DNA of 64,000 nt, taken from the NCBI RefSeq assembly GCF_002940205.1, contig NZ_MDSK01000004.1, positions 62,001-126,000 of the forward strand, read 5' to 3'. Position numbers and translations under genes: made by a program. The DNA comes from Xanthomonas arboricola pv. guizotiae (GTDB lineage: Bacteria > Pseudomonadota > Gammaproteobacteria > Xanthomonadales > Xanthomonadaceae). How positions within the stretch are numbered: position 1 is the stretch's first letter; each line of letters starts with the position of its first letter. Of the stretch, positions 1-64,000 are shown piece by piece. The notes under the pieces are model-generated. The model made no database searches. It was not told the origin of the DNA and worked only from the letters and a program-made list of their open reading frames with translations.

Positions 1-231
1 GCGTTGCAGACATTGTCCGCGCTGACGGCGCTGCCGCTGGTGGTGTACCCCAATTCCGGCGAGCACTACGATGCCGGCGCAAAACAGTGGCATGCCGGCA
101 GCACGACCGCCTGCACCCTGGCCGACCGGCATGCGCAGTGGCTGGCGGCCGGTGCGCGGCTGATCGGCGGTTGCTGCCGCACCACACCGCGCGACATCGC
201 CGCGCTGGCGCGTGCGCGGGTGGCGGGCTGA
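1..231 (+). CDS. mmuM: Homocysteine S-methyltransferase, C-terminal part (5' end outside window)
   Basis: Only the last ~76 codons are present; the frame is open from base 1 to the TGA at 229-231. The translation has YPNSGEHYD followed by the zinc-site motif GGCCRTTPRDI, where the paired cysteines bind the catalytic zinc in cobalamin-independent homocysteine methyltransferases (MmuM/YagD/BHMT family). In that family the enzyme transfers a methyl group from S-methylmethionine or SAM to homocysteine in the cytoplasm, making methionine. It converges with the next gene, which ends 6 bp away on the other strand. The assignment rests on the short C-terminal motif alone, so the methyl donor is not decided. 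Confidence 0.8.
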   Translation, partial: ALQTLSALTALPLVVYPNSGEHYDAGAKQWHAGSTTACTLADRHAQWLAAGARLIGGCCRTTPRDIAALARARVAG

Positions 232-237
232 GCTGCC

Positions 238-2178
238 TCAGCCCTTCTGCGTGGCGATCCAGCGCTGGATCTTGTCCTGCAGGATATCCAGCGGCACCGA
301 GCCGTCCTTGAGCACTTCGGTGTGGAAGGCGCGCACATCGAAGCGTGGGCCCAGCTCGCGTTGCGCCTGCTCGCGCAACTGCGCGATCTTCATCTCGCCG
401 ACCTTGTACGCCAACGCCTGGCCGGGGATGGCCATGTAGCGGTCCACCTCGGCCTCGGCATCGGTGCGGGTCATGGCCGAGTTGTTGAGCATGTAGTCGA
501 TCGCCTGGGTGCGGGTCCAGCCCTTGCTGTGCAGGCCGGTGTCGGTGACCAGGCGAATCGCGCGCCACAACGCATTCTGCAGATAGCCGTAGTAGTTGTA
601 CGGGTCCTGGTACAGGCCCAGTTCGCGGCCCAGCGATTCGGCATACAACCCCCAGCCCTCGATATAGGCGGTCTCGCCGCCCAGGCGGCGGAACTTGGGC
701 AGGTCGGTCAGCTGCTGCTGCAGCCCGAGCTGGAAATGGTGGCCGGGGATGGCCTCGTGCAGATACAGGCTCTCGGTCTCCCAGGTCCGGCGCGTGTCCA
801 GGTCGGAGGTATTGACGTAGAACACGCCCGGGGTGCTGCCGTCGCCGCTGGGACGCATGTACGAGCCGCTGGCGGCCGACTGCGCACGCTGCGGTTCCAC
901 CACGCGCACTTCCAGCGCCGGCATGCCCTGCACATTGAACAGGCGCGGCACCGCCATCTGCACGCGTCCCTGCAGGCCACGGTAGTAGCCCAGCAGTTCG
1001 GTCTCGTTGCGGAACGCGAAGCGCCTGTCGGTCTGCATGAACTTGTAGAACCTGGGCAGGTTGCCGCGGAACCTGACCTGCTTGGCCAGCGCGGCGATCT
1101 CTGCCTGCAGGCGCGCGACCTCGTCCAGCCCGATCTGATGGATCTGCTCCGGGGTCAGCTCGGAGGTGGTGCTCTGGCGCACGTCGTAGGCGTACCAGGC
1201 CGCGCCATTGGGCAGCGCGGTCAGGCCGTCGGTGTCGCGGCAGGCCGGCAGGTACTCGGTGGCGATGAAGCCGCGCAGGGCGCGGTACGCCGGCATGATC
1301 CGCACTTCGATCAGCCGCTTGTACTCGGCGGTGATGCGCTGCTTGTCGGCCTCGGGCATGTCTGCCGGCAGGTTGCGTACCGGGCCCCAGAACAGGCTGT
1401 CTTCGGCATTGCGCGCGATGATCGCGTCCAGCTGCGGCAGCACCTTCTGCATCAGCACCTTCGGCTGCACCACACCGGCCTGCATGCCGGCGCGCATGTT
1501 GGTGATGGCCTGGTCGAACAGGTCCGGGATGCCGACCGCACGCCGCGACCAGTTGTCGTAGTCCTTGACCGTCTTGAACGGCTGCGCGCCGGTGCCCGAG
1601 CCCAGCACCACCGCGATGCTGGCGATGTTGTAGAACTGGTTGATCGGCAGCATCCAGCTGGGGAACTGCTCGGCCGCCAGTGCGCTGCGCGCATCGCGCA
1701 CGAAGATCTGGTAGCTCAGCAGGTCCTGCCCGCTCAGGCCGTCCGGTCCCAGCGCCTCGGCCTTGCCCAGCCACAGCACGGTGAAGTCGTGCGACTGCTG
1801 GCGGAACGCCGGCGACAGGAAGTTCGGTAGCTGGTCGTTGTAGCGGCTCTCGCCCTGGAAGGTGGCCTGCAGCGGGTTGAGCTTGAGCGAGGCATCCCAG
1901 TACTGGTCGTAGAGCAGGTTGAGCTGCTGCGCCTTGGTCAGCACCACCGGTGCGGCCACGGCACGCGGCCTGGGCTTGGCGGCTTTGCCACCCTTGGCGG
2001 CCTTGGTGGTCTTGGCCGCCGGCTTGGCGGTCTTCTTGCCCTTGCTCGCCTTGGCGCGGGTTTGCGTGGTCTGTGCCTTGCCGGTCTTCTTCTTGGCCGC
2101 ATCGGCGTGCGCTGCCACCGACAGGCTCAGCACGGCGGCCAGGGCCAGGGACAGCAGGCGGGAAAAGCTGAGGGGCAT
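238..2178 (-). CDS. Exported DUF885 family protein (putative metallopeptidase)
   Basis: A 646-residue protein. The start at 2178 is chosen over an upstream in-frame ATG (2247) because it begins directly with a signal peptide (MPLSFSRLLSLALAA...SVAAHADA). A Lys/Ala/Thr-rich low-complexity stretch of about 50 residues follows, and then a DUF885 domain to the C-terminus. The motif HEAIPGHHFQ (encoded near 730-759) has the HExxxGHxxQ form typical of DUF885 proteins, whose members are treated as metallopeptidase-like. Periplasmic or surface location is inferred from the signal peptide. The substrate is unknown. The basic linker is unusual and resembles a histone H1 tail; it may bind anionic polymers, but that is inference. 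Confidence 0.8.
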   Translation of the reverse strand: MPLSFSRLLSLALAAVLSLSVAAHADAAKKKTGKAQTTQTRAKASKGKKTAKPAAKTTKAAKGGKAAKPRPRAVAAPVVLTKAQQLNLLYDQYWDASLKLNPLQATFQGESRYNDQLPNFLSPAFRQQSHDFTVLWLGKAEALGPDGLSGQDLLSYQIFVRDARSALAAEQFPSWMLPINQFYNIASIAVVLGSGTGAQPFKTVKDYDNWSRRAVGIPDLFDQAITNMRAGMQAGVVQPKVLMQKVLPQLDAIIARNAEDSLFWGPVRNLPADMPEADKQRITAEYKRLIEVRIMPAYRALRGFIATEYLPACRDTDGLTALPNGAAWYAYDVRQSTTSELTPEQIHQIGLDEVARLQAEIAALAKQVRFRGNLPRFYKFMQTDRRFAFRNETELLGYYRGLQGRVQMAVPRLFNVQGMPALEVRVVEPQRAQSAASGSYMRPSGDGSTPGVFYVNTSDLDTRRTWETESLYLHEAIPGHHFQLGLQQQLTDLPKFRRLGGETAYIEGWGLYAESLGRELGLYQDPYNYYGYLQNALWRAIRLVTDTGLHSKGWTRTQAIDYMLNNSAMTRTDAEAEVDRYMAIPGQALAYKVGEMKIAQLREQAQRELGPRFDVRAFHTEVLKDGSVPLDILQDKIQRWIATQKG

Positions 2179-2344
2179 TACCGGCTCCGGGAACAAGCGA
2201 GCGGGGAGCTTGCCCGATCCGCACCGTTCCGGCCACCCATCCGGCACACGTGGGGCGCCTGGAATTCATGAAGCCCGCTGCGCACGCCTGCAGCACGCAG
2301 GCATGTTGCAGTGCGATAGGCTTGCGCAGATGTCACGGGACGAA

Positions 2345-2594
2345 TCGACATAGACCCTGTAGAGCAGAGACGCCACCCCGGCCAGATGCAATGCACGGCC
2401 GAGCAGCGGCCGGCGCAGCAGCACCTGCTGCAGTCCCATGCCCACCCACAACGGCAGCGCGACGAGCCGACGGTGGCGCCGATCACATGGCCGTGCCCGG
2501 CACGCGCGCCGGTGCCCAGCGCGACCAGGTTGACCGGCCCGGGCAAAATCGAGCACACCAGCGCGAAGCTGGCCATTGCGACAAGATGGTCCAT
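2345..2594 (-). pseudogene. LysE/RhtB-family exporter remnant (frameshifted and truncated)
   Basis: From an ATG at 2594 the minus strand reads MDHLVAMASFALVCSILPGPVNLVALGTGARAG..., matching the N-terminus of LysE/RhtB amino-acid exporters (membrane helix with PGPxN). Near 2470 the similarity moves to another frame, giving LVALPLWVGMGLQQ... and ASLLYRVYV, which fits the second and third helices. It then stops, after about 80 of the ~200 residues expected. No intact frame covers both parts, so this is a decayed gene. The remaining stretch up to the next gene (2595-2815) shows nothing recognisable. Confidence 0.65.
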
Positions 2595-2815
2595 GGCGCG
2601 GAGTCCGTCGCGGGGCGCAACAGCATGGCCAGCGACCGCGGCGACGGATTGAACAAAATTTCGATGGGCGGTCGCTGCGGGCGTTGCGTGATCGGCAGAC
2701 ACAGCGAGCGGTCGTCAGGCAGGCGACACGCATGACCGATGAGGCCGAGTGCAAGCCACCGCCACGGGCGCCGGCCCTCGCCTGGCAACGCCGCGGCCGG
2801 CAGGTTTTCGCGTTG

Positions 2816-3592
2816 TCAGCCGGCGGCGGCTTCTTCGCGCAGCTGCTCGGCGCGCTCGGCGCCCAGGTATGCGCCGATGCCGCGGCGCGCCAGATACAGT
2901 AGCGGGATCAGTGCGATCGCAAAGCCCATCTTGTAGACATAGTTGAGCGTGCTCACTGCCAGGAACTGGTCGATGGACCAATGCTGCGGGCCGAGCACGA
3001 AGGCGATGTAGATCACCACGAAGCTGTCCACCAGCTGCGATACCGCCGTGGAGCCGGTGGCGCGCAGCCACACGTGCTTTTCGCCGGTGGCGCGGCGGAT
3101 GCGATGGAATACCGACACATCGATCAACTGGCCGAACAGGAAGGCCACCAGCGAGCCGCCGATCGTCCACAGCCCCTGGCCGAACACCGCTGCAAAGGCG
3201 GCCTGGTAGTCGGGCACGCCCTGGCTCTGCGCCGCGGTGACCCACCAACCCGCCGGCGCCAGTGCGATGGCGGCGAACGCGAACACGAAGCCGTAGCCGA
3301 TCAGCGCCACCGCCACCCACGAGATGAAACGTACCCCGCGGCTGCCGAAGAACTCGTTGATGGTGTCGGTCATGATGAACACCACCGGCCACAGCAAGGT
3401 GCCGGCGGTGAAGCTGAGCGAGCCGGTCTGGCCGAACAGGTTCCAGTTCAACGGCGCGATGCCGAGGGTGTCTTCCAGCGCGAAGATCTTGACCCCGATG
3501 AACTCGGCCAATGCCGCGTTGACGCAGAAGAACGCAGCTAGCGCAATGAACAGGCGAACCGCACGATCGTCGAGGGTGCGCAGCTGTGTCAT
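2816..3592 (-). CDS. yhhQ: Queuosine precursor transporter (YhhQ/DUF165 family)
   Basis: A 258-residue integral membrane protein with about six hydrophobic helices. Family hallmarks are the early FFCVNAALAEFIGVKIF segment, FIMTDTINEFFG, and FLFGQLIDVSVFHRIR. The YhhQ family imports preQ0/preQ1, precursors of the tRNA-modified base queuosine, across the inner membrane. The start codon is four bases downstream of the stop of the DUF502 gene on the same strand, so the two are probably cotranscribed. No preQ1 riboswitch was seen upstream. Confidence 0.85.
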   Translation of the reverse strand: MTQLRTLDDRAVRLFIALAAFFCVNAALAEFIGVKIFALEDTLGIAPLNWNLFGQTGSLSFTAGTLLWPVVFIMTDTINEFFGSRGVRFISWVAVALIGYGFVFAFAAIALAPAGWWVTAAQSQGVPDYQAAFAAVFGQGLWTIGGSLVAFLFGQLIDVSVFHRIRRATGEKHVWLRATGSTAVSQLVDSFVVIYIAFVLGPQHWSIDQFLAVSTLNYVYKMGFAIALIPLLYLARRGIGAYLGAERAEQLREEAAAG

Positions 3593-3596
3593 GGCT

Positions 3597-4271
3597 TCAG
3601 CGGTCCGCGGTACGGGTAAAGGGCACCGATTCGGGCGCCACTGCGCCGCCGGAGATGATGAAGCTCATCGCCTGGTCCACGCTCCAGTCGGTGGGCGTGA
3701 GCAGCTCCACCGGCACGATCTCCAGATAGCCGGAGGTCGGGTTGGGCGTGGTCGGCACGTACACCGCCGCCAGCTCGCGGCCGGTGCCCTGTTCCTTGAT
3801 CACCCGCGTGACCAGGCCGACCGACTTCATGTCCCGATGCGGGAAGTCGATCAGCACCACGCGCTGGGTGCTGCCGGGCTGGGTCTGCAGGATGTCGAGC
3901 AATTTGCGCGCGCTGTCGTACACCACGCTGGCCAGCGGGATGCGCCGCATGATCGCCTCGAACCAGCGCAGCAGGCGCTGGCCGATCACCCGCCGGCTCA
4001 GGATGCCGACGAACAGGATCGCGCCCACGGTGGCGATCAGCGCGATGGTGTTCTGCACCCACAGCGCCTTGATCCAGCCCAGATAGTCGGGAAACGAGGC
4101 GGCGATGCGCTCGGACAACGGCACCACCCACGGGCTGCTGATGCCCGACAACAGCGAGAACACGAACTTCACCACCACCCAGGTCAACCAGACCGGCAGC
4201 AGGGTGAGCAAACCGGTCAGAAAGACGCGTTGCAGGGAAGGGCGGGCGTGCGGAGTGGGGGATTCGGACAT
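3597..4271 (-). CDS. DUF502 family inner-membrane protein
   Basis: A 224-residue protein, with the start taken at 4271 (MSESPTPHARPSLQRV). Two hydrophobic segments (about residues 18-40 and 70-95, the latter in VQNTIALIATVGAILFVGIL) precede a conserved cytosolic domain. That domain carries IPLASVVYDSARKLLD and AAVYVPTTPNPTSGYLEIVP, typical of DUF502 proteins. The function of the family is not established. It is likely first in a two-gene unit with the queuosine-precursor transporter. The gene is divergent from the next gene on the plus strand, with a ~150-bp shared intergenic region. Confidence 0.8.
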   Translation of the reverse strand: MSESPTPHARPSLQRVFLTGLLTLLPVWLTWVVVKFVFSLLSGISSPWVVPLSERIAASFPDYLGWIKALWVQNTIALIATVGAILFVGILSRRVIGQRLLRWFEAIMRRIPLASVVYDSARKLLDILQTQPGSTQRVVLIDFPHRDMKSVGLVTRVIKEQGTGRELAAVYVPTTPNPTSGYLEIVPVELLTPTDWSVDQAMSFIISGGAVAPESVPFTRTADR

Positions 4272-4425
4272 GCGCGCATTGTAGGCATTCGGCCGCGCTC
4301 GGTGCAGGCGCGCGGCGCGCCTTGTTCGCCGGGGAGACGGCAAGTGCGCATTGGCGCCATGCCACTCGCGGCTCTGTCCGGGCCGCTCTAAGATGGCGCA
4401 ACTCATCCACGGACGGTTGCCCCGC

Positions 4426-5802
4426 ATGCTCGCCAAATTCCTCAAGTCGGCCCTGCTGGGGCTATGCATCCTGATCGCCCTGCTGGTGGCCCTGTACGCG
4501 ATCTCCGCGCGCTGGCCGATTCCCGACGCGCAGCGCCAGGCCTTGGCGCAGCTGCGTCAACCGCAGCCGCCGCTGCGTGGGCCCAATATGTTCGCCGCGC
4601 TATGGTCGTTGGCGTATGCGGTACCCGATGCGCAGCGGGATGCGCTGGTTGCGCAGGATGTGCAGCGGTTCGCGCGCTTGCCGGCAGGCATGCAACTGCA
4701 GAGTGCGGCCACGCGCTATCCGCGCCACCCGGATTGGCCGGCCACAGCCCCGGCGCCGTGCACGGGCCATGCCGGGTGCCTGGACCGCGTACGTCAGCAG
4801 CCGCAAGCCTATGCCGATGCGCTGGCCACCCAGATACCGTTGTTGTTCAAACTGCGCGATCTGGCCGGTTACGCCGATTACCGCAGCCCGTTCCCGCCTT
4901 CTGCCACTGCGCCGTTGCCGCCACTGCCGCCGTTCAAGGTGTCGATGACCAGCAACGCGCTGGACTTTGTGCAAGGGCGCACCACACAGGCGCTGGCGGG
5001 TGTCTGCACCGATGCGCAGCTTGCACGCGTACTGCTGCGCAGCGGCGACAATCTGCTCATGCCGATGCTCGGCGCGGCGATGCTGCGCACCAACGCGCAC
5101 CTGCTTGCCGACATGCTGGCCGCGCTGCCGGCGCAGCATCCGTTGCCTGCGCACTGCCTGGCCGCGTTTGCGCCGCTTGCGGTCGATGAGATCTCGCTAT
5201 GCGACGCATTGCACGGCGAATCAAGGATGGCGCTTTCGATATTTCAGGAAGCCAGCCACAACGGCCAGGCAAGCGATCTGTCCTGGGACGATCGATTGTC
5301 GCTGCATCTACTCGACCAGGAACGCACCCATGCGCTGATGGCTCCGACCTATACCTGGGCATGCAGCGCGCCGGTACGGGCCGTGCTGGCGCAGGATCAA
5401 GCGGTGCCGCAGGCACTGATTCCAGTGCCGGACACCGTCTCGATGGGCTGCGTTGCCAATGCAGTGGGGTGTCTGTTGGCGGGTCTGGCACGCCCTGACT
5501 ATGCGAATTACCAGCACAAGCGGCAGGACACTGCCGCTGCACTGCGCGCGTTATCGGCCGTGCTGTGGTTACGCGATCACCCTGGTGATGCGCAGACACT
5601 CGAGCAGCGCCTTGCCGGCTTGCCGCCATCGCTGCGCGGGCAAGCGCGACCGCTGCAGCCCGCTGCGGACGGTCTGAGCATGCAGCTGCGTCAATACGCC
5701 AGGCCTGAAGACGGTGTCGTGGAAGATCTGTGGCCGCTCGCGGGCAGCCGGATGGCGCATCCGTCCGGGGCGGCAGTGGCCCCGAAGAACCAGGCGCCCT
5801 AA
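4426..5802 (+). CDS. Hypothetical membrane-anchored protein
   Basis: A 458-residue protein starting at 4426 (MLAKFLKSALLGLCILIALL). An earlier in-frame ATG (4351) would put a basic peptide before the same membrane helix. A single N-terminal helix (about residues 6-28) is followed by a long Ala/Leu/Arg-rich, largely helical region. Scattered cysteines include CTGHAGC, CTDAQ and MGCVANAVGC. I recognise no family or catalytic motif. Topology suggests a signal anchor with the body in the periplasm. Composition matches its neighbours, so there is no sign of recent transfer. It is a real gene by length and codon pattern; the function is unknown. Confidence 0.65.
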   Translation: MLAKFLKSALLGLCILIALLVALYAISARWPIPDAQRQALAQLRQPQPPLRGPNMFAALWSLAYAVPDAQRDALVAQDVQRFARLPAGMQLQSAATRYPRHPDWPATAPAPCTGHAGCLDRVRQQPQAYADALATQIPLLFKLRDLAGYADYRSPFPPSATAPLPPLPPFKVSMTSNALDFVQGRTTQALAGVCTDAQLARVLLRSGDNLLMPMLGAAMLRTNAHLLADMLAALPAQHPLPAHCLAAFAPLAVDEISLCDALHGESRMALSIFQEASHNGQASDLSWDDRLSLHLLDQERTHALMAPTYTWACSAPVRAVLAQDQAVPQALIPVPDTVSMGCVANAVGCLLAGLARPDYANYQHKRQDTAAALRALSAVLWLRDHPGDAQTLEQRLAGLPPSLRGQARPLQPAADGLSMQLRQYARPEDGVVEDLWPLAGSRMAHPSGAAVAPKNQAP

Positions 5803-6051
5803 CCATTGAAGGCCAGCGGACGGGTGGGGCGGATGCACGAATTCCACCTCAGCCCCGCATTGGGCTGCCGCTGCATCCGCTGGCGGCGCATCGTCTTGCG
5901 TGCTGCGTAGGAAGGCTAATACGCCACGTTGGCAGTGCCGCCATCTGTGATAGCGAAGGCGTGCAGCGTTGTCATCAATATCAACTTTCTTCCGCGTACT
6001 TGCATGGACGCGCAAGAGCGCGCAACGCAACGCGCCGCTCCTACCGCAGGC

Positions 6052-7611
6052 TTAGAACCGGAAATTCAACCAGCCCATCACGAAGGTCGAATCGCCGTAA
6101 CCGGCCTTCTCCAATGCCGGACCTGCCATCAGGTGTTCGGCGCGGAAGGTCACCGACCAGTTCGGGTCGATGTTCCAGGTGGCGTTGATGCGCGGCATGG
6201 TGCCGATGCGGCGCTCGCCGGTGCTCTGCGTGCGGGCGTAGGCGCGTGCCTGGTTGTTGTAGATCGCATCGCTGGTGGTCTGCCGCCACAGGGTTTCCCA
6301 TTCCAGGTTCACGGTGATCTTGGAGGTGGGCGAGAAGGTGAACGTGGGTGCGGCGGTGACCAGGTTGACCGGGCCGAAGAACGTCGCCCAGCTGAAGTAG
6401 ATCGTATTGCCGTACAGGAAGTTGTTGTTGCGCAGCGTGCCGGTGCCGGAAGTGCCACCGCCGCCGGAAGCGATTTCGCTATGGAAGCCCAGGCGCGGTT
6501 TCCAGCCCGATTCGCTCAGCGACCAGGCGTTGGAGGTGCTGGCCATGTAGGCGCGCAGATCGCGTCCGCCATAGCTGCCGCGCTGCACGGTCACGAACGA
6601 ATCGGTACGCAGCTTGCCCACATTGCCCCACAGGCGCAGGCCGTAATAGTTGCGGTTTTCTTCGGCGGTCTGCCGTCCCCAGACCTGGTTGTCGTTGCGG
6701 AACTGGTAGAAGAACGGCTCCAGATACATCGGCTTGGCGGTCGGCAGGCGATAGCCGCCGACCACGCCGCGGAAGTGCCGCGAGCGGTCGATGCGATCGT
6801 CGCCCAGGCCTTCGGTGCCATCCAGGTTGAAGTTGAAATCGAACAGGTCCACGCGGGTCTTTTCGCCGATCGCCCAGGCGCGCACGCCGTTGAAGGTCAC
6901 GAAGATATCGGTGTTGTCGCGCAATGCCATCAGCGTGGTCGGGCCATCGACAAACACCTGGCGACCGACGCGCAGGCCGAGGTCGGCATCTTTGATGCGT
7001 CCTTTCACATCGAAGAACACCTGTTGCAGGATCGCGTTGTTTTCCTGCGTGCCGGTCTTGGCACCTTCATTGCGTCCGTCCAGGCTGCCGTGCGCCAGTT
7101 CCGTATACAGACGGAAATGCTCGCCGACATGGAAATCGGCGCCGAAGAACGCGCGCAACAGGTACTGCTGCTGCGAATGGCTGCCGGGAATCAAGCCGGG
7201 ATTGGTGATGGTGTTGCTGCGCACGCGCAATTCATTGCTGAGCGAGACATACACATCGCCCGATTCATTGAACGGAATGTACTTGAGCGGATCGAACGGA
7301 CTCTTGCGCTTGGACGGATCCTTCAGATACGACCAGTCTTCGGCCCAACGCACCTGCCACATGTTGCCGCCCTGCTTGGCGCCCCAACCCTGCGCTTCCA
7401 GCGGATAACCCTTCGCGGCAGCGGGCGCTGCCGGAGCGGCGGGTGCAGCCTTCACCGGTTCCGGCTGGGCCTGCTCGGCATTGACCGGCGCGGTCTGCGC
7501 CTGCGCAAACCCCAGTCCCGGCAGTGACAACCCGATCGCCAGGCACAGGCGCCGGGTGGCACCAAAGGAAGTGTCGGCCATGGCCGGCTGTGCCAAGCGT
7601 GCAAGTCGCAT
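6052..7611 (-). CDS. Alginate-export (AlgE-like) family outer-membrane porin
   Basis: A 519-residue protein from 7611, or 509 from the ATG at 7581, which gives the cleaner signal peptide (MADTSFGATRRLCLAIGL...FAQAQ). A Pro/Ala-rich linker (about residues 40-65) precedes a predicted beta-barrel. Alternating hydrophobic/aromatic strands, SGDVYVSLSNELRVRSNTI and the terminal sequence WLNFRF with its C-terminal Phe fit an outer-membrane barrel of the alginate_exp family. In Pseudomonas AlgE exports alginate. Xanthomonas does not make alginate, so the cargo here is undefined and could be another anionic solute. It stands alone. A palindromic repeat lies between it and the PadR gene. Confidence 0.7.
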   Translation of the reverse strand: MRLARLAQPAMADTSFGATRRLCLAIGLSLPGLGFAQAQTAPVNAEQAQPEPVKAAPAAPAAPAAAKGYPLEAQGWGAKQGGNMWQVRWAEDWSYLKDPSKRKSPFDPLKYIPFNESGDVYVSLSNELRVRSNTITNPGLIPGSHSQQQYLLRAFFGADFHVGEHFRLYTELAHGSLDGRNEGAKTGTQENNAILQQVFFDVKGRIKDADLGLRVGRQVFVDGPTTLMALRDNTDIFVTFNGVRAWAIGEKTRVDLFDFNFNLDGTEGLGDDRIDRSRHFRGVVGGYRLPTAKPMYLEPFFYQFRNDNQVWGRQTAEENRNYYGLRLWGNVGKLRTDSFVTVQRGSYGGRDLRAYMASTSNAWSLSESGWKPRLGFHSEIASGGGGTSGTGTLRNNNFLYGNTIYFSWATFFGPVNLVTAAPTFTFSPTSKITVNLEWETLWRQTTSDAIYNNQARAYARTQSTGERRIGTMPRINATWNIDPNWSVTFRAEHLMAGPALEKAGYGDSTFVMGWLNFRF

Positions 7612-7728
7612 CGTGTCGCCCTATCGAAAAAAGTGAGTCGTCTGAGCGAGTGGTATCGGCCCAGTGGGCACTGACTGTAGTGGAGCGCTGCCGCAAAGGG
7701 AGTAACCCAATGGTTCTAAGCACATGAG

Positions 7729-7875
7729 CGGGGATTGGGGAGTCGTGATTGGGGATTTGCAAAAGCAGGCATGCAAGCGACGCCCTAGTTCTTCTTCAGT
7801 CCGCTTGAGTCAACGCAAGGAAATTCTCGGCCGGAATGCTCTGCGAATCCCCAATCCCCAATCCCCAATCCCCGC
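7729..7875. repeat. Inverted-repeat hairpin element of the GGGAATC type
   Basis: The left arm at 7729-7759 (GCGGGGATTGGGGAG...) is nearly complementary to the right arm at 7843-7875 (ending CCAATCCCCGC). The arms are made of ~7-base units of GGGGATT/AATCCCC and enclose an ~85-base loop. It is one of five complete copies in this window (see also 15031, 19625, 20918, 35871). The 336-bp gap 7612-7947 holds this element and no gene. Confidence 0.7.
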
Positions 7876-7947
7876 CTCATGACTACCGGCACATCCACTA
7901 TACCCAACTTCGCAATAGCATTGCCTTCGACCTAGCGGAGATGGCCG

Positions 7948-8310
7948 ATGAGCGAACCCGATGCCTACCTGCGGAAATTCCAGAAGGAGCTGAGTGCCGG
8001 CACGGTGTCGCTGGCCTTGCTGGCGGTGCTGGCGCAGGCCGAGGAGCCGCTGTACGGCTACCTGATCGCCAAGCGGCTGGAGCGTCTGGACGGCGTGCTG
8101 AGCGGCAAGCAGAGCGCGTTGTATCCGGTGCTGCGCAATCTGGAGGGGGCAGGGTTGCTGCAAAGCCATGTCGAGCCGTCGGCGTCCGGCCCACCGCGGC
8201 GCTATTACCGCATCACCCAAACCGGGCGTGATTGCCTGCGCGACTGGACCGCCGCCTGGCGCGCCACCCGCGATTCCGTTGACTCAGTGCTGGAGGGGAC
8301 CCACTCATGA
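7948..8310 (+). CDS. PadR family transcriptional regulator
   Basis: A 120-residue winged-helix regulator. The pattern LLAVLAQAEEPLYGYLIAKRL...SALYPVLRNLEGAGLLQS...PPRRYYRITQTG is the classic PadR DNA-binding domain (helix-turn-helix, then a beta wing with RRYYxxT). PadR proteins usually repress an adjacent gene and respond to small ligands or membrane stress. Its stop codon overlaps the ATG of the next gene (ATGA), so the two are translationally coupled. This pairing of PadR with a membrane protein is a common small regulatory unit, and autoregulation is likely. The ligand is unknown. Confidence 0.85.
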   Translation: MSEPDAYLRKFQKELSAGTVSLALLAVLAQAEEPLYGYLIAKRLERLDGVLSGKQSALYPVLRNLEGAGLLQSHVEPSASGPPRRYYRITQTGRDCLRDWTAAWRATRDSVDSVLEGTHS

Positions 8311-9218
8311 CGACCATTGCGCAGGCACGCCCGTTGCCGACCACCATTCCCGATTACCTGGCGCAATTGCGCCAGGCCCTGGCCGGCGCGGACCCGGCGA
8401 TGATCCAGGACGCGCTCTACGACGCCGAAGAGTACTTACGCGCCGAACTGGCAGAGCAGGCCGGCAAGAGCGAAGCGGAGGTGATCGCCGGCGTGGCAGG
8501 CAGCTACGGTGCGCCGGATGAAGTGGCCGAGATCTATCGCGAAACCGAAGTGACAGTGACACGTGCACTGCGCTCGCCGCTGCCGCGCAGACGCAGCACA
8601 TGGTTCGGCAGGTTCTTCGGCGTGGCTGCCGATCCACGCAGCTACGGCGCGCTGTTCTACATGTTGTTGTCGTTGGTCACCGGCGTGTTCTATTTCACCT
8701 GGGTGATCACCGGCGCGAGTCTGTCGGCCGGCTTGATGATCCTGATCATCGGCGTGCCGTTGCTGGTGCTGTTCTTCGGATCGGTGCGGGTGCTGTCGCT
8801 GGTGGAAGGCCGCGTGGTGGAGACGCTGCTGGGCGTGCGCATGCCGCGTCGTCCCGCCCATCCGGGGGCGCAAGGCGGCTGGCTGCAACGCATCGGCGCG
8901 ATGTTCACCGATGCGCGCACCTGGAGCACGATGCTGTACTTCCTGCTGATGCTGCCGCTGGGCATCGTCTACTTCAGCGTGTTCACCACCTTGTTGTCGT
9001 TGGCGCTGGGCCTGGCCGCATCTCCGCTGGTGCTGCTGTTCGACAACACGGCGGTGCTGAGCTGGGATGGCGTGGATGTCAGCAGTCCCTGGCTGACGCT
9101 GCCGTTGTTCGTCGTGGGCGTGCTGCTGCTGTTCGTCACGCTGCACCTGGCACGCGCCTTCGGCAAGCTGCACGGCATGTTCGCCAAGCACCTGCTGGTC
9201 AAGAGCGGTGAAGGCTGA
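8307..9218 (+). CDS. Multipass membrane protein with putative sensor domain, coupled to PadR
   Basis: A 303-residue protein. The N-terminal ~80 residues (YLAQLRQALAGADPAMIQDALYDAEEYLRAEL...YGAPDEVAEIYR) resemble the DUF1700-type helical domain often found next to PadR regulators. The rest has four strong membrane segments, two in the FYMLLSLVTGVFYFTWVI region and two in the FLLMLPLGIVYFSVF region. These are arranged as a repeated pair, as in the 'putative sensor' family. It probably senses an envelope condition together with the PadR protein; that role is inferred from context only. Confidence 0.7.
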   Translation: MTTIAQARPLPTTIPDYLAQLRQALAGADPAMIQDALYDAEEYLRAELAEQAGKSEAEVIAGVAGSYGAPDEVAEIYRETEVTVTRALRSPLPRRRSTWFGRFFGVAADPRSYGALFYMLLSLVTGVFYFTWVITGASLSAGLMILIIGVPLLVLFFGSVRVLSLVEGRVVETLLGVRMPRRPAHPGAQGGWLQRIGAMFTDARTWSTMLYFLLMLPLGIVYFSVFTTLLSLALGLAASPLVLLFDNTAVLSWDGVDVSSPWLTLPLFVVGVLLLFVTLHLARAFGKLHGMFAKHLLVKSGEG

Positions 9219-9387
9219 GTGCAGCGTGTGGTTGCGGGTTGTATGGCACGCGGCTGCGATCGCTGCAGTGTCACGTGGTCTGTAGTGAGAGGTCTGAAAG
9301 ACGCAACGACTTGAAGTCCCGTAGTCGTGTAGGTGGTTGGACAGTGCGGATGGAGCGGTCGCAGGGCGGCTGCTCTGTGGCTTGGCA

Positions 9388-9533
9388 GCAGGGCCCTTGC
9401 CCGCCCACCCTCGCAGGACACGCCGCAAGTACGTCCTTGTAGGCTCTTACGCGGCATCCATGCCGCGTAAGGTCCCGTGACGGTGAGCGGGCAAGGACCA
9501 ATCGAGATGGTCGTTGTGCATGGTTTTAAACAA
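9388..9533 (+). repeat. ~145-bp dispersed repeat, copy A
   Basis: It runs from GCAGGGCCCTTGCCCGCCC to ATGGTTTTAAAC and is closely matched by copy B at 9808-9953 (same strand) and copy C at 58712-58851 (opposite strand). The core is a perfect palindrome at 9447-9470 with 11-bp arms TTACGCGGCAT and a 2-base centre. It lies in the 869-bp gene-free interval 9219-10087. Small open frames here are products of the repeat, not genes. Confidence 0.8.
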
Positions 9534-9571
9534 CGCAATCGACCAGCTCTCTGGTGCGGTGTGCTCGCCGG

Positions 9572-9660
9572 TTGCGGGACCCTTAGCGGCATGGATGCCG
9601 CTGAGGAGCCTCCAGGGACGGATTCACGGCGTGTCCCGCGAGCGGCGAGGGCACCGCGCG
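9572..9660 (-). repeat. Diverged, inverted partial copy (D) of the ~145-bp repeat
   Basis: The sequence GCGGGACCCTTAGCGGCATGG...GGGACGGATTCACGGCGTGTCC corresponds to copies A-C read in the opposite direction, with many substitutions and a shortened palindrome (AGCGGCAT/ATGCCGCT). It lies between copies A and B, so the block is A-D-B with D inverted. Confidence 0.6.
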
Positions 9661-9807
9661 CTCGAATCACAAGCTTTTGAGTTAAGCATCCGATTGTGGC
9701 TAAACGACGCCACTGTTTTAAGTCTCGATTGTTCTAGACGTTGCGTCATGAGGAGTCTGGATAGCGCGCATGGATCAGTTGTGGAGCGGCGGATCTGCGG
9801 CGTGGCT

Positions 9808-9953
9808 GCAGGGCCCTTGCCCGCCCACCATCGCAGGACACGCCGCAAGTACGTCCGTGTAGGCTCTTACGCGGCATCCGTGCCGCGTAAGGTCCCGCGA
9901 CAGTGAGCAGGCAAGGACCATCGAAGATGGTCGGTGTGCATGGTTTTAAACAA
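9808..9953 (+). repeat. ~145-bp dispersed repeat, copy B
   Basis: A direct repeat of copy A about 420 bp downstream, with scattered substitutions. The core palindrome at 9867-9890 has one mismatch (ATCCGTG instead of ATCCATG). Like copy A it ends at a conserved ATGGTTTTAAAC tail. It sits just upstream of the terminator for the PHA depolymerase gene. Confidence 0.8.
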
Positions 9954-10037
9954 AGCAACCAACCAACTCTTTGGTGCGGGCGCCACGCACGTTGCCACGC
10001 AGTGCGCTGTCTTTACGCGAACCAAAAATCTGCGCGT

Positions 10038-10078
10038 AAAAAACGCCCCTTGATCGGTCTCGATCACGGGGCGTTTTT
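10038..10078. terminator. Intrinsic terminator of the PHA depolymerase gene
   Basis: A strong hairpin with arms AAAAACGCCCC and GGGGCGTTTTT, extended inside by TGATCG/CGATCA around a 4-base loop. It lies 10 bp after the depolymerase stop codon on the minus strand. The A run on one side and T run on the other let it work in both directions. Confidence 0.85.
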
Positions 10079-10087
10079 GTCGGCCGA

Positions 10088-11395
10088 TCAGGCGCGTTTG
10101 CCGCGCTTGCGGATCGGGGTGACGGTGGCGGGGTCGCGGCTGCCGACCGGGTCGGCATCGTAGCGAGCGATGAATTCGCGCACCTGCGGGTACACCACCT
10201 CGCGCCAGCGACGGCCGCTGAAGATGCCGTAGTGACCGGCACCTTCCACCACCAGATGACGACGATGCGCCGCGTCGATCCCGGTGCATAGATCGTGCAC
10301 CGCTTCGGTCTGGCCAAGGCCGGCGATATCGTCCAGTTCGCCTTCGATGCTGAGCAGTGCGGTATTGCGGATCGCCGACGGCTTGACCAGCTGGCCATCC
10401 ACGTTCCACTTGCCCTGCGGCAGCAGGAAGTCCTGGAACACCACGCGAATGGTGTCCAGGTAATACTCGGCCGGCATGTCGAGCACGGCGTTGTATTCGT
10501 CGTAGAACTGCCTGTGCGCCTGCGCGTCCTGCAGGTCGCCCTTGACCAGATCGGTGTAGAAATCCCAGTGCGACATCACGTGCCGGTTGGGGTTCATCGA
10601 CAGGAAGCCGGCATGCTGCAGGAAGCCCGGATACACCTGGCGGCCGTGGCCCGGATACGGGAACGGCACGGTGTGGATCAGGTTGTTCTGGAACCACTCG
10701 ATGCCGTTCTCGGTGGCCAGGTTGTTGACCTGGGTCGGGCTGCGGCGCGCATCGATCGGCCCGCCCATCATCACCAGCGAGCGCGGCGTGGGCTCATCGT
10801 TGCTGGCCATCAACGACACCGCCGCAAGCACCGGCACAGTGGGTTGACACACGCTCACCACATGCAGGCGCTCGGCGCCGATGTGACGGATGAACTCCTG
10901 GATGTAGCTGATGTAGTCCTCGAGCCGGAACGCACCGGCTTCCAGCGGCACCATGCGCGCGTCGACCCAGTCGGTGACATAGACCTTGTGGTTGCGCAGC
11001 AGGGTGCGCACGGTGTCGCGCAGCAGGGTGGCGTGGTGGCCGGACAACGGCGCTACCACCAGCACCGCCGGCTGCTGCTTCATCGTGCCGATCAGCTCGA
11101 CATGGTCGCTGAAACGCTTGAAGCGCAGCAGACGGCAGAACGGCCTGCTCAGCACTTCGCGTTCGATGATCGGCAGCGAATGGCCATCGACCTCGACATC
11201 GTCGAGCGCCCAGGCCGGCTTCTCGTACTCCTTGCCCAGGCGATGGAACAGCTCGTTGCTGGCCGCCATGCGCTCGGCGCCCGGGAGCGAGGCCCACAGA
11301 CTGTCGGGGTCGGAGAACATCTTGGCGTTCGCCTGGGCCTGGTGCACCCAAGGGGCTAGCAGATTGCGGGTCAGCTCGTGCAGTTGATAAAGCAT
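10088..11395 (-). CDS. phaZ: Intracellular polyhydroxyalkanoate depolymerase (PhaZ-like)
   Basis: A 435-residue cytoplasmic alpha/beta hydrolase, starting at 11395 (MLYQLHELTRNLLAPW). Features are VLVVAPLSGHHATLLRDTVRTLL near residue 110, the nucleophile-elbow region VVSVCQPTVPVLAA, where a Cys stands in the position used as nucleophile by intracellular PhaZ enzymes, and the C-terminal GAGHYGIFSGRRWRE carrying the likely catalytic His. The length and the PHB_depo_C-type C-terminus match intracellular PHA depolymerases, which release hydroxyacids from storage granules. No PHA synthase gene is in the window. A terminator follows directly, and the gene appears monocistronic. Confidence 0.85.
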   Translation of the reverse strand: MLYQLHELTRNLLAPWVHQAQANAKMFSDPDSLWASLPGAERMAASNELFHRLGKEYEKPAWALDDVEVDGHSLPIIEREVLSRPFCRLLRFKRFSDHVELIGTMKQQPAVLVVAPLSGHHATLLRDTVRTLLRNHKVYVTDWVDARMVPLEAGAFRLEDYISYIQEFIRHIGAERLHVVSVCQPTVPVLAAVSLMASNDEPTPRSLVMMGGPIDARRSPTQVNNLATENGIEWFQNNLIHTVPFPYPGHGRQVYPGFLQHAGFLSMNPNRHVMSHWDFYTDLVKGDLQDAQAHRQFYDEYNAVLDMPAEYYLDTIRVVFQDFLLPQGKWNVDGQLVKPSAIRNTALLSIEGELDDIAGLGQTEAVHDLCTGIDAAHRRHLVVEGAGHYGIFSGRRWREVVYPQVREFIARYDADPVGSRDPATVTPIRKRGKRA

Positions 11396-11610
11396 TCCAC
11401 CCATCCGTGCGGCTCTTTGCTGCCGCGCAGCATACCCCCTTTGGCGCATTTGCACCTTAATGGGGCTGCGGACGGTAGAGGCTGTCATACGCCCCAAGGC
11501 AGGCGTTTGCTGGACGAGTGCTTACCTGCGGGAGGGGATGAATGAGGTAGGAGCGCAGCCCCGGTGCACCCAGTCGTCGCTGTACTGAATGTCCAACAGG
11601 CTTCGCGCGC

Positions 11611-11698
11611 ACCCTCATCCGCCCCTGCGGGGCACCTTCTCCCGGCGGGAGAAGGGAGTGAAGCCGCTCAGCCTGCGCGAGAGGGGTTGGGTGAGGGG
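11611..11698. repeat. CCTTCTCCC/GGGAGAAGG palindromic repeat
   Basis: Outer arms ACCCTCATCC and GGGTGAGGGG flank an inner palindrome CCTTCTCCCGGCGGGAGAAGG (11634-11655 region). A related copy lies at 54405-54525. The element fills most of the interval between the PHA depolymerase and the methyltransferase gene (11396-11747), which otherwise shows nothing. Confidence 0.65.
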
Positions 11699-11747
11699 AC
11701 GCGGCGAAGCCACTCGCCATGCGTGCCTCAACCGGCCAGCGTCCTGC

Positions 11748-12350
11748 TCAGCCGCGCTCCAGCGCAGACGCCTCATCGGCCAACTGCGGCGACAACCAGC
11801 AGTGCGAGCCGAGTGCGGCAAACCCCACGCTGGCGAAGCGGCGCCGATACCAGCGCGCCGGCCGCGCCTGAAAACCATCGTGGTCGCCTTCGAAGGCGTC
11901 CTCTTCGGCGAAGGTTTCCAGAAACGCCACGCCCGCGCACATTTCGGCCAACCCCGGCAGGCCCTGGTTGAACTCGCGCGTGGACACGTAATGCAGCACG
12001 TCCGAGCAGATCAGCAGATCCACCGGCGCGCAGGGGCGCAGCCAGGCGAAATCGCCGAAGCGGGCAGGGTGGATCTGCCGGCTGCGTCCGTAACGCTGCA
12101 CCGCATAGGCGCTGCTGTCGAAGCCCAGATAGCTCAGCCTGGGGCGTAACGCCAGCAAGGGCGCGCGCCAGGCCGCCTCGCCGCAACCGATATCCAGCAC
12201 GCTGCGGATCGGGCGCTCCAGGTAGTACTCGGCCTGGCTCACCGCCAGTGCGACCTTGCGTCGCAGGCGCGCAGGGTCGGCCAGCCCGGCATCCCGGTAC
12301 CAGCGGCGGAAATAGTGGGCGTCGTACTGCTTGTCGTCGGGTTCGGACAT
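11748..12350 (-). CDS. SAM-dependent methyltransferase
   Basis: A 200-residue class I methyltransferase; the start at 12350 (MSEPDDKQYDAHYFRRWYRD) is preferred over an upstream ATG at 12398. Motif I is VLDIGCGEAAWRAPLL (about residues 48-63), motif II is LGFDSSAYAV, and motif IV is VDLLICSDVLHYV. The substrate cannot be told; YDAHYFRRWYRD at the N-terminus is typical of small uncharacterised trans-methylases. It is divergent from the HemJ-like gene across a 74-bp gap. Confidence 0.8.
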   Translation of the reverse strand: MSEPDDKQYDAHYFRRWYRDAGLADPARLRRKVALAVSQAEYYLERPIRSVLDIGCGEAAWRAPLLALRPRLSYLGFDSSAYAVQRYGRSRQIHPARFGDFAWLRPCAPVDLLICSDVLHYVSTREFNQGLPGLAEMCAGVAFLETFAEEDAFEGDHDGFQARPARWYRRRFASVGFAALGSHCWLSPQLADEASALERG

Positions 12351-12424
12351 GGACGTCGGGTGCTTTCGCGCGAGCGGATGGGTGAAAATGCGGGCCATCC
12401 TACGCCAGCCAGCGAAGCCAGCAC

Positions 12425-12871
12425 ATGACCCTGTACCTGTGGATCAAGACCTTCCATCTGTTGTTCGTCACTGCGTGGATGGCGGCGGTGTTCTACCTGC
12501 CGCGCATCCTGGTCAATATCGCCGAAGCCGGTGCCGAGCCTGCGGTGCGCACGCGCCTGGTGCTGATGGGGCGCCGCCTCTATAAATTCGGCCACAGCAT
12601 GCTGGGGCTGGCGCTGCTGCTGGGCGCGGTGCTGTGGCAGGGCTATCGGGTGATTGCGGATTTCCCGACGATGGTGGCCGGTGGCTGGCTGCACGCAAAA
12701 CTGTTTGCGGTGGCCTTGATCCTGGCGCATTACATCGTGGCCGGGCGCTGGTTGAAGGGCGTGGATCAGGGCCGCAGCCTGCCCAGCGGCCGCGCATTGC
12801 GGCTGTTCAATGAAGTGCCGGTGGTGGTGTTGGTCGGGGTGATCTGGCTGGTGCTGGCCAAGCCGTTCTGA
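12425..12871 (+). CDS. hemJ: HemJ/CopD-like membrane protein (putative protoporphyrinogen oxidase)
   Basis: A 148-residue protein with four membrane helices. WIKTFHLLFVTAWMAAVFYLPRILV carries the conserved His of helix 1, and RRLYKFGHSMLGLALLLGA and WLHAKLFAVALILAHYIVAGRWL carry others. Length and His pattern match HemJ (UPF0093), which oxidises protoporphyrinogen IX to protoporphyrin IX in many proteobacteria lacking HemG/HemY. It belongs to the wider CopD superfamily, so a copper-related annotation is the alternative. It is monocistronic. Whether another protoporphyrinogen oxidase exists elsewhere in the genome cannot be seen. Confidence 0.7.
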   Translation: MTLYLWIKTFHLLFVTAWMAAVFYLPRILVNIAEAGAEPAVRTRLVLMGRRLYKFGHSMLGLALLLGAVLWQGYRVIADFPTMVAGGWLHAKLFAVALILAHYIVAGRWLKGVDQGRSLPSGRALRLFNEVPVVVLVGVIWLVLAKPF

Positions 12872-13134
12872 CACAACACCCGGGCAGTGCATGCGCTCGC
12901 CGGATGCATCGGTCGTCGCTGGCGTGTTTGCGCAGCACTGCGGTGATGTGGCGCGGATGGTCGATGGATTCCGCCAAGGCGCCATTGCAAAACGATTGTG
13001 CCGACAACTGCAGCAAGTGATCGACCCGGGCCTTCAGGCTTGCCGATATCGCCATCCTTCCTGGGCATGGCTGTGCTCTCGGTCGCCGACCAGGTTTTGT
13101 GGGAACACGGTGCGCGCGCCATCCGTGATCGCCG

Positions 13135-13162
13135 CTTGAGTATCGCTTCAGGCGGCGATCAC
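13135..13162 (-). terminator. Hairpin overlapping the stop codon of the TPR gene
   Basis: GTGATCGCCGC and GCGGCGATCAC form an 11-bp stem spanning the stop codon at 13159-13161. It lacks a clear T run, so it may be a weak terminator or an mRNA 3' stabiliser. The rest of 12872-13134 has no supported gene. Confidence 0.4.
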
Positions 13163-13914
13163 GCCTGGGTGCCGAGCTCGCTCAGTCCCTTGCGCGCCAA
13201 GTCGATCCAGGCGCGTTGCTCGCGCTGGTAATGCCTGGGCGAGGCGGCTGCGTGGCGCAGCACCTGCTCGAAGACGGCCCTGGCCTCTTGCGGGCGCGCG
13301 GCGCGCAACAACAGCTGCGCATAACGCACGCGTGCTTCTTCGCCCGGATAGCCTTGCGCAAGCGTTTCGTACTCGTGCAGCGCCGCGTCGATGCTGCCGC
13401 TGTCTTCGACTGCGCGCGCGTACAGCAGGTGCCCGTCGTGCGAACGGAATGTCGGATTGGCCGCGATCAACGCGTCCAGCGTCTTGCGTGTGTCTGCGGC
13501 CTGGCCCAGCCCGTACTGGGCTTTGGCCAGGCCCAGCATCAGGTCCGGATCGTCCTGGTAGATGCCGCGCAGCGCGCCCTGATACAGCTCGGCGGCACGC
13601 GCGTAGTCGCCCTGTTCCAGCAGCGTCTGCGCGAGGCGGCGGCGATTCTCGGGGGTGTCGGCCACATCCAGCTGGCGCGATGCATCGCGCTGTTCGCGTT
13701 GCGGGTCGATGCGCTGACGCATCTTGCGCAGTCCACGGCGCGCGGTCGGGTCGTTGCGCAGGTCCGGGATCACCGCCACGCACACGTAGACCAGGACCGC
13801 CAGCAACGAAAACGCCAGCAGGATGAAGATCCAGTACAGCGGGCGGCCGCTGCGCACCACATGCACGCAGCAGGCGGCCTGCAACACCAGCGACAGCAGA
13901 AGTAGCGGGCTCAT
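13159..13914 (-). CDS. Membrane-anchored TPR protein
   Basis: A 251-residue protein starting at 13914 (MSPLLLLSLVLQAACC). Two N-terminal hydrophobic segments (about residues 3-18 and 25-48, LYWIFILLAFSLLAVLVYVCVAV) are followed by a basic juxtamembrane stretch. At least four TPR-like helical pairs come next (NRRRLAQTLLEQGDYARAAELYQGAL, DPDLMLGLAKAQYGLGQ, DAALHEYETLAQGYPG, ARVRYAQLLLRAARPQEARAVFEQVL). TPRs mediate protein interactions; the partner is unknown. It lies 85 bp downstream of accA on the same strand and could be cotranscribed with it. Confidence 0.75.
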   Translation of the reverse strand: MSPLLLLSLVLQAACCVHVVRSGRPLYWIFILLAFSLLAVLVYVCVAVIPDLRNDPTARRGLRKMRQRIDPQREQRDASRQLDVADTPENRRRLAQTLLEQGDYARAAELYQGALRGIYQDDPDLMLGLAKAQYGLGQAADTRKTLDALIAANPTFRSHDGHLLYARAVEDSGSIDAALHEYETLAQGYPGEEARVRYAQLLLRAARPQEARAVFEQVLRHAAASPRHYQREQRAWIDLARKGLSELGTQA

Positions 13915-13999
13915 ATCCGAACAGGTCCTTCCATGGTGGGCAATCGTCTTGCTGGCTGGCGATGCCGCGTGCAGCAGCATCGCCCCGGCAGACCGCCGA

Positions 14000-14959
14000 T
14001 CAGTTGCCTTCGTAGGCGCCGTAGCTGCGCAGGCGCTCGTAACGGCGCTGCAGCAGGCCCTCGACCGGCAGCTTTTCCAGCGCTTCCAGCTCGTTGAGCA
14101 GCACCGCCTTGAGGCGCTTGCCCATCTGCTCGGGATTGCGATGCGCGCCGCCGGTGGGTTCGCGGATCACCTTGTCGACCAGGCCCAGGCCTTTCAGGCG
14201 CTTGGCGGTCAAGCCGAGCTGCTCGGCCGCGTCCTTGGCCTTGGCCGCGTCCTTCCACAGGATCGAGGCGCAGCCTTCGGGCGAAATCACCGAATAGGTG
14301 CCGTATTCCAGCATCAAGGTGCGGTCGCCCACGCCGATCGCCAGCGCGCCGCCGGAGCCGCCTTCGCCGATCACGGTGCAGATCACCGGGATCTTCAGCT
14401 CGGCCATCTCCAGCAGGTTGCGCGCGATCGCTTCGGACTGGCCGCGCTCTTCGGCGCCGATGCCCGGATAGGCGCCCGGGGTGTCGATGAAGGTCAGCAG
14501 CGGCAGGCGGAAACGCTCGGCCAGCTTCATCAGGCGCAGCGCCTTGCGGTAGCCCTCCGGACGCGGCATGCCGAAATTGCGGGCGACCTTGCTCTTGGTG
14601 TCGCGGCCCTTCTGGTGGCCGATGATCACCACCGCGCGGCCATCGATGCGGCCCAGGCCACCGACGATCGCCTTGTCGTCGGCATAGGCGCGGTCGCCGG
14701 CCAGTTCCTGGAATTCGTCGCAGATGGTGTTGATGTAGTCCAGCGTGTACGGACGCTGCGGATGCCGCGCCAGCTGCGAGACCTGCCAGGCCGACAGGTC
14801 GCGGAAGATCTGTGCGGTACGCACGCGCAGCTTGTCGCGCAGCGCGCGCACCTCGGTGTCCACGTTGACTGCAGGACCGGTGCTGGCCTTGCGCAGTTCC
14901 TGGATCTTTGCTTCCAGATCGGCGATGGGTTGCTCGAAGTCGAGGTAGTTGGGATTCAT
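14000..14959 (-). CDS. accA: Acetyl-CoA carboxylase carboxyltransferase subunit alpha
   Basis: A 319-residue protein, the usual length. It begins [19 protein letters not shown] and contains the crotonase-fold core with [55 protein letters not shown] and [17 protein letters not shown]. These are the oxyanion-hole and CoA/biotin-binding signatures of AccA. With AccD it moves the carboxyl group from biotin to acetyl-CoA, the first step of fatty acid synthesis. It follows dnaE in the usual order; a hairpin repeat and ~155 bp separate them, so it may have its own promoter. Confidence 0.97.
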
Positions 14960-15030
14960 GCAGTGGTGTCGTCGACGTAAGGCGGGGAGTGTAGCCGAAT
15001 GCGTCCGATGAACCCGTACGGTGGGGTTAG

Positions 15031-15117
15031 GAGAATCGGGAATCGGGAATGGGGAATCAAAGCAGGGCGGATGGCGGCCTCGCTTTTGCGATTCCCCATT
15101 CCCGACTCCCCATTCTC
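15031..15117. repeat. GGGAATC-type hairpin at the dnaE 3' end
   Basis: The left arm 15031-15058 (GAGAATCGGGAATCGGGAAT...) and right arm 15090-15117 are nearly perfect 28-bp complements around a ~31-base loop. The dnaE stop codon (15116-15118) lies inside the right arm, so dnaE translation ends in the element and the hairpin forms the start of the 3' UTR. It may act as a terminator or RNA stabiliser. Confidence 0.8.
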
Positions 15118-18100
15118 AAGCCCACGGAGGGCTGTACTTGATCTTCAAGGTCCGCACCGCGGGGTCGGCGCGCAGGTTGTCCATCAGCTGCTGGTCGATC
15201 CGCACCGAGTGGCTGCCGTTGAGGTCGAGCATGCCGGCCACGCCGCCGGTCGAGGCGCGCAGCAGCAGGTCCAGGCGCAGGGGCGTCTTGCCGGGGCGGT
15301 GCTTGGCCAGCAGCGCGTCGATGCGCTTCCAGGCCTGTTTCTCGCGCAGGTCCAGGCGCAGCGACAGGCGTTGTGCGTGGTCGGCGCAGATCTGCTCGTA
15401 GTCCCAGCATTGGCGGATGCGCAGGCTGTAGCCGCCGTTGAATTCGTCCTCGCGCAAGCCGCCCTTGACGATCAGGATGCGGTCGCGGGTGAGCAGATGC
15501 CCGAACTCGGCCATCGCATCGGAGAACGCGCTGCATTCGACCCGGCCACGGCCGTCTTCGAGCTGCACGAACACCTGGCTGTCGCCCTTGCGCCGCACGC
15601 CGATCACCTGGCCGGCCAGGATCGCGCTGACTTCCGGGCGCCAGGCGCGCTTTTCGCCATCGCCACCGCCGCCACCGCCGCGTTGTTGCGAGGCGAGGAT
15701 CTTCTCCAGCGCGCCCAGGTCGCAGCCGACCAGCTCGCGCACTTCGTCGCGGTGCGGGTCGAACGGGTGACCGCTGAGATAGAAGCCCAGCGTTTCGCGC
15801 TCGCCGGTGAGCAACTGGCCCAGCGGCCATTCCTTGCTTTCGGGCAGGTCCAGACGCAGCGCCGGCGCGCTCGGGTCCGGCCCGCCGAACAGCGAGTTCT
15901 GGCCCGAGGCGCGTTCGCGCGCCAGCTGCTCGGTGGCCTTGACCACTTCCGGCAGCTGCAGCATCAGCGAGGCGCGGTTCTTGCCCAGCCCGTCCATGGC
16001 GCCGGCGTTGATCATCGCTTCCAGCGTGCGCCGGTTGAGCTTGGCGGTGCCCACGCGCGTGCAGAAATCCAGCAAGGTGGTGTAGGGGCCGCCGCGCTGG
16101 CGTTCTTCGACGATCGCCTCGCAGGCGCCCTGGCCGACACCCTTGATCGCGCCCAGGCCGTACTGGATGGTGTCCGGGCTGGCCGCCTCGAACATGTAGG
16201 CCGACTCGTTGACGCGCGGCGGCTTGACGGTCAGGCCAAGATTGCGTACCTCGTCGAGAAAGCCGACCACCTTGTCGGTGTTGTCCATGTCCGAGGACAG
16301 CGTCGCGGCCATGAATTCGGCCGGGTAATGCCGTTTCAGCCATGCGGTCTGGTAGCTGACCAGCGCGTAGGCGGCGGCGTGCGACTTGTTGAAGCCGTAG
16401 CCGGCGAACTTCTCCATCAGGTCGAAGATTTCGTCGGCCTTGGCCGCGCTCACTCCGCCCTTGGCCGCGCCTTCGCGGAAGATCTCGCGGTGCTTGGCCA
16501 TTTCGGCCGGCACCTTCTTGCCCATCGCGCGGCGCAGCAGGTCGGCGCCGCCCAGCGAATAATCGCCGACGATCTGCGCCATCTGCATCACCTGCTCCTG
16601 GTACACCATGATGCCGTAGGTGTCCTTGAGGATGACTTCGGTACGCGGATCCGGGTAGATGATCTCCTGCTGGCCGTGCTTGCGCGCGTTGAAATCCGGG
16701 ATCAGGTCCATCGGGCCGGGGCGGTACAGCGACACCAGCGCGATCAGGTCTTCGAAACGGTCCGGGCGCGCGTCCTTGAGCAGGCGGCGCATGCCCGAGG
16801 ATTCGAACTGGAACACCGCGCCGGTATTGCCCGAGGCGAACACGCCCTTGTAGGTGGGGGCATCGTCGAGCGGAATGGCGCTGATGTCGACCGGGTCGAT
16901 GCCGGCGCGTGCGTGGCGCACGTTGATCGCCTTGACCGCCCAATCGATGATGGTCAGCGTGCGCAGGCCGAGGAAGTCGAACTTGACCAGGCCGACCGCT
17001 TCGACGTCGTCCTTGTCGAACTGGGTGACCTGGTTCTTGCCGCGTCCGTCCTGGTCGTGTTCGGCGAACAGCGGGCAGAACTCGGAGAGCGGCTCGGGCG
17101 CGATCACCACGCCGCCGGCGTGCTTGCCGGCGTTGCGGGTGAGGTCCTCGAGCTGGCGCGCCAGATCCATCAGGTCGCGCACATCGTCCTCGACCTGGTA
17201 GCGCTGGATCAGGTCCGGCGAGGCCATCTCCGAATCCTTGCCTTCGCCCATCGCATCCTTGAGCGTGATGCCCAGGATGTTGGGGATCAGCTTGGCGACG
17301 CTGTCGACCAGGCCGTAGCTGAAGCCGAGCACGCGCCCGGCGTCGCGCACCACCGCCTTGGCCGCCATGGTGCCGTAGGTGATGATCTGGCTGACCCGGT
17401 CGCGGCCGTACTTGCGCGCCACGTAGTCGATCACCTCGTCGCGGCGGTCCATGCAGAAGTCGATGTCGAAGTCGGGCATCGACACGCGTTCCGGGTTGAG
17501 GAAGCGCTCGAACAGCAGGTTGTACGGCAGCGGATCCAGATCGGTGATCTGCAGCGCCCACGCCACCAGCGAACCGGCACCGGAGCCGCGGCCCGGGCCG
17601 ATCGGAATGCCCTGGTTCTTGCCCCACTGGATGAAGTCGGCCACGATCAGGAAGTAGCCGGGGAAGCCCATCTTGATGATGGTGTCCAGCTCGAATTCCA
17701 GCCGGTCGACATAGTCCTGGCGGGTCTTGCCGGGCGCGATCGGGTTCTTTTCCAGGCGTGCGGCCAGGCCTGCGCGCGACTGGCTGCGGATCCAGCTGTC
17801 CAGCGTCTCGTCTTCCGGCACCGGATAGGCGGGCAGGAAGTAGGTGCCCAGGCGCATCTCGATGTTGCAACGCTGCGCCAGCGCGTGGGTGTTGTCGATC
17901 GCGTCTGGGATGTCGGCGAACAGCGCCGCCATCTCCTCGCTGGATTTCAGGTACTGCTGGTCGCTGTACTCGCGCGGACGTTTGGGATCGTCGAGCACGC
18001 GGCCGGAGGAAATACACACCCGCGCCTCGTGGGCATTGAAGTCGCTGGCGTACAGGAAGCGCACATCGTTGCTGGCCACCACCGGCAGGCCGCGCACGCC

Positions 18101-18703
18101 GGCCGCATGCAGCGCGAACTGGTTGAAACGTTCTTCGCCCTCGCGCCCGGTGCGGGTGAGTTCCAGGTGCAGGCCGTCGCCGAACACGCGCTGCCAGTCG
18201 GCCAGCTGCTGCTCGGCCAGGTCGGCGCGGCCTTCGCCGAACAGGCGCCCGGCCAGGCTGTCGCGCCCGGCCAGGGCGAACAGGTTGGCGTGGCCGTTCT
18301 GCAGCCATTCCGGGTGGATCGCCACGCCGCCTTCGGGGCGGTGGCCTTCCATCCAGGCGCGCGTGAGCAGCCGCGACAGGCTCAGGTAGCCTTCGCGGTC
18401 GCGGCACAGCAGGGTCATGCGCCAGGGCGTCATGTCCGGGGTGGCGATCATCACGTCGGCGCCGGCGATCGGCTTGATGCCAACCCCCTCGGCGGCCTTG
18501 TAGAACTTGACCAACGCGAACAGGTTGTTGAGGTCGGTGACCGCCAGCGCGGGCATGTCGAGTTCGACCGCGCGGCTCAGCAGGTTGGCCTGCTTGGCCT
18601 TTTTCGGGTCAGCCTGATCCGGTTTCTCGGGCACACGGATGGTGGAATCCGCCAGCGAGAACTCGGTGTGGACGTGCAGATGGACGAAGCGGGAAGTGGA
18701 CAT
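15116..18703 (-). CDS. dnaE: DNA polymerase III subunit alpha
   Basis: A 1195-residue replicative polymerase. The start at 18703 gives [20 protein letters not shown], the PHP-domain motif at the N-terminus; an upstream in-frame ATG (18796) only adds a non-conserved peptide. Palm-domain acidic motifs are [19 protein letters not shown] and the preceding [16 protein letters not shown]. The fingers/beta-binding region contains [23 protein letters not shown], and an OB-fold near the C-terminus includes [18 protein letters not shown]. Length and order match the standard type I DnaE. A short Gly-rich insert ([12 protein letters not shown]) sits before the OB-fold. It synthesises DNA at the replication fork in the Pol III core. 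Confidence 0.98.
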   Translation of the reverse strand: [1195 protein letters not shown]

Positions 18704-18989
18704 GCGAGACCGGAATAATGCGTGGTCAGGGTAGCGAGCGTGCTCGGGTCGAACAAGGCTTGACAGCACCGGCGCAGGGCCGCGGCCAGCTGCCACGGGG
18801 CCGGGCGGTGCGGCCGATTCAGGCTTCGGCTAGCTGCGCGCAGCGCGACGGTGGCGATTGCGCGGATCGGGGGCGTGCGCGGCTGCGCATGCGGGGCCCG
18901 ACGCCGCAGGCCGCAGCCGCAACGGCCGCATGCGCGCGAACGACGGGAGGGCGGCAGTCTGGGGCCGGGTTCGCCTGCGGGGCGGTCGG

Positions 18990-19715
18990 TCAATCGGCCA
19001 GCAGCAGGTCATCGGCCGGGGCCGCGCAGGGCACGTCCCACGGCGACTGCGACGCCTCGATACCCAATGCACGCCGCACCGGGGCGAAGCTGCGGCGGTG
19101 CTGCGGGCACGGTCCGTGGCTGCGTAGCGCGGCCAGATGCACCGGCGTGGCATAGCCCTTGTGCTGGTCGAAGCGGTATTCCGGGTGCTGGGCGTGCAGG
19201 GCGTGCATCAGGCGGTCGCGGGTGACCTTGGCCACGATCGAGGCCGCCATGATGGCGCGATCGAGTGCGTCGCCGCCGATCAAGGCCTCGGCCGGGCAGG
19301 GCAGGCCCTTGGGCACCCGGTTGCCGTCGATGCGCGCAAACCCGGCCACATGCGCCACGCCTTCCACCGCCCGCCGCATGCCCAGCATGGTCGCCTGGTA
19401 GATGTTGATGCGGTCGATCTGCTCGCTGTCGATCAGCACCACCGACCACGCCAGCGCCCGCTCGACGATGCGCGCATACAACTGCTCGCGCCGCTGCGCG
19501 CTCAGCTGCTTGGAATCGTCCAGCCCGTTGATGCGCGGCTTGCCGGGATCGAACACCACCGCCGCCACCGCCACCGGCCCGGCAAGCGGGCCGCGGCCCG
19601 CTTCGTCGACACCGGCAATCAAACGCGAATCGGGAATCGGGACTGGGGAATCGTGAAAAAGCGCGTCCTGCGCCGTCGGAACGAGAACGGCACCGTGGGA
19701 AGTTAAGCGCTTCAC
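18990..19715 (-). CDS. rnhB: Ribonuclease HII with repeat-encoded N-terminus
   Basis: A 241-residue protein. The start is taken as GTG at 19715, overlapping the lpxB stop (GTGA), with AGGAG seven bases upstream. An open frame runs far further upstream but only as lpxB's shadow. The catalytic domain starts at [23 protein letters not shown] with the DE pair, followed by [27 protein letters not shown] and [16 protein letters not shown]. This is the RNase HII DEDD set, which removes ribonucleotides from DNA. The first ~33 residues, including [10 protein letters not shown], are encoded by the hairpin repeat at 19625-19757 and are not conserved enzyme sequence. The C-terminal ~20 residues after RRALGIE also look like an extension. 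The gene ends 286 bp before dnaE. Confidence 0.92.
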
Positions 19716-19757
19716 GACCCGGCTCCTGCCGATTCCCGATTCCCGATTCCCGATTCC
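19625..19757. repeat. GGGAATC-type hairpin spanning the lpxB/rnhB junction
   Basis: The left arm 19625-19652 pairs with the right arm 19731-19757 (four GATTCCC units). The loop contains the lpxB stop and rnhB GTG start. The right arm codes the last residues of LpxB (SGIGNRES) and the left arm the N-terminus of RnhB (SPVPIPDSR), so the element is translated in both genes. Confidence 0.8.
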
Positions 19758-21031
19758 TGCTGCTCCAGCAGCCCAGCCACCGCATCGGCCGCGCGTGCCG
19801 ACGCGTCGCGGCGCAGTTGCGCGTGCAGGGCGAGATAGCGCGGTTGCAGGGCGGCGACCTTTTCCGGGTGCTTGAACCAGTCCAGCAGGGCCACGCATAG
19901 CCGTTCCGGGGTGCAGTCGTCCTGCATCAGCTCGGGGGCGAGATCGTCGTTGGCCAGGATGTTGGGCAGCGCGTAGCGGTTGACCTTGAGCAGGCCCAGC
20001 GTCCTGACGATGCGGTAGGTGAGCGGGGCGACCTTGTAGCCGACCACCATCGGGCGCTTGACCAGCATCGCCTCCAGCGTGGCGGTGCCCGACGCCAGCA
20101 GCACCACGTCGGCGGCCAGCATCGCGGTGCGCGCCTGGCCATCGAGCAGGTGCGAACGCAGCACCGGCAGCGACGACCGCGACAATTGTTCGGCCAGCAG
20201 CTGCCTGCAGCCGGGGTTGGCCGCGGGAACCAGCACGTGCAGGTTGGGCAGGTGCTCGGACACCAGCCAGGCGGCCTGGAAGAAGGTATCGCCGAGCTTG
20301 CTGATTTCGCCATGCCGGCTGCCCGGCAACACCGCCAGCACCGTGCTGGATGCGGACAGGCCCAGCTTGGCGCGCGCCGCTGCGCGATCGGCCTGGTAGG
20401 CGATATCGTCGGCCATCGGATGGCCGACAAAGCGCGCATCGATGCCGTGCCTGGCATAGATCGGCGGCTCCATCGGGAACAGGCACAGCACCAGGTCGGC
20501 GCTGGCGCCGATCTTTTCCGCACGCTTTTCGCGCCAGGCCCAGACCGACGGGCTGACGTAATGCACGGTGCGCACGCCGCGCTGCTTGAGCCAGCGCTCG
20601 ACCGGCAAGTTGAAATCCGGTGCGTCGATGCCGATGAACACGTCCGGCTTCCACGCCAGCACGCGCTCGCGGAAGGCGCGGCGCAGCTTCAACAGCCGCG
20701 GCAGATGCTGCAGCACTTCGGTCAGCCCCATCACCGCCAGTTCGCTGGCATCGAACCAGGTCTGGCAGCCGGCACCACGCATCGCATCGCCACCGATGCC
20801 GACGAATTCAGCATCCGGATAGCGGCGCCGCAGCTGGTCGATCAAACCCGCACCCAGGATGTCGCCGGAGGCTTCGCCGGCGATCAGCGCGATGCGCGGG
20901 GCGCGCGTTTGCGCGCTGGGAATCGGGAGTGGGGAATGGGGAATCGGAAGTGCTGGCGATGGGCCGGCGGCAGGCGCGTCTGTATGCGCGCCTGCATCGA
21001 TTCCCGATTCCCGATTCCCGATTCCCGTCAT
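19712..21031 (-). CDS. lpxB: Lipid-A-disaccharide synthase with repeat-encoded termini
   Basis: A 439-residue GT19 glycosyltransferase that joins UDP-2,3-diacylglucosamine and lipid X at the inner membrane. The start ATG at 21031 overlaps the lpxA stop (ATGA). Conserved sequence begins only at about residue 47 ([19 protein letters not shown]). Further signatures are [39 protein letters not shown] and [14 protein letters not shown]. The first ~45 residues ([20 protein letters not shown]... and [15 protein letters not shown]) and the last ~15 ([14 protein letters not shown]) are products of the GGGAATC repeat, so the protein is longer than E. coli LpxB (382). These tails are probably disordered and tolerated. 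Confidence 0.95.
20918..21027. repeat. GGGAATC-type hairpin at the lpxA/lpxB junction
   Basis: The left arm 20918-20947 and right arm 20998-21027 flank a ~50-base loop. The right arm begins two codons inside lpxB, directly after the ATGA overlap with lpxA. The whole element is read through as the N-terminal extension of LpxB. Confidence 0.8.
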
Positions 21032-21819
21032 CGCAACAACGGCCTTTCCGCCGCCTCGATGAACTCGAGCAGCCCGCGCACGTCTTCGCTGCTCCTGGCC
21101 TGTTCGGCCAGCTGCAGTTTGGCTTCGGCCAGCGGCAGGCCGGCGACATACAGCGTGCGGTAGGCGCGCTTGATCGCAGTGATGCGCTCGGCATCGAAGC
21201 CGCGCCGCTTGAGGCCTTCGCTGTTGATGCCGCGCGGGCGGCCCAGCGACTCGCTGCCGACCATGGTGAACGGCGGGACGTCGCCGTAGGTCAGTGCGCC
21301 CATGCCCAGGAAGGCGTGCGCGCCGATGCGGCAGAACTGATGCGCGCCGGCAAAGCCGCTGATGATCACGTAGTCGCCCACGGTGACATGCCCGGCCAGC
21401 GTGGTGTTGTTGGAGAACACGCAGTGGTTGCCGACATGGCAGTCGTGCGCCACATGGGTGTAGGCCAGCATCCAGTTGTCGTCGCCGACCACGGTGATGC
21501 CGCCACCGCCGCCGGTGCCGCGATTGATGGTGACGAATTCGCGGATCACGTTGCCGTCGCCGATCACCAGTTCGGTGCGCTCGCCGGCGTATTTCTTGTC
21601 CTGCGGCTCGCCGCCGATCGCGGCGTGGCCGATGAAGCGGTTGTTGCGGCCGATCCGGGTGGGGCCGTGGATCGAGCAGTGTGGCCCCACCTCGGTACCC
21701 GCACCGATCTGCACATCGGCGCCGATCAACGAGAACGCGCCCACGCGCACATCGCTGGCCAGCGTCGCCGATGGATCGATGACGGCGGTGGGATGGATCA
21801 AAGCGGTTGAATCACGCAT
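21028..21819 (-). CDS. lpxA: UDP-N-acetylglucosamine O-acyltransferase
   Basis: A 263-residue left-handed beta-helix enzyme that adds the first acyl chain to UDP-GlcNAc in lipid A synthesis. Hexapeptide repeats run from [32 protein letters not shown] onward. The catalytic His lies in [54 protein letters not shown] is the substrate-binding strand set, and the helical C-terminal domain ends EAAERPLLR. Length matches the family. It is separated from fabZ by 25 bp and overlaps lpxB by four bases. Confidence 0.97.
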
Positions 21820-21844
21820 CGTGTGTCACTCCGGAAGCGGGTTG

Positions 21845-22303
21845 TTACCTGGCGCCGGCGCACATCACCTCGGCACTGGCCACCACTTCGCCATCGACCT
21901 TGGCCTCGCCGTAGAAGCATCCCACGTTACGGATCAGGCGCTTCATCTGCACCTCCATGATCAGTACATCGCCCGGGATCACCTGCTTGTTGAAGCGGGC
22001 CTTGTCGACCTTGACCATGTAGAACAGCTGGGACAATGCGTCGCGTCCCAAGCCCAGTTGGGTCATCACGCCGCCCACCTGCGCCAGCGCCTCGATGATC
22101 AGCACGCCCGGCATCACCGGACGGGTCGGGAAGTGGCCCTGAAAGAACGGCTCGTTGATGCTGACGTTCTTCTGCCCGACGATGCGCTTGGCTTCCAGGT
22201 CCAGCTCGATGACCCGGTCGATCAACAGGAAGGGGTAGCGGTGCGGGATCAGCGTCTGGATCTGATTGACGTCGATCGGCAGCTCGTAAACGGGATGACT
22301 CAT
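21845..22303 (-). CDS. fabZ: 3-hydroxyacyl-ACP dehydratase FabZ
   Basis: A 152-residue hot-dog fold dehydratase; the start at 22303 (MSHPVYELPIDVNQIQTLIPHRYPF) overlaps the lpxD stop by four bases. The signature IPHRYPFLLIDRV and the active-site segment GHFPTRPVMPGVLIIEALAQ hold the catalytic His and Glu. It dehydrates 3-hydroxyacyl-ACP in fatty acid elongation and competes with LpxA/LpxD for the same hydroxyacyl-ACP pool, which is the logic of the lpxD-fabZ-lpxA-lpxB order. Confidence 0.97.
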   Translation of the reverse strand: MSHPVYELPIDVNQIQTLIPHRYPFLLIDRVIELDLEAKRIVGQKNVSINEPFFQGHFPTRPVMPGVLIIEALAQVGGVMTQLGLGRDALSQLFYMVKVDKARFNKQVIPGDVLIMEVQMKRLIRNVGCFYGEAKVDGEVVASAEVMCAGAR

Positions 22304-23313
22304 TGGTTCTCCTTGCCCACGGCCAGGATGCGCCTTGCCAGCACATCCAGCTGTTTGAAGCGCGCGGCATTCTTGCGCCACGTGCGATTGTCGGTGAGGG
22401 GGGTGCCGGACGAATACTCGCCTGGCTCATGAATGGAATTGCGCACCACCGACTTGCCGGTGATGACGACCTTGTCGCAGATCTCCAGGTGCCCGACCAC
22501 GCCGACATGCCCGCCGAGCAGGCAATAACGGCCGATCTTGGCGCTGCCGGCAATGCCGGTACAGCCGGCGATGGCGCTGTGCGCGCCGATGCGGCAGTTG
22601 TGCGCGATCTGCACCAGGTTGTCCACGCGCACGTCTTCTTCCAGCACGGTGTCTTCCAGTGCGCCGCGATCGATGCAGGTGTTGGCGCCGATTTCGCAAT
22701 CGTCGCCGATCACCACGCCGCCCAGCTGCGGCACCTTGATCCAGTGGCCGGCATCCATCGCCAGGCCGAAGCCGTCGTCGCCGATCACCGCGCCGGGGTG
22801 GATGCGCACGCGCTTGCCCAGCCGCACCCGGGTGACCAGGGTGACGCGGGCGAGCAACTCGCTGCCGTCGTCGATCACGCAGTCCTCGCCGATGATGCTG
22901 CCGGTGCCGATCACGCAGCCCTCGCTCACGCGGCTACGCGCACCGATGCTGACGAACGGGCCGACGTGCGCGGTGGGCGAAACCTGTGCCGTGGGGTCGA
23001 TCACCGCAGACGCATGGATGCCCGGCGCGCGCACCGGTGCCACCTCGAACAAGGCCGCGATCTTGGCGAAGGCGGTATAGGGATCCTTGGCGACCAGCGC
23101 GGTGCCGCGTGCATCCGCCGCATCGTCGGCGCGCAGGACCACCACGGCTGCCTGGCTCTGACCCAATTGCGGCCGATAACGCGGATTGGACAGGAAGCTC
23201 AGCTGCCCCGCGCCGGCATGCGCCAGGGTGGCGACGCCGCTGACTTCGACGGCGCCATCGCCGATGAGGGTCAGACCAAATTGTTCGGCAATCGCACTGG
23301 CGGTCAAGCGCAT
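22300..23313 (-). CDS. lpxD: UDP-3-O-acylglucosamine N-acyltransferase
   Basis: A 337-residue protein. The N-terminal uridine-binding domain (MRLTASAIAEQFGLTLIGDG...GAGQLSFLSNPRYRPQL) is followed by hexapeptide repeats from IHASAVIDPTAQVSPTAHVGPFV. The catalytic His segment is VQIAHNCRIGAHSAIAGCTGIAGSAKIG, and a short C-terminal helix ends the protein. It adds the second acyl chain in lipid A synthesis. It starts 126 bp from a divergent small gene, so it needs its own promoter here rather than read-through from bamA. Confidence 0.97.
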   Translation of the reverse strand: MRLTASAIAEQFGLTLIGDGAVEVSGVATLAHAGAGQLSFLSNPRYRPQLGQSQAAVVVLRADDAADARGTALVAKDPYTAFAKIAALFEVAPVRAPGIHASAVIDPTAQVSPTAHVGPFVSIGARSRVSEGCVIGTGSIIGEDCVIDDGSELLARVTLVTRVRLGKRVRIHPGAVIGDDGFGLAMDAGHWIKVPQLGGVVIGDDCEIGANTCIDRGALEDTVLEEDVRVDNLVQIAHNCRIGAHSAIAGCTGIAGSAKIGRYCLLGGHVGVVGHLEICDKVVITGKSVVRNSIHEPGEYSSGTPLTDNRTWRKNAARFKQLDVLARRILAVGKENQ

Positions 23314-23439
23314 CAGGGTGAACCTCGCATAAACGGTAAGTTACTGATTTTACGGAAAAAACGTCGCCAAAAGTTGGCTAAACAGTCGGGCGTAGTTCTT
23401 GCCGGGCCGCGACGATGCGGCGAACCCAGGAAGAAGCAT

Positions 23440-23631
23440 ATGAAAACTGTCCTCTCCATTTTCGGTAGCGTGATCCTGCTGGGCGCAGTCACCAGTGCAT
23501 CGGCCGATGATTTCGCGCAGCAACGCGCCGACGCGCAGAGCTTCTGGGACCAGCAGGTGCAATGCATGGACGCGTCCGACTGGGGCGCCACCGCAACCTG
23601 CCTTGGCAACGTCTGGAACAACTATTTTTAA
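23440..23631 (+). CDS. Small secreted protein (63 aa) in the usual skp position
   Basis: The ATG at 23440 follows CCCAGGAAGAAGCAT (a purine-rich Shine-Dalgarno). The product MKTVLSIFGSVILLGAVTSA has a clear signal peptide cut near SASA/DD. The mature ~40-residue peptide has two cysteines (QCMD, TCLG), enough for one disulfide, several Trp and Gln residues, and ends NNYF. A strong terminator follows. No family is recognised. It lies on the opposite strand between lpxD and bamA, where related bacteria often carry skp. Good RBS, signal peptide and terminator support a real gene. Confidence 0.7.
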   Translation: MKTVLSIFGSVILLGAVTSASADDFAQQRADAQSFWDQQVQCMDASDWGATATCLGNVWNNYF

Positions 23632-23658
23632 GTCTGTTTCACACCAGGGTGTTCAAAC

Positions 23659-23696
23659 AAACAATGGCGGCCCGAGTATCCGGGCCGCCATTGTTT
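23659..23696. terminator. Bidirectional terminator between the small secreted gene and bamA
   Basis: A perfect 16-bp stem, AAACAATGGCGGCCCG with its complement at 23681-23696, around a 6-base loop. T runs on both strands let it serve the 63-aa gene (plus) and bamA (minus), which converge here. Confidence 0.9.
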
Positions 23697-23708
23697 TGCG
23701 TGCCGATC

Positions 23709-26075
23709 TTAGAACTGGCCGCCGAAGGTGAACTGCAGACGTTCGATCTCGTCGTTGTCTTCCTTCTTCAGCGGGAACGCGTAGCTGATCGAGATGGGGC
23801 CGACCGGTGCGCGCCACAACAGCGCCACGCCGGTGGACGCACGCAGCTCGTTGGCCTTGAAGTTGTCCACGCCGTCGTAGACGTTACCGAAGTCGAAGAA
23901 CGCCGACACGCGTGCCGACGGGCTGTCGAACAGCTTGGGGAAATACATTTCCACCGAACCGACGGTCTTGAACGAGCCACCCAGCGGCTGGCCGCGCGAA
24001 TAGTTCACCGTCCGTTCCGAACGCGGACCCAGCGTATTGTCTTCGAAGCCGCGTACCGAATTGGTACCGCCGGCGTAGAAGTTCTCGTAGAACGGCAGGC
24101 CGGTGGCGGTGATGGTGCGCGACACGCCATTGGCGTCGGTCACCACGCGCGTGCTGTCATTGCCGTAGCTGTCGCCATAGCCCAGCTCGAAGCGGGTGTT
24201 CAACACGATCGCCGGGATGATCGGCCAGTAGTTGGAGATCTGGTAGTTGAGCTTGTAGTACTCGACCGTGGAGCCGGGCAGGGTGGTCTCCAGGCCGACG
24301 CGCTGGTACATGCCGCGGGTCGGCATGAAGAAGTCGTTGCGGGTGTCGCGTGCCCAGCCCAGCTCGGTGCGCCAGGCATGGAAGGTGCGCGTGCCGACCG
24401 CGTCGATGTAGTCGATGATCGCCTGCGGGGTCTGGCCCTGGAACGTGTTGATCTGGTTGCTGTCGATGCCGACCATCGCCGAGACGGTGTCGTTCTCGGT
24501 GATCGGCACGCCGAACACCACCTGCGCCGAACCATTCTTGCTGTTGTACTGCGCGGTGTTGAAGTCCGAGTAGTCCAGCGAGCGCCACGACAGGTTGTAG
24601 CCCAGCGACACGCCGTCGTCGGTAAAGAACGGGTTGGTGTAGGAGAACGCATAGCGCTGCTGGAAGGTGCTGCGCGACGCTTCCACCGCCACGCGGTTAC
24701 CGCCGCCCAGGAAGTTGTTCTGCGACAACTGCACCGAGGTGGTCACACCGAAGCTCTGCGAATAACCCAGGCCGAACACGAAGCTGCCGGAGGTGGTTTC
24801 CTTGACGTTGTAGACCACGTCGACCTGGTCGTTGCTGCCCGGCACGGCCGGCGTTTCCACGTCCACGCTCTCGAAGTAGCCCAGGCGCTGCAGACGGATC
24901 TTGGAACGGTCGATCGCCGCCTGCGAGTACCAGGTGTTTTCGAACTGGCGCATTTCACGCCGCAGGACTTCGTCGGACGTGCGGCTGTTGCCCTTGTAGA
25001 GGATGCGGCGCACGGTCACGCGCGGGCCGGGCACCACCTGCAGGTTCACTGCCACGGTGCGGTCTTCGCGGTTCGGGGTCGGGATCGGGTTGACCTTGGC
25101 GAACGCGTAGCCGACGTTGCTCAGCGTGTTGGTGATCGCATCGGAGGTGTACTCCAGCAGCGCACGCGAGAAGATGTCGCCGGCCTTGGGGATCACCAGG
25201 CGCTCGATGTCGGCCTGCGGCAGCACGGTGTCGCCGGTGACCTTGATCTCGGAAATCTTGTACTGCTCGCCCTCGGTGACGCCGGCGCTGACGAACATGT
25301 CGCGCTTGTCCGGGCTGATCGACACTTGGGTGGAGTCGATGCTGAAGTCCACGTAGCCGCGGTCCAGGTACCAGGAGTTGAGCTTCTCCAGATCGCCGGA
25401 CATCTTTTCCTTGGAGTACTGGTCGTCGCGGCGGTACCACGAGGCCCAGTTGTGCTCCTTGGATTCCCAGTTCTCCAGGATGTCCTCGTTGGCGAACTTC
25501 TCGGTGCCGATCAGGTTGACGTGGCGGATCTTGGCCGCCTTGCCTTCCTTGATCGCAATGGCCACATCGACGCGGTTGCGGTCCAGCGGGCTGACCGTCG
25601 GGGTGATCTCGACGTTGTACTTGCCGCGGTTGTTGTACTGGCGGGTCAGCTCCTGGGTCACGCGGTCCAGGCTCAGGCGGTCGAAGGTGCCGCCCTCGGT
25701 CAGGCCGATGTCGCCCAGGCCCTTGAGCAGCTCCTCGGACTTGATGTCCTTGTTGCCGGTCACGGTGAGCTTGTTGATCGCCGGACGCTCCTTGACCGTA
25801 ATCACCAGGATGTTGCCCTGGCGATCCAGTTGCACGTCCTCGAAGAAGCCGGTGCGGTACAGCGCACGGATCGAGTCGGCCACCTTGGCATCGTCCACGG
25901 TGTCGCCGCGGTTCACCGGCAGATAGGTGAACACGGTGCCGGAGGCGATGCGCTGCAGGCCGTCGACGCGGATGTCGCTGGCAACGAACGGCTCGGCGGC
26001 CAGGGCAACGACTGGCAGGCTGAGGCCCGCGGCAAGAGCGAGGGCAAGCAGGCGGCGAGTGGGAAGACGCGTCAT
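23709..26075 (-). CDS. bamA: Outer membrane protein assembly factor BamA
   Basis: A 788-residue protein. The start at 26075 gives MTRLPTRRLLALALAAGLSL, a signal peptide ending near ALAAEPF; an upstream ATG at 26162 lacks one. Five POTRA domains follow (about residues 24-420, beginning FVASDIRVDGLQRIASGTVF), then the C-terminal 16-strand barrel with the loop-6 motif NSVRGFEDNTLGP and the terminal Phe in FTFGGQF. It inserts beta-barrel proteins into the outer membrane as the core of the Bam complex. It follows rseP by 83 bp, the conserved order. Confidence 0.98.
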   Translation of the reverse strand: MTRLPTRRLLALALAAGLSLPVVALAAEPFVASDIRVDGLQRIASGTVFTYLPVNRGDTVDDAKVADSIRALYRTGFFEDVQLDRQGNILVITVKERPAINKLTVTGNKDIKSEELLKGLGDIGLTEGGTFDRLSLDRVTQELTRQYNNRGKYNVEITPTVSPLDRNRVDVAIAIKEGKAAKIRHVNLIGTEKFANEDILENWESKEHNWASWYRRDDQYSKEKMSGDLEKLNSWYLDRGYVDFSIDSTQVSISPDKRDMFVSAGVTEGEQYKISEIKVTGDTVLPQADIERLVIPKAGDIFSRALLEYTSDAITNTLSNVGYAFAKVNPIPTPNREDRTVAVNLQVVPGPRVTVRRILYKGNSRTSDEVLRREMRQFENTWYSQAAIDRSKIRLQRLGYFESVDVETPAVPGSNDQVDVVYNVKETTSGSFVFGLGYSQSFGVTTSVQLSQNNFLGGGNRVAVEASRSTFQQRYAFSYTNPFFTDDGVSLGYNLSWRSLDYSDFNTAQYNSKNGSAQVVFGVPITENDTVSAMVGIDSNQINTFQGQTPQAIIDYIDAVGTRTFHAWRTELGWARDTRNDFFMPTRGMYQRVGLETTLPGSTVEYYKLNYQISNYWPIIPAIVLNTRFELGYGDSYGNDSTRVVTDANGVSRTITATGLPFYENFYAGGTNSVRGFEDNTLGPRSERTVNYSRGQPLGGSFKTVGSVEMYFPKLFDSPSARVSAFFDFGNVYDGVDNFKANELRASTGVALLWRAPVGPISISYAFPLKKEDNDEIERLQFTFGGQF

Positions 26076-26158
26076 GTCACATCCGGTTGGAGTCGATTTC
26101 GGGTGTTGCTGGATGCCGACGTATGACGACGACAACAGGCGGAAAGAATGGAGCAGCT

Positions 26159-27505
26159 TCATCGTGGAACCAGGCCGAGGATGTCGTTGTAGAACGCCAG
26201 TCCCATCAGCCCGGCCAGGAGCGCCAGGCCGACATACTGCCCGGCAATCATGGCCCGTTCGCTGATCGGGCTGCCCTTGACCAACTCGATAAGGTAATAC
26301 AGCAGATGCCCACCGTCCAAGATCGGGATCGGCATCAGGTTGATGATCGCCAGGCTGAGCGACAGCAATCCGAGGAAATACAGGAACCAGTCGAGCCCGC
26401 GTTCGGCCGAGGCGTTGGCCGCGCGCGCGATCGTGACCGGCCCGGAGATGTTCTTGACCGAGGCCTGGCCGGTCAGCATGCGCTTCATCATGCCCAGCGA
26501 GTCGGCGGCCATCTTGCCGGTTTCACGGATCGCCGCCGGCACCGCGGCGAACACGCCGTACTGCTGGCGGCTGTCGTAGGCCGGTGCCTGCGCCGGCGCA
26601 AACCCCACGCCCAGCAGCCACTGGCCCTGCGGCGATCGGCGCGGGGCGATTTCCAGCGCCAGCCGGTCTTCGCCGCGCGCGACCTCGATCATGCCGGTAC
26701 CGCCTTGCGCGCCCAGTGCCTGCAGCTGGGCGGGAATCTCGTCGGCCGCACGGATCGGCTGGCCGTCGATGGCGACAATGCGGTCGCCCGGCTGCAGCAG
26801 CCCCTGCGCCGCGGAGCCGGCGACCACCTGGCCCACCACCGGCGGCTGCAGCATGAACTGCCAGCCGATGCCGGCCAGCGCCGCCACGCGGCGCTCGTCG
26901 AAGCCGGCCGGCAGCTGCGACAGCCGCAGCGTGTGCTCGCGGTTGCCGGCCCCGTCGATGGCGGTCAGCACGCGGATATCGCGCTTGTCCATGGCGGCGG
27001 TGGTGAGCTGCATGCTGGCATCGCTCCAGCTGCCGACTTCGCGCCCATCGATGCGCACGATGCGCTCGCCCGGGGTCAGGCCGGCTGCGGCGGCCAGGCC
27101 ATCGGCGCGGCCGACGGTGGCCGAGTAGTCCTGTTTGCCGACCACGAACATCGCCCACAGCATCGCCATGCACAGCAGCAGGTTGGCGATCGGGCCGGCG
27201 GCCACGATGGCGATGCGCTGCCACACCGTCTTGCGGTTGAAGGCCTGGTCCTGCTCGGCCGGATGCACGTCGCCCTCGCGCTCGTCGAGCATCCTGACGT
27301 AGCCGCCCAGCGGGATGGCCGCCACCACGAACTCGGTGCCGTGCCGGTCGCGGCGCATCCACAACGGTTTGCCGAAGCCCACCGAAAAGCGCAGCACCTT
27401 GACCCCGCAGCGACGCGCAACCCAGAAGTGGCCGAATTCGTGGAAGGTCACCAACACGCCCAGGCTGACGATCATCCACCAGACCGAACCGATGAAATCA
27501 CCCAT
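26159..27505 (-). CDS. rseP: RIP metalloprotease RseP
   Basis: A 448-residue site-2 protease of the inner membrane, starting at 27505 (MGDFIGSVWWMIVSLGVLVTFHEFGHFW). The zinc motif HEFGH is in the first helix and the third ligand is in NLMPIPILDGGHLLYY near the C-terminus. Two PDZ domains lie between (about residues 120-300). An open frame continues upstream but only as a shadow of dxr. RseP cleaves the anti-sigma factor RseA in the envelope-stress response, which suits its place next to bamA. Confidence 0.97.
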   Translation of the reverse strand: MGDFIGSVWWMIVSLGVLVTFHEFGHFWVARRCGVKVLRFSVGFGKPLWMRRDRHGTEFVVAAIPLGGYVRMLDEREGDVHPAEQDQAFNRKTVWQRIAIVAAGPIANLLLCMAMLWAMFVVGKQDYSATVGRADGLAAAAGLTPGERIVRIDGREVGSWSDASMQLTTAAMDKRDIRVLTAIDGAGNREHTLRLSQLPAGFDERRVAALAGIGWQFMLQPPVVGQVVAGSAAQGLLQPGDRIVAIDGQPIRAADEIPAQLQALGAQGGTGMIEVARGEDRLALEIAPRRSPQGQWLLGVGFAPAQAPAYDSRQQYGVFAAVPAAIRETGKMAADSLGMMKRMLTGQASVKNISGPVTIARAANASAERGLDWFLYFLGLLSLSLAIINLMPIPILDGGHLLYYLIELVKGSPISERAMIAGQYVGLALLAGLMGLAFYNDILGLVPR

Positions 27506-27531
27506 GGATGCAACTCGTCTGCGTAAATCGA

Positions 27532-28722
27532 TCAGGCATGAAGGCGGTGATGGGCGAGGGCGCGTTCGGTGATCTGCCGCGCTTGCGCATCGGCAGAGAG
27601 CAGGGTGTCGAGGGAGTCGGCATTGTGCCGTGGGAGCGTTGTCAGTGTGTGTTCGACCAACGCGGGAACCGCTAGGAAACCCACCTGGCCCTGAAGAAAC
27701 GCTGAAACAGCCACTTCGTTGGCCGCGTTCAGGATCGCAGGCGCGGTTCCACCGGCCTCCAGCGCCTCCCAGGCCAGCCGCAGGCACGGAAATGCGGCGG
27801 TGTCCGGCGCCTCGAAATCCAGCCGCCCCTGGGTCAGCAGGTCCAGCCCGGCGACACCGGACTCGACCCGCTCCGGCCACGCCAGGCCGACCGCCAGCGT
27901 GGTGCGCATGTCCGGCAGGCCGAGCTGGGCCAGGGTGGAGCCGTCGACGAATTCCACCAGCGAGTGCACCAGGCTTTGCGGGTGCACCAGCACATCGATC
28001 TGCGCGCCGGGCAGGCCGAACAGGTGATGCGCTTCGATCACTTCCAGGCCCTTGTTCATCAGCGTCGCCGAGTCCACCGAGATCTTCGGTCCCATCGACC
28101 ATTTGGGATGGGCGACCGCCTGCGCGGGCGTGACGGCGCCCAGCGCGGCGCGGTCCCAGCCGCGGAACGGCCCGCCGGACGCGGTCAGGATCACCCGGCG
28201 CACGCCGCGACTGGCGTCGCAGGAACGCAGGCACTGGAAGATGGCGCTGTGTTCGCTGTCGATCGGGATGATCTCGGCGCCGGCGGCCGCTGCGGTGCGG
28301 GTCAGCAGTTCGCCGGCCAACACCAGCGATTCCTTGTTGGCCAGCAGCAGGCGCTTGCCGGCGCGGGCCGCGGCCAGCGTGGACGGCAGGCCGGCCGCTC
28401 CCACGATCGCCGCGACCACGGTGTCGCAGGCCTCGCTGGCGGCCAGTGCGTCCAGGGCGTCGGAGCCGGCGTGCGCCTGGGTGGCCAATCCGGCCGCGCG
28501 CAGACCGTCGCGCAGTGCCGGATACAGGGATGGCTCGGCGATCACCGCATGCGCAGGGCGATGGGTGACGCACAGCGCCAGCAGCTCGTCGACCTTGCTG
28601 CCGGCCGACAGCACGCTGGCGCGCAGCCGCTGCGGATGCCGGGCGATCACATCCAGCGCCGACGCGCCGATCGAGCCGGTGGCGCCGAACACGGCGACCT
28701 GACGGAGAGGGGAGCCAGCCAT
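27532..28722 (-). CDS. dxr: 1-deoxy-D-xylulose-5-phosphate reductoisomerase
   Basis: A 396-residue enzyme of the non-mevalonate isoprenoid pathway. The NADPH-binding motif [18 protein letters not shown] is at the N-terminus, [18 protein letters not shown] follows, the metal/substrate motif [14 protein letters not shown] is near residue 150, and [31 protein letters not shown] is strongly conserved. It makes MEP, which leads to the undecaprenyl chain extended by UppS a few genes away. It starts two bases after the cdsA stop. Confidence 0.98.
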
Positions 28723-28724
28723 GC

Positions 28725-29552
28725 CTAGAATCCGAGAATTTCCTTGCCGAGTGCGAACACCGGCAGGGCGGCGAGCACGCCGTCGATACGATCCAGCACG
28801 CCGCCATGGCCCGGAATCACCGCGCCGGAGTCCTTGGCGCCGGCGTGGCGCTTGAGCAGGCTCTCGAACAGGTCGCCCAGCACCGAGGCCAGCACCGCCA
28901 CCGCCGAGACCAGCACCAGCTGCGGCACATGCGCCAGGGTCAGCCCGGCCAGCCAGCCGAATGCGCAGGCGACCACGATGCCGGCGAGCATGCCGCCGAG
29001 CAGGCCTTCGATGGTCTTGTTGGGGCTGACCCGCGGCGCCAGCTTGTGCTTGCCGAACGCGCGGCCGGCGAAATACGCCCCCGAGTCGGCCGCCCACACC
29101 GTGGTCAGTGCGGTCAGCAGCCACAGCTTGCCCTTGTCCGGGTTGGCATGCAGCAGCACCAGCGCGGCCCAGGCCGGCAGGACCGCCAGGGTACCGGCGG
29201 CGAGCTTGAGCGCGCGCGCCTGGCCATTGCCGTGATCGGCACCGAAGGTGAAAAAGCGCAGCCACAGCAGCGCCAGCAGCCACCAGGCCACCCCCACCAG
29301 GGCGGCGATCTGGAACAGCACCATGGAGCCGGCCGAGGCCCACACCATCAGCACCATCAGCAGCAGGTTGAGCATCAGCAGCACGGTGCGCGGCAGGCTG
29401 TCGTCGATGCCGGAGAGCTTGAGCCACTCCCACAGGCCGGTCAGGAACAGGATCGCCGCCAGCGCCGCCAGCCATTGCGTGGGCAGCAGCACGATCGCGC
29501 AGATGGCGAGCGGCGCCATGATCAGCGCGGCAATCACGCGGGTCTTGGTCAT
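28725..29552 (-). CDS. cdsA: Phosphatidate cytidylyltransferase
   Basis: A 275-residue protein with about seven membrane helices; the start at 29552 ([20 protein letters not shown]) overlaps the uppS stop (ATGA). The CTP-transferase signature near the C-terminus, [16 protein letters not shown] followed by [19 protein letters not shown], is complete. It makes CDP-diacylglycerol for all phospholipids at the inner membrane. Confidence 0.97.
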
Positions 29553-30325
29553 GCGGAGGAGCTCTCCGTCGCCTTGTCGGCGATCTGGGCGCTGGTCAGG
29601 CCGAAGCGGCGTTCGCGCCCGGCATAGTCGTCCAGTGCCTGCTGCAGCACGCCGGCATCGAACTCCGGCCACAGGGTTTCGGTGAACCACAGTTCGGTAT
29701 ACGCCAGCTGCCACAGCAGGAAATTGCTGATGCGGGTGTCGCCGCCGGTGCGGATGAACAGGTCCGGCGCCGGCAGATCGGCCAGCGCGACGCGGCTGGC
29801 CAGCAGCGCTTCGTCGATCTGCTGCGGCTGCAGGCGGCCGGCCGCCACGTCTTCGGCCAATGCCCGCGCGGCCAGCGCAATGTCCTGGCGGCCGCCATAG
29901 CTGGCGGCGATGCTCAGCACCAGCCGCGCATTGGCGGCGGTGACGCGCTCGGCGGCGGCCATGCGTTCGCGCAGCGGCGCCGCGAAACGGCTGCGATCGC
30001 CGATGAAGCGCACCTGCACGCCGCGCCGCTGCAGTTCGTCGACCTCACGATCGAGCGCGTGCAGGAACAGCTTCATCAGCGCATCGACTTCCTCCTGCGG
30101 ACGGCCCCAGTTTTCACTGGAAAACGCGAACAGGGTGAGCGCCGAGACGCCTTTTTCCAGGCAGAAATCGATGGTGCGATTGACCGCACGCGCGCCGGCG
30201 CGATGACCGATCATGCGCGGACGCCGCCGACGCTGCGCCCAACGCCCGTTGCCATCCATGATGATGGCAATGTGGCGCGGCACGGCGGCAGCGGAAGGTG
30301 CTGGATGCATGGCAGGCGATGCCAC
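29549..30325 (-). CDS. uppS: Undecaprenyl diphosphate synthase
   Basis: A 258-residue cis-prenyltransferase. Signatures are [18 protein letters not shown] with the catalytic Asp, [12 protein letters not shown], and near the end [18 protein letters not shown]. It makes the C55 carrier for peptidoglycan and O-antigen. The start is uncertain: GTG at 30325, two bases after the frr stop, or ATG at 30310; neither has a strong ribosome site, so coupling to frr is likely. It overlaps cdsA by four bases. Confidence 0.96.
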
Positions 30326-30327
30326 GA

Positions 30328-30885
30328 TCAGACCGTCATCAGTTCCTGTTCCTTGGCCTTGACGACCTCATCCACATCCTTGATGGCCTTGTCGGTGAGC
30401 TTCTGGATGTCGTCTTCGGCACCGCGCGCCTCGTCTTCGGTGACCGCCTTGTCCTTGAGCAGGTCCTTGACCTGCTGGTTGGCGTCGCGACGGATGTTGC
30501 GGATGGCCACCTTGCTGTCTTCGCCCTCGCCATGCACGGCCTTGCTGAGCTCCTTGCGGCGCTCCTCGGTCAGCGGCGGCAGGTTCAGCCGGATCACGGT
30601 GCCGACCACGGTCGGGGTCAGACCCAGATCCGAGGCGTAGATCGCCTTTTCCACGTCCTTGATCATGCCCTTGTCGAACAGGCTGATGACCAGCGAGCGG
30701 CCTTCGGAGACGCTGATGCTGGCGACCTGGTTGAGGGGGGTGTCGGTGCCGTAGGCCTTGACCTTGATGCCGTCCAGCAGCGCCGGAGAGGCGCGGCCGG
30801 TGCGCACGGTGGTCAGGGAATGGCGCAGAGCATCGATGCTCTTGGTCATGCGCGTCTGCGCGTCTTGTTTGATCTGGTTGAGCAT
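30328..30885 (-). CDS. frr: Ribosome recycling factor
   Basis: A 185-residue protein of standard length, starting [42 protein letters not shown]. The [10 protein letters not shown] segment and the long helical C-terminal half ([36 protein letters not shown]) are diagnostic. It splits post-termination ribosomes together with EF-G. A ~205-bp gap containing half of a GGGAATC repeat separates it from pyrH. Confidence 0.98.
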
Positions 30886-31050
30886 CGCCGGAATCCGTGT
30901 GGAGCTGAATCCGGAGATTATAGCCGGGACTGGGGTTTCACGACTCGCGGGTCGTCAGGACCCGCGCAGCCGGTTCACTTGCCGGCGCCGCTTGCCGCTG
31001 GAGGCGCTCGACGGTCAGGCGTCAACGCAGGCGTCAGCACTGCGCTTTGA

Positions 31051-31087
31051 CGATTCCCGATTCCCCAATCCCGATTCCCGATTCCCG
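31051..31087. repeat. Solitary C-rich arm of the GGGAATC element
   Basis: Repeated GATTCCC units (five tandem, one varied) lie directly after the pyrH stop codon on the minus strand. No matching G-rich partner is seen within the frr/pyrH gap, so this is a half copy. Confidence 0.65.
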
Positions 31088-31090
31088 CCC

Positions 31091-31813
31091 TCAGCCCCGG
31101 CCCTGCACCAACGTGCCGATCTGCTCGCCATGCAGGATGCGCAGCAGCACGCCGGGCTCGCTCATGCCGAAGATGCGCAGCGGCAGGTCGCTGTCGCGCG
31201 CCAGCGCGAAGGCGGCGGTGTCCATCACTTCCAGGCCCTGCAGGATGACCTGGTCGTAGCTCAGGCTGTCGTAGCGCACTGCGTCAGAATGCTTCTTCGG
31301 GTCCTTGTCGTAGACGCCGTCGACCTTGGTCGCCTTCAGCAGCAGGTCGGCGCCGATCTCGATCGCGCGCAGCGCCGCGCCCGAGTCGGTGGTGAAGAAC
31401 GGATTGCCGGTGCCGGCGGCGAAGATCGCGATGCGGCCCTTTTCCAGATGGCGGATCGCGCGCCGGCGGATGAAGTCCTCGCAGACATCGTTGATCTTGA
31501 TCGCGCTCATCACGCGCACCTTGGCGCCGAGCTTCTCCAGCGCGTCCTGCATCGCCAGCGCGTTGATCACCGTGGCCAGCATGCCCATGTGGTCGCCGGT
31601 GACGCGGTCCATGCCGCTGGCGGCCAGGCCGGCGCCGCGGAAGATGTTGCCGCCGCCGATCACCAGGGCGACCTGCGCGCCGGCCTGCTGGGCTTCGATC
31701 ACTTCATGGGCGAGGCGGTTGATGACCTTGGGATCGATGCCGTAATCCCCGTCCCCCATCAGCGCCTCCCCGGAAAGTTTGAGAAGAATGCGGCGATAGG
31801 CAAGTTCAGACAT
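31091..31813 (-). CDS. pyrH: UMP kinase
   Basis: A 240-residue hexameric bacterial UMP kinase; the start at 31813 ([27 protein letters not shown]) is preferred over an ATG ten codons earlier. The phosphate-binding [18 protein letters not shown] and the C-terminal [20 protein letters not shown] are all present. It phosphorylates UMP to UDP for nucleotide sugar and RNA synthesis. In many relatives it directly follows tsf; here a regulatory gene intervenes. Confidence 0.98.
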
Positions 31814-31919
31814 GGGGAGACCTCGGTGTTGGGGGATCGGCAAACGCCGGCAAGTCTAGCGGAAGCCTGTCACCGGGCGTGGTAAAAATTCGGTAGTTGG
31901 CGATGCCGTGATGCGTTGC

Positions 31920-33443
31920 TCAGTGCGCGCGCGGAGGCTGCGGCGTCGGCACGTCGGTCGCATCGTAGGCGGTGACGCGGTTGCGGCCGCGATGTTTGGA
32001 GCGATACAGCGTGCTGTCGGCGGCCTGCAGCAGATGCTCGATGCTCTCGAACTGCCGGTCGCCACCGCCGTGGGTGGCCAGTCCCGCCGAGAAGGTGATA
32101 TGCAGCGGGCCGCCCTGCAGTTGCGCCATCGGCGTGCGTGCGGTCTCGGCCAGGATGCGCTCGACCACCATCAACGCCGCCTCGGCTGCGGTGTTGGGCA
32201 GGATCACCAGGAATTCCTCGCCGCCGTAGCGGGCGACCAGGTCGCTGGTGCGCACCATGCGCTGCAGCGTCTGCGCGAAGTTGCGCAGCACCTCGTCGCC
32301 GATCAGATGGCCATGCGCATCGTTGACGCGCTTGAAATCGTCCAGGTCGATGAAGGCGATCGACAGCGGCCAGTTCTGCCGCGATGCCAGTTCGAACTCG
32401 TGCGTGAGCGCGGTGCCGAGCTGGTGGCGATTGAACACGCCGGTCAAGGCATCGCGGCTGGCCTGTTCGGCCAGATGGCGCATGCGGTTTTCCGATTCGT
32501 CGGCATGCCGGCGCGCTTCGGCCACGTCCTGCAACTCGCGCAGGCTGCGCAGCATCGCCAGCTCGCGGGCCTGCTCGAAGATCATCTGGATGTGCTCGGG
32601 CTGCGGCACGCGGATGTCGAACAGGGCTTCCAGTTCGGGCAGCGATTCGGCGATGCGTTCGATCACCTTTTCGAAGCGTTCGGCATCCAGTTCCAGCACG
32701 TCCTGCGCCTGGCGCTGCGCGTGTTCGGTGGCCGCCGCCGCACTGGCCGACAGCCAGATGTCCGCCAGGCGTCCGGACAGCGCGACACAGGCCATGAACG
32801 GCTCCAGGCTGGCGGGCTCCTGCTCGCTTTGGGCGATGGCGTTCTGCAGGTACGGCGGCAACTGCCACTGATGCGCGAGCCATGCGCCGACTTCGGCATG
32901 GGTGGCGCCCAGGTGCGCGCGCTCGGCCTCGATCAGCGCGGCGTCGTCGGGCGCCTGCGCCAGCAGCGGCGCATACAGCTCGGGCGCGCCCTGCAGCAGG
33001 GCGAGCTTGCCGATGTCCTGCAACAGGCCGGCCAGCATGAGTTCTTCGGGTTTGCGGATGCCGTAGGCCTGGCCGAGGATGCGACTGGCCAGCGCGCACA
33101 GGCCGGCACGGCGCCAGATGCGCTCATGCAGCGGATGCGCGGTGAAGGTGCTGCGCACGCCGTGCACCATCGAAAACCCCAGCGCCAGGCTCAGGGTCGC
33201 GTTGAGCCCGAGCATGGTCAGTGCCTGGCCGAGGTTGTCGATGCGGCGGCGGCTGGCGTACAGCGGCGAATTGGCCACCCGCAGCATGCGCGCGCTCAGG
33301 GCCATGTCCATGCCGATGACGTTGGCCGTGGTGGTCATGTCCACGTCGGGGTCCTGCGCCAGCTCGATGACGCGCAGCGCAACGCCCGGGGGCGAGGGCA
33401 GGTTGCGGCAGTAGTGCAGGGCGGCCTGTAGATCTGGTTGCAT
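31920..33443 (-). CDS. HDOD-GGDEF protein (putative diguanylate cyclase)
   Basis: A 507-residue cytoplasmic protein. The N-terminal half (residues ~15-215) is an HDOD domain: LPSPPGVALRVIELAQDPDVDMTTTANVIGMD, MLRVANSPLY and AGLLQDIGKLALL. A coiled-coil-like linker (about 285-330) leads to a GGDEF domain with DALTGVFNRHQLG, FIDLDDFKRVNDAHGHLIGDEVL and the active-site loop ARYGGEEFLVILP. The intact GGEEF suggests it makes cyclic di-GMP. An RxxD inhibitory site is not evident in the expected place. It sits between tsf and pyrH on the same strand, so its expression may be tied to the translation-factor operon. Confidence 0.9.
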   Translation of the reverse strand: MQPDLQAALHYCRNLPSPPGVALRVIELAQDPDVDMTTTANVIGMDMALSARMLRVANSPLYASRRRIDNLGQALTMLGLNATLSLALGFSMVHGVRSTFTAHPLHERIWRRAGLCALASRILGQAYGIRKPEELMLAGLLQDIGKLALLQGAPELYAPLLAQAPDDAALIEAERAHLGATHAEVGAWLAHQWQLPPYLQNAIAQSEQEPASLEPFMACVALSGRLADIWLSASAAAATEHAQRQAQDVLELDAERFEKVIERIAESLPELEALFDIRVPQPEHIQMIFEQARELAMLRSLRELQDVAEARRHADESENRMRHLAEQASRDALTGVFNRHQLGTALTHEFELASRQNWPLSIAFIDLDDFKRVNDAHGHLIGDEVLRNFAQTLQRMVRTSDLVARYGGEEFLVILPNTAAEAALMVVERILAETARTPMAQLQGGPLHITFSAGLATHGGGDRQFESIEHLLQAADSTLYRSKHRGRNRVTAYDATDVPTPQPPRAH

Positions 33444-33677
33444 GGGTCATCGCCGACGGTGGGCGCAAGCATACCGCTGCGCTCGTTAATGGGGCACGCC
33501 ATGCTCTGCCGTCGCCGCGCGGCAACGCGTGCGCGATGGGGGCGGAAAAGCCTGGTCGGCATCCAGTTCTAGCGGCAACCGCCACTACATCTGTAGAGTT
33601 GAGGCCGGTCGCGGGCCCGGCGGATGCGTTCGCTTCAGCTTCGCGCTTTCATGGGCCTGCGCGACAGTGTCGGGCCC

Positions 33678-33706
33678 AAAAAAAAGCCGCGGCAGGCCGC
33701 GGCTTT
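33678..33706 (-). terminator. Intrinsic terminator after tsf
   Basis: A 10-bp stem AAAGCCGCGG/CCGCGGCTTT with a CAGG loop, followed on the minus strand by eight T residues (33678-33685 read as A on plus). It ends the rpsB-tsf unit 20 bp after the tsf stop and separates it from the HDOD-GGDEF gene, whose promoter must lie in 33444-33677. Confidence 0.9.
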
Positions 33707-33725
33707 CTCTATGCAGTGGCGAGGA

Positions 33726-34604
33726 TCAGGCCAGGCCGGCCTGCTTCATCACTTCGGCGGCGTAGTCTTCCACCACCTTCTCGATGCCCTCGCCAACGGC
33801 CAGGCGCTGGAAGCCGACCACCTCGGCACCGGCAGCCTTGACGGCCTGCTCGACGGTCTGGTCGGTGTTCAGCACGTACGGCTGGCCGTACAGCGTCACT
33901 TCGTTGACGATCTTGCTGATCTTGCCGCTGATGATCTTTTCCAGGATCTCGGCCGGCTTGGCCTTGTCCTTCTCGGACATCTTGGCCAGTTCGATTTCCT
34001 TTTCCTTGGCCACGAACTCGGCCGGGACATCGGAGGCCTTGACGTGCGGCGGGTTCATCGCGGCGATGTGCATGGCGATGCCGCGTGCCAGCTCGATGTC
34101 GCCACCCTTCAGCTCGACCAGTACGCCGATGCGGCCGCCGTGCACGTAGGCTGCGACGTTGTTGGCGCTGTCGATGCGGACCAGGCGACGTACCTGCAGG
34201 TTCTCGCCGACCTTGGCGATGACCGCGGCGCGACGCTCTTCGATGGTCTCGCCGCTGTCGAGCTTGACGCTCTTGAGCGCTTCGGCATCGGCGGCATCCG
34301 AGTTCAGCGCGGCGGTGGCCACGGTCTCGGTGAAGGCCAGGAAGTTCTCGTCCTTGGCGACGAAGTCGGTTTCGGAGTTGACTTCGACCAGCACGGCCTT
34401 GCCGCCGGCCTGTGCGGTGGCGATGCGGCCTTCGGCGGCAACGCGGTCAGCCTTCTTGTCGGCCTTGGCCAGCCCCGACTTGCGCAGCCATTCGGCAGCG
34501 GCGTCGATGTCGCCTGCGTTTTCGACGAGTGCCTTCTTGCACTCCATCATGCCGGCGCCGGTGCGCTCGCGCAGTTCCTTGACCAGGGAAGCAGTGATTT
34601 CCAT
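33726..34604 (-). CDS. tsf: Translation elongation factor Ts
   Basis: A 292-residue protein. [29 protein letters not shown] is the conserved N-terminal module that contacts EF-Tu, and [16 protein letters not shown] follows in the core. It exchanges GDP for GTP on EF-Tu. It follows rpsB by 169 bp and is followed by a terminator. Confidence 0.98.
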
Positions 34605-34734
34605 GGAATTACCTCATATGGACGAATGCGTGCGGCGGAGTGTTCCGCCGGTAGGAGACGGCGCAGCCATGCCGGCCGCCCCCGTAGAAATGTTCAGTGG
34701 CCTCAGCGACGGGCCGAGAGGGCGCCGTCGGGGC

Positions 34735-34762
34735 TGCGGCCGCACAGCATGGTGCGGCCGCA
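34735..34762 (-). promoter_or_regulatory. rpsB-tsf intergenic hairpin
   Basis: Arms GCGGCCGCAC and GTGCGGCCGC form a 10-bp stem with a 6-base loop just after the rpsB stop codon. There is no T run, so it is more likely an mRNA processing or attenuation structure that sets the S2 to EF-Ts ratio than a full terminator. Confidence 0.5.
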
Positions 34763-34773
34763 TTGCAGGCCGA

Positions 34774-35595
34774 TTACTCGGCAGCCGGAGCGGCCGCGTC
34801 GGCCGCCGCGTCAGCCTTCTTGTCGCCCTTCTTGGCCGGAGCGCGACGGCCCTTGCCTTCGTCGGCGGACTCGGCCGAGAACTCTTCTTCGCGGACCGAA
34901 GCGGAGTTCGGCGCAGCAGCCTTGCCTTCCAGCACGGCGTCGGCAGCGGCGCGTGCATACAGCTGCACGGCACGGATGGCGTCGTCGTTGCCCGGGATGG
35001 CGTAGTCGACCAGGGCCGGGTCGTAGTTGGTGTCGACCACCGCGATCACCGGAATGCCGAGCTTCTTGGCTTCCTTGATGGCGATGTCTTCATGGCCGAT
35101 GTCGATCACGAAGATCGCGTCGGGCAGACGGTTCATTTCCTTGATGCCGCCCAGCGAGGCGTCCAGCTTCTCGCGCTCGCGACGCAGGCCCAACACTTCG
35201 TGCTTGATCAGCTTGTCGAAGGTGCCGTCGGTCTCGGCCGACTCCAGTTCCTTCAAGCGCGCAACCGACTGCTTGACGGTACGGAAGTTGGTCAGCGTGC
35301 CGCCCAGCCAGCGCTGGGTCATGAACGGCATGCCGCAACGCTCGGCTTCTTCCTTGATGGACTCGCGCGCGCTGCGCTTGGTGCCCAGGAACAGCACGGT
35401 GCCACGCTTCTGCGCGATCGAGGAGAGGAAGTTCATCGCGTCATTGAAGAGCGGAACGGTCTTCTCGAGGTTGATGATGTGGATCTTGCCGCGCGCGCCG
35501 AAGATGTACGGCGCCATCTTGGGGTTCCAGTAGCGAGTCTGGTGGCCGAAATGGACGCCGGCTTCCAGCATCTGACGCATGGTGACTTGGGGCAT
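34774..35595 (-). CDS. rpsB: 30S ribosomal protein S2
   Basis: A 273-residue protein with the S2 signatures [49 protein letters not shown] and [36 protein letters not shown]. The last ~35 residues form a Lys/Ala/Glu-rich tail ([20 protein letters not shown]) absent from E. coli S2 (241 aa). It carries its own promoter and a long leader. Confidence 0.98.
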
Positions 35596-35831
35596 TGAGG
35601 TAACTCCTGATAGCGGAATCTACGTGCGCGGATTGGACTTTGAAGAGTCCGCACATGGATGTGCGGGCCCTTGCGAAAGGATGCGCACAAACGATTCCGG
35701 GGTTGGGCTTCCCTGTCGCCTCCGTGACGAACCCCTGGTGGGGGCACCCCGGCACGGATGGCGGCGGCAGGTGTGAATTCGTCGATGACGTCCGACGTGA
35801 ACGACGTAATGCGCGAGCGGCGCAAGACGGC
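35596..35831 (-). promoter_or_regulatory. Long 5' leader of rpsB
   Basis: About 235 bases lie between the predicted start site (~35831) and the rpsB ATG, with no supported ORF. A hairpin (GTCCGCACAT/ATGTGCGGGC, near 35648-35668) lies just upstream of the ribosome site. In other bacteria S2 represses its own rpsB-tsf mRNA through the leader; the same use here is inferred. Confidence 0.5.
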
Positions 35832-35837
35832 CGGCCG

Positions 35838-35866
35838 AGTATAGCCGGTGGAGCGGGCGCACGCAA
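35838..35866 (-). promoter_or_regulatory. Sigma-70 promoter of rpsB
   Basis: On the minus strand the -35 box TTGCGT (35861-35866) and -10 box TATACT (35838-35843) are separated by exactly 17 bases. The GGGAATC hairpin begins directly upstream of the -35 box. Confidence 0.75.
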
Positions 35867-35870
35867 TTGG

Positions 35871-35992
35871 CGAATCGGGAATCGGGAATCGGGAATCGGG
35901 CAAGCTTAGCTCCGTGCGCGTCCACAAGCCCACGAAGGATCAGCTACCGCGATGCGCTGTACCAAATCCCCAATCCCGAATTCCCAATCCCC
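35871..35992. repeat. GGGAATC-type hairpin upstream of rpsB
   Basis: The left arm 35871-35901 contains four GGG runs spaced by four bases; the right arm 35964-35992 is the imperfect complement. It fills the space between the end of the pilus operon and the rpsB promoter and could terminate the pilus transcript. The remainder of the 402-bp gap 35596-35997 is the rpsB leader and promoter. Confidence 0.8.
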
Positions 35993-35997
35993 AGAGC

Positions 35998-36705
35998 TCA
36001 CGGCTCCAACGCTAACGTCGTCTCGATATCGCTGTTGATGCGCGCCACGAAGCGGCCATTGCCGGCCGGCAGGTTGGCGGGCAGTGGCCATTGGCGGGTC
36101 TGGCCAGGCAGTACGTAGCCGGCGAGATCATCGCAGATGCTGCGGCGGGTGCCGCTGTCATCGATGTAGGCCAGGTCGGCCAGCCTGGCATGGCCGAGCC
36201 CGGCGTTGTGGACCTTCAGCGCGCGGCCGCTGCCCTGGCCCGACAGGCTGGCCTGCAGCAGCGGGCGCGGGTCGCCGGGCTGGCTGGGCAGGGCGAACAC
36301 CGGCGTGGAATAGCGCAGCAGTTCGATGTCGCTACCGGTGGCGTGCTGGGTCACCACCAGCCGGTAGCTGTCTTCGCTCTGCACCGGGCTGGGACCCAGG
36401 CGGATCACCCGCAGCAGTTGCCGGCCTTGCGGAGCAATTTCGAAATGCGCCGGGCTGACGGTGGCGGCGGTGGCCGGTTCGAGCAGCTCGCGGTCGCCGT
36501 CCTGGCGCCAGCGGTAGAGCTTGGCTTCGGCGCGCCACGGCAGTGTCGCCTGGTTGTAGAGCCAGACGGTGGCCTGGTCGCTGTCGGCGGGAATGCGTGC
36601 GGTGGTCGGGGCGATGGCGATCTCGGCGCCGACGGCGCTGCCACCGATGGCCAGGCCGGCCAACGCCAGCGCCAGCAGACCGCAACAGGAGCGAGCCGCG
36701 GCCAT
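35998..36705 (-). CDS. Periplasmic fimbrial chaperone (second chaperone of operon)
   Basis: A 235-residue protein with a signal peptide (LLALALAGLAIGGSAVGAE). The PapD-like first domain has IAPTTARIPADSDQATVWLYNQ and LLRVIRLGP. The conserved basic residues that grip pilin C-termini lie in QGRQLLRVIR. The second domain ends with LPANLPAGNGRFVARINSDIET. It belongs to the chaperone group that serves spore-coat-U pilins. It is last in the operon, two bases after the 110-aa gene. Having two chaperones suggests separate clients, perhaps major and minor subunits. Confidence 0.85.
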   Translation of the reverse strand: MAAARSCCGLLALALAGLAIGGSAVGAEIAIAPTTARIPADSDQATVWLYNQATLPWRAEAKLYRWRQDGDRELLEPATAATVSPAHFEIAPQGRQLLRVIRLGPSPVQSEDSYRLVVTQHATGSDIELLRYSTPVFALPSQPGDPRPLLQASLSGQGSGRALKVHNAGLGHARLADLAYIDDSGTRRSICDDLAGYVLPGQTRQWPLPANLPAGNGRFVARINSDIETTLALEP

Positions 36706-36707
36706 GG

Positions 36708-37040
36708 TCAGAACGCGATCGTGGTGATGCGCGCGCTGCCGGCGGGCGCTGGCCCGGCAAGCGCGCTGGCATCCTGCCCGGTGCTGGTGGCGGCGGGGGC
36801 GTCGGCGCTACTGGCTGGCGGGGCGATCGCCATCGGCGTGCCCCGGGAACAGCTGGCGCGCGGCGGCGCAGTGCGCAGTTCGCAGCCGCTGAGCAGGCGC
36901 AGGCCGATGTGCAGGGTGAAGTTTTCCGGGCCGCGAGCGGTGGCCGCGTTGGCTGCGGGAGCGCTCGCGCTGCAGACGAGGGCGACCAGCGTCAGGCGCT
37001 TCAACAGAGTGACCAGCGTCATGAAAGCAGTCGTTTGCAT
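36708..37040 (-). CDS. Small secreted protein of the pilus operon, possibly degenerate SCPU subunit
   Basis: A 110-residue protein with an N-terminal signal peptide (LTLVALVCSASAPAANA). The mature part has two cysteines, CELRTAPPRASCSRGTPMAI, an Ala/Ser/Pro-rich middle, and ends SARITTIAF. CSRGTPMAI and the beta-strand end resemble the first and last strands of spore-coat-U domains (compare CSVTLGTPLAF and VTVSITY in the next gene). It may be a shortened tip or adaptor subunit. The start could also be the ATG six codons later. The function is inferred from position. Confidence 0.6.
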   Translation of the reverse strand: MQTTAFMTLVTLLKRLTLVALVCSASAPAANAATARGPENFTLHIGLRLLSGCELRTAPPRASCSRGTPMAIAPPASSADAPAATSTGQDASALAGPAPAGSARITTIAF

Positions 37041-37088
37041 TGGAGACGCAACAAATAGCGACGCCCCCGATGCGAACTTTATTAACTG

Positions 37089-38123
37089 TCAGTAAGTGAT
37101 GGAGACGGTCACCGTGTCGTTGTAGGCGCCGGCAATGGGCTGCTGCGGTGCCGGCGCGCGGCCGTAGACGGTCACCGTCTGCGCGACGCCGTTGCCGGTG
37201 CCGCTGAGCGTATCGACGCCGATACTGGTGCCCCAGCGGTTGCCGCGGCCGGCGTCGCGATACAGCTCGTAGGCGATGTAGTTGGCACTGCTGGCGTGGC
37301 GCATGCGCCGGACGCTGCCGGTGGCATTGATGCCATCGCCCAGCCCGATATTCCAGGCAGTGCGGTTGGTGCACGACAGGCTGATGGTGGAGGTGCGGTC
37401 GATGGCGGTATCGATGGTGCCGGCAATACTGCCGAAATCCAGGTCGGTGGTGACGTAGGTAGTGCAGCGTGCCGGCACGTTGGCCGAGGCCGTGAACGGG
37501 AAGGCGTTGCTGGCGGTCTTGGCGCCGCTGCCGCCGGCCGTGCAGCTGCTCGGCGTCGGCGGGACACCGATGACGCTCTCGTTGTAGGAATAGCGCAGCA
37601 CGGTGTCGGCACCGCCGAAACTGCTGGTGTGGGTTCCCACCGACAGCATCTGGTTGGCCGGAATGCGCCCGTACAGGGGAATGCTGGCCGTCTGCGAGCC
37701 GCCGGTGACCACCGGAACGGCGTAGGACAGTGTGACCAGGCGCGGCGAGGGCGTCGTCGATCCGGTGGCGCCCCAGACCTGGGTCCGCGTGGCCTCGCTG
37801 TAGATCTGGAAGTCCAGGCTGTCGCTGGTGGGGTTGAGCATGCGGCGCGGCGCGTACAGCCCGTTGCTGGCGCTGCCCGGCCCGAGGTCCAGGCACAGAC
37901 TCACCTGGGCATAGCCCAGCACGCTGAGCGCGGCGGTCGCGCAGGAGACGTTGAGTGTTGCCACCGCATCGGTGGTGCCGTTGGCCGCCACGTTGCCGAA
38001 CGCCAGCGGGGTACCGAGGGTGACGCTGCAGGTGGTGTCCGCGTGCGCGCCCTGGCAGGGGGCAAGCCACAACGTTGCGATCGCCAGCGCAACGACCAGG
38101 CGCCACGGTGCGGGCAGGCTCAT
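37089..38123 (-). CDS. Tandem spore coat U (SCPU) domain protein, likely tip adhesin
   Basis: A 344-residue secreted protein with a signal peptide ending near AHADT. Two SCPU domains follow: the first starts CSVTLGTPLAFGNVAANG, the second begins at CTTYVTTDLDFGSIAGTIDTAI and ends with the conserved Tyr (NDTVTVSITY). The second resembles the single-domain pilin of this operon (YELYRDAGRGNRWGTSIGVDTLSGTG against YQLYQDLGRSTVWGST). Two-domain pilins are usually at the fibre tip, so an adhesin role is plausible. It overlaps the usher stop by four bases. Confidence 0.85.
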   Translation of the reverse strand: MSLPAPWRLVVALAIATLWLAPCQGAHADTTCSVTLGTPLAFGNVAANGTTDAVATLNVSCATAALSVLGYAQVSLCLDLGPGSASNGLYAPRRMLNPTSDSLDFQIYSEATRTQVWGATGSTTPSPRLVTLSYAVPVVTGGSQTASIPLYGRIPANQMLSVGTHTSSFGGADTVLRYSYNESVIGVPPTPSSCTAGGSGAKTASNAFPFTASANVPARCTTYVTTDLDFGSIAGTIDTAIDRTSTISLSCTNRTAWNIGLGDGINATGSVRRMRHASSANYIAYELYRDAGRGNRWGTSIGVDTLSGTGNGVAQTVTVYGRAPAPQQPIAGAYNDTVTVSITY

Positions 38124-40537
38124 GGGGTTTGCTGCTCGAGGACGCAGGGCAGCGGGCCGACCCGCGGAATGCCGCCGGGGTTGGCCGGGTAGGTAAAGCG
38201 GGCGCTGCAGCGGCCGGTCGGCAGCTCGACCAGGATGCGGTTGTCGCTCTGCAGGTTGTCCAGATAGGTCTCGCCGTCATAGCCGACCACCACGCGTTCG
38301 GCATCGCCCTCGCGCTGCACCACGCTGCCGACCGGCAACGGCACGCCCTGGGCGTCGTGCAGCACGATCATGGCCGCGCGCACCCGGGTGATGCCGAAGC
38401 GCACCGCCACCCCGGACTGCTGGCGCGGTGTCACCGCGGTATCGACGCGGTCCACGCGCAGGTCCGCCGGCAGGTTCAGGGTGTCGATGGACAGCTGGTT
38501 ACGCTGCCACGACTGCAGCGGGGTGACCAGCAGCATCCCGCGCGCATCGGTGACGCCGATCGGGCGATTCTCCAGCCGCACCGGAATGCCGGGCTGGCCG
38601 TCGGTGGAGACCACCGCAAAGGCATCCTGGATGTCGCGCGCAGCGAAACCGCGGCCGTTCATCCACACCAGGCTGCCGCTGGCGCTGGCATAACCGAAGT
38701 TGGCGCCATCCTGGTTGGCGACGCCGAGGTTGTAGCGGCCGATGCGGTTCAACCACCCCAGTTCGGCCAGGCCGCCGTTGGCATCGTCGCCGGCACGCCC
38801 CTGCAGGCGCCAGCCGATCCCGCCCAGGTCGCCGTCGCCGGGCAGCGGCTGGCTGAGATCGGCCACCAGCCCGGTACGGTTGCCGTTGCGTTGCATCGAG
38901 GCGCTGGCCTGGCGCAGCTCGCCGAAGGTGGTCGACAGCGACAGGTACAGGCTGCGGTCGCTGCGCACATCCAGGTTCTGGTTGCCGGACAGATTGGCCG
39001 CCCAGTTACGCCCGAAACTGCGCGACCAGAACAGGCTCGCATACCGCGAAGTGTCGCCTTGCGGGTAGCTCAGCCGCACATAGCTGGTGCCCAGCGAGCC
39101 GACCGGATTGACGTTGACGCCGAACACCGCGCGGTCGCTGATGCGCGCCGGCAACGCGCCCTGCAGCGCGCCCAGGTCGCGATAGTCGCCGTGGGTGCGC
39201 TGGGTGCCGACAGCGAAGTTGAAGCGACGGTTGTTCCAGGCATATCCCAGCACGGACTGGCCGCCGCGCCGCGCATCCATCCGGCTATGCGCGTAGGCCG
39301 CATTGACCACGCCGCCCACGCCGAGCAACCACACGCCACCGGCACCGGCATTGACCACGCCGCCGCCGGCCTCGGCATGCGCTTCGATGGTGAAATCCTC
39401 GCGCAGGCCCTTGCGCAGCGTGGCGCTGGCGACCGTGCGCGACTCGTAGGAAAACGAGCGCAGGCCGTAGTCCTGGCGCAGATGGCCGATGCCGGCCGAC
39501 CACTCGGAAATGCCGCGCGCCAGCAGCTGCGGCGTGCCATAGAAGGCGAAGTCCAACCGGCGCACCTGGCCGAACGCATCGGTCACCACGATCTGCGCCT
39601 GCCCGGTGCCGCTGATGCCGGGTTGCGCGGCCAGCTGGAACGGGCCGGCCGGTACCTGGCCGCTGTACTGGCGCAGGCCATCGACGTAGAGCTCCACCGT
39701 CGACGGCACCGCCGCCTCGCCCAGGAAGCTTGGCGTGGGGGTCAGCACGCGGTACGGCTGCAAGGCGTAATTGCGGCCGATCTGTATCCCGCCCAGGCGG
39801 ATCGAGCGGCTCCAGTCGACAAAGCCGCTATAGAAATCGCCGACCGTCAGGCTGGTGGCGCTGTCGGGGAAATCCATCTGCCAGGCGCTGTCCAGGCGCA
39901 CCGCTTCGCTGCGCCAGCGCTGGTCCTGCGGGCGGTCGTAGGCCAGGAACACCGCGGTGGTATCGACCATGCCGCGGCCGATGCCGAAGCCGCGCAGTTC
40001 GGTCGCCAGCGACACGCTGCTGGTCCCGGCATTGCGCGTTGCATAGACGTCGTAATTGAGCAGCATGCCGGGCGAGGCTGTGGCGCTGGGCGGCGCAACC
40101 TGTTCGGCCTTGAGTAACGTGGTGGAGAGCGACAGCTGTGCCAGCGGCACCTGCAACGCAAGCCGTTGCAGCGCAGCGTCGTAGCGCACCTCCACGTCGG
40201 GCAGGCGATCCAGGTCGACCAGCTCGCTGGCGGCGCGGTCGGCCAGCACGAAGCCCAGCTTGCGCAGCGTGTCCACCGAACCGCGCAGGTGGCCGTCCAC
40301 CAGTTCGAACGGTGCCAGGCCGCGGTCGGCCTGGTTGAGGGTGACATCCAGATATAGCGTCTGCGGCAGGGTCGCGACGTTTTGTGGCGCCTGATCGGGC
40401 AATGGCGCCGTATCGACCAGATCGCCGGAGGCCGCATGTGCCAGACAGGTGGCGGTCGCAAGCAGCGTCATCGCCAGCCGGCCCGCGTCACGGCGCTGCC
40501 GGCGCGGCCAACAGGGTGCGTTCGTCCGCCTCACCAT
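38120..40537 (-). CDS. Fimbrial outer-membrane usher
   Basis: An 805-residue protein. The start at 40537 (MVRRTNAPCWPRRQRR) is chosen because AAGGA lies five bases upstream; an ATG at 40471 would give a shorter signal region. The N-terminal domain (LYLDVTLNQADRGLAPFELVDGHL) recruits chaperone-subunit complexes. The barrel and plug contain GGIQIGRNYALQPYRVLTPTPSFLGEAAVPSTVELYVDGLR and FAFYGTPQLLARG. The C-terminal domains include RLENRPIGVTDARGMLLVTPL. It forms the secretion pore for the pilus and overlaps the upstream chaperone gene by 50 bases. Confidence 0.93.
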   Translation of the reverse strand: MVRRTNAPCWPRRQRRDAGRLAMTLLATATCLAHAASGDLVDTAPLPDQAPQNVATLPQTLYLDVTLNQADRGLAPFELVDGHLRGSVDTLRKLGFVLADRAASELVDLDRLPDVEVRYDAALQRLALQVPLAQLSLSTTLLKAEQVAPPSATASPGMLLNYDVYATRNAGTSSVSLATELRGFGIGRGMVDTTAVFLAYDRPQDQRWRSEAVRLDSAWQMDFPDSATSLTVGDFYSGFVDWSRSIRLGGIQIGRNYALQPYRVLTPTPSFLGEAAVPSTVELYVDGLRQYSGQVPAGPFQLAAQPGISGTGQAQIVVTDAFGQVRRLDFAFYGTPQLLARGISEWSAGIGHLRQDYGLRSFSYESRTVASATLRKGLREDFTIEAHAEAGGGVVNAGAGGVWLLGVGGVVNAAYAHSRMDARRGGQSVLGYAWNNRRFNFAVGTQRTHGDYRDLGALQGALPARISDRAVFGVNVNPVGSLGTSYVRLSYPQGDTSRYASLFWSRSFGRNWAANLSGNQNLDVRSDRSLYLSLSTTFGELRQASASMQRNGNRTGLVADLSQPLPGDGDLGGIGWRLQGRAGDDANGGLAELGWLNRIGRYNLGVANQDGANFGYASASGSLVWMNGRGFAARDIQDAFAVVSTDGQPGIPVRLENRPIGVTDARGMLLVTPLQSWQRNQLSIDTLNLPADLRVDRVDTAVTPRQQSGVAVRFGITRVRAAMIVLHDAQGVPLPVGSVVQREGDAERVVVGYDGETYLDNLQSDNRILVELPTGRCSARFTYPANPGGIPRVGPLPCVLEQQTP

Positions 40538-41258
40538 TGATCCTTGCGATGATGGTGCCGCGGCCGAACTGGGCAAGCGGCGCTCCCAGCGACCAGCGCA
40601 TGGTCTGCCCGGGCAGGACATAGCCCACCAGCCCGTTCAATGCGGTCCTGGTCGTGCCATCGACCCGATGCTGCAGGTCGGCGACCTGGGCGTGCCCCTT
40701 GCCGGTGTTGCTGATCTGCACCTGCGCATTGCCATCGCTGCCGGCAATCACCTGCGTGCTCAGGCTGGGCGTGGATTCGGTCTTGCCCGGCGGCAGCAGG
40801 AAGATCGGCACCGAGTAGCGCAGCACGAACTGCATGCCCTTGCGATCCGCATCGGCGTTGGGCAATTCGTCGACGATGATGCGGTAGCAGGCCTCCTCGC
40901 TGGTCGGCGCAGGCCCGGCGCGAATCACCCGAATCAGCTGGCGCTCGCCGGCGGCCAGCGTGCGCATCGGCGGGCTGACCAGCAGTTCCTGGGTCGGGTC
41001 GAGCTGGTCCTTGCCGTCACGCTGGGTCCAGCGATAGGCGCGGGTCTGCACCTGCACCGGTGCGCTGCCGCTGTTGCTCAGCCAGAGCCCGTCGGCGGAC
41101 TGCTGTGCGCTCAGCGTCAGCGAAGTCGGTGCCAGTTGCAGGCTGGCCGCACGGGCCGGCTGCAGCGGCATGCCGCTGCCAAGCGCCAGTGTCAGGCTCA
41201 GTCCGGCCGTGACCAGCCAGTCCGGCATCCGGTAGGACAGGCGGTGGGGCAATGGCAT
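40488..41258 (-). CDS. Periplasmic fimbrial chaperone
   Basis: A 256-residue protein starting at 41258 (MPLPHRLSYRMPDWLVTAGLSLTLALG) with a signal peptide ending near ARAAS. PapD-like features are LQLAPTSLTLSAQQSADGLWLSNSG, GERQLIRVIRAGPAP and YRIIVDELPN. It folds and delivers SCPU pilins to the usher. It follows the pilin gene by eight bases. It differs considerably from the other chaperone of the operon. Confidence 0.9.
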   Translation of the reverse strand: MPLPHRLSYRMPDWLVTAGLSLTLALGSGMPLQPARAASLQLAPTSLTLSAQQSADGLWLSNSGSAPVQVQTRAYRWTQRDGKDQLDPTQELLVSPPMRTLAAGERQLIRVIRAGPAPTSEEACYRIIVDELPNADADRKGMQFVLRYSVPIFLLPPGKTESTPSLSTQVIAGSDGNAQVQISNTGKGHAQVADLQHRVDGTTRTALNGLVGYVLPGQTMRWSLGAPLAQFGRGTIIARINGEADERTLLAAPAAP

Positions 41259-41266
41259 GCGCGCGC

Positions 41267-41791
41267 TCAGTAGACGATCGTGGCGGTGATGGTGTCCTGG
41301 TAGGTACCGGTCGCGGGATTGTTGGCCGACGGGTTGGTCACGCGGCCGTAGACCGGGTAGACCTGGTTGATGCCGGTGGCGGTGCGGCTCAGCGTATTGG
41401 TGCCGGTGGTGCTGCCCCACACCGTGCTGCGGCCCAGATCCTGGTACAGCTGGTAGGCGATGAAGTTGTTGGTGGTGACCAGCGCATCGGTGTTCTTCAT
41501 GCGGCGGGTGGTGACGTCGTTGGCGGTGCCGGCATTGCTGCCCGCGCTCAATGCGATGTTGTAAGGGGTCAGCGCGGTGCACTGCGCGGTCACGCTGCCG
41601 TTGGCGTCGGCATTGGCCGTGGAGGTGGACAACACCGAGCCGAAGTCGACGTCCGTGGCGGAGGCGGCGGTGATGGTGCAGGCCTTGGTGACGGCGATCT
41701 TGACATTGAATGTGGTGGTATCTGCTGCACTGGCAGCGCCAATGGTCGCGAGCAGGCCGAGGGATAGCAGGACAGGGCGGACAGTACGCAT
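41267..41791 (-). CDS. Spore coat U domain pilin (major subunit candidate)
   Basis: A 174-residue protein. The start at 41791 is chosen because AAGGA lies seven bases upstream; the ATG two codons earlier would overlap that site. The signal peptide MRTVRPVLLSLGLLATIGAASA is followed by one SCPU domain: FNVKIAVTKACTITAASATDVDFGSV with the first Cys, VTAQCTALTPYNIAL with the second, and TGTYQDTITATIVY at the end. As the first gene after the promoter it is probably the most abundant subunit. Confidence 0.9.
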   Translation of the reverse strand: MRTVRPVLLSLGLLATIGAASAADTTTFNVKIAVTKACTITAASATDVDFGSVLSTSTANADANGSVTAQCTALTPYNIALSAGSNAGTANDVTTRRMKNTDALVTTNNFIAYQLYQDLGRSTVWGSTTGTNTLSRTATGINQVYPVYGRVTNPSANNPATGTYQDTITATIVY

Positions 41792-41851
41792 GGACATTTC
41801 CTTGACCGGTGTGGTCATTGGTGGCGCGACGACTTGTCGCCCTGCCTCCAA

Positions 41852-41868
41852 TGCATCAGCTGTGCCAA
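41852..41868 (-). promoter_or_regulatory. Sigma-54-like promoter of the pilus operon
   Basis: The minus strand reads TTGGCACAGCTGATGCA. It has the invariant GG and GC with the required 10-base spacing and a full TGGCAC -24 element; the -12 element is ATGC in place of TTGC. The predicted start is ~50 bases before the pilin ATG. The rest of the 330-bp gap 41792-42121 holds only the map promoter. Confidence 0.55.
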
Positions 41869-42108
41869 AGATTACCCCGAATAATTGGGCTATCCCGCTG
41901 TTTATCATGAGAGTTTGTGCAAAATTGCGATGTCTTTCGGATGACTCCGCTGACGGACTTTTTGACGCGAGCGGTAGCGCGTCACACATGAATGCGCGGC
42001 GCCGCCAGATTCCTGCCGCCCCGTCCGTCTGGGTGGCTGACTAGCTGGTTGATCGCAGCCGGATCAAAAACAGCATGCGCAGGTCGTTCAGATTCAGCCC
42101 GAATCGGC

Positions 42109-42114
42109 GATAAT
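42109..42114 (+). promoter_or_regulatory. -10 box of map, implying a leaderless transcript
   Basis: GATAAT lies seven bases before the map ATG, so transcription should begin at or next to the start codon. No Shine-Dalgarno sequence is present. The -35 region (GTTCAG/TTCAGA, ~42086-42092) is weak. Confidence 0.5.
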
Positions 42115-42121
42115 CGCGGCC

Positions 42122-42898
42122 ATGAGCGTCAATCTGAAAACCAAAGAAGAAATCGAACTGATGCGCGTCGCCGGCCGTCTGGCCGCCGAAGTGCTTGATG
42201 TCGTGGCGCCGTACGTGCAGGCGGGCGTGACCACGGCCGAGCTGGACCGCATCTGCCACGACCACATCGTCAACGTGCAGGGCACCATTCCCGCCAACGT
42301 CGGCTACCGCGGCTTTCCCAAGAGCGTGTGCACCTCGGTCAACAACGTGATCTGTCACGGCATCCCGAGTGCGTCCAAGGTCCTGAAGGACGGCGACATC
42401 GTCAATATCGATGTCACCGTCATCAAGGACGGCTGGCATGGCGACACCAGCCGCATGTATTACGTCGGCACGCCGTCGGTGATGGCCAAACGGCTGGTGG
42501 AAACCACCTACGAGGCGATGTGGCGCGGCATCCGTGCGGTCAAGCCGGGCGCAACGCTGGGCGATGTCGGCCACGCGATCCAGAAATTTGCCGAAGCCGA
42601 GCGTTTCAGCGTGGTGCGCGACTATTGCGGCCACGGCATCGGCAAGGTCTACCACGACGAGCCGCAGGTGATGCATTACGGCCGTCCCGGCGAAGGCCTG
42701 GTGCTCAAGCCCGGCATGACCTTCACCATCGAGCCGATGATCAACGAAGGCACCTACCACCATAAGACCCTGCCGGATGGCTGGACCGTGGTCACCAAGG
42801 ACCGCAAGTTGTCCGCGCAGTGGGAACACATGGTCGCGGTGACCGAAGACGGCGTGGATGTGCTGACGCTGTCGCCGAACGCTCCCGCTCCGGTATGA
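42122..42898 (+). CDS. map: Type I methionine aminopeptidase
   Basis: A 258-residue enzyme. Metal ligands are visible in VNIDVTVIKDGWHGDTSRMY (two Asp), DYCGHGIGKVYHDEPQV (His), GMTFTIEPMINEG (Glu) and SAQWEHMVAV (Glu). It removes the initiator Met from new proteins. In many gammaproteobacteria map is directly divergent from rpsB; here a pilus operon lies between them. Its stop overlaps the glnD start (ATGA). The transcript may be leaderless. Confidence 0.97.
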   Translation: MSVNLKTKEEIELMRVAGRLAAEVLDVVAPYVQAGVTTAELDRICHDHIVNVQGTIPANVGYRGFPKSVCTSVNNVICHGIPSASKVLKDGDIVNIDVTVIKDGWHGDTSRMYYVGTPSVMAKRLVETTYEAMWRGIRAVKPGATLGDVGHAIQKFAEAERFSVVRDYCGHGIGKVYHDEPQVMHYGRPGEGLVLKPGMTFTIEPMINEGTYHHKTLPDGWTVVTKDRKLSAQWEHMVAVTEDGVDVLTLSPNAPAPV

Positions 42899-45507
42899 CG
42901 GCCACGCCGGCGGAACGACCCGACCCGGGTGTCGCCGGCGATGCCGAGTGGGCCGCGCAAGCGCGTCCGCTGCTGGTGCATGCCGACATGCGGCTGTGCA
43001 AGCGCTTCGACCAGGGCGAGCCGATCGAACGCCTAGTGGCCTTGCGCGCCCGCGCGGTCGATCAATTGATGCGCAATGCGTGGACGCGCTGCATCCCGGC
43101 CGATGCCGGGCTGTCGTTGCATGCGGTGGGTGGCTATGGGCGCGGCGAACTGTTCCCGCGCTCGGACGTGGATGTGCTGGTGCTGGGCGAGAGCGGCGTG
43201 CAGCAACAGCACGAGCAGGCCCTGGCGCGGCTGTTCGCCCTGCTGTGGGATGTGGGACTGCCGATCAGCCACGCGGTGCGCTCGCCGGCGCAGTGCACCG
43301 CTGCGGCCGCCGATCAGACAGTGCTGACCGCCTTGATCGAATCGCGCCCGCTGGTGGCCGACAGCCCGGCGCGTGCCGCGCTGGCGGCAGCGATTTCGCC
43401 GCAACAGGTGTGGCCGGCGCGCGAGTTCTTCCAGGCCAAGCGCGAAGAGCTGCTGGCGCGGCACCAGCGCTTCGGCGATACCGCCGACAATCTGGAGCCG
43501 GACATCAAGGACGGCCCCGGCGGTCTGCGCGATCTGCAGACCCTGGGCTGGATGGCGCTGCGCGCGTTCGGGGTCAAGGATCTGGAGGCGCTGGTCGGGC
43601 TCGGCCATGTCGGCTTCGACGAGGCCGCAGCGCTGCGGCGCGAACGCGAGGAGCTGGCGCGCTTGCGGTTCGGCCTGCATCTGGTCGCCAACCGGCCGGA
43701 AGAGCGGCTGGGGTTCGATTACCAGAAGACGCTGGCCGAGCGACTGGGCTTTGCCGACGACCCGGAAAGCCTGGGCGTGGAAAAGATGATGCAGCGCTTC
43801 TATCGCAGCGCTGCGTTGATCCGCCGCATCAGCGACCGCTTGCTGCAGCGCTTCGAAGAACAGTTCGACGGCGAGGCGGTGCCGGAGCCGCTCGGCGAGG
43901 GCTTCAGTCTGCGCCGCGGCTATCTGGCTGCGGATGCAGAGGAGTGGCCGGCCGGCGATGTGCTGCAGGTCTTTGCGCTGTTTGCGCAGTGGGCGGCGCA
44001 TCGCGAGGTACGCGGGCTGCATTCGCTGACCGCGCGCGCGCTGGCCGAGGTGCTGCGCGAGTTGCCCGCCTACGACGTCGCCGATGCGACCGCGCGCGAG
44101 CGCTTCATGGCGCTGCTGCGCGGCCCGCGTGCGGTGGAATCGCTCAACCGCATGGCGCGCCTGGGTGTGCTGGGCCAATGGATTCCGGCATTCGCCAGCG
44201 TGTCCGGGCGCATGCAGTTCGACCTGTTCCATGTCTACACGGTGGACCAGCACACCTTGATGGTGCTGCGGAACATCTCGCTGTTCGCCGCCGGTCGCGC
44301 CGATGAGCGTTTTTCGATCACCCACGAAGTCTGGCCGCGCCTGCGCAAGCCGGAATTGCTGTTGCTGGCCGGCCTGTTTCACGACATCGCCAAGGGCCGC
44401 GGCGGCGATCATTCCGAGCTGGGCGCGGTGGATGCGCGCGCGTTCTGCCAAGCGCATCGGCTCAGCGAAGGCGATACCGCGCTGGTGGCCTGGCTGGTCG
44501 AACAGCATCTGCGCATGTCGGTGACCGCGCAGAAGCAGGACATCTCCGACCCGGAGGTGATCCACCGGTTCGCTACCCTGGTCGGCACGCGCGAGCGCCT
44601 GGATTACCTGTATCTGCTGACCTGCGCCGATATTGCCGGCACCAGTCCCAAGTTGTGGAACGCATGGAAGGACCGCCTGCTGGCCGACCTGTATTTTGCT
44701 GCGCGGCGCGCATTGCGCGAGGGCCTGGAACATCCGCCGCCGCGCGAAGAGCGCCTGCGCGAAGCGCGCGAGTCCGCCCGTGCGCTGATGCAGGCGCAAG
44801 GCCACGAGGATGCCACCATCGACCGCCAGTTCGCCGGCATGCCGGATGAAAACTTCCTGCGCTTCCGTCCCGAGCAACTGGCCTGGCAGGCGGTGTCGCT
44901 GATCGAAGTGCAGATCGGCCAGACCATGGTCAAGGCGCGGCGCGCGGTGCCGGACAACGACGCGCTGGAAGTGTTCGTGTATTCGCCCGATCGCGATGGT
45001 TTGTTCTCCGCGATCGTCGCCACGCTGGATCGCAAGGGGTATGGCATCCATCGTGCCCGCGTGCTGGATGCGCCGCACGATGCGATCTTCGACGTGTTCG
45101 AGGTGCTGCCGCAGGACAGTTCCGCCGATGGCGACCCGCAGCGCCTGGCCGCGGCCCTGCGCCAGGTGCTGGCCGGCGACCTGCACCAGGTGCGGCCCTC
45201 GCGGCGTGCGGTGCCGCGCCAGCTGCGCCACTTCCGCTTTGCGCCGCGCGTGGAATTCAGCGAAAGCGCCGGTGGCCGCCGCACCCGCATCAGTCTGGTC
45301 GCGCCCGATCGCCCCGGCTTGCTGGCCGATGTGGCCCACGTGCTGCGCCTGCAGCACCTGCGTGTGCACGATGCGCGCATCGCCACCTTCGGCGAGCGTG
45401 CCGAAGACCAGTTCCAGATCACCGACGAGCACGACCGCCCATTGCCCGAATCCGCCCGGCAGGCGCTGCGCGATGCGCTGTGCGCCTGCCTCGATCCCAC
45501 CAAATAG
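42895..45507 (+). CDS. glnD: Bifunctional uridylyltransferase/uridylyl-removing enzyme
   Basis: An 870-residue protein, starting at 42895 and overlapping map by four bases. Domains in order: nucleotidyltransferase with [21 protein letters not shown] (about residues 80-100), PII-uridylyltransferase domain with [17 protein letters not shown] domain with [22 protein letters not shown] (about 490-510), and two C-terminal ACT domains ([20 protein letters not shown] and [19 protein letters not shown]). It senses glutamine and modifies PII. All catalytic motifs are intact. Confidence 0.97.
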
Positions 45508-45524
45508 TCCGTCCGGAGACCCCC

Positions 45525-46691
45525 ATGGCCACCAGCAAGAAGACCGCGCGCACGCAGGGCGCGACCCCCACCAGCGCAGCGCCCAAGCGCGCGACGCGCA
45601 AGAGCGGCAAGGCGCCCCAGGCGCCGGCCGTCGACAAGCGCAAGGCCACCGCGGCGGCTGCTAAGCCCGTGGCCGCCAGCAAAAGCGTTACCAAGCCGGT
45701 GACCAAAAAAAGCGCGACCAAGCCGGCGACCAGTGCGGGCCCGCGCGTGGCCAAGCAGCCGGCCAGCGTGGTGTCCGCACCGGCGGCCAAGAAGGCTGCA
45801 ACTGCGAAGAAACTGCCGATCGCCGAAAAGGCCGTACGCGGCGCTGCAACGCCGCTGGGCAATGACGAACTCAAGTTCGGCATCGAAAGCGCATTCGAGC
45901 GCCGCGCCAGCCTGACAGTCGACGAGATCGACGGCTCCACCCGCGCCATCGTCACCCGCGTCATCGACGGCCTGGAAAGCGGCGAGTTCCGCGTCGCCGA
46001 GCCGGACGGGCAGGGCGGCTGGACCGTCAACGAATGGTTGAAGAAGGCGGTACTGCTGTATTTCCGCGTCAACGAGATGGCCGTGATCGACGCGCAGCCG
46101 GCACCGTTCTGGGACAAGGTGGAGTCGCGTTTTGCCGGCTTCGGCGAAGCCGAGTTCCGCAAGGCCGGCGTGCGCGTGGTGCCGGGCGCTGTGGCGCGGC
46201 GCGGCAGCTATTTCGGCAAGGACGTGGTGCTGATGCCGAGCTTTACCAATATCGGCGCGTACGTGGGCGAAGGCACCATGGTCGATACCTGGGCCACGGT
46301 GGGGTCGTGTGCGCAGATCGGCGCGCATTGCCATCTGTCCGGCGGCGCCGGCATCGGCGGCGTGCTCGAACCGCTGCAGGCCAGCCCGACCATCATCGAG
46401 GATCATTGCTTCATCGGTGCGCGGTCGGAAGTGGTCGAGGGCGTGGTGATCGGTCACCACAGCGTGATCGGCATGGGCGTGTTCATCGGCCAGAGCACGC
46501 GCATCTACAATCGCGCCACCGGCGAGATCTCCTACGGTTACGTGCCGCCTTACAGCGTGGTGGTGTCCGGCCAGCTGCCGTCGAAAGATGGCTCGCACTC
46601 GCTGTATTGCGCGGTGATCGTCAAGCAGGTGGATGCCAAGACGCGCAGCAAGACCAGCGTCAACGAATTGCTGCGCGGCCTGGCCGATTGA
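45525..46691 (+). CDS. dapD: Tetrahydrodipicolinate N-succinyltransferase with histone-like N-terminal tail
   Basis: A 388-residue protein, about 110 longer than E. coli DapD (274). The start at 45525 has GGAG six bases upstream, and no other in-frame ATG precedes residue ~184. Residues 1-~108 are a Lys/Ala/Pro/Thr tract ([39 protein letters not shown]) like bacterial histone-H1-type proteins. The enzyme begins at [16 protein letters not shown] and carries [50 protein letters not shown] and [24 protein letters not shown]. It acts in lysine/diaminopimelate synthesis with dapE downstream. The tail is the odd feature. Confidence 0.95.
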
Positions 46692-46717
46692 GTACCGCGC
46701 AGCCTGCGCGCGGCACC

Positions 46718-47161
46718 ATGCTGTCGCGGCCGCTCAGTGGCTGGGTCGGTTGGGGCATCCCGGCCCTGTGGTTGGGATGGGTGGCGCTCTACGTGGCCGG
46801 CTCGCTGCTGCGCGATGGCGTGCCGCAGCGGCTGGACGCCCTGCGTTGGCTGGCGCCTGCGCTGGTAATGCTGATGACCCTGCGTCTGGCATGGGCGTCC
46901 AGCCGCTGGGCGCAGGTCCGCGATGCGGGCGATGCGCTGGAGATCGTGCAACAAGGACGGTCGCAGCGCGTGGACCTGGCCGAGTTGCGTTCGGTCGATG
47001 CGGCATGGCTGATTCCGCCACGGCGGATGGCGCTGAAATTCCACGGCACACGCGCCGATGTGCTGTTCCTGCCCGCACCCGGGCAGGAACACGATCAACT
47101 GGCAACCACCCTGTTGGCGCGTGCAAGCGCGCGCCGCGGAGTCGAAAAGGCGACGACATGA
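46718..47161 (+). CDS. Hypothetical two-helix membrane protein
   Basis: A 147-residue protein from the ATG at 46718. An in-frame TTG at 46688 overlaps the dapD stop (TTGA) and would add ten residues. Two membrane segments (GWGIPALWLGWVALYVAGSLL and LRWLAPALVMLMTLRLAW) are followed by a small cytosolic beta-rich domain (ALEIVQQGRSQRVDLAELRSVDAAWL...) that resembles bacterial PH-like folds in pattern; this is a guess. No function is known. It overlaps the arsC-like gene by four bases within the dap cluster. Confidence 0.65.
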   Translation: MLSRPLSGWVGWGIPALWLGWVALYVAGSLLRDGVPQRLDALRWLAPALVMLMTLRLAWASSRWAQVRDAGDALEIVQQGRSQRVDLAELRSVDAAWLIPPRRMALKFHGTRADVLFLPAPGQEHDQLATTLLARASARRGVEKATT

Positions 47162-47514
47162 CCACGCTCTATGGATTGAAGAACTGCGACACCTGCAAGA
47201 AGGCGACCAAGTGGCTGGACCGCTTCGGCGTGGCCTACAGCTTCGTCGATTACCGCGAGCACACGCCCGCGCCGGAGACGTTGCTGGATTGGGCCGGCAA
47301 GGCCGGCGGATTCGAGGCCTTGATCAACAAGTCCTCGACCACCTGGCGCCAGCTGCCCGACAACAAGAAGACGCCCGGTTCGGACGCCGAATGGAAGCTG
47401 CTGCTGCGCGAATACCCGCAATTGATCCGCCGCCCGGTGGTGGTGAGCGACGATGGCGCGCTCAGCCAGGGCTTCTCCGACAACGGGTTCAAGGCACGCT
47501 TCAACATCGCCTGA
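47158..47514 (+). CDS. ArsC/Spx family protein (YffB-like)
   Basis: A 118-residue thioredoxin-fold protein. [21 protein letters not shown] has the CxxC motif, [17 protein letters not shown] follows, and [25 protein letters not shown] is the conserved C-terminal part. The family includes arsenate reductases and E. coli YffB, which also neighbours dapE. True arsenate reduction is unlikely from context; a thiol-related role is more likely. It is coupled to the preceding gene by an ATGA overlap. Confidence 0.85.
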
Positions 47515-47623
47515 TGGCGCCACCGCGTCATCGGCTCGCACAGGCCTGTGCGGGGCGGCGCGTGGAAGGCAGGCGACCCGCCGATGCCGGCGGCCCAGGT
47601 GCATCTTTACCGGAAGGACGAAC

Positions 47624-48757
47624 ATGACCAGCGACGTACTGCAACTGACCTGCGAGCTGATCGCACGCGCCTCGGTGACACCGGACGATGCCGGCTGCCA
47701 GGCGCTGCTTGCGCAGCGCCTGGAGGCCGCCGGATTCGCTTGCGAGCACCTGCGCCTGGGCCAGGTCGACAATCTGTGGGCCACCCATGGCAGCGGTGCG
47801 CCGGTGCTGGTGCTGCTCGGCCACACCGATGTGGTGCCGCCGGGACCGCGCGAGGCCTGGACCAGCGATCCATTCGATCCGCAGATCCGCGATGGTGTGC
47901 TGTACGGACGCGGCACGGCCGACATGAAGGGCAGCGTGGCCGCCTTCGTGATCGCTGCCGAACAGTTCGTCGCCGCCCATCGGCAGCATGCCGGCACGCT
48001 GGCGGTGTTGCTGACCTCCGATGAAGAAGGCGATGCCATCGATGGCGTGCGGCGCGTGGCCGAGCTGTTCCGTGCGCGCGGGCAGGCGATCGACTGGTGC
48101 ATCACCGGCGAGCCGTCGTCCACCGAACGGCTGGGCGACCTGCTGCGCGTGGGCCGCCGCGGCAGCCTGTCCGGCACGCTGACGGTGAAAGGCGTGCAGG
48201 GGCATGTGGCGTATCCGCACAAGGCGCGCAATCCGATCCATCTGGCAGCGCCGGCACTGGCCGAGCTGGTGGCGCGGCAGTGGGACGAGGGTTTCGAGAG
48301 TTTTCCGCCGACCAGCCTGCAGGTGTCGAACATCCATGCCGGCACCGGCGCCAATAACGTGATTCCGGGCGAGCTGCAGGTGGCCTTCAATCTGCGCTAC
48401 ACCCCGCTGTGGGATGCGCCGCGGCTGGAAGCGGAAATCGCCGCAGTGCTGGATCGCCACGGGCTGGACCATGCGCTGCGCTGGCATCGCAGCGGCGAGC
48501 CGTTCTACACCCCGGAAGGGCGCCTGCGCAGCGTCGCACGCGAGGTACTGGGCCAGTTCGCCGGCGCGCCGCCTGAGGAAAGCACCGGCGGCGGCACCTC
48601 CGATGCGCGCTTCATCGCGCCGCTGGGTGCGCAATGCATCGAAGTTGGCCCGGTCAACGCCAGCATCCATCAGGTCGACGAGCATGTGCGCGTGGCCGAT
48701 CTGGAAGCGCTGCCGGCGTTGTATCGCACGCTGATCGAGCGGCTGCTGGTCGATTGA
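47624..48757 (+). CDS. dapE: Succinyl-diaminopimelate desuccinylase
   Basis: A 377-residue M20-family dizinc hydrolase with a good ribosome site (AAGGA, 5-base spacing). Metal and catalytic motifs are [40 protein letters not shown] and [14 protein letters not shown]. The dimerisation domain lies in the middle ([23 protein letters not shown]). It removes succinate to give LL-diaminopimelate for lysine and peptidoglycan. It lies 109 bp after the arsC-like gene. Confidence 0.97.
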
Positions 48758-48828
48758 CGGAGCAGTTGCCGCCGTCGTTGCCGCTGAAACAGTTGCGCCA
48801 TCGAAAACGAACGGTTAGCGTCGGTCAC

Positions 48829-48918
48829 ATGGTCTTCCAGCTCGCCAACCTCAATAACGCCAACCGCAACACTCTGCGCGCGAACAATCGTGCGCGGCCG
48901 ATGCGGGTCTGCGACTAG
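48829..48918 (+). CDS. asnB leader peptide, Asn-rich (29 aa)
   Basis: The reading frame begins MVFQLANLNNANRNTLRANN and ends RARPMRVCD with TAG at 48916. Seven Asn codons occupy positions 7, 9, 10, 12, 14, 19 and 20. The ORF lies in the 294-bp gap between dapE and asparagine synthetase, and its last codons overlap an RNA segment complementary to the terminator below. The ribosome site is weak. The gene product itself has no expected function; translation would sense Asn-tRNA supply. Confidence 0.75.
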   Translation: MVFQLANLNNANRNTLRANNRARPMRVCD

Positions 48919-48979
48919 GCGAAGTAAAACCAAACGCCCAGGAATCAGAAAACCCGCATCGGCCGATGCGGGTTTTTTT
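48896..48979 (+). promoter_or_regulatory. Transcription attenuator of asnB (antiterminator/terminator switch)
   Basis: Segment 2 (48896-48908, GGCCGATGCGGGT) is identical to segment 4 (48961-48973). Segment 3 (48951-48964, AACCCGCATCGGCC) can pair with either. Pairing 2:3 gives a 13-bp antiterminator; pairing 3:4 gives a 10-bp terminator stem followed by seven T residues (48973-48979). The leader ORF stop (48916-48918) places a terminating ribosome over segment 2, while a ribosome stalled at early Asn codons leaves it free. This is the layout of classic amino-acid attenuators. Confidence 0.8.
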
Positions 48980-49051
48980 ATGGGTGTCATTCTCGTGCAG
49001 CACGCTTGCCACCGGCCGCCAACCCCCGCAGTTTCATCCAGGAGTGTTTCC

Positions 49052-50746
49052 ATGTGTTCCATCTTCGGTATTTTCGGTCTGCAACCCGGTGACGATCTGC
49101 AGGCATTGCGCCGGCAGGCGCTGGAATGTTCGCAGCGGCAACGTCACCGTGGCCCGGACTGGAGCGGCGTGTATGTCGACGCCGGTGCGATCCTGGTGCA
49201 CGAGCGCCTGGCCATCGTCGACCCGGCCGGCGGCTCGCAGCCCTTGTTGTCAGAAGATGGCGCGCTTGCGCTCGCGGTGAATGGCGAGATCTACAACCAT
49301 CGCGAGCTCAAGCAGGAGCTGGTGCAGGCATACGCCTTCCAGACCGGCTCCGATTGCGAGGTGATCAATGCGCTGTACCGCGAGGATGCGCCGGCCTCCT
49401 ACCTCAACCGCCTCAACGGCATCTTTGCGTTCGCGTTATGGGACAAGGCCGCTGGGCGGGTGATCATCGCGCGCGACCCGATCGGCGTGGTGCCGCTGTA
49501 CTGGGGCCACGATCGCGAAGGCCGGCTGCGGGTGGCTTCGGAACTGAAGTCGCTGGTGGACGATTGCGCCGATGCGGCGCAGTTCCCGCCCGGCCACTGG
49601 TACGACAGCGCCACCGGTGCACTGAGTCGTTACTACGAGCGCTCCTGGCGCGAATACGCCGAGGTGGAAGGCGTGCAGGTGCAGTTGCAGGAATTGCGCG
49701 AGGCGTTCGAGCGTGCGGTGCATCGCCAGTTGATGACCGACGTGCCGTACGGCGTATTGCTGTCTGGCGGTCTGGATTCGTCGCTGGTCGCCGCCGTTGC
49801 CGCGCGCTACGCACGCCATCGCATCGAGGAGAACGACACCACCGAAGCCTGGTGGCCGCGCCTGCATTCGTTCGCGATCGGCTTGAAAGGCTCGCCGGAC
49901 CTGGCCGCGGCCGAAGTCGCCGCCGCCGCGCTGGGCACCGTGCATCACGGCTTCGAGTACAGCTTCGAGGAGGGCCTGGATGCGCTGCCGGAGGTCATCC
50001 GCCATATCGAGACCTACGACGTCACCACCATTCGCGCGTCCACGCCGATGTTCCTGCTGGCGCGACGCATCAAGGCGATGGGCGTGAAGATGGTGCTGTC
50101 GGGCGAAGGCAGCGACGAAATCTTCGGCGGCTACCTGTATTTCCACAAGGCACCCAACGCACGCGAATTCCACGAGGAACTGGTACGCAAGCTGGATGCG
50201 CTCAACAACTACGATTGCCTGCGTGCCAACAAGTCGATGATGGCCTGGGGCGTGGAGCCGCGCGTGCCGTTCCTGGATCGCGAATTCCTGGACGTGGCCA
50301 TGCGCATGGACGCCAGTTTCAAGATGATCGACAAGACCAGCAGCGGCGCTGCGCGGATGGAAAAGGGCGTGTTGCGCGAAGCGTTTGCCGGCTATCTGCC
50401 CGAATCGATCCTGTGGCGGCAGAAAGAGCAGTTCAGCGATGGCGTGGGCTATGGCTGGATCGATGGACTCAAGGCGCACGCCGCCGCGCATGTCAGCGAC
50501 CGCGAACTGGCTGCCGCCGCCAAGCGCTTTCCGGTCAATCCGCCGCAGACCAAGGAAGCCTATTTCTACCGCACGCTGTTCGAGCAGTTCTTCCCCAGCC
50601 AGGCGGCTGCGGAGACGGTGCCGGGTGGCAAGTCGATCGCCTGCTCGTCGCCGACCGCGATCGCCTGGGATGCCAGTTTCGCCGCGATGGCCGACCCGTC
50701 CGGGCGTGCGATTGCCGGCGTTCACGAACAGGCGTTGGCGTCGTGA
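49052..50746 (+). CDS. asnB: Asparagine synthetase B (glutamine-hydrolysing)
   Basis: A 564-residue protein. The start at 49052 has AGGAG upstream and gives MCSIFGIFG, placing the nucleophile Cys at position 2 after Met removal. The glutaminase domain has RHRGPDWSG and LAVNGEIYNHRELK. The synthetase domain has the PP-loop VLLSGGLDSSLVAAV and MVLSGEGSDEIFGGYLYFHKAP. It converts aspartate, glutamine and ATP to asparagine. It appears monocistronic and controlled by the leader attenuator. Confidence 0.96.
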   Translation: MCSIFGIFGLQPGDDLQALRRQALECSQRQRHRGPDWSGVYVDAGAILVHERLAIVDPAGGSQPLLSEDGALALAVNGEIYNHRELKQELVQAYAFQTGSDCEVINALYREDAPASYLNRLNGIFAFALWDKAAGRVIIARDPIGVVPLYWGHDREGRLRVASELKSLVDDCADAAQFPPGHWYDSATGALSRYYERSWREYAEVEGVQVQLQELREAFERAVHRQLMTDVPYGVLLSGGLDSSLVAAVAARYARHRIEENDTTEAWWPRLHSFAIGLKGSPDLAAAEVAAAALGTVHHGFEYSFEEGLDALPEVIRHIETYDVTTIRASTPMFLLARRIKAMGVKMVLSGEGSDEIFGGYLYFHKAPNAREFHEELVRKLDALNNYDCLRANKSMMAWGVEPRVPFLDREFLDVAMRMDASFKMIDKTSSGAARMEKGVLREAFAGYLPESILWRQKEQFSDGVGYGWIDGLKAHAAAHVSDRELAAAAKRFPVNPPQTKEAYFYRTLFEQFFPSQAAAETVPGGKSIACSSPTAIAWDASFAAMADPSGRAIAGVHEQALAS

Positions 50747-50814
50747 CGTTGCTGCATCGGCGTTGAAACTCCAGCGGCCGGCATGCGCTCACGCGCTGCC
50801 GGCCGCTGCTGCGA

Positions 50815-51864
50815 TCACTCGTGGCGCACGCAGTATCCGTAGCGTTGCGGCTCGATATCCACGCCGGCCACGTCGGCCTGGTTGTTGCGCCACACATTCG
50901 GCTTGAAGTCGGCCGCGGTGCAGTTGGCGGCGCGGTCCACACCGATGGTGTAGGTGAACGGTGTATTGGAGAAGCGGTTGTTCTCGAACACGTTGTCCTG
51001 GCTCATGCTGTTGTCCCAGCACAGGATTTCCGGCGTGCGGTAGCGGATCGCGCAGGCCAGGAACACGCCGGCGACCTTGTTGCCGTCGAACTGATTGTTG
51101 CTGAAGCGGTTGCGGCGCGCGTCGGACAGATAGATGCCCTGGCTGCCGTTGCGCTCGAAGCGGTTGTTGCGGATCTCGCTGTCTTCCAGATGCTCGGTGG
51201 TCAGCCCTGCGGCCACGTTGTCGTGGATGTAGTTGTTGACCATGGTGACCTTGGCGGTGCGATTGAACGACACCCCATCCCAGATCGCGCCGGACACATC
51301 GTTGTTTTCGATGGTGATCTCGCGGGTGTCGTACTCGCTCAGCAGGCAGGCGCTGCGGCACTTGTTGACCTGCAGGCCGGCCAGCCGGATGCCCTGGCCG
51401 GAACGCACCACCACCGCGCTATTGCTCAGGTATGGACGCTCGGGCATGAATTCCTTGTCGCCGGTGCTGGCGACGATCTGCATGTCTTCGATGCTGACAT
51501 TGCGGATCACGCCGGTCGGCTGCTGGTTTTCGTAGTCGCCGACCACCAGCGCCGGTTGCTGCACGCCATCGGCCATGCGCAGCACCGTGGTCGGGCCCTT
51601 GCCGCGCAAGACGAGATTGCCGCGCTGGATCGAGACCAGGCCGTTGAGCGGAAATTCGCCTTTTTCCAGGCACAACACCGCAGGCGCATCGCCTTGCGGG
51701 AGCTTGTCGATGGCTTTCTGCAGATCCTGCCCGGGGCGCACCTTGGCGGTGCAGGCGGCGACCGGCGCCTCCGGTGGGCCGGATTTGGCGGGCGGCGCTG
51801 CCGAGCAGGCAGTCGCAACGAGCAGGGGCAACAGGGCGGAAACGGAGCGGGCAAGCTGAGGCAT
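50815..51864 (-). CDS. Right-handed beta-helix lipoprotein
   Basis: A 349-residue protein starting at 51864 (MPQLARSVSALLPLLVATACS) with a lipoprotein signal (LVATAC). The body has many parallel beta-helix (PbH1) turns, such as ITIENNDVSGAIWDGVSFNRTAKVTMVNNYIHDN and SEIRNNRFERNGSQGIYLSDARRNRFSNNQF. It starts with a pectin-lyase-like segment (VRPGQDLQKAIDKLPQGDAPAVLCLEKGEF). Such proteins often bind or cut polysaccharides, but no catalytic residues of known lyase families are evident. The function is unknown; the site is a lipid-anchored envelope position. Confidence 0.8.
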   Translation of the reverse strand: MPQLARSVSALLPLLVATACSAAPPAKSGPPEAPVAACTAKVRPGQDLQKAIDKLPQGDAPAVLCLEKGEFPLNGLVSIQRGNLVLRGKGPTTVLRMADGVQQPALVVGDYENQQPTGVIRNVSIEDMQIVASTGDKEFMPERPYLSNSAVVVRSGQGIRLAGLQVNKCRSACLLSEYDTREITIENNDVSGAIWDGVSFNRTAKVTMVNNYIHDNVAAGLTTEHLEDSEIRNNRFERNGSQGIYLSDARRNRFSNNQFDGNKVAGVFLACAIRYRTPEILCWDNSMSQDNVFENNRFSNTPFTYTIGVDRAANCTAADFKPNVWRNNQADVAGVDIEPQRYGYCVRHE

Positions 51865-52104
51865 GCGGATTCCGGTCAGTGGGGGAGGAGGGCGATCGTG
51901 CGCAAACACGTTGCAGATCGCGACGGCCTCTAGTGTGTCCCACCGGACGTTAACGTCTGGCCGATTGCGGCCCGCCTGATTCGGCGCAGGTTCATTGCAC
52001 GGCCGTGGTCGAGGCCGCAACCGTGCGTGCAGCGGCCGCTTTGGCCGACCAGCGTCACAGTTGCAGCATCGCCCAAGGCGTGGGCAGGCGCCCGTTCGCC
52101 TCGC

Positions 52105-54249
52105 TCAAAAACTGTAGGCCAGCTGCGCGTAAATGCGGCGCGGTTCACCGGGAAAGTGCCCGGTGCGTTCGGTGAATCCGCTGGCGGCATAGACCTTGTC
52201 GAACAGGTTCTTGACGTTGACCTGCAGTTTCCAGGCATCCCACTGCGTCTGCCAGCTGATGTCGAAGATGGCGTACGGCTTGACGCGCTGGCCTTCCAGG
52301 CTGACCCGCTCGCCCACGTAGTCGGCACCGAAGGCAATCGCCGAGTTCCAGGCCGGCAGGTCGTAGCGCGTCCACAGGCCGAAGGTGTTGCGCGGTGCAT
52401 TGGCGAAGCGGTCGCCGGACGCATTGGTGATGCCGTTGGTGCCCGCATCGAGCACGCGTGCATCGTTGTAGGCGTAGGTCAGGTTGAGCACCCAGCGTTC
52501 GGTGAGGTCGGCCAGCAGATCCACTTCCAGGCCTTCGCTGCGCACCAGGCCGAGCGCGGAGAGCTGATTGACGCCATCGACGATACTGCCGTTGGCCTGC
52601 ACGATATTGCTGCGTTCGATGCGATACAGCGCGGTGTTGAGCGTCAGCCCGCCATCGTTGAGCGCGGTCTTCAGGCCCACTTCCCACTGCGTGCTGCGCT
52701 CGGGATCGAACGGCCCGCCGACGCTGCTGTCCTGATTGGCCGCATCCTGCGGCAGGAAGCCGCTGGCATAACTCGCGTACGCGTTGATGCCATCGCGCAG
52801 CACGACGGTGCTGCCCACACGCCAACTGAGATCGTTGCCGGTGACGCGCGAGCCGTCCAGGCGGTTGTCGTCCTTGAAGCCGTCCCAACGCAGTCCGGCC
52901 ATCGCAAACCAGCGCGGCGTCAGCGTGAGTTCGTCCTGCAGATACGCGCCGTAGCGCTGGCTGCGTGTACTGGTGGCGCGCCAGGGCAGGCTGTCCAGGC
53001 CGTAGTCGTAAAAGCCGCTGCGGCCGTACACCGGGTTGAACAGATCGATGCCCGGGACCGGCCCACGCACGCGGCCGGTGTCTGCGGTGTTGGCGGTCTG
53101 CGCGCGGAAATCCGCATCCAGCCGGTAGTAGTCCGCGCCCATCAGCAGCTTGTGCTCGATCCTGCCGATGCGGGTGCGGAACACCGCGTTGACGTTGCTG
53201 GAGATCGCATCGTTGTCGCGGAACTGGTTGCGCAGCTGCCGCGTCATCCATTCGGCGGTGCCGTCGCCATCGCGATCGATCAGGCCCATCGGCTCGTGAT
53301 AGATCTGATGCTCGTCGTTCTTGAACCAGCGCACCGCCATGTCCACATCCCACGCATCCGATGGTGCAAAGCGGTACTGCGCGAACGCCACCTTGGCGCG
53401 CATGTCGAGGAAATCGGTGGGCTCGTTGTGATTCCAGCGACGGTCGGTGAGGAAGTTGCCGTCGTCGTCCACCGGCACGCCGCGCAGGCGATTGCCGCCC
53501 AGGTTCTGGGTGATGTCGGTGTACTGCAGCGTGAGCTCGCCGGTCTGGCCGATGTCGAACGCCACCGACGCATCGCCGATCTGGCTCTGGCTATCGGTAT
53601 TGCGGCGAAAGCCATCTTCGCCATCGGCATAGGCGCCGATGCGGTAGCGAATGCGCCCGTCGTCGCGTACCGGCCCGGTGGCCTCGAACGAGGCCGCACC
53701 GAAGGATTGATTGCCCACCTGCAGCTCCACCCGACGCGCGGCCTGATGGCCGGGCTTGCGGGTGACGTAATTGATGACGCCACCGGGTTCGCCGCCGCCG
53801 TACAACGCACCGGCCGGGCCCTTGAGCACTTCCACGCGTTCGATATTGAACAGCTGCGGCACCGAGAAGCCGGCATACGGGTCGCCACGCAATCCGTCGT
53901 ACAGCACGTTTTCCTGGCGGAAGCCGCGCAGGGTGACGCCGGCATAGCTGAAGAAACTGATGCCGCTGATGCTGCGATACAGATCGGTGATCTGGCGCGC
54001 GGCCTGGTCGTCGATCAGTTCGCGTGGCAGCACCTGCACCGACTGCGGCACCAGCGACAACGGCGTATCGGTGCGTGTGGCCACCGCCGCATCGTCGGAT
54101 TTGTACAGCGTCTGCGCACGGCCGACGACGTCGACGCCATCGAGGTCGGTGACGGTTGCCGAGGTGCTGGTGTGGTGTTGGGCGAAGGCGCGGGGCGAGG
54201 GCAAAGCCAAGGCGGCGGCGAGTGCGGTGACAAGGAGCGTGGGGCGCAT
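52105..54249 (-). CDS. TonB-dependent siderophore receptor
   Basis: A 714-residue outer-membrane receptor. Signal peptide MRPTLLVTALAAALALPSPRAFAQ; plug domain with DTPLSLVPQSVQVLPRELIDDQAARQITDLYRSISG and VEVLKGPAGALYGGGEPGGVINYVTRKP; barrel ending in Phe (YAQLAYSF). The pattern is that of ferric hydroxamate/FhuE-type receptors. A candidate Fur site is directly upstream. No separate siderophore genes are nearby, so it probably uses an external siderophore. Confidence 0.9.
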   Translation of the reverse strand: MRPTLLVTALAAALALPSPRAFAQHHTSTSATVTDLDGVDVVGRAQTLYKSDDAAVATRTDTPLSLVPQSVQVLPRELIDDQAARQITDLYRSISGISFFSYAGVTLRGFRQENVLYDGLRGDPYAGFSVPQLFNIERVEVLKGPAGALYGGGEPGGVINYVTRKPGHQAARRVELQVGNQSFGAASFEATGPVRDDGRIRYRIGAYADGEDGFRRNTDSQSQIGDASVAFDIGQTGELTLQYTDITQNLGGNRLRGVPVDDDGNFLTDRRWNHNEPTDFLDMRAKVAFAQYRFAPSDAWDVDMAVRWFKNDEHQIYHEPMGLIDRDGDGTAEWMTRQLRNQFRDNDAISSNVNAVFRTRIGRIEHKLLMGADYYRLDADFRAQTANTADTGRVRGPVPGIDLFNPVYGRSGFYDYGLDSLPWRATSTRSQRYGAYLQDELTLTPRWFAMAGLRWDGFKDDNRLDGSRVTGNDLSWRVGSTVVLRDGINAYASYASGFLPQDAANQDSSVGGPFDPERSTQWEVGLKTALNDGGLTLNTALYRIERSNIVQANGSIVDGVNQLSALGLVRSEGLEVDLLADLTERWVLNLTYAYNDARVLDAGTNGITNASGDRFANAPRNTFGLWTRYDLPAWNSAIAFGADYVGERVSLEGQRVKPYAIFDISWQTQWDAWKLQVNVKNLFDKVYAASGFTERTGHFPGEPRRIYAQLAYSF

Positions 54250-54254
54250 TGTTC

Positions 54255-54273
54255 ACTAATGGGAATGGTTATC
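54255..54273 (-). promoter_or_regulatory. Candidate Fur box upstream of the siderophore receptor
   Basis: On the minus strand GATAACCATTCCCATTAGT matches about 12 of 19 positions of the Fur consensus and lies directly before the receptor ATG. The half-sites GATAA and CATTA are the best part. Confidence 0.45.
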
Positions 54274-54337
54274 AAATGCATCTTAGCATGTTGTGCTCGC
54301 TTGATTGGGCCGATCGGTGGACGGGCTTCGTTGCTGT

Positions 54338-54393
54338 GCAGAAGCGCAGAAGTGCGGAAGTGCAGAAGCGCGGAAGTGCAGAAGTGCAGAAGC
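54338..54393. repeat. 8-bp tandem repeat, seven units
   Basis: Seven consecutive copies of GCRGAAGY (GCAGAAGC, GCAGAAGT, GCGGAAGT and so on), followed by a broken unit. It lies upstream of the siderophore receptor and penicillin acylase genes, in the 384-bp gap 54250-54633, which has no gene. Confidence 0.85.
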
Positions 54394-54404
54394 GCGGAGC
54401 ATCC

Positions 54405-54525
54405 CTTCTCCCACCGGGAGAAGGTGCCCTCACCCCAACCCCTCTCCCGGCGGGAGAGGGGTTTGCTCAAGAGCGCTGCCCTTTTCCCACCGGAGAGGGG
54501 CTTGCCCGGTATCTGGCGCGCGCTG
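54405..54525. repeat. CCTTCTCCC/GGGAGAAGG palindromic repeat, second copy
   Basis: Successive palindromes CTTCTCCCACCGGGAGAAG, then CCTCTCCCGGCGGGAGAGG, then a degenerate third, with CCTCACCCCAACCCC between the first two. It is related to the element at 11611-11698 and lies between the tandem repeat and the end of the acylase gene. Confidence 0.65.
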
Positions 54526-54633
54526 TTGCCGGCAGAGGCGTGACCAGAACAGCTCAATGACGTTTTTGCGTTTGTCCAGACCCCTGTCGACTGTCGAAAC
54601 CTGTGTCGACACTCGAGACAGCAATAACCACGC

Positions 54634-57030
54634 CTATTTCGGCTGCAGTTGCAGCGTATAGCGGGTTGCGGTCGGCAGGAACGGGGTCGGCCGGCCGTGC
54701 ACCCAGTCGTCGTGCCCTGCGCCCCAGAATGGCGACAGGGGATGTCCGCTCTGGCCGCCCGGCATGTGCACGATGCCATCCTGCTCGTGGCCGGGCGACA
54801 CCACCATGCGTTCGGAGGCGCCGAATGCCGGGCCTTGCACGCGCGGCATGTCGCGATCGCCGGGCAGTTGGTCGGGCGGCATGCACAGCCAGCGCTTGGC
54901 GAACGCAGGCAATGCCCGCGCGATCGGGTGGCAGATGGCGGCGGTGTTGCGTTCGCCCCAGGTGCGTTCGCTCAAGGCGCCGTCCTGCGCAGCGAGATCG
55001 GTCTGCGCATTGCGTGCAGCCTCGGCAAGCAGCTGATCCCAGCTCGCATAGGCGGGCGGCAGCAGATGCGCCGGGCGCTGCTGCAGCAACGGCCAGACGA
55101 TGCCTTCCAGCTGCGCGCGACGCGGCGGCAGGAAGTCCTTGCCAAGCGCGGCTTTTGCCGGCGCTAGCAGGCCGGCTTCCACTGCGTCGATGGTCATGCC
55201 GCGAAAGCCGCGCACGATGCGGTAGCTGGTCGAGCGGGTGGATGCGTGCCCGTCCCACTGCCGGGTGGCGGCTTCGATCTGCTGCAAGGCCGGGTCCTTG
55301 CTGTGCTCGACCACGCTGCGCAACAACTGCCACCACCGCGTGAGCAGCACGGCGCGATCGTCGAGCTGGATGGCGAGCAGGTCCAGCTCGTTGAAACGCT
55401 GCCTGGCGAACAAGTCGTCGCGGATCTGCTGCGCACGCGCACCCAGGTCGTAGCCGGCATTGCCGAGCGTGGTCAACTGCTGCGCATCGACGACGCGGCT
55501 GTTGGCGGTCCAGAGCCGGTGCGAGGGAGGATCGATCAGGGCCGGGGCAGCGTCGCTGCGCACCGGCCAGGGCAGGCAGCCGCCCGGCGCTGGCGCCGCC
55601 GTTGCCGCAGGCGATGCCGCGTCCGCACCCTGCGCCGAGCTTGCCAGTTCGGCGATGCCGCTCGGGCCACAGACGGCATTGCGTACCGGGCGCGCACCGA
55701 TCAAGCGCCAGGCGATGCGCCCGCTGCGATCGGCCAGCAACAGGTTCTGTGCCGGAATGCCCGAGCGATCCGCCACTGCAAAGGCGGCCTGCACATCGGC
55801 CGCCGTACTCATCTGCGCAAAGTCCAGCCGGATCGCGCCGGGCAGCTGCGCGGCCCAGCGTAGCGCGAGCAGGCTGCCATCGGCGTTGTCGTGCAGGACC
55901 GGGCCCCAGGCGCTCTCGCGCACCGCAAAGCGCACCGGCGCGGCGCCGGCCACGCGAATGGTCTCGACATGGGTGGTGAGCGCTTGCGGATGACCCGGCG
56001 TGGCCGGCGCAATCCGCGCAAAGTCGGCGGTGTCGATGTAGCTGTTGGTAAAGGCCCAGGCCACATGCCCGTTGCTGCCGACCACCACCGCCGGCAAGCC
56101 GGGCAGGGTGAAACCGGTGACGTCCACCTTGCCGTCGGGCGCACTGGTGTCCGGGTAACGCAGGCGTGCGCGGAACCAGATGTTGGGCGCGCGCAGGCCC
56201 AGGTGCATGTCGTCGGCGACGATGGCGCGGCCGTCGCTGGTGAGGCTGCCGTCCACGGCGAAGTCGTTGCTGCCCGGCGTCGGCGGCTCGGCGCCGGTGG
56301 GGGCGGCTGGATGCGGCAGGCGGCGCAGATCCAGGGCGGCGGCGTCGGGCAGCACGGCATCGCCGTGCGCGGGGCCGAACAGCGGGGCATCCCAGCTGGA
56401 GCCTTGATGGTCGAGCAATGCCGCCAGCGCCGCCGGCACCACCGCACGGATGCGGGCGGCTGCCAGTTCGGTCTGGTTGTCGTTGTCCTGCAGGTCGGCA
56501 TACATCGCCATGCCGGTGAGGATGGAGTCGTCCAGCGTCCACGCGCGCGGTGTCTGCCGCAGCAACAGGTACGGCCAAGGGCGCACGCGCAGTGCAGCCA
56601 GCCCGGCATTGACGCCCTCGGTATAGGCCTGCAGCGCCGCGCGCTGGCTGCCGGCGGCGACATCCAGGCTGGCATGCACGCGGGCACGCAGCCGGTGCAC
56701 GCGATTGCGTTTGTCCAGGTCCAGCGCTGCGGCGCCGAACAGCTCGGACAACTCGCCGGCCGGTGCGCGGCGCATCAGGTCCATCTCGAAGTAGCGCTCC
56801 TGCGCGTGCACATAGCCGAGTGCGCGCATGGCATCGACCTGGCTGGTGGCATCGATGGTGACCACGCCACGCCGGTCGCGTTGCACGCTGACCGGTGCCG
56901 CCAGGCCCTGCAGTGCGCTGTTGCCATCCAGCTGCGGCAGGCTGCCACGCATCAGCAGATACACGGCCAGCACGGCCGCCACGATCAACACCACGATTGC
57001 CAGCAGCAGCCGGCCCAGCCATTTGCGCAT
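54634..57030 (-). CDS. Penicillin acylase family protein
   Basis: A 798-residue Ntn-hydrolase; the start at 57030 (MRKWLGRLLLAIVVLIVAAV) has AAGGA seven bases upstream and gives an N-terminal membrane anchor or signal. The alpha part holds TIDATSQVDAMRALGYVHAQERYFEMDLMRRAPAGELSELFG. Autocleavage should occur at Gly-Ser in PTPGSNDFAVDG, exposing the catalytic Ser of the beta chain. IVADDMHLGLRAPNIWFRARL follows. The family also includes acyl-homoserine-lactone acylases, so the true substrate is not known. It is periplasmic and divergent from bacterioferritin. Confidence 0.88.
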   Translation of the reverse strand: MRKWLGRLLLAIVVLIVAAVLAVYLLMRGSLPQLDGNSALQGLAAPVSVQRDRRGVVTIDATSQVDAMRALGYVHAQERYFEMDLMRRAPAGELSELFGAAALDLDKRNRVHRLRARVHASLDVAAGSQRAALQAYTEGVNAGLAALRVRPWPYLLLRQTPRAWTLDDSILTGMAMYADLQDNDNQTELAAARIRAVVPAALAALLDHQGSSWDAPLFGPAHGDAVLPDAAALDLRRLPHPAAPTGAEPPTPGSNDFAVDGSLTSDGRAIVADDMHLGLRAPNIWFRARLRYPDTSAPDGKVDVTGFTLPGLPAVVVGSNGHVAWAFTNSYIDTADFARIAPATPGHPQALTTHVETIRVAGAAPVRFAVRESAWGPVLHDNADGSLLALRWAAQLPGAIRLDFAQMSTAADVQAAFAVADRSGIPAQNLLLADRSGRIAWRLIGARPVRNAVCGPSGIAELASSAQGADAASPAATAAPAPGGCLPWPVRSDAAPALIDPPSHRLWTANSRVVDAQQLTTLGNAGYDLGARAQQIRDDLFARQRFNELDLLAIQLDDRAVLLTRWWQLLRSVVEHSKDPALQQIEAATRQWDGHASTRSTSYRIVRGFRGMTIDAVEAGLLAPAKAALGKDFLPPRRAQLEGIVWPLLQQRPAHLLPPAYASWDQLLAEAARNAQTDLAAQDGALSERTWGERNTAAICHPIARALPAFAKRWLCMPPDQLPGDRDMPRVQGPAFGASERMVVSPGHEQDGIVHMPGGQSGHPLSPFWGAGHDDWVHGRPTPFLPTATRYTLQLQPK

Positions 57031-57176
57031 TGTCGAGTCCTTGAGTTCGGTCACAGTGTGGCGGCCGCTCATGACCATGGCGGGTCTGGCCGCAAGCGCA
57101 ACTGAAAGTGATTCCGATTAGATCATTGCGCCGCGGCTTAGGGCACCATGCGCGCATTGCGTCGCTGGAGCACATC

Positions 57177-57662
57177 ATGAAAGGCCATCCCGAAGTCGTC
57201 GACTACCTCAAGCAGCTGCTGCGCGGCGAGCTGGCGGCACGCGACCAGTATTTCCTGCACTCGCGCCGTTACGAGGACCAGGGCCTGATGGCGCTGTACG
57301 AGCGCATCAACCACGAAATGGAAGAGGAGACCGAGCACGCCGATGCGCTGCTGCGGCGCATCCTGTTCCTGGAAGGCGACCCGGACATGCGGCCGGCCGA
57401 GTTTGCGCCAGGCAAGACCGTGGTGGAGATGCTCGAGCGCGATCTGGTGGTGGAATACGAAGTGCGCGCCAATCTCGCCGCTGGCATGAAGCTGTGCGAA
57501 GAGCACGGCGATTACGTCAGCCGCGACATCCTGCTCAAGCAGCTGCAGGACACCGAAGAAGACCACGCCTGGTGGCTGGAGCAGCAGCTCGGCCTGATCA
57601 AGCGGATCGGCCTGGAGCTGTATCAGACCTCGAAGATCGACAAGGGCCACGTCGCCGGCTGA
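57177..57662 (+). CDS. bfr: Bacterioferritin
   Basis: A 161-residue four-helix protein; the start at 57177 has GGAG upstream. Ferroxidase ligands are visible: Glu in [13 protein letters not shown], Glu and His in [16 protein letters not shown] (its Met is the heme ligand), Glu in [10 protein letters not shown], and Glu/His in [18 protein letters not shown]. It stores iron in a 24-mer. It shares the intergenic region with the divergent acylase gene, ~145 bp. No convincing Fur site was seen. Confidence 0.95.
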
Positions 57663-57937
57663 GCCCGGTGACTGGGCACTGCGCAGCCGCCGAGCAGGCG
57701 CAGTGCAGGGTTGCAATCGGCAGGTGCCGCGCGGTGCGTTGCCTTGCTGCGTGGTCTGCGTCAGCTGCCGGCGGTCTGCGGCGCTGTTGCTCGGCGGCTT
57801 GCGCTGTTGTGCGAGCCATGGCGTGACGCAACGCCACGCGGTCCTGAGCGGCGCGCGCTGCGCTGCCTGTGCGACGCCTGCGGCGCCCGACTGGGGCGTC
57901 GGCAGCGCTCGCCGATCACAAAGTTCGCCCGCGACCG

Positions 57938-58594
57938 TCAGTTGCGTTGCAGGCGATAGACGCCGGTCAACAGGGCAGTGACGCCGTCGGCACGGAAGCG
58001 CGGCTCCAGATCGAGGATGTCGCGGTGTTCCAGTTGCTGTACCTGCCATTGCGTGTCGAACAGTGCGTGCACCGCGGCAGCGTCCACCGAAAACGGCGGC
58101 CCGGCCTTTTCGGCCTGCGGATATTCCAGGGTGATCAACAGCCCGCGGCATCCCGCAGGCAGGCGCGCGTAAGTGGTGTACAGATACTGTTGGCGCAAGC
58201 TGGCCGGCAGGGCGATCAATGCGGCGCGGTCGTAGATGGCGCTGCAATCGGCCAGCACGCTTGGTTCCAGTGCAAACGCGTCGCCGCAGATGATTTCGAT
58301 CGGGCCGGCGATAAAGTGCTCGCCCGCGCGGCTGCTGTGGCGCTGCGGTTGCAGGCCGGCATCAGCGAAGAATTGCGTCACCGCCAGCGGCGATATCTCC
58401 ACGCCCAGCACGCGATGGCCTTGTGCGGCCAACCAGTGCAGGTCCAGCGTCTTGCCGCATAACGGCACCAGCACGCGGGCAGCCTTCGGCAGCTGCAACG
58501 CCGGCCAGTGCTTTTGCAGCAACGGCATCACCTGGTCCTGATGGAAGCCGGTCTGACCGTTCTGCCAACGCTGCAGCCAGAAATCTGTGTCCAT
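57938..58594 (-). CDS. tpm: Thiopurine S-methyltransferase
   Basis: A 218-residue protein starting at 58594 (MDTDFWLQRWQNGQTGFHQD). The TPMT signature WLQRWQNGQTGFHQ, the SAM site RVLVPLCGKTLDLHWLAAQGHRVLGVEIS, and IYDRAALIALPASLRQQY match bacterial Tpm. The bacterial enzymes methylate thiopurines and also selenium and tellurium compounds. It is monocistronic; a dispersed repeat lies behind its start. Confidence 0.93.
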   Translation of the reverse strand: MDTDFWLQRWQNGQTGFHQDQVMPLLQKHWPALQLPKAARVLVPLCGKTLDLHWLAAQGHRVLGVEISPLAVTQFFADAGLQPQRHSSRAGEHFIAGPIEIICGDAFALEPSVLADCSAIYDRAALIALPASLRQQYLYTTYARLPAGCRGLLITLEYPQAEKAGPPFSVDAAAVHALFDTQWQVQQLEHRDILDLEPRFRADGVTALLTGVYRLQRN

Positions 58595-58711
58595 GATGTT
58601 GTCTTGTCGGTTTGCGTTGACGAGTGACGTGATGCAGGCAATGGCAATGGCACTGCAGATCGAAAGGAACCGCTCAGACCACATCGCATCGCCGTGCGAC
58701 ATGCACTGCGC

Positions 58712-58851
58712 ACAACTACTCACACCGACCATCTTGACCGGTCCTTGTCCGCCCACCGTCGCGGGACCTTACGCGGCATGGATGCCGCGTAAGAGCCTAC
58801 AGGGACGTACTTGCGGCGTGTCCTGCGATGGTGGGCGGGCAAGGGCCCTGC
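58712..58851 (-). repeat. ~145-bp dispersed repeat, copy C (inverted)
   Basis: The reverse complement of copies A and B at 9388 and 9808. The core palindrome at 58769-58792 is perfect (TTACGCGGCAT arms). It lies in the 481-bp gap 58595-59075 between tpm and parC; the rest of that gap shows no gene or other recognisable element. Confidence 0.8.
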
Positions 58852-59075
58852 AGCAAGGCCGCAGTCTCTCGCTCTACAGCCGACGCATCCGCACCGTTCG
58901 ATTACCTCTCAAGGCGATGCAGAGCTTGAGCCTCAGCGTGATCTCGCCGTTGCAAGCCAACCTGGCCGAGGGCACGATGCCCTAACGCCGGCAGCGTCCA
59001 GCTGGCGGTAGTTTTGTGGGTCGCTCAAAACCGCACGGCAAACGCGCCATTGCGCGGTGCGTCAGCGAATCACCG

Positions 59076-61319
59076 TTACTGCACTTCCAGCCCGTCCACC
59101 TTTTGCCACCCTCGCGGCAACAATGCCCCGCGACTCGCACGTGCACCCACATACGTATCCAGATCCTTGAACGACAGGCTCATGGTGCGTGCACCGCTGC
59201 GCACCAGCAGCGTGTTGCCCGGAGCCACCGCCACCACCGCGACCACGCGCTCGGTGCCGAGCTTGGCCTTGGGGATGTCGATGATCTTGTTGCCTTTGCC
59301 CTTGTCCAGCTCGGGCACATCGCTGGCGGTCACCGCCAGCAGATTGCCGGCACTGGTAACGGCGACGATGCGGTCGCTCTGCGGGTTGGTCACCTGCGCA
59401 GGCGTCAGCACATGCGCGCCGGTTGTCAGGTTGAGCATCGCCTTGCCGGCCTTGTTGCGGCCGGTGAGGTTTTCGAAGCGGGTGACGAAGCCGTAGCCGT
59501 GCGAGGACGCCAGCACGAAGCGGGTGGCGTTGTCGGCGCTGGCCATGACCTGGAACGCCGCGCCCGAGGCCGGCGAGAAACGTCCGGTCAACGGTTCGCC
59601 ATTGCCACGTGCCGAGGGCAGGGTATGCACGGCGGTCGAATAGGCGCGGCCTTCCGAATCCAGGAACGCCACCTGATGGGTGCTGCGGCTGCGCACCGCC
59701 GCCAGCAGGCTGTCGCCTTCGCGGTAGGACATGCCGGCCGGGTCGACCTCGTGGCCCTTGGCCGCGCGTACCCAGCCCTTTTCCGACAGCACCACGGTCA
59801 TCGGTTCGCTGGCGACCATCTCGGTTTCGTCGATCGCCTGCGCGGCGCCACGCTGCACCAGCGGCGAGCGACGCGCGTCGCCGAACTTCTTGGCGTCGGC
59901 GGTCAGCTCGTCCTTGATCAACTTCTTCAGCTTGGTCTTGCTTTCCAGGATGGCCAGGATCTGCGCGCGTTCCTTGGCCAGGGCTTCCTGCTCGCCGCGG
60001 ATCTTCATTTCTTCCAGGCGCGCCAGCTGACGCAGCTTGGTTTCCAGGATGTATTCGGCCTGTTCCTCGCTGAGCGCGAAGCGCGCGATCAGCACCGGCT
60101 TGGGTTCGTCCTCGCTGCGGACGATGCGGATCACTTCGTCCAGGTTGAGGAAGGCGATCAATAACCCTTCCAACAGGTGCAGGCGGCGCTCGACCTTCTG
60201 CAGGCGATGGTTGAGGCGGCGGGTGACGGTGTCGCTGCGGAAGCTCAGCCACTCGCTCAGCAAATGCCTGAGGTTCTTGACCTGCGGGCGGCCATCCAGG
60301 CCGATCACGTTGAGATTGACGCGGTAGCTGCGCTCAAGGTCGGTAGTGACGAACAGGTGCCCCATCAGCTGCTCGGCATCGACACGGTTGGAGCGCGGCA
60401 CCAGCACCACCCGCACCGGGCTGGTGTGGTCGGACTCGTCGCGGATGTCTTCCAGCCATGGCAGCTTCTTGGCGCGCATCTGCTGGGCGATCTGTTCGAT
60501 CACCTTGGACGGCGAGACCTGGTACGGCAACGCATCGATGACGATGTTGGCGTGTTCTTTCTTGTAGGTGGCGCGTGCGCGCGCACTGCCGTGGCCGGTC
60601 TCGTAGATTGCGCGCAGATCGGCCACCGGGGTGATGATCTCGGCGGTGGTCGGGTAGTCCGGGCCGAGCACGTGTTCGCACAGCTCGGCGACCGTGGCAT
60701 CGGGGTTGTCGAGCAGGCGCAGCAGCGCGCTGACGATCTCGTTGAGGTTATGCGGCGGCACGTCGGTGGCCATGCCCACCGCGATGCCGGTGGTGCCGTT
60801 GAGCAGCAGGTGCGGCAGGCGCGCCGGCAGCCAGGTCGGCTCTTCCAGGGTGCCGTCGAAGTTGGGCGCCCAATCGGTGGTGCCCTGGCCGATTTCGCCC
60901 AGCAGCACCTCGGCGATCGGGGTCAGCTTGGATTCGGTGTAGCGCATCGCCGCGAACGACTTGGGGTCGTCGGTGGAGCCGAAGTTGCCCTGGCCCTCGA
61001 TCAGCGGGTAGCGATACGAGAACGGCTGCGCCATCAGCACCAGTGCTTCGTAGCAGGCGCTGTCGCCGTGCGGATGGTACTTACCGATCACATCACCCAC
61101 GGTGCGCGCGGATTTCTTCGGCTTGGCAGCGGCATTCAGGCCCAGCTCGCTCATCGCGAAGATGATGCGCCGCTGCACCGGCTTCAGGCCGTCACCCAGG
61201 AACGGCAGGGCGCGGTCGAGCACCACGTACATCGAATAGTCGAGATAAGCGCGTTCGGCGTACTCGCGCAGCGGCAGCTGCTCGAAGCCGTGGAAGGTGG
61301 GGCGGGTCAGATCGGTCAT
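59076..61319 (-). CDS. parC: DNA topoisomerase IV subunit A
   Basis: A 747-residue protein. The N-terminal breakage-reunion domain has [25 protein letters not shown], the quinolone-determining [20 protein letters not shown] with wild-type Ser and Glu, and the catalytic Tyr in [15 protein letters not shown]. The C-terminal beta-pinwheel ends [15 protein letters not shown]...[11 protein letters not shown]. It decatenates chromosomes with ParE. The length is typical of ParC rather than GyrA. Confidence 0.96.
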
Positions 61320-61379
61320 GTAAAGCCAGGTCCTACGAAAGAGGAGCCCGCGCCGTGGCGCGCGCTCGAAGAGCGCCGA

Positions 61380-62231
61380 TTATCCGGATGCGGCGGGGGA
61401 TGCCAAGCCGCGCGCATGCGTGCCGGCCAGATAACGCGTGGGTGGAGCGCCGAAATGGCGGTGGAACACACTGACGAAGGCGCTGGGGCTGCTGTATCCG
61501 AGCTGGTCGGCGACCTGGGCGACCGGCCTGCCCTGGCTGAGCCGTCGCAGCGCCTCTGCCAGCCGGGCCTGCTGCCGCCACTGCGCGAAACTCAGCCCGG
61601 TCTCGCTGCGGAAATGCCGACTCAGGCTGCGCGCCGACAGCCCGCCCCAGTCGGCCCAGGCGTCCAGCGGGCGCGGGTCGGCCGGGGTATCGAGCAACTG
61701 CCGGGCGATGCGCAGCAGCCGCCGGTCGGCCGGCATCGGCAGGTGCAGGTGGTCGATCTGCACCTGGTGCAGTTCGTCCAGCAGCACCGCGGCCAGGCGT
61801 TGCCGGGCGGGGTTGAGCGGCTGGCCCAGCGGCCAGTCGGCCGCGCGCATGATCACCTCGCGGGCGAGCCCGGTCAGGCGGATCACCCCGCCTTGCGCGG
61901 GCAACGCGGCGCAGGCGTCCGGCCGGACCACCACGCCCCAGCCGCGCAGCGGCCCGGCCAGTTCCACGGTGTGCTGCTGGCCGGGCGGCATCCAGCCGGC
62001 GCAGCCCGGCGGTAGCGACAGGCTTCCCTGCTCGGTGTGCACCGTCAGCACGCCGTGCTCCACATACATCAGCTGCCCGCGGACATGCGCATGCCGAACC
62101 GTTTCCGGCGCCCATACCGCGCGCAGGTCGGCCAGGAACGCGATCACCTCCGGTCCGTCGGCCCACTCGAAGCTGTCGCGCACGCCGGGTGGCAGGGCAT
62201 CGACCGTGGTTGGCGGGTTTTCGACAGTCAT
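61380..62231 (-). CDS. AraC family transcriptional regulator
   Basis: A 283-residue protein. The N-terminal cupin-type sensor domain (HVRGQLMYVEHGVLTVHTEQGSLSLPPGCAGWMPPGQQHTVEL) is followed by a C-terminal AraC helix-turn-helix pair (GLSARSLSRHFRSETGLSFAQWRQQARLAEALRRL and VADQLGYSSPSAFVSVFHRHFG). It lies divergent to the efflux operon and 123 bp from it, so it may regulate that operon, though no evidence shows this. The ligand is unknown. Confidence 0.88.
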   Translation of the reverse strand: MTVENPPTTVDALPPGVRDSFEWADGPEVIAFLADLRAVWAPETVRHAHVRGQLMYVEHGVLTVHTEQGSLSLPPGCAGWMPPGQQHTVELAGPLRGWGVVVRPDACAALPAQGGVIRLTGLAREVIMRAADWPLGQPLNPARQRLAAVLLDELHQVQIDHLHLPMPADRRLLRIARQLLDTPADPRPLDAWADWGGLSARSLSRHFRSETGLSFAQWRQQARLAEALRRLSQGRPVAQVADQLGYSSPSAFVSVFHRHFGAPPTRYLAGTHARGLASPAASG

Positions 62232-62309
62232 TGGCGCAATTGTATTACCGGGCCATGGACACAGGCGCGTAAGGTGGCGATCCTTGCTGGCGATGTAATC
62301 CCTTTAGAG

Positions 62310-62329
62310 ATATTTGCTTTGACAAATAT
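62310..62329. promoter_or_regulatory. Palindromic operator, probably of the MarR regulator
   Basis: ATATTTG and CAAATAT flank a six-base centre; it is an AT-rich palindrome in a GC-rich genome. It covers a perfect -35 box (TTGACA, 62319-62324) with a GAAAAT -10 at 62341-62346. Binding would block transcription of the marR-efflux operon, as in EmrR autoregulation. Confidence 0.6.
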
Positions 62330-62346
62330 ATTTTTCAGAAGAAAAT
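62319..62346 (+). promoter_or_regulatory. Promoter of the marR-efflux operon
   Basis: TTGACA and GAAAAT are separated by 16 bases. The start site would fall within about two bases of the ATG at 62355, so the transcript would be leaderless; no ribosome site is seen. Confidence 0.45.
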
Positions 62347-62354
62347 AGCCCGCC

Positions 62355-62795
62355 ATGAATGACCTCTCCACCGCCTCGCCGTCGTTCGGCCTGCTGTTGC
62401 GCCAGGTGCGCGATGCGCTGATGCGTCAGCTCGATGCCGAAATGAAGGGCGAGCTGCCGGACTTCGGCTTCAGCCACTACGTCGGCCTGAAGATCCTGGC
62501 AGTGCGCTCGCCCTGCACGGCCAACGAGCTGGCGCTGGCGCTGGACCAGACCCCGAGCGCGGTCACCCGCCTGCTCGACAAGCTCGAAGCGCTCGGTGCG
62601 GTGCGACGCGAGCCACATGCGCAGGACCGGCGCGCGCTGCAGATCGTCATGACCGAACAGGGCGTGGCGCTGTGGGAGCGCCTGAAGCTGCGCGGCGAGC
62701 GCGCCATCGAGCATGGCTTGCGCGACCTGGCCCCGCCCGAGCGCGAGCAACTCACCTCTCTTCTCATCCGTGTCCGCGATGCACTCAACTCATGA
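62355..62795 (+). CDS. MarR family regulator (EmrR-like)
   Basis: A 146-residue winged-helix repressor. The DNA-binding region is TANELALALDQTPSAVTRLLDKLEALGAVRREP, with the wing DRRALQIVMTEQG. Its stop overlaps the ATG of the efflux gene. In Stenotrophomonas the same order (emrR-emrC-emrA-emrB) is repressed by EmrR until hydrophobic drugs bind; a like role is inferred. Confidence 0.88.
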   Translation: MNDLSTASPSFGLLLRQVRDALMRQLDAEMKGELPDFGFSHYVGLKILAVRSPCTANELALALDQTPSAVTRLLDKLEALGAVRREPHAQDRRALQIVMTEQGVALWERLKLRGERAIEHGLRDLAPPEREQLTSLLIRVRDALNS

Positions 62796-64000
62796 ACGCT
62801 GCTAGTTCCCCGATCCAGATGCTGCGCCTGCGGTCCACGCAGCTTGCGCGGCCGCTCGCCCTCACTGCGCTGACGCTGGCGCTGGCCGCCTGCGCCAGCA
62901 GCCGTGGGCTTGCCCCGCAGGGCACCATGCTGGAGCCGGGCGCGCTGCATGCCGAGCGCACCCTCGCGCAGGCCAACCTGAGCCCGGCCGCCTGGCCGGC
63001 CAGCGATTGGTGGCGCGCCCTGGGCGATGCGCAATTGAACGCGCTGATCGGCGAAGGCCTGCAGCACAGTCCCAGCCTGGCGGCGGCCGATGCGCGCCTG
63101 CGTCAGGCGCAGGCACGCATCGGTAGCGCGCAGGCCGATCGCGGCCCCAGCCTGTCGGTGTCCGGCGGCTATGCGGGCGTGCAGTTGCCCGAATCGATGG
63201 TGGGCGAGGAGCGCGGCGGCAAGTTCGGTGGCAACGGCCAGCTGGTGCTGGACTTCCGCTATGGCGTGGACCTGTGGGGCGGCAAGCGCGCCACCTGGGA
63301 AGCGGCGGTGGACCAGGCGCATGCGGCCGAGGTGGACGCACAGGCGGCACGCCTGAACCTGTCGGCGGCGATCGCCGAAGCCTATGCGCAGCTCGACTAC
63401 GCATGGCGCCTGCACGACGTGGCCAACGATGAGTTGACCCGCGTGCAGAAGACCCTGGAGCTCACCCGGCAACGCCGCAGCGCCGGCATCGACAGCGAGT
63501 TGCAGGTGCGCCAGGCGCAGGCCCGCGTACCGTCGGCGCGGCAGCAGCTGCAGTCCGCGCAGCAGCAGATCGACGAGGCTCGCAACGCGCTGGCCGCGTT
63601 GGCCGGGCAGGGCCCGGATCGCGGGCTGGAGATCGCGCGCCCGACGCTGGGGGCGGCCATCGCCGCGCAGCTGCCGAGCAACCTGCCCGCCGACCTGCTG
63701 GGCCGCCGCCCCGACGTGGTCGCCGCGCGCTGGCGTGTGGAGGCCGCCGATCAGGATATCGCCGCCGCCAAGACCCGCTTCTACCCCAGTTTCAACATCA
63801 CGGCGCTGGGCGGTGTGGTGAATCGCGATGTCGGCCAGTTCCTGGAAAGCGCCTCGGTGTTCGGCGTGGTTGCGCCGGCGCTGAGCCTGCCGATCTTCGA
63901 TGGCGGCAAGCTGCGCGCCAATCTGGCCGGCAGCGATGCGCAATACGACCTGGCGGTGGCCGATTACAACCAGAAAGTGATCGACGCCCTGCGCGAGGTA
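62792..64000 (+). CDS. Outer-membrane efflux lipoprotein, NodT/OprM family (3' end outside window)
   Basis: 403 codons are present and the frame stays open to the window end. The N-terminus MNAASSPIQMLRLRSTQLARP leads to a lipobox (ALAAC). The family motifs WWRALGDAQLNALIGEGLQHSPSLAAADARLRQAQARIG, the coiled-coil helical repeats, LGRRPDVVAARWRVEAADQDIAAAKTRFYPSFNI and LSLPIFDGGKLRANL are those of TolC-like channels. Expected downstream partners (membrane fusion protein and MFS pump) lie beyond the window. It starts within the MarR stop codon. Confidence 0.9.
   Translation, partial: MNAASSPIQMLRLRSTQLARPLALTALTLALAACASSRGLAPQGTMLEPGALHAERTLAQANLSPAAWPASDWWRALGDAQLNALIGEGLQHSPSLAAADARLRQAQARIGSAQADRGPSLSVSGGYAGVQLPESMVGEERGGKFGGNGQLVLDFRYGVDLWGGKRATWEAAVDQAHAAEVDAQAARLNLSAAIAEAYAQLDYAWRLHDVANDELTRVQKTLELTRQRRSAGIDSELQVRQAQARVPSARQQLQSAQQQIDEARNALAALAGQGPDRGLEIARPTLGAAIAAQLPSNLPADLLGRRPDVVAARWRVEAADQDIAAAKTRFYPSFNITALGGVVNRDVGQFLESASVFGVVAPALSLPIFDGGKLRANLAGSDAQYDLAVADYNQKVIDALREV

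Follow-up and report, generated by a model that had tools for sequence, protein, structure and literature searches.

A candidate ribosome-mediated transcription attenuator with an asparagine-rich, apparently leaderless leader ORF upstream of asnB in Xanthomonas arboricola and its relatives

What does the short stretch between dapE and asnB do in Xanthomonas arboricola pv. guizotiae, and could it adjust asparagine synthesis to the supply of asparagine? The window (the whole 64,000-nucleotide stretch analyzed here, positions 62,001 to 126,000 of contig NZ_MDSK01000004.1) carries between the dapE stop codon and the asnB ATG, in this order, a promoter-like pair of boxes, a short ORF rich in asparagine codons, and a hairpin followed by a T run. 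A previous sequence-only reading had proposed a leader-peptide attenuator of asnB. The present analysis of the ORF, its codon frame and the conservation of its pairings supports this reading at the level of sequence, and the features on which the argument depends are as follows.

The asnB locus and its asparagine-rich leader ORF

dapE, stop codon at 48757, + strand: upstream neighbor (TIGR01246, 545.3 bits, cut-off 361.8)
48793..48798, + strand: -35 box TTGCGC, the position of TTGC being conserved across leaders
48816..48821, + strand: -10 box TAGCGT, separated from the leader ATG by 7 nt
48829..48918, + strand: leader ORF of 29 codons with 7 Asn, probably leaderless, conserved before asnB
48847..48888, + strand: putative Asn-sensing codon stretch, 7 of 14 codons (codons 7-20)
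48896..48908, + strand: segment A, predicted 5' strand of the antiterminator in the last leader codons, which a ribosome at the stop codon is expected to cover
48951..48964, + strand: segment B, the shared strand, predicted to form the antiterminator with A and the terminator with C
48961..48973, + strand: segment C, 3' arm of the terminator and direct repeat of A, overlapping B at the hairpin tip
48951..48979, + strand: predicted intrinsic terminator hairpin with T run (stem 48951-48960 with 48965-48974)
within 49034-49051, + strand: SD-like AGGAG of asnB
49052..50746, + strand: asnB, encoding the glutamine-hydrolysing asparagine synthase B of 564 aa (NF006949, 866.8 bits, cut-off 499; TIGR01536, 428.5 bits, cut-off 267.1)

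Among the matches listed, the closest named relatives are X. euroxanthea (AsnB 98% identical) and X. cannabis (97%). The window's genome has more distant AsnB-like matches as well: over the N-terminal part one is 44% and another 38% identical, and a third is weaker. An asparaginyl-tRNA synthetase was detected above its family cut-off, and no match for GatB was found in this genome; tRNA-Asn is therefore presumably charged with free asparagine, the product of AsnB.

Translation of 48829-48918 gives MVFQLANLNNANRNTLRANNRARPMRVCD followed by a stop codon, and the first bases of the Asn codons are at 48847, 48853, 48856, 48862, 48868, 48883 and 48886. In the 350 nt upstream of asnB in the window, six AAY triplets fall within 12 in-frame codons, a density that was equaled in none of 5000 dinucleotide-preserving shuffles. 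We compared 103 non-identical leaders, comprising 39 named loci, 63 further genomes and the window; they are not independent, as some possibly come from the same or nearly the same species. Duplicates (L005, L013), loci with no leader (L065, G091, G067) and a fragment (G156) were left out before counting. The leaders are 20-45 codons long with 3-10 Asn each, and their AAY triplets are distributed over frames 0, 1 and 2 as 675, 4 and 7. Both asparagine codons are used in the leaders (355 AAC and 320 AAT), indicating that selection keeps the amino acid while the bases vary.

Asparagine makes up 19.3% of leader residues and 1.5% of residues in the asnB genes, so that a short ORF enriched in codons for the product of the downstream enzyme, as expected of a ribosome-mediated attenuator, is present. 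These proportions also bear on the possibility that the leader is a general sensor of translation speed with no specificity for asparagine. Alanine (18%) and arginine (14%) are frequent leader residues too, which would fit such a sensor; many of their codons, however, seem to lie at the end of the ORF in segment A, where the sequence is constrained by pairing, and the excess of asparagine over the asnB genes argues for specificity. We regard a general sensor as very improbable.

The balance between the two asparagine codons differs from that of the asnB genes examined (279 AAC and 50 AAT): AAT is overrepresented in the leaders (320 of 675 against 50 of 329). A high share of AAT might perhaps keep the leader region unpaired or slow its decoding.

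Distribution, promoter and start codon of the leader

The survey set comprised 200 genomes of the window's order. A close AsnB was found in 127 of them (125 relatives, the window's own genome, and G156, whose AsnB is a fragment without the N-terminus and was excluded), and 126 had a usable region upstream of asnB. The Asn-rich ORF precedes asnB in 64 of the 66 usable genomes of three families (33/34 in f1, the family of the window, 28/29 in f12 and 3/3 in f2), which by their named loci correspond to Xanthomonadaceae and Rhodanobacteraceae. It was found in none of the 60 genomes of five other families (f4, f5, f7, f9 and f10), where the count peaked at 4 Asn in 12 codons, in a single case. Both genomes scored as survey misses, G091 (L178) and G067 (L176), possess an AsnB only 64% and 65% identical to that of the window, compared with at least 73% for other AsnB matches in the carrying families; these values suggest that asnB has been replaced in the two genomes. 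The lowest-scoring carriers have 3 Asn codons in 12. They are G146 and G110 in this survey and, in the set from genome contigs described next, L022, L075 and L013, the last a duplicate of G146; their promoter spacing, ORF end and hairpin were the reason for counting them as carriers. In L075 the -35 position reads TTAC instead of TTGC.

A second set was obtained from a scan of genome contigs and consists of the 80 best-matching asnB loci in a longer list. Among those 80, 42 belong to Lysobacterales and 41 of them carry the Asn ORF, the one miss being L065; in the other 38 the highest count was 5 Asn in 12 codons, seen once, with at most 4 in the remaining 37. A class-level survey of 143 genomes returned four close AsnB matches, namely the window's own genome, one further genome of its family and two others. 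From its distribution over families, the Asn leader seems to have originated in the ancestor that the three families share. The carrying families retain the ORF, the alternative pairing and the terminator together; loss of the ORF or of the alternative pairing in relatives that keep the terminator had been set beforehand as evidence against an attenuator.

A link with dapE was also considered and was rejected. A dapE match was found in the upstream stretch examined at only 13 of the 41 Lysobacterales leader loci, within about 310 nt in five; at the other 28 there was none in that stretch, which was shorter than 2500 nt in four of them. The sequence-only reading had treated the dapE-asnB gap as the unit to compare; this describes the window, where the leader does lie in that gap, but across relatives the Asn leader stays with asnB although the upstream gene changes.

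The leader ATG is directly preceded by the promoter-like pair, a feature that the earlier description, right on the ORF and its segments, had missed. The two boxes are separated by a 17-base spacer, and CGGTCAC and then the ATG follow the -10 box. Because the boxes stand directly before the ATG, the predicted 5' end of the RNA coincides with the start codon, and we infer with considerable confidence, from the sequence, that transcription starts at 48829, the first base of the leader ATG. The arrangement is conserved. TTGC lies 35-38 nt before the start codon in 101/103 leaders (2.7% of 3381 control ATGs), C occupies position -1 in 99/103 (31.8% of control ATGs), and the two occur together in 97/103 (1.5% of control ATGs). 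The leader ATG was selected among in-frame ATGs partly by its promoter match, and the starts of L023, L039 and G110 were set by hand.

An alternative is that the same attenuator is translated from a conventional 5' UTR, with a transcription start site further upstream and an ORF that is not leaderless. If the nearest in-frame ATG is taken for every leader, the TTGC spacing is kept in 84/103 and absent from 19/103; in leaders with a single in-frame ATG before the Asn stretch, however, the spacing occurs in 59/59 and C at -1 in 56/59, and L039 has a GTG at the very place of the start codon. An SD-like tetramer precedes the leader start in 15/103, which might speak for a 5' UTR, but this equals the rate for control ATGs (14%). 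With the promoter abutting the start codon, SD-led translation of the leader ORF was not supported in these 103 leaders, whereas an SD-like motif precedes the asnB start in 99/103. The conventional 5' UTR is thus an unlikely explanation. Given the attenuator class, it is very likely on sequence grounds that the leader is leaderless.

Alternative pairings ahead of asnB

An exact second copy of GGCCGATGCGGGT (48896-48908) lies at 48961-48973; the + strand of the window contains no third copy, and AACCCGCATCGGCC at 48951-48964 is complementary to both. Segment A lies in the last codons of the ORF, which ends at 48918; the T run of the hairpin ends at 48979, 73 nt before the asnB ATG at 49052. The layout given by the sequence-only reading (an ORF of 29 codons with seven Asn in a 14-codon stretch, a 13-base repeat with a complement able to pair with either copy, a leader stop codon just past the first pairing segment, and a terminator with a T run 73 bases before asnB) is accurate to the base.

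A terminator was found by the scanner between the leader ORF and asnB in 97/103 leaders, the window included; in the remaining six, inspection by eye shows hairpins whose T runs are weak or interrupted. The T run is interrupted in many relatives, with 4 of 9 bases being T in 20/99. Four leaders without a terminator by the scanner (G090, L029, L030 and L039) and two that were mis-assigned (G160 and L075) are omitted from the pairing counts below, which cover the remaining 97 of the 103.

The predicted A:B pairing in the window has an energy of -22.2 kcal/mol, which none of 1000 shuffles reached (best -19.3 kcal/mol). Over the 97 leaders it ranges from -12.2 to -25.9 kcal/mol, with a mean of -19.3 compared with -12.9 for shuffled ORF ends, and 96.9% of ORF ends pair with B at -14 kcal/mol or lower, a level that 22.7% of 286 control stretches from the region before the promoter attain. 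Segment A begins 16-35 nt before the end of the leader stop codon. The core CCCGC is almost invariant, but the sequences flanking it covary with A: the Xanthomonas version pairs ACCCGCATC with GATGCGGGT, that of the Rhodanobacter group GGCCCGCC with GGCGGGCC, and in L018 and G136 A is GCAGGCC and B is GGCCTGC. At position -1 of the core the A-B pairs are G-C in 41, T-A in 35 and C-G in 3 of the 97, and at +5 they are C-G in 48, T-A in 18 and T-G in 14; A was placed by best complementarity in this comparison, which favors pairing. Several flank columns are often unpaired even so, for example with C-A at +6 (39/97), in 13/97 at -1 and in 17/97 at +5. The individual leaders reach z < -2 against shuffled ORF ends in 67/97 cases, and 30/97 do not pass. 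The alternative pairing recurs in different sequences, but its length differs between groups, as many leaders are unpaired at several flank columns.

The pairing of the ORF end with a terminator arm also bears on the possibility that the ORF encodes a functional Asn-rich small protein and that the terminator merely ends upstream transcription. The ORF is conserved at the protein level, and there is a precedent for a trans-acting leader peptide, peTrpL, in the passages seen of one report (PMC7298713). A selected small protein would, however, hardly account for that pairing, for lengths of 20-45 codons with a highly variable N-terminal part, or for the presence of ORF and terminator also at loci with no upstream dapE match. 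We consider it a most improbable explanation.

The folds were computed with a ribosome whose edge was set 12 nt past the first base of the A-site codon; the order of synthesis lies outside this model. A ribosome at the first Asn codon leaves at least half of A in the A:B pairing in 80 of the 97 folds; for the middle codon the number is 86 and for the last 87. With the ribosome at the stop codon the B:C terminator is predicted in 97/97. Sequence and folding therefore predict an antiterminator that excludes the terminator, and a ribosome that has reached the leader stop would mask one of its strands. Only in 31/97 leaders, the window among them, does the predicted stability of A:B exceed that of the terminator hairpin, so that the switch must work mostly through the order of synthesis. 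In the ribosome-free full RNA the terminator is favored in 84/97 and the antiterminator in 13/97, the window being among the 13. Before C is synthesized, A pairs with B in 67/97, including the window; in 18/97 half the length of A is paired with leader sequence upstream of it. These folds indicate no general protector hairpin, and an upstream protector or pause hairpin of the E. coli trp type was not found as a general feature of the 97.

The hairpin could instead act on translation, the position of the ribosome exposing or hiding the ribosome binding site of asnB. The SD-like motif before asnB described above would provide a target, and mycobacterial Cys leaders have been described as translational in the passages seen (PMC9031893, PMC13236596). 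The hairpin of the window, however, has a T run and lies 73 nt away from the asnB ATG, and across the 97 leaders the corresponding distance of 29-223 nt varies too much for the SD to be masked directly; translation attenuation is accordingly rated as highly unlikely. Five leaders (L021, L023, L026, L028 and G115) have 130-223 nt between terminator and asnB, which leaves space for another element.

Proposed mechanism, wider pattern and known systems

Based on these data, the element is very probably a ribosome-mediated transcription attenuator of asnB that responds to asparagine. Transcription would begin with the A of the leader AUG, and a ribosome would load straight onto the 5' end of the nascent RNA; such loading is suggested by the fixed promoter-to-start distance. 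With ample Asn-tRNA the ribosome would read through the Asn codons, reach the stop codon and cover A; B and C would pair, and the terminator would stop transcription before asnB. Under a shortage of Asn-tRNA, the ribosome would wait in the Asn codons and leave A free to pair with newly made B; C would then stay single-stranded and RNA polymerase would continue into asnB. Leader translation, ribosome stalling and the response to asparagine or Asn-tRNA charging are deduced here from this architecture.

If the attenuator operates in this way, asparagine would be added to the amino acids for which sensing through a translating ribosome is known, and the control of asparagine synthase would be explained in a large group of plant-associated and environmental Gammaproteobacteria. 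Attenuation in this group would begin on leaderless RNAs, with SD-free translation at the nascent 5' end, and the compact conserved module would make it directly testable how the first ribosome couples to RNA polymerase.

Leaders for other amino acids show a similar arrangement. A Thr/Ile-rich leader before thrA starts 35-38 nt after TTG in 13/13 Xanthomonas genomes (L264 and L271 are listed with a start at an in-frame ATG some 15 nt upstream of this one), and the Ile/Leu/Val-rich leader that precedes the ilv genes shows the same spacing in 7/7 Xanthomonas genomes with enough upstream sequence (of 13); the spacing for both, in relatives at L264-L278 (thrA) and L247-L260 (ilv), was counted without control ATGs. 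In the window's own genome the Thr and Ilv leaders are found at L268 (reverse strand, 1219) and L256 (reverse strand, 44), with the box TTGACA. An ilv leader with 11 Ile/Leu/Val in 12 codons and TTGACA at the leaderless distance is present in G004 of family f4 (L248, 1140); G026, the only surveyed f4 genome with AsnB, has no Asn leader. The same scan found no leaderless-type leader at five other non-Xanthomonas ilv loci and eight thr loci, and a search for a His leader at hisG gave nothing convincing in four loci. To judge from these sequences, leaderless leaders may be common among attenuators here. A survey of proteobacterial attenuators (Vitreschak, 2004) may cover the Thr and Ilv leaders of Xanthomonas.

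These observations can be extended to a clade-wide standard in f1, f12 and f2. Leaderless attenuators would be the usual amino-acid control, with the promoter fused to the leader start and three segments sufficing, and ribosome-free RNA would tend to read through as A meets B before C. The Asn/asnB class, undescribed in this proposal, would have arisen once in the ancestor of the families and have been kept with asnB. We put this forward tentatively, as possible rather than probable, because A:B is more stable than the hairpin in a minority of leaders and ribosome-free RNA mostly folds into the terminator.

Known leaders offered no match: none of the Rfam leaders or T-boxes matched the window at gathering score, the best sub-threshold scores being 24.2 of 55 bits for Thr_leader (on the opposite strand) and 21 of 50 for Leu_leader. 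The sequence-only reading had named no asparagine-specific case for asnB, and no paper on an Asn leader-peptide attenuator was found among the matches listed in open-licence PMC full text either, a collection outside which most subscription papers lie. Asparagine terms gave no relevant mention in PMC2965389, PMC8632094 and PMC1262725, and the passages seen of PMC3771888 and PMC3568101 mention Xanthomonas AsnB with the leader absent from them. To judge from the open-licence literature, it is moderately likely that the specificity for asparagine is new in print.

Classical attenuators of the trp, his, thr, ilv, leu and phe operons have a short ORF rich in codons for the product, a stop codon by the antiterminator strand and a terminator before the gene. 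The Asn leader resembles them in its codon-rich ORF, the stop codon beside the antiterminator strand and the terminator; it differs in the amino acid and gene (Asn and asnB), in a start codon at the predicted 5' end and in having no general protector hairpin. Asn T-boxes of Firmicutes sense tRNA-Asn charging by binding the tRNA itself, without a leader ORF; they share charging-based control of asparagine genes with the system proposed here, which differs in using a leader ORF.

The nearest parallels for the leaderless start come from other groups. Sinorhizobium meliloti is an alphaproteobacterium. According to the passages seen, the 5' end of its trpL attenuator RNA is the ATG of the leader ORF (PMC7298713), making it a leaderless attenuator RNA as well; it concerns Trp and trpE(G) rather than Asn and asnB, and the likeness lies in the position of the 5' end. 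In mycobacteria, leaderless polycysteine sORFs have been described, again in the passages seen, as acting by translational control (PMC4633059, PMC9031893, PMC13236596). They too are leaderless ORFs with many codons for a single amino acid, placed ahead of genes that serve the metabolism of that amino acid, but combine Cys with translational control, whereas the leader described here combines Asn with an intrinsic terminator. The kind of attenuator and leaderless attenuator RNAs are thus known, and the features that would be new here are the amino acid asparagine, the leaderless start and the three-segment design.
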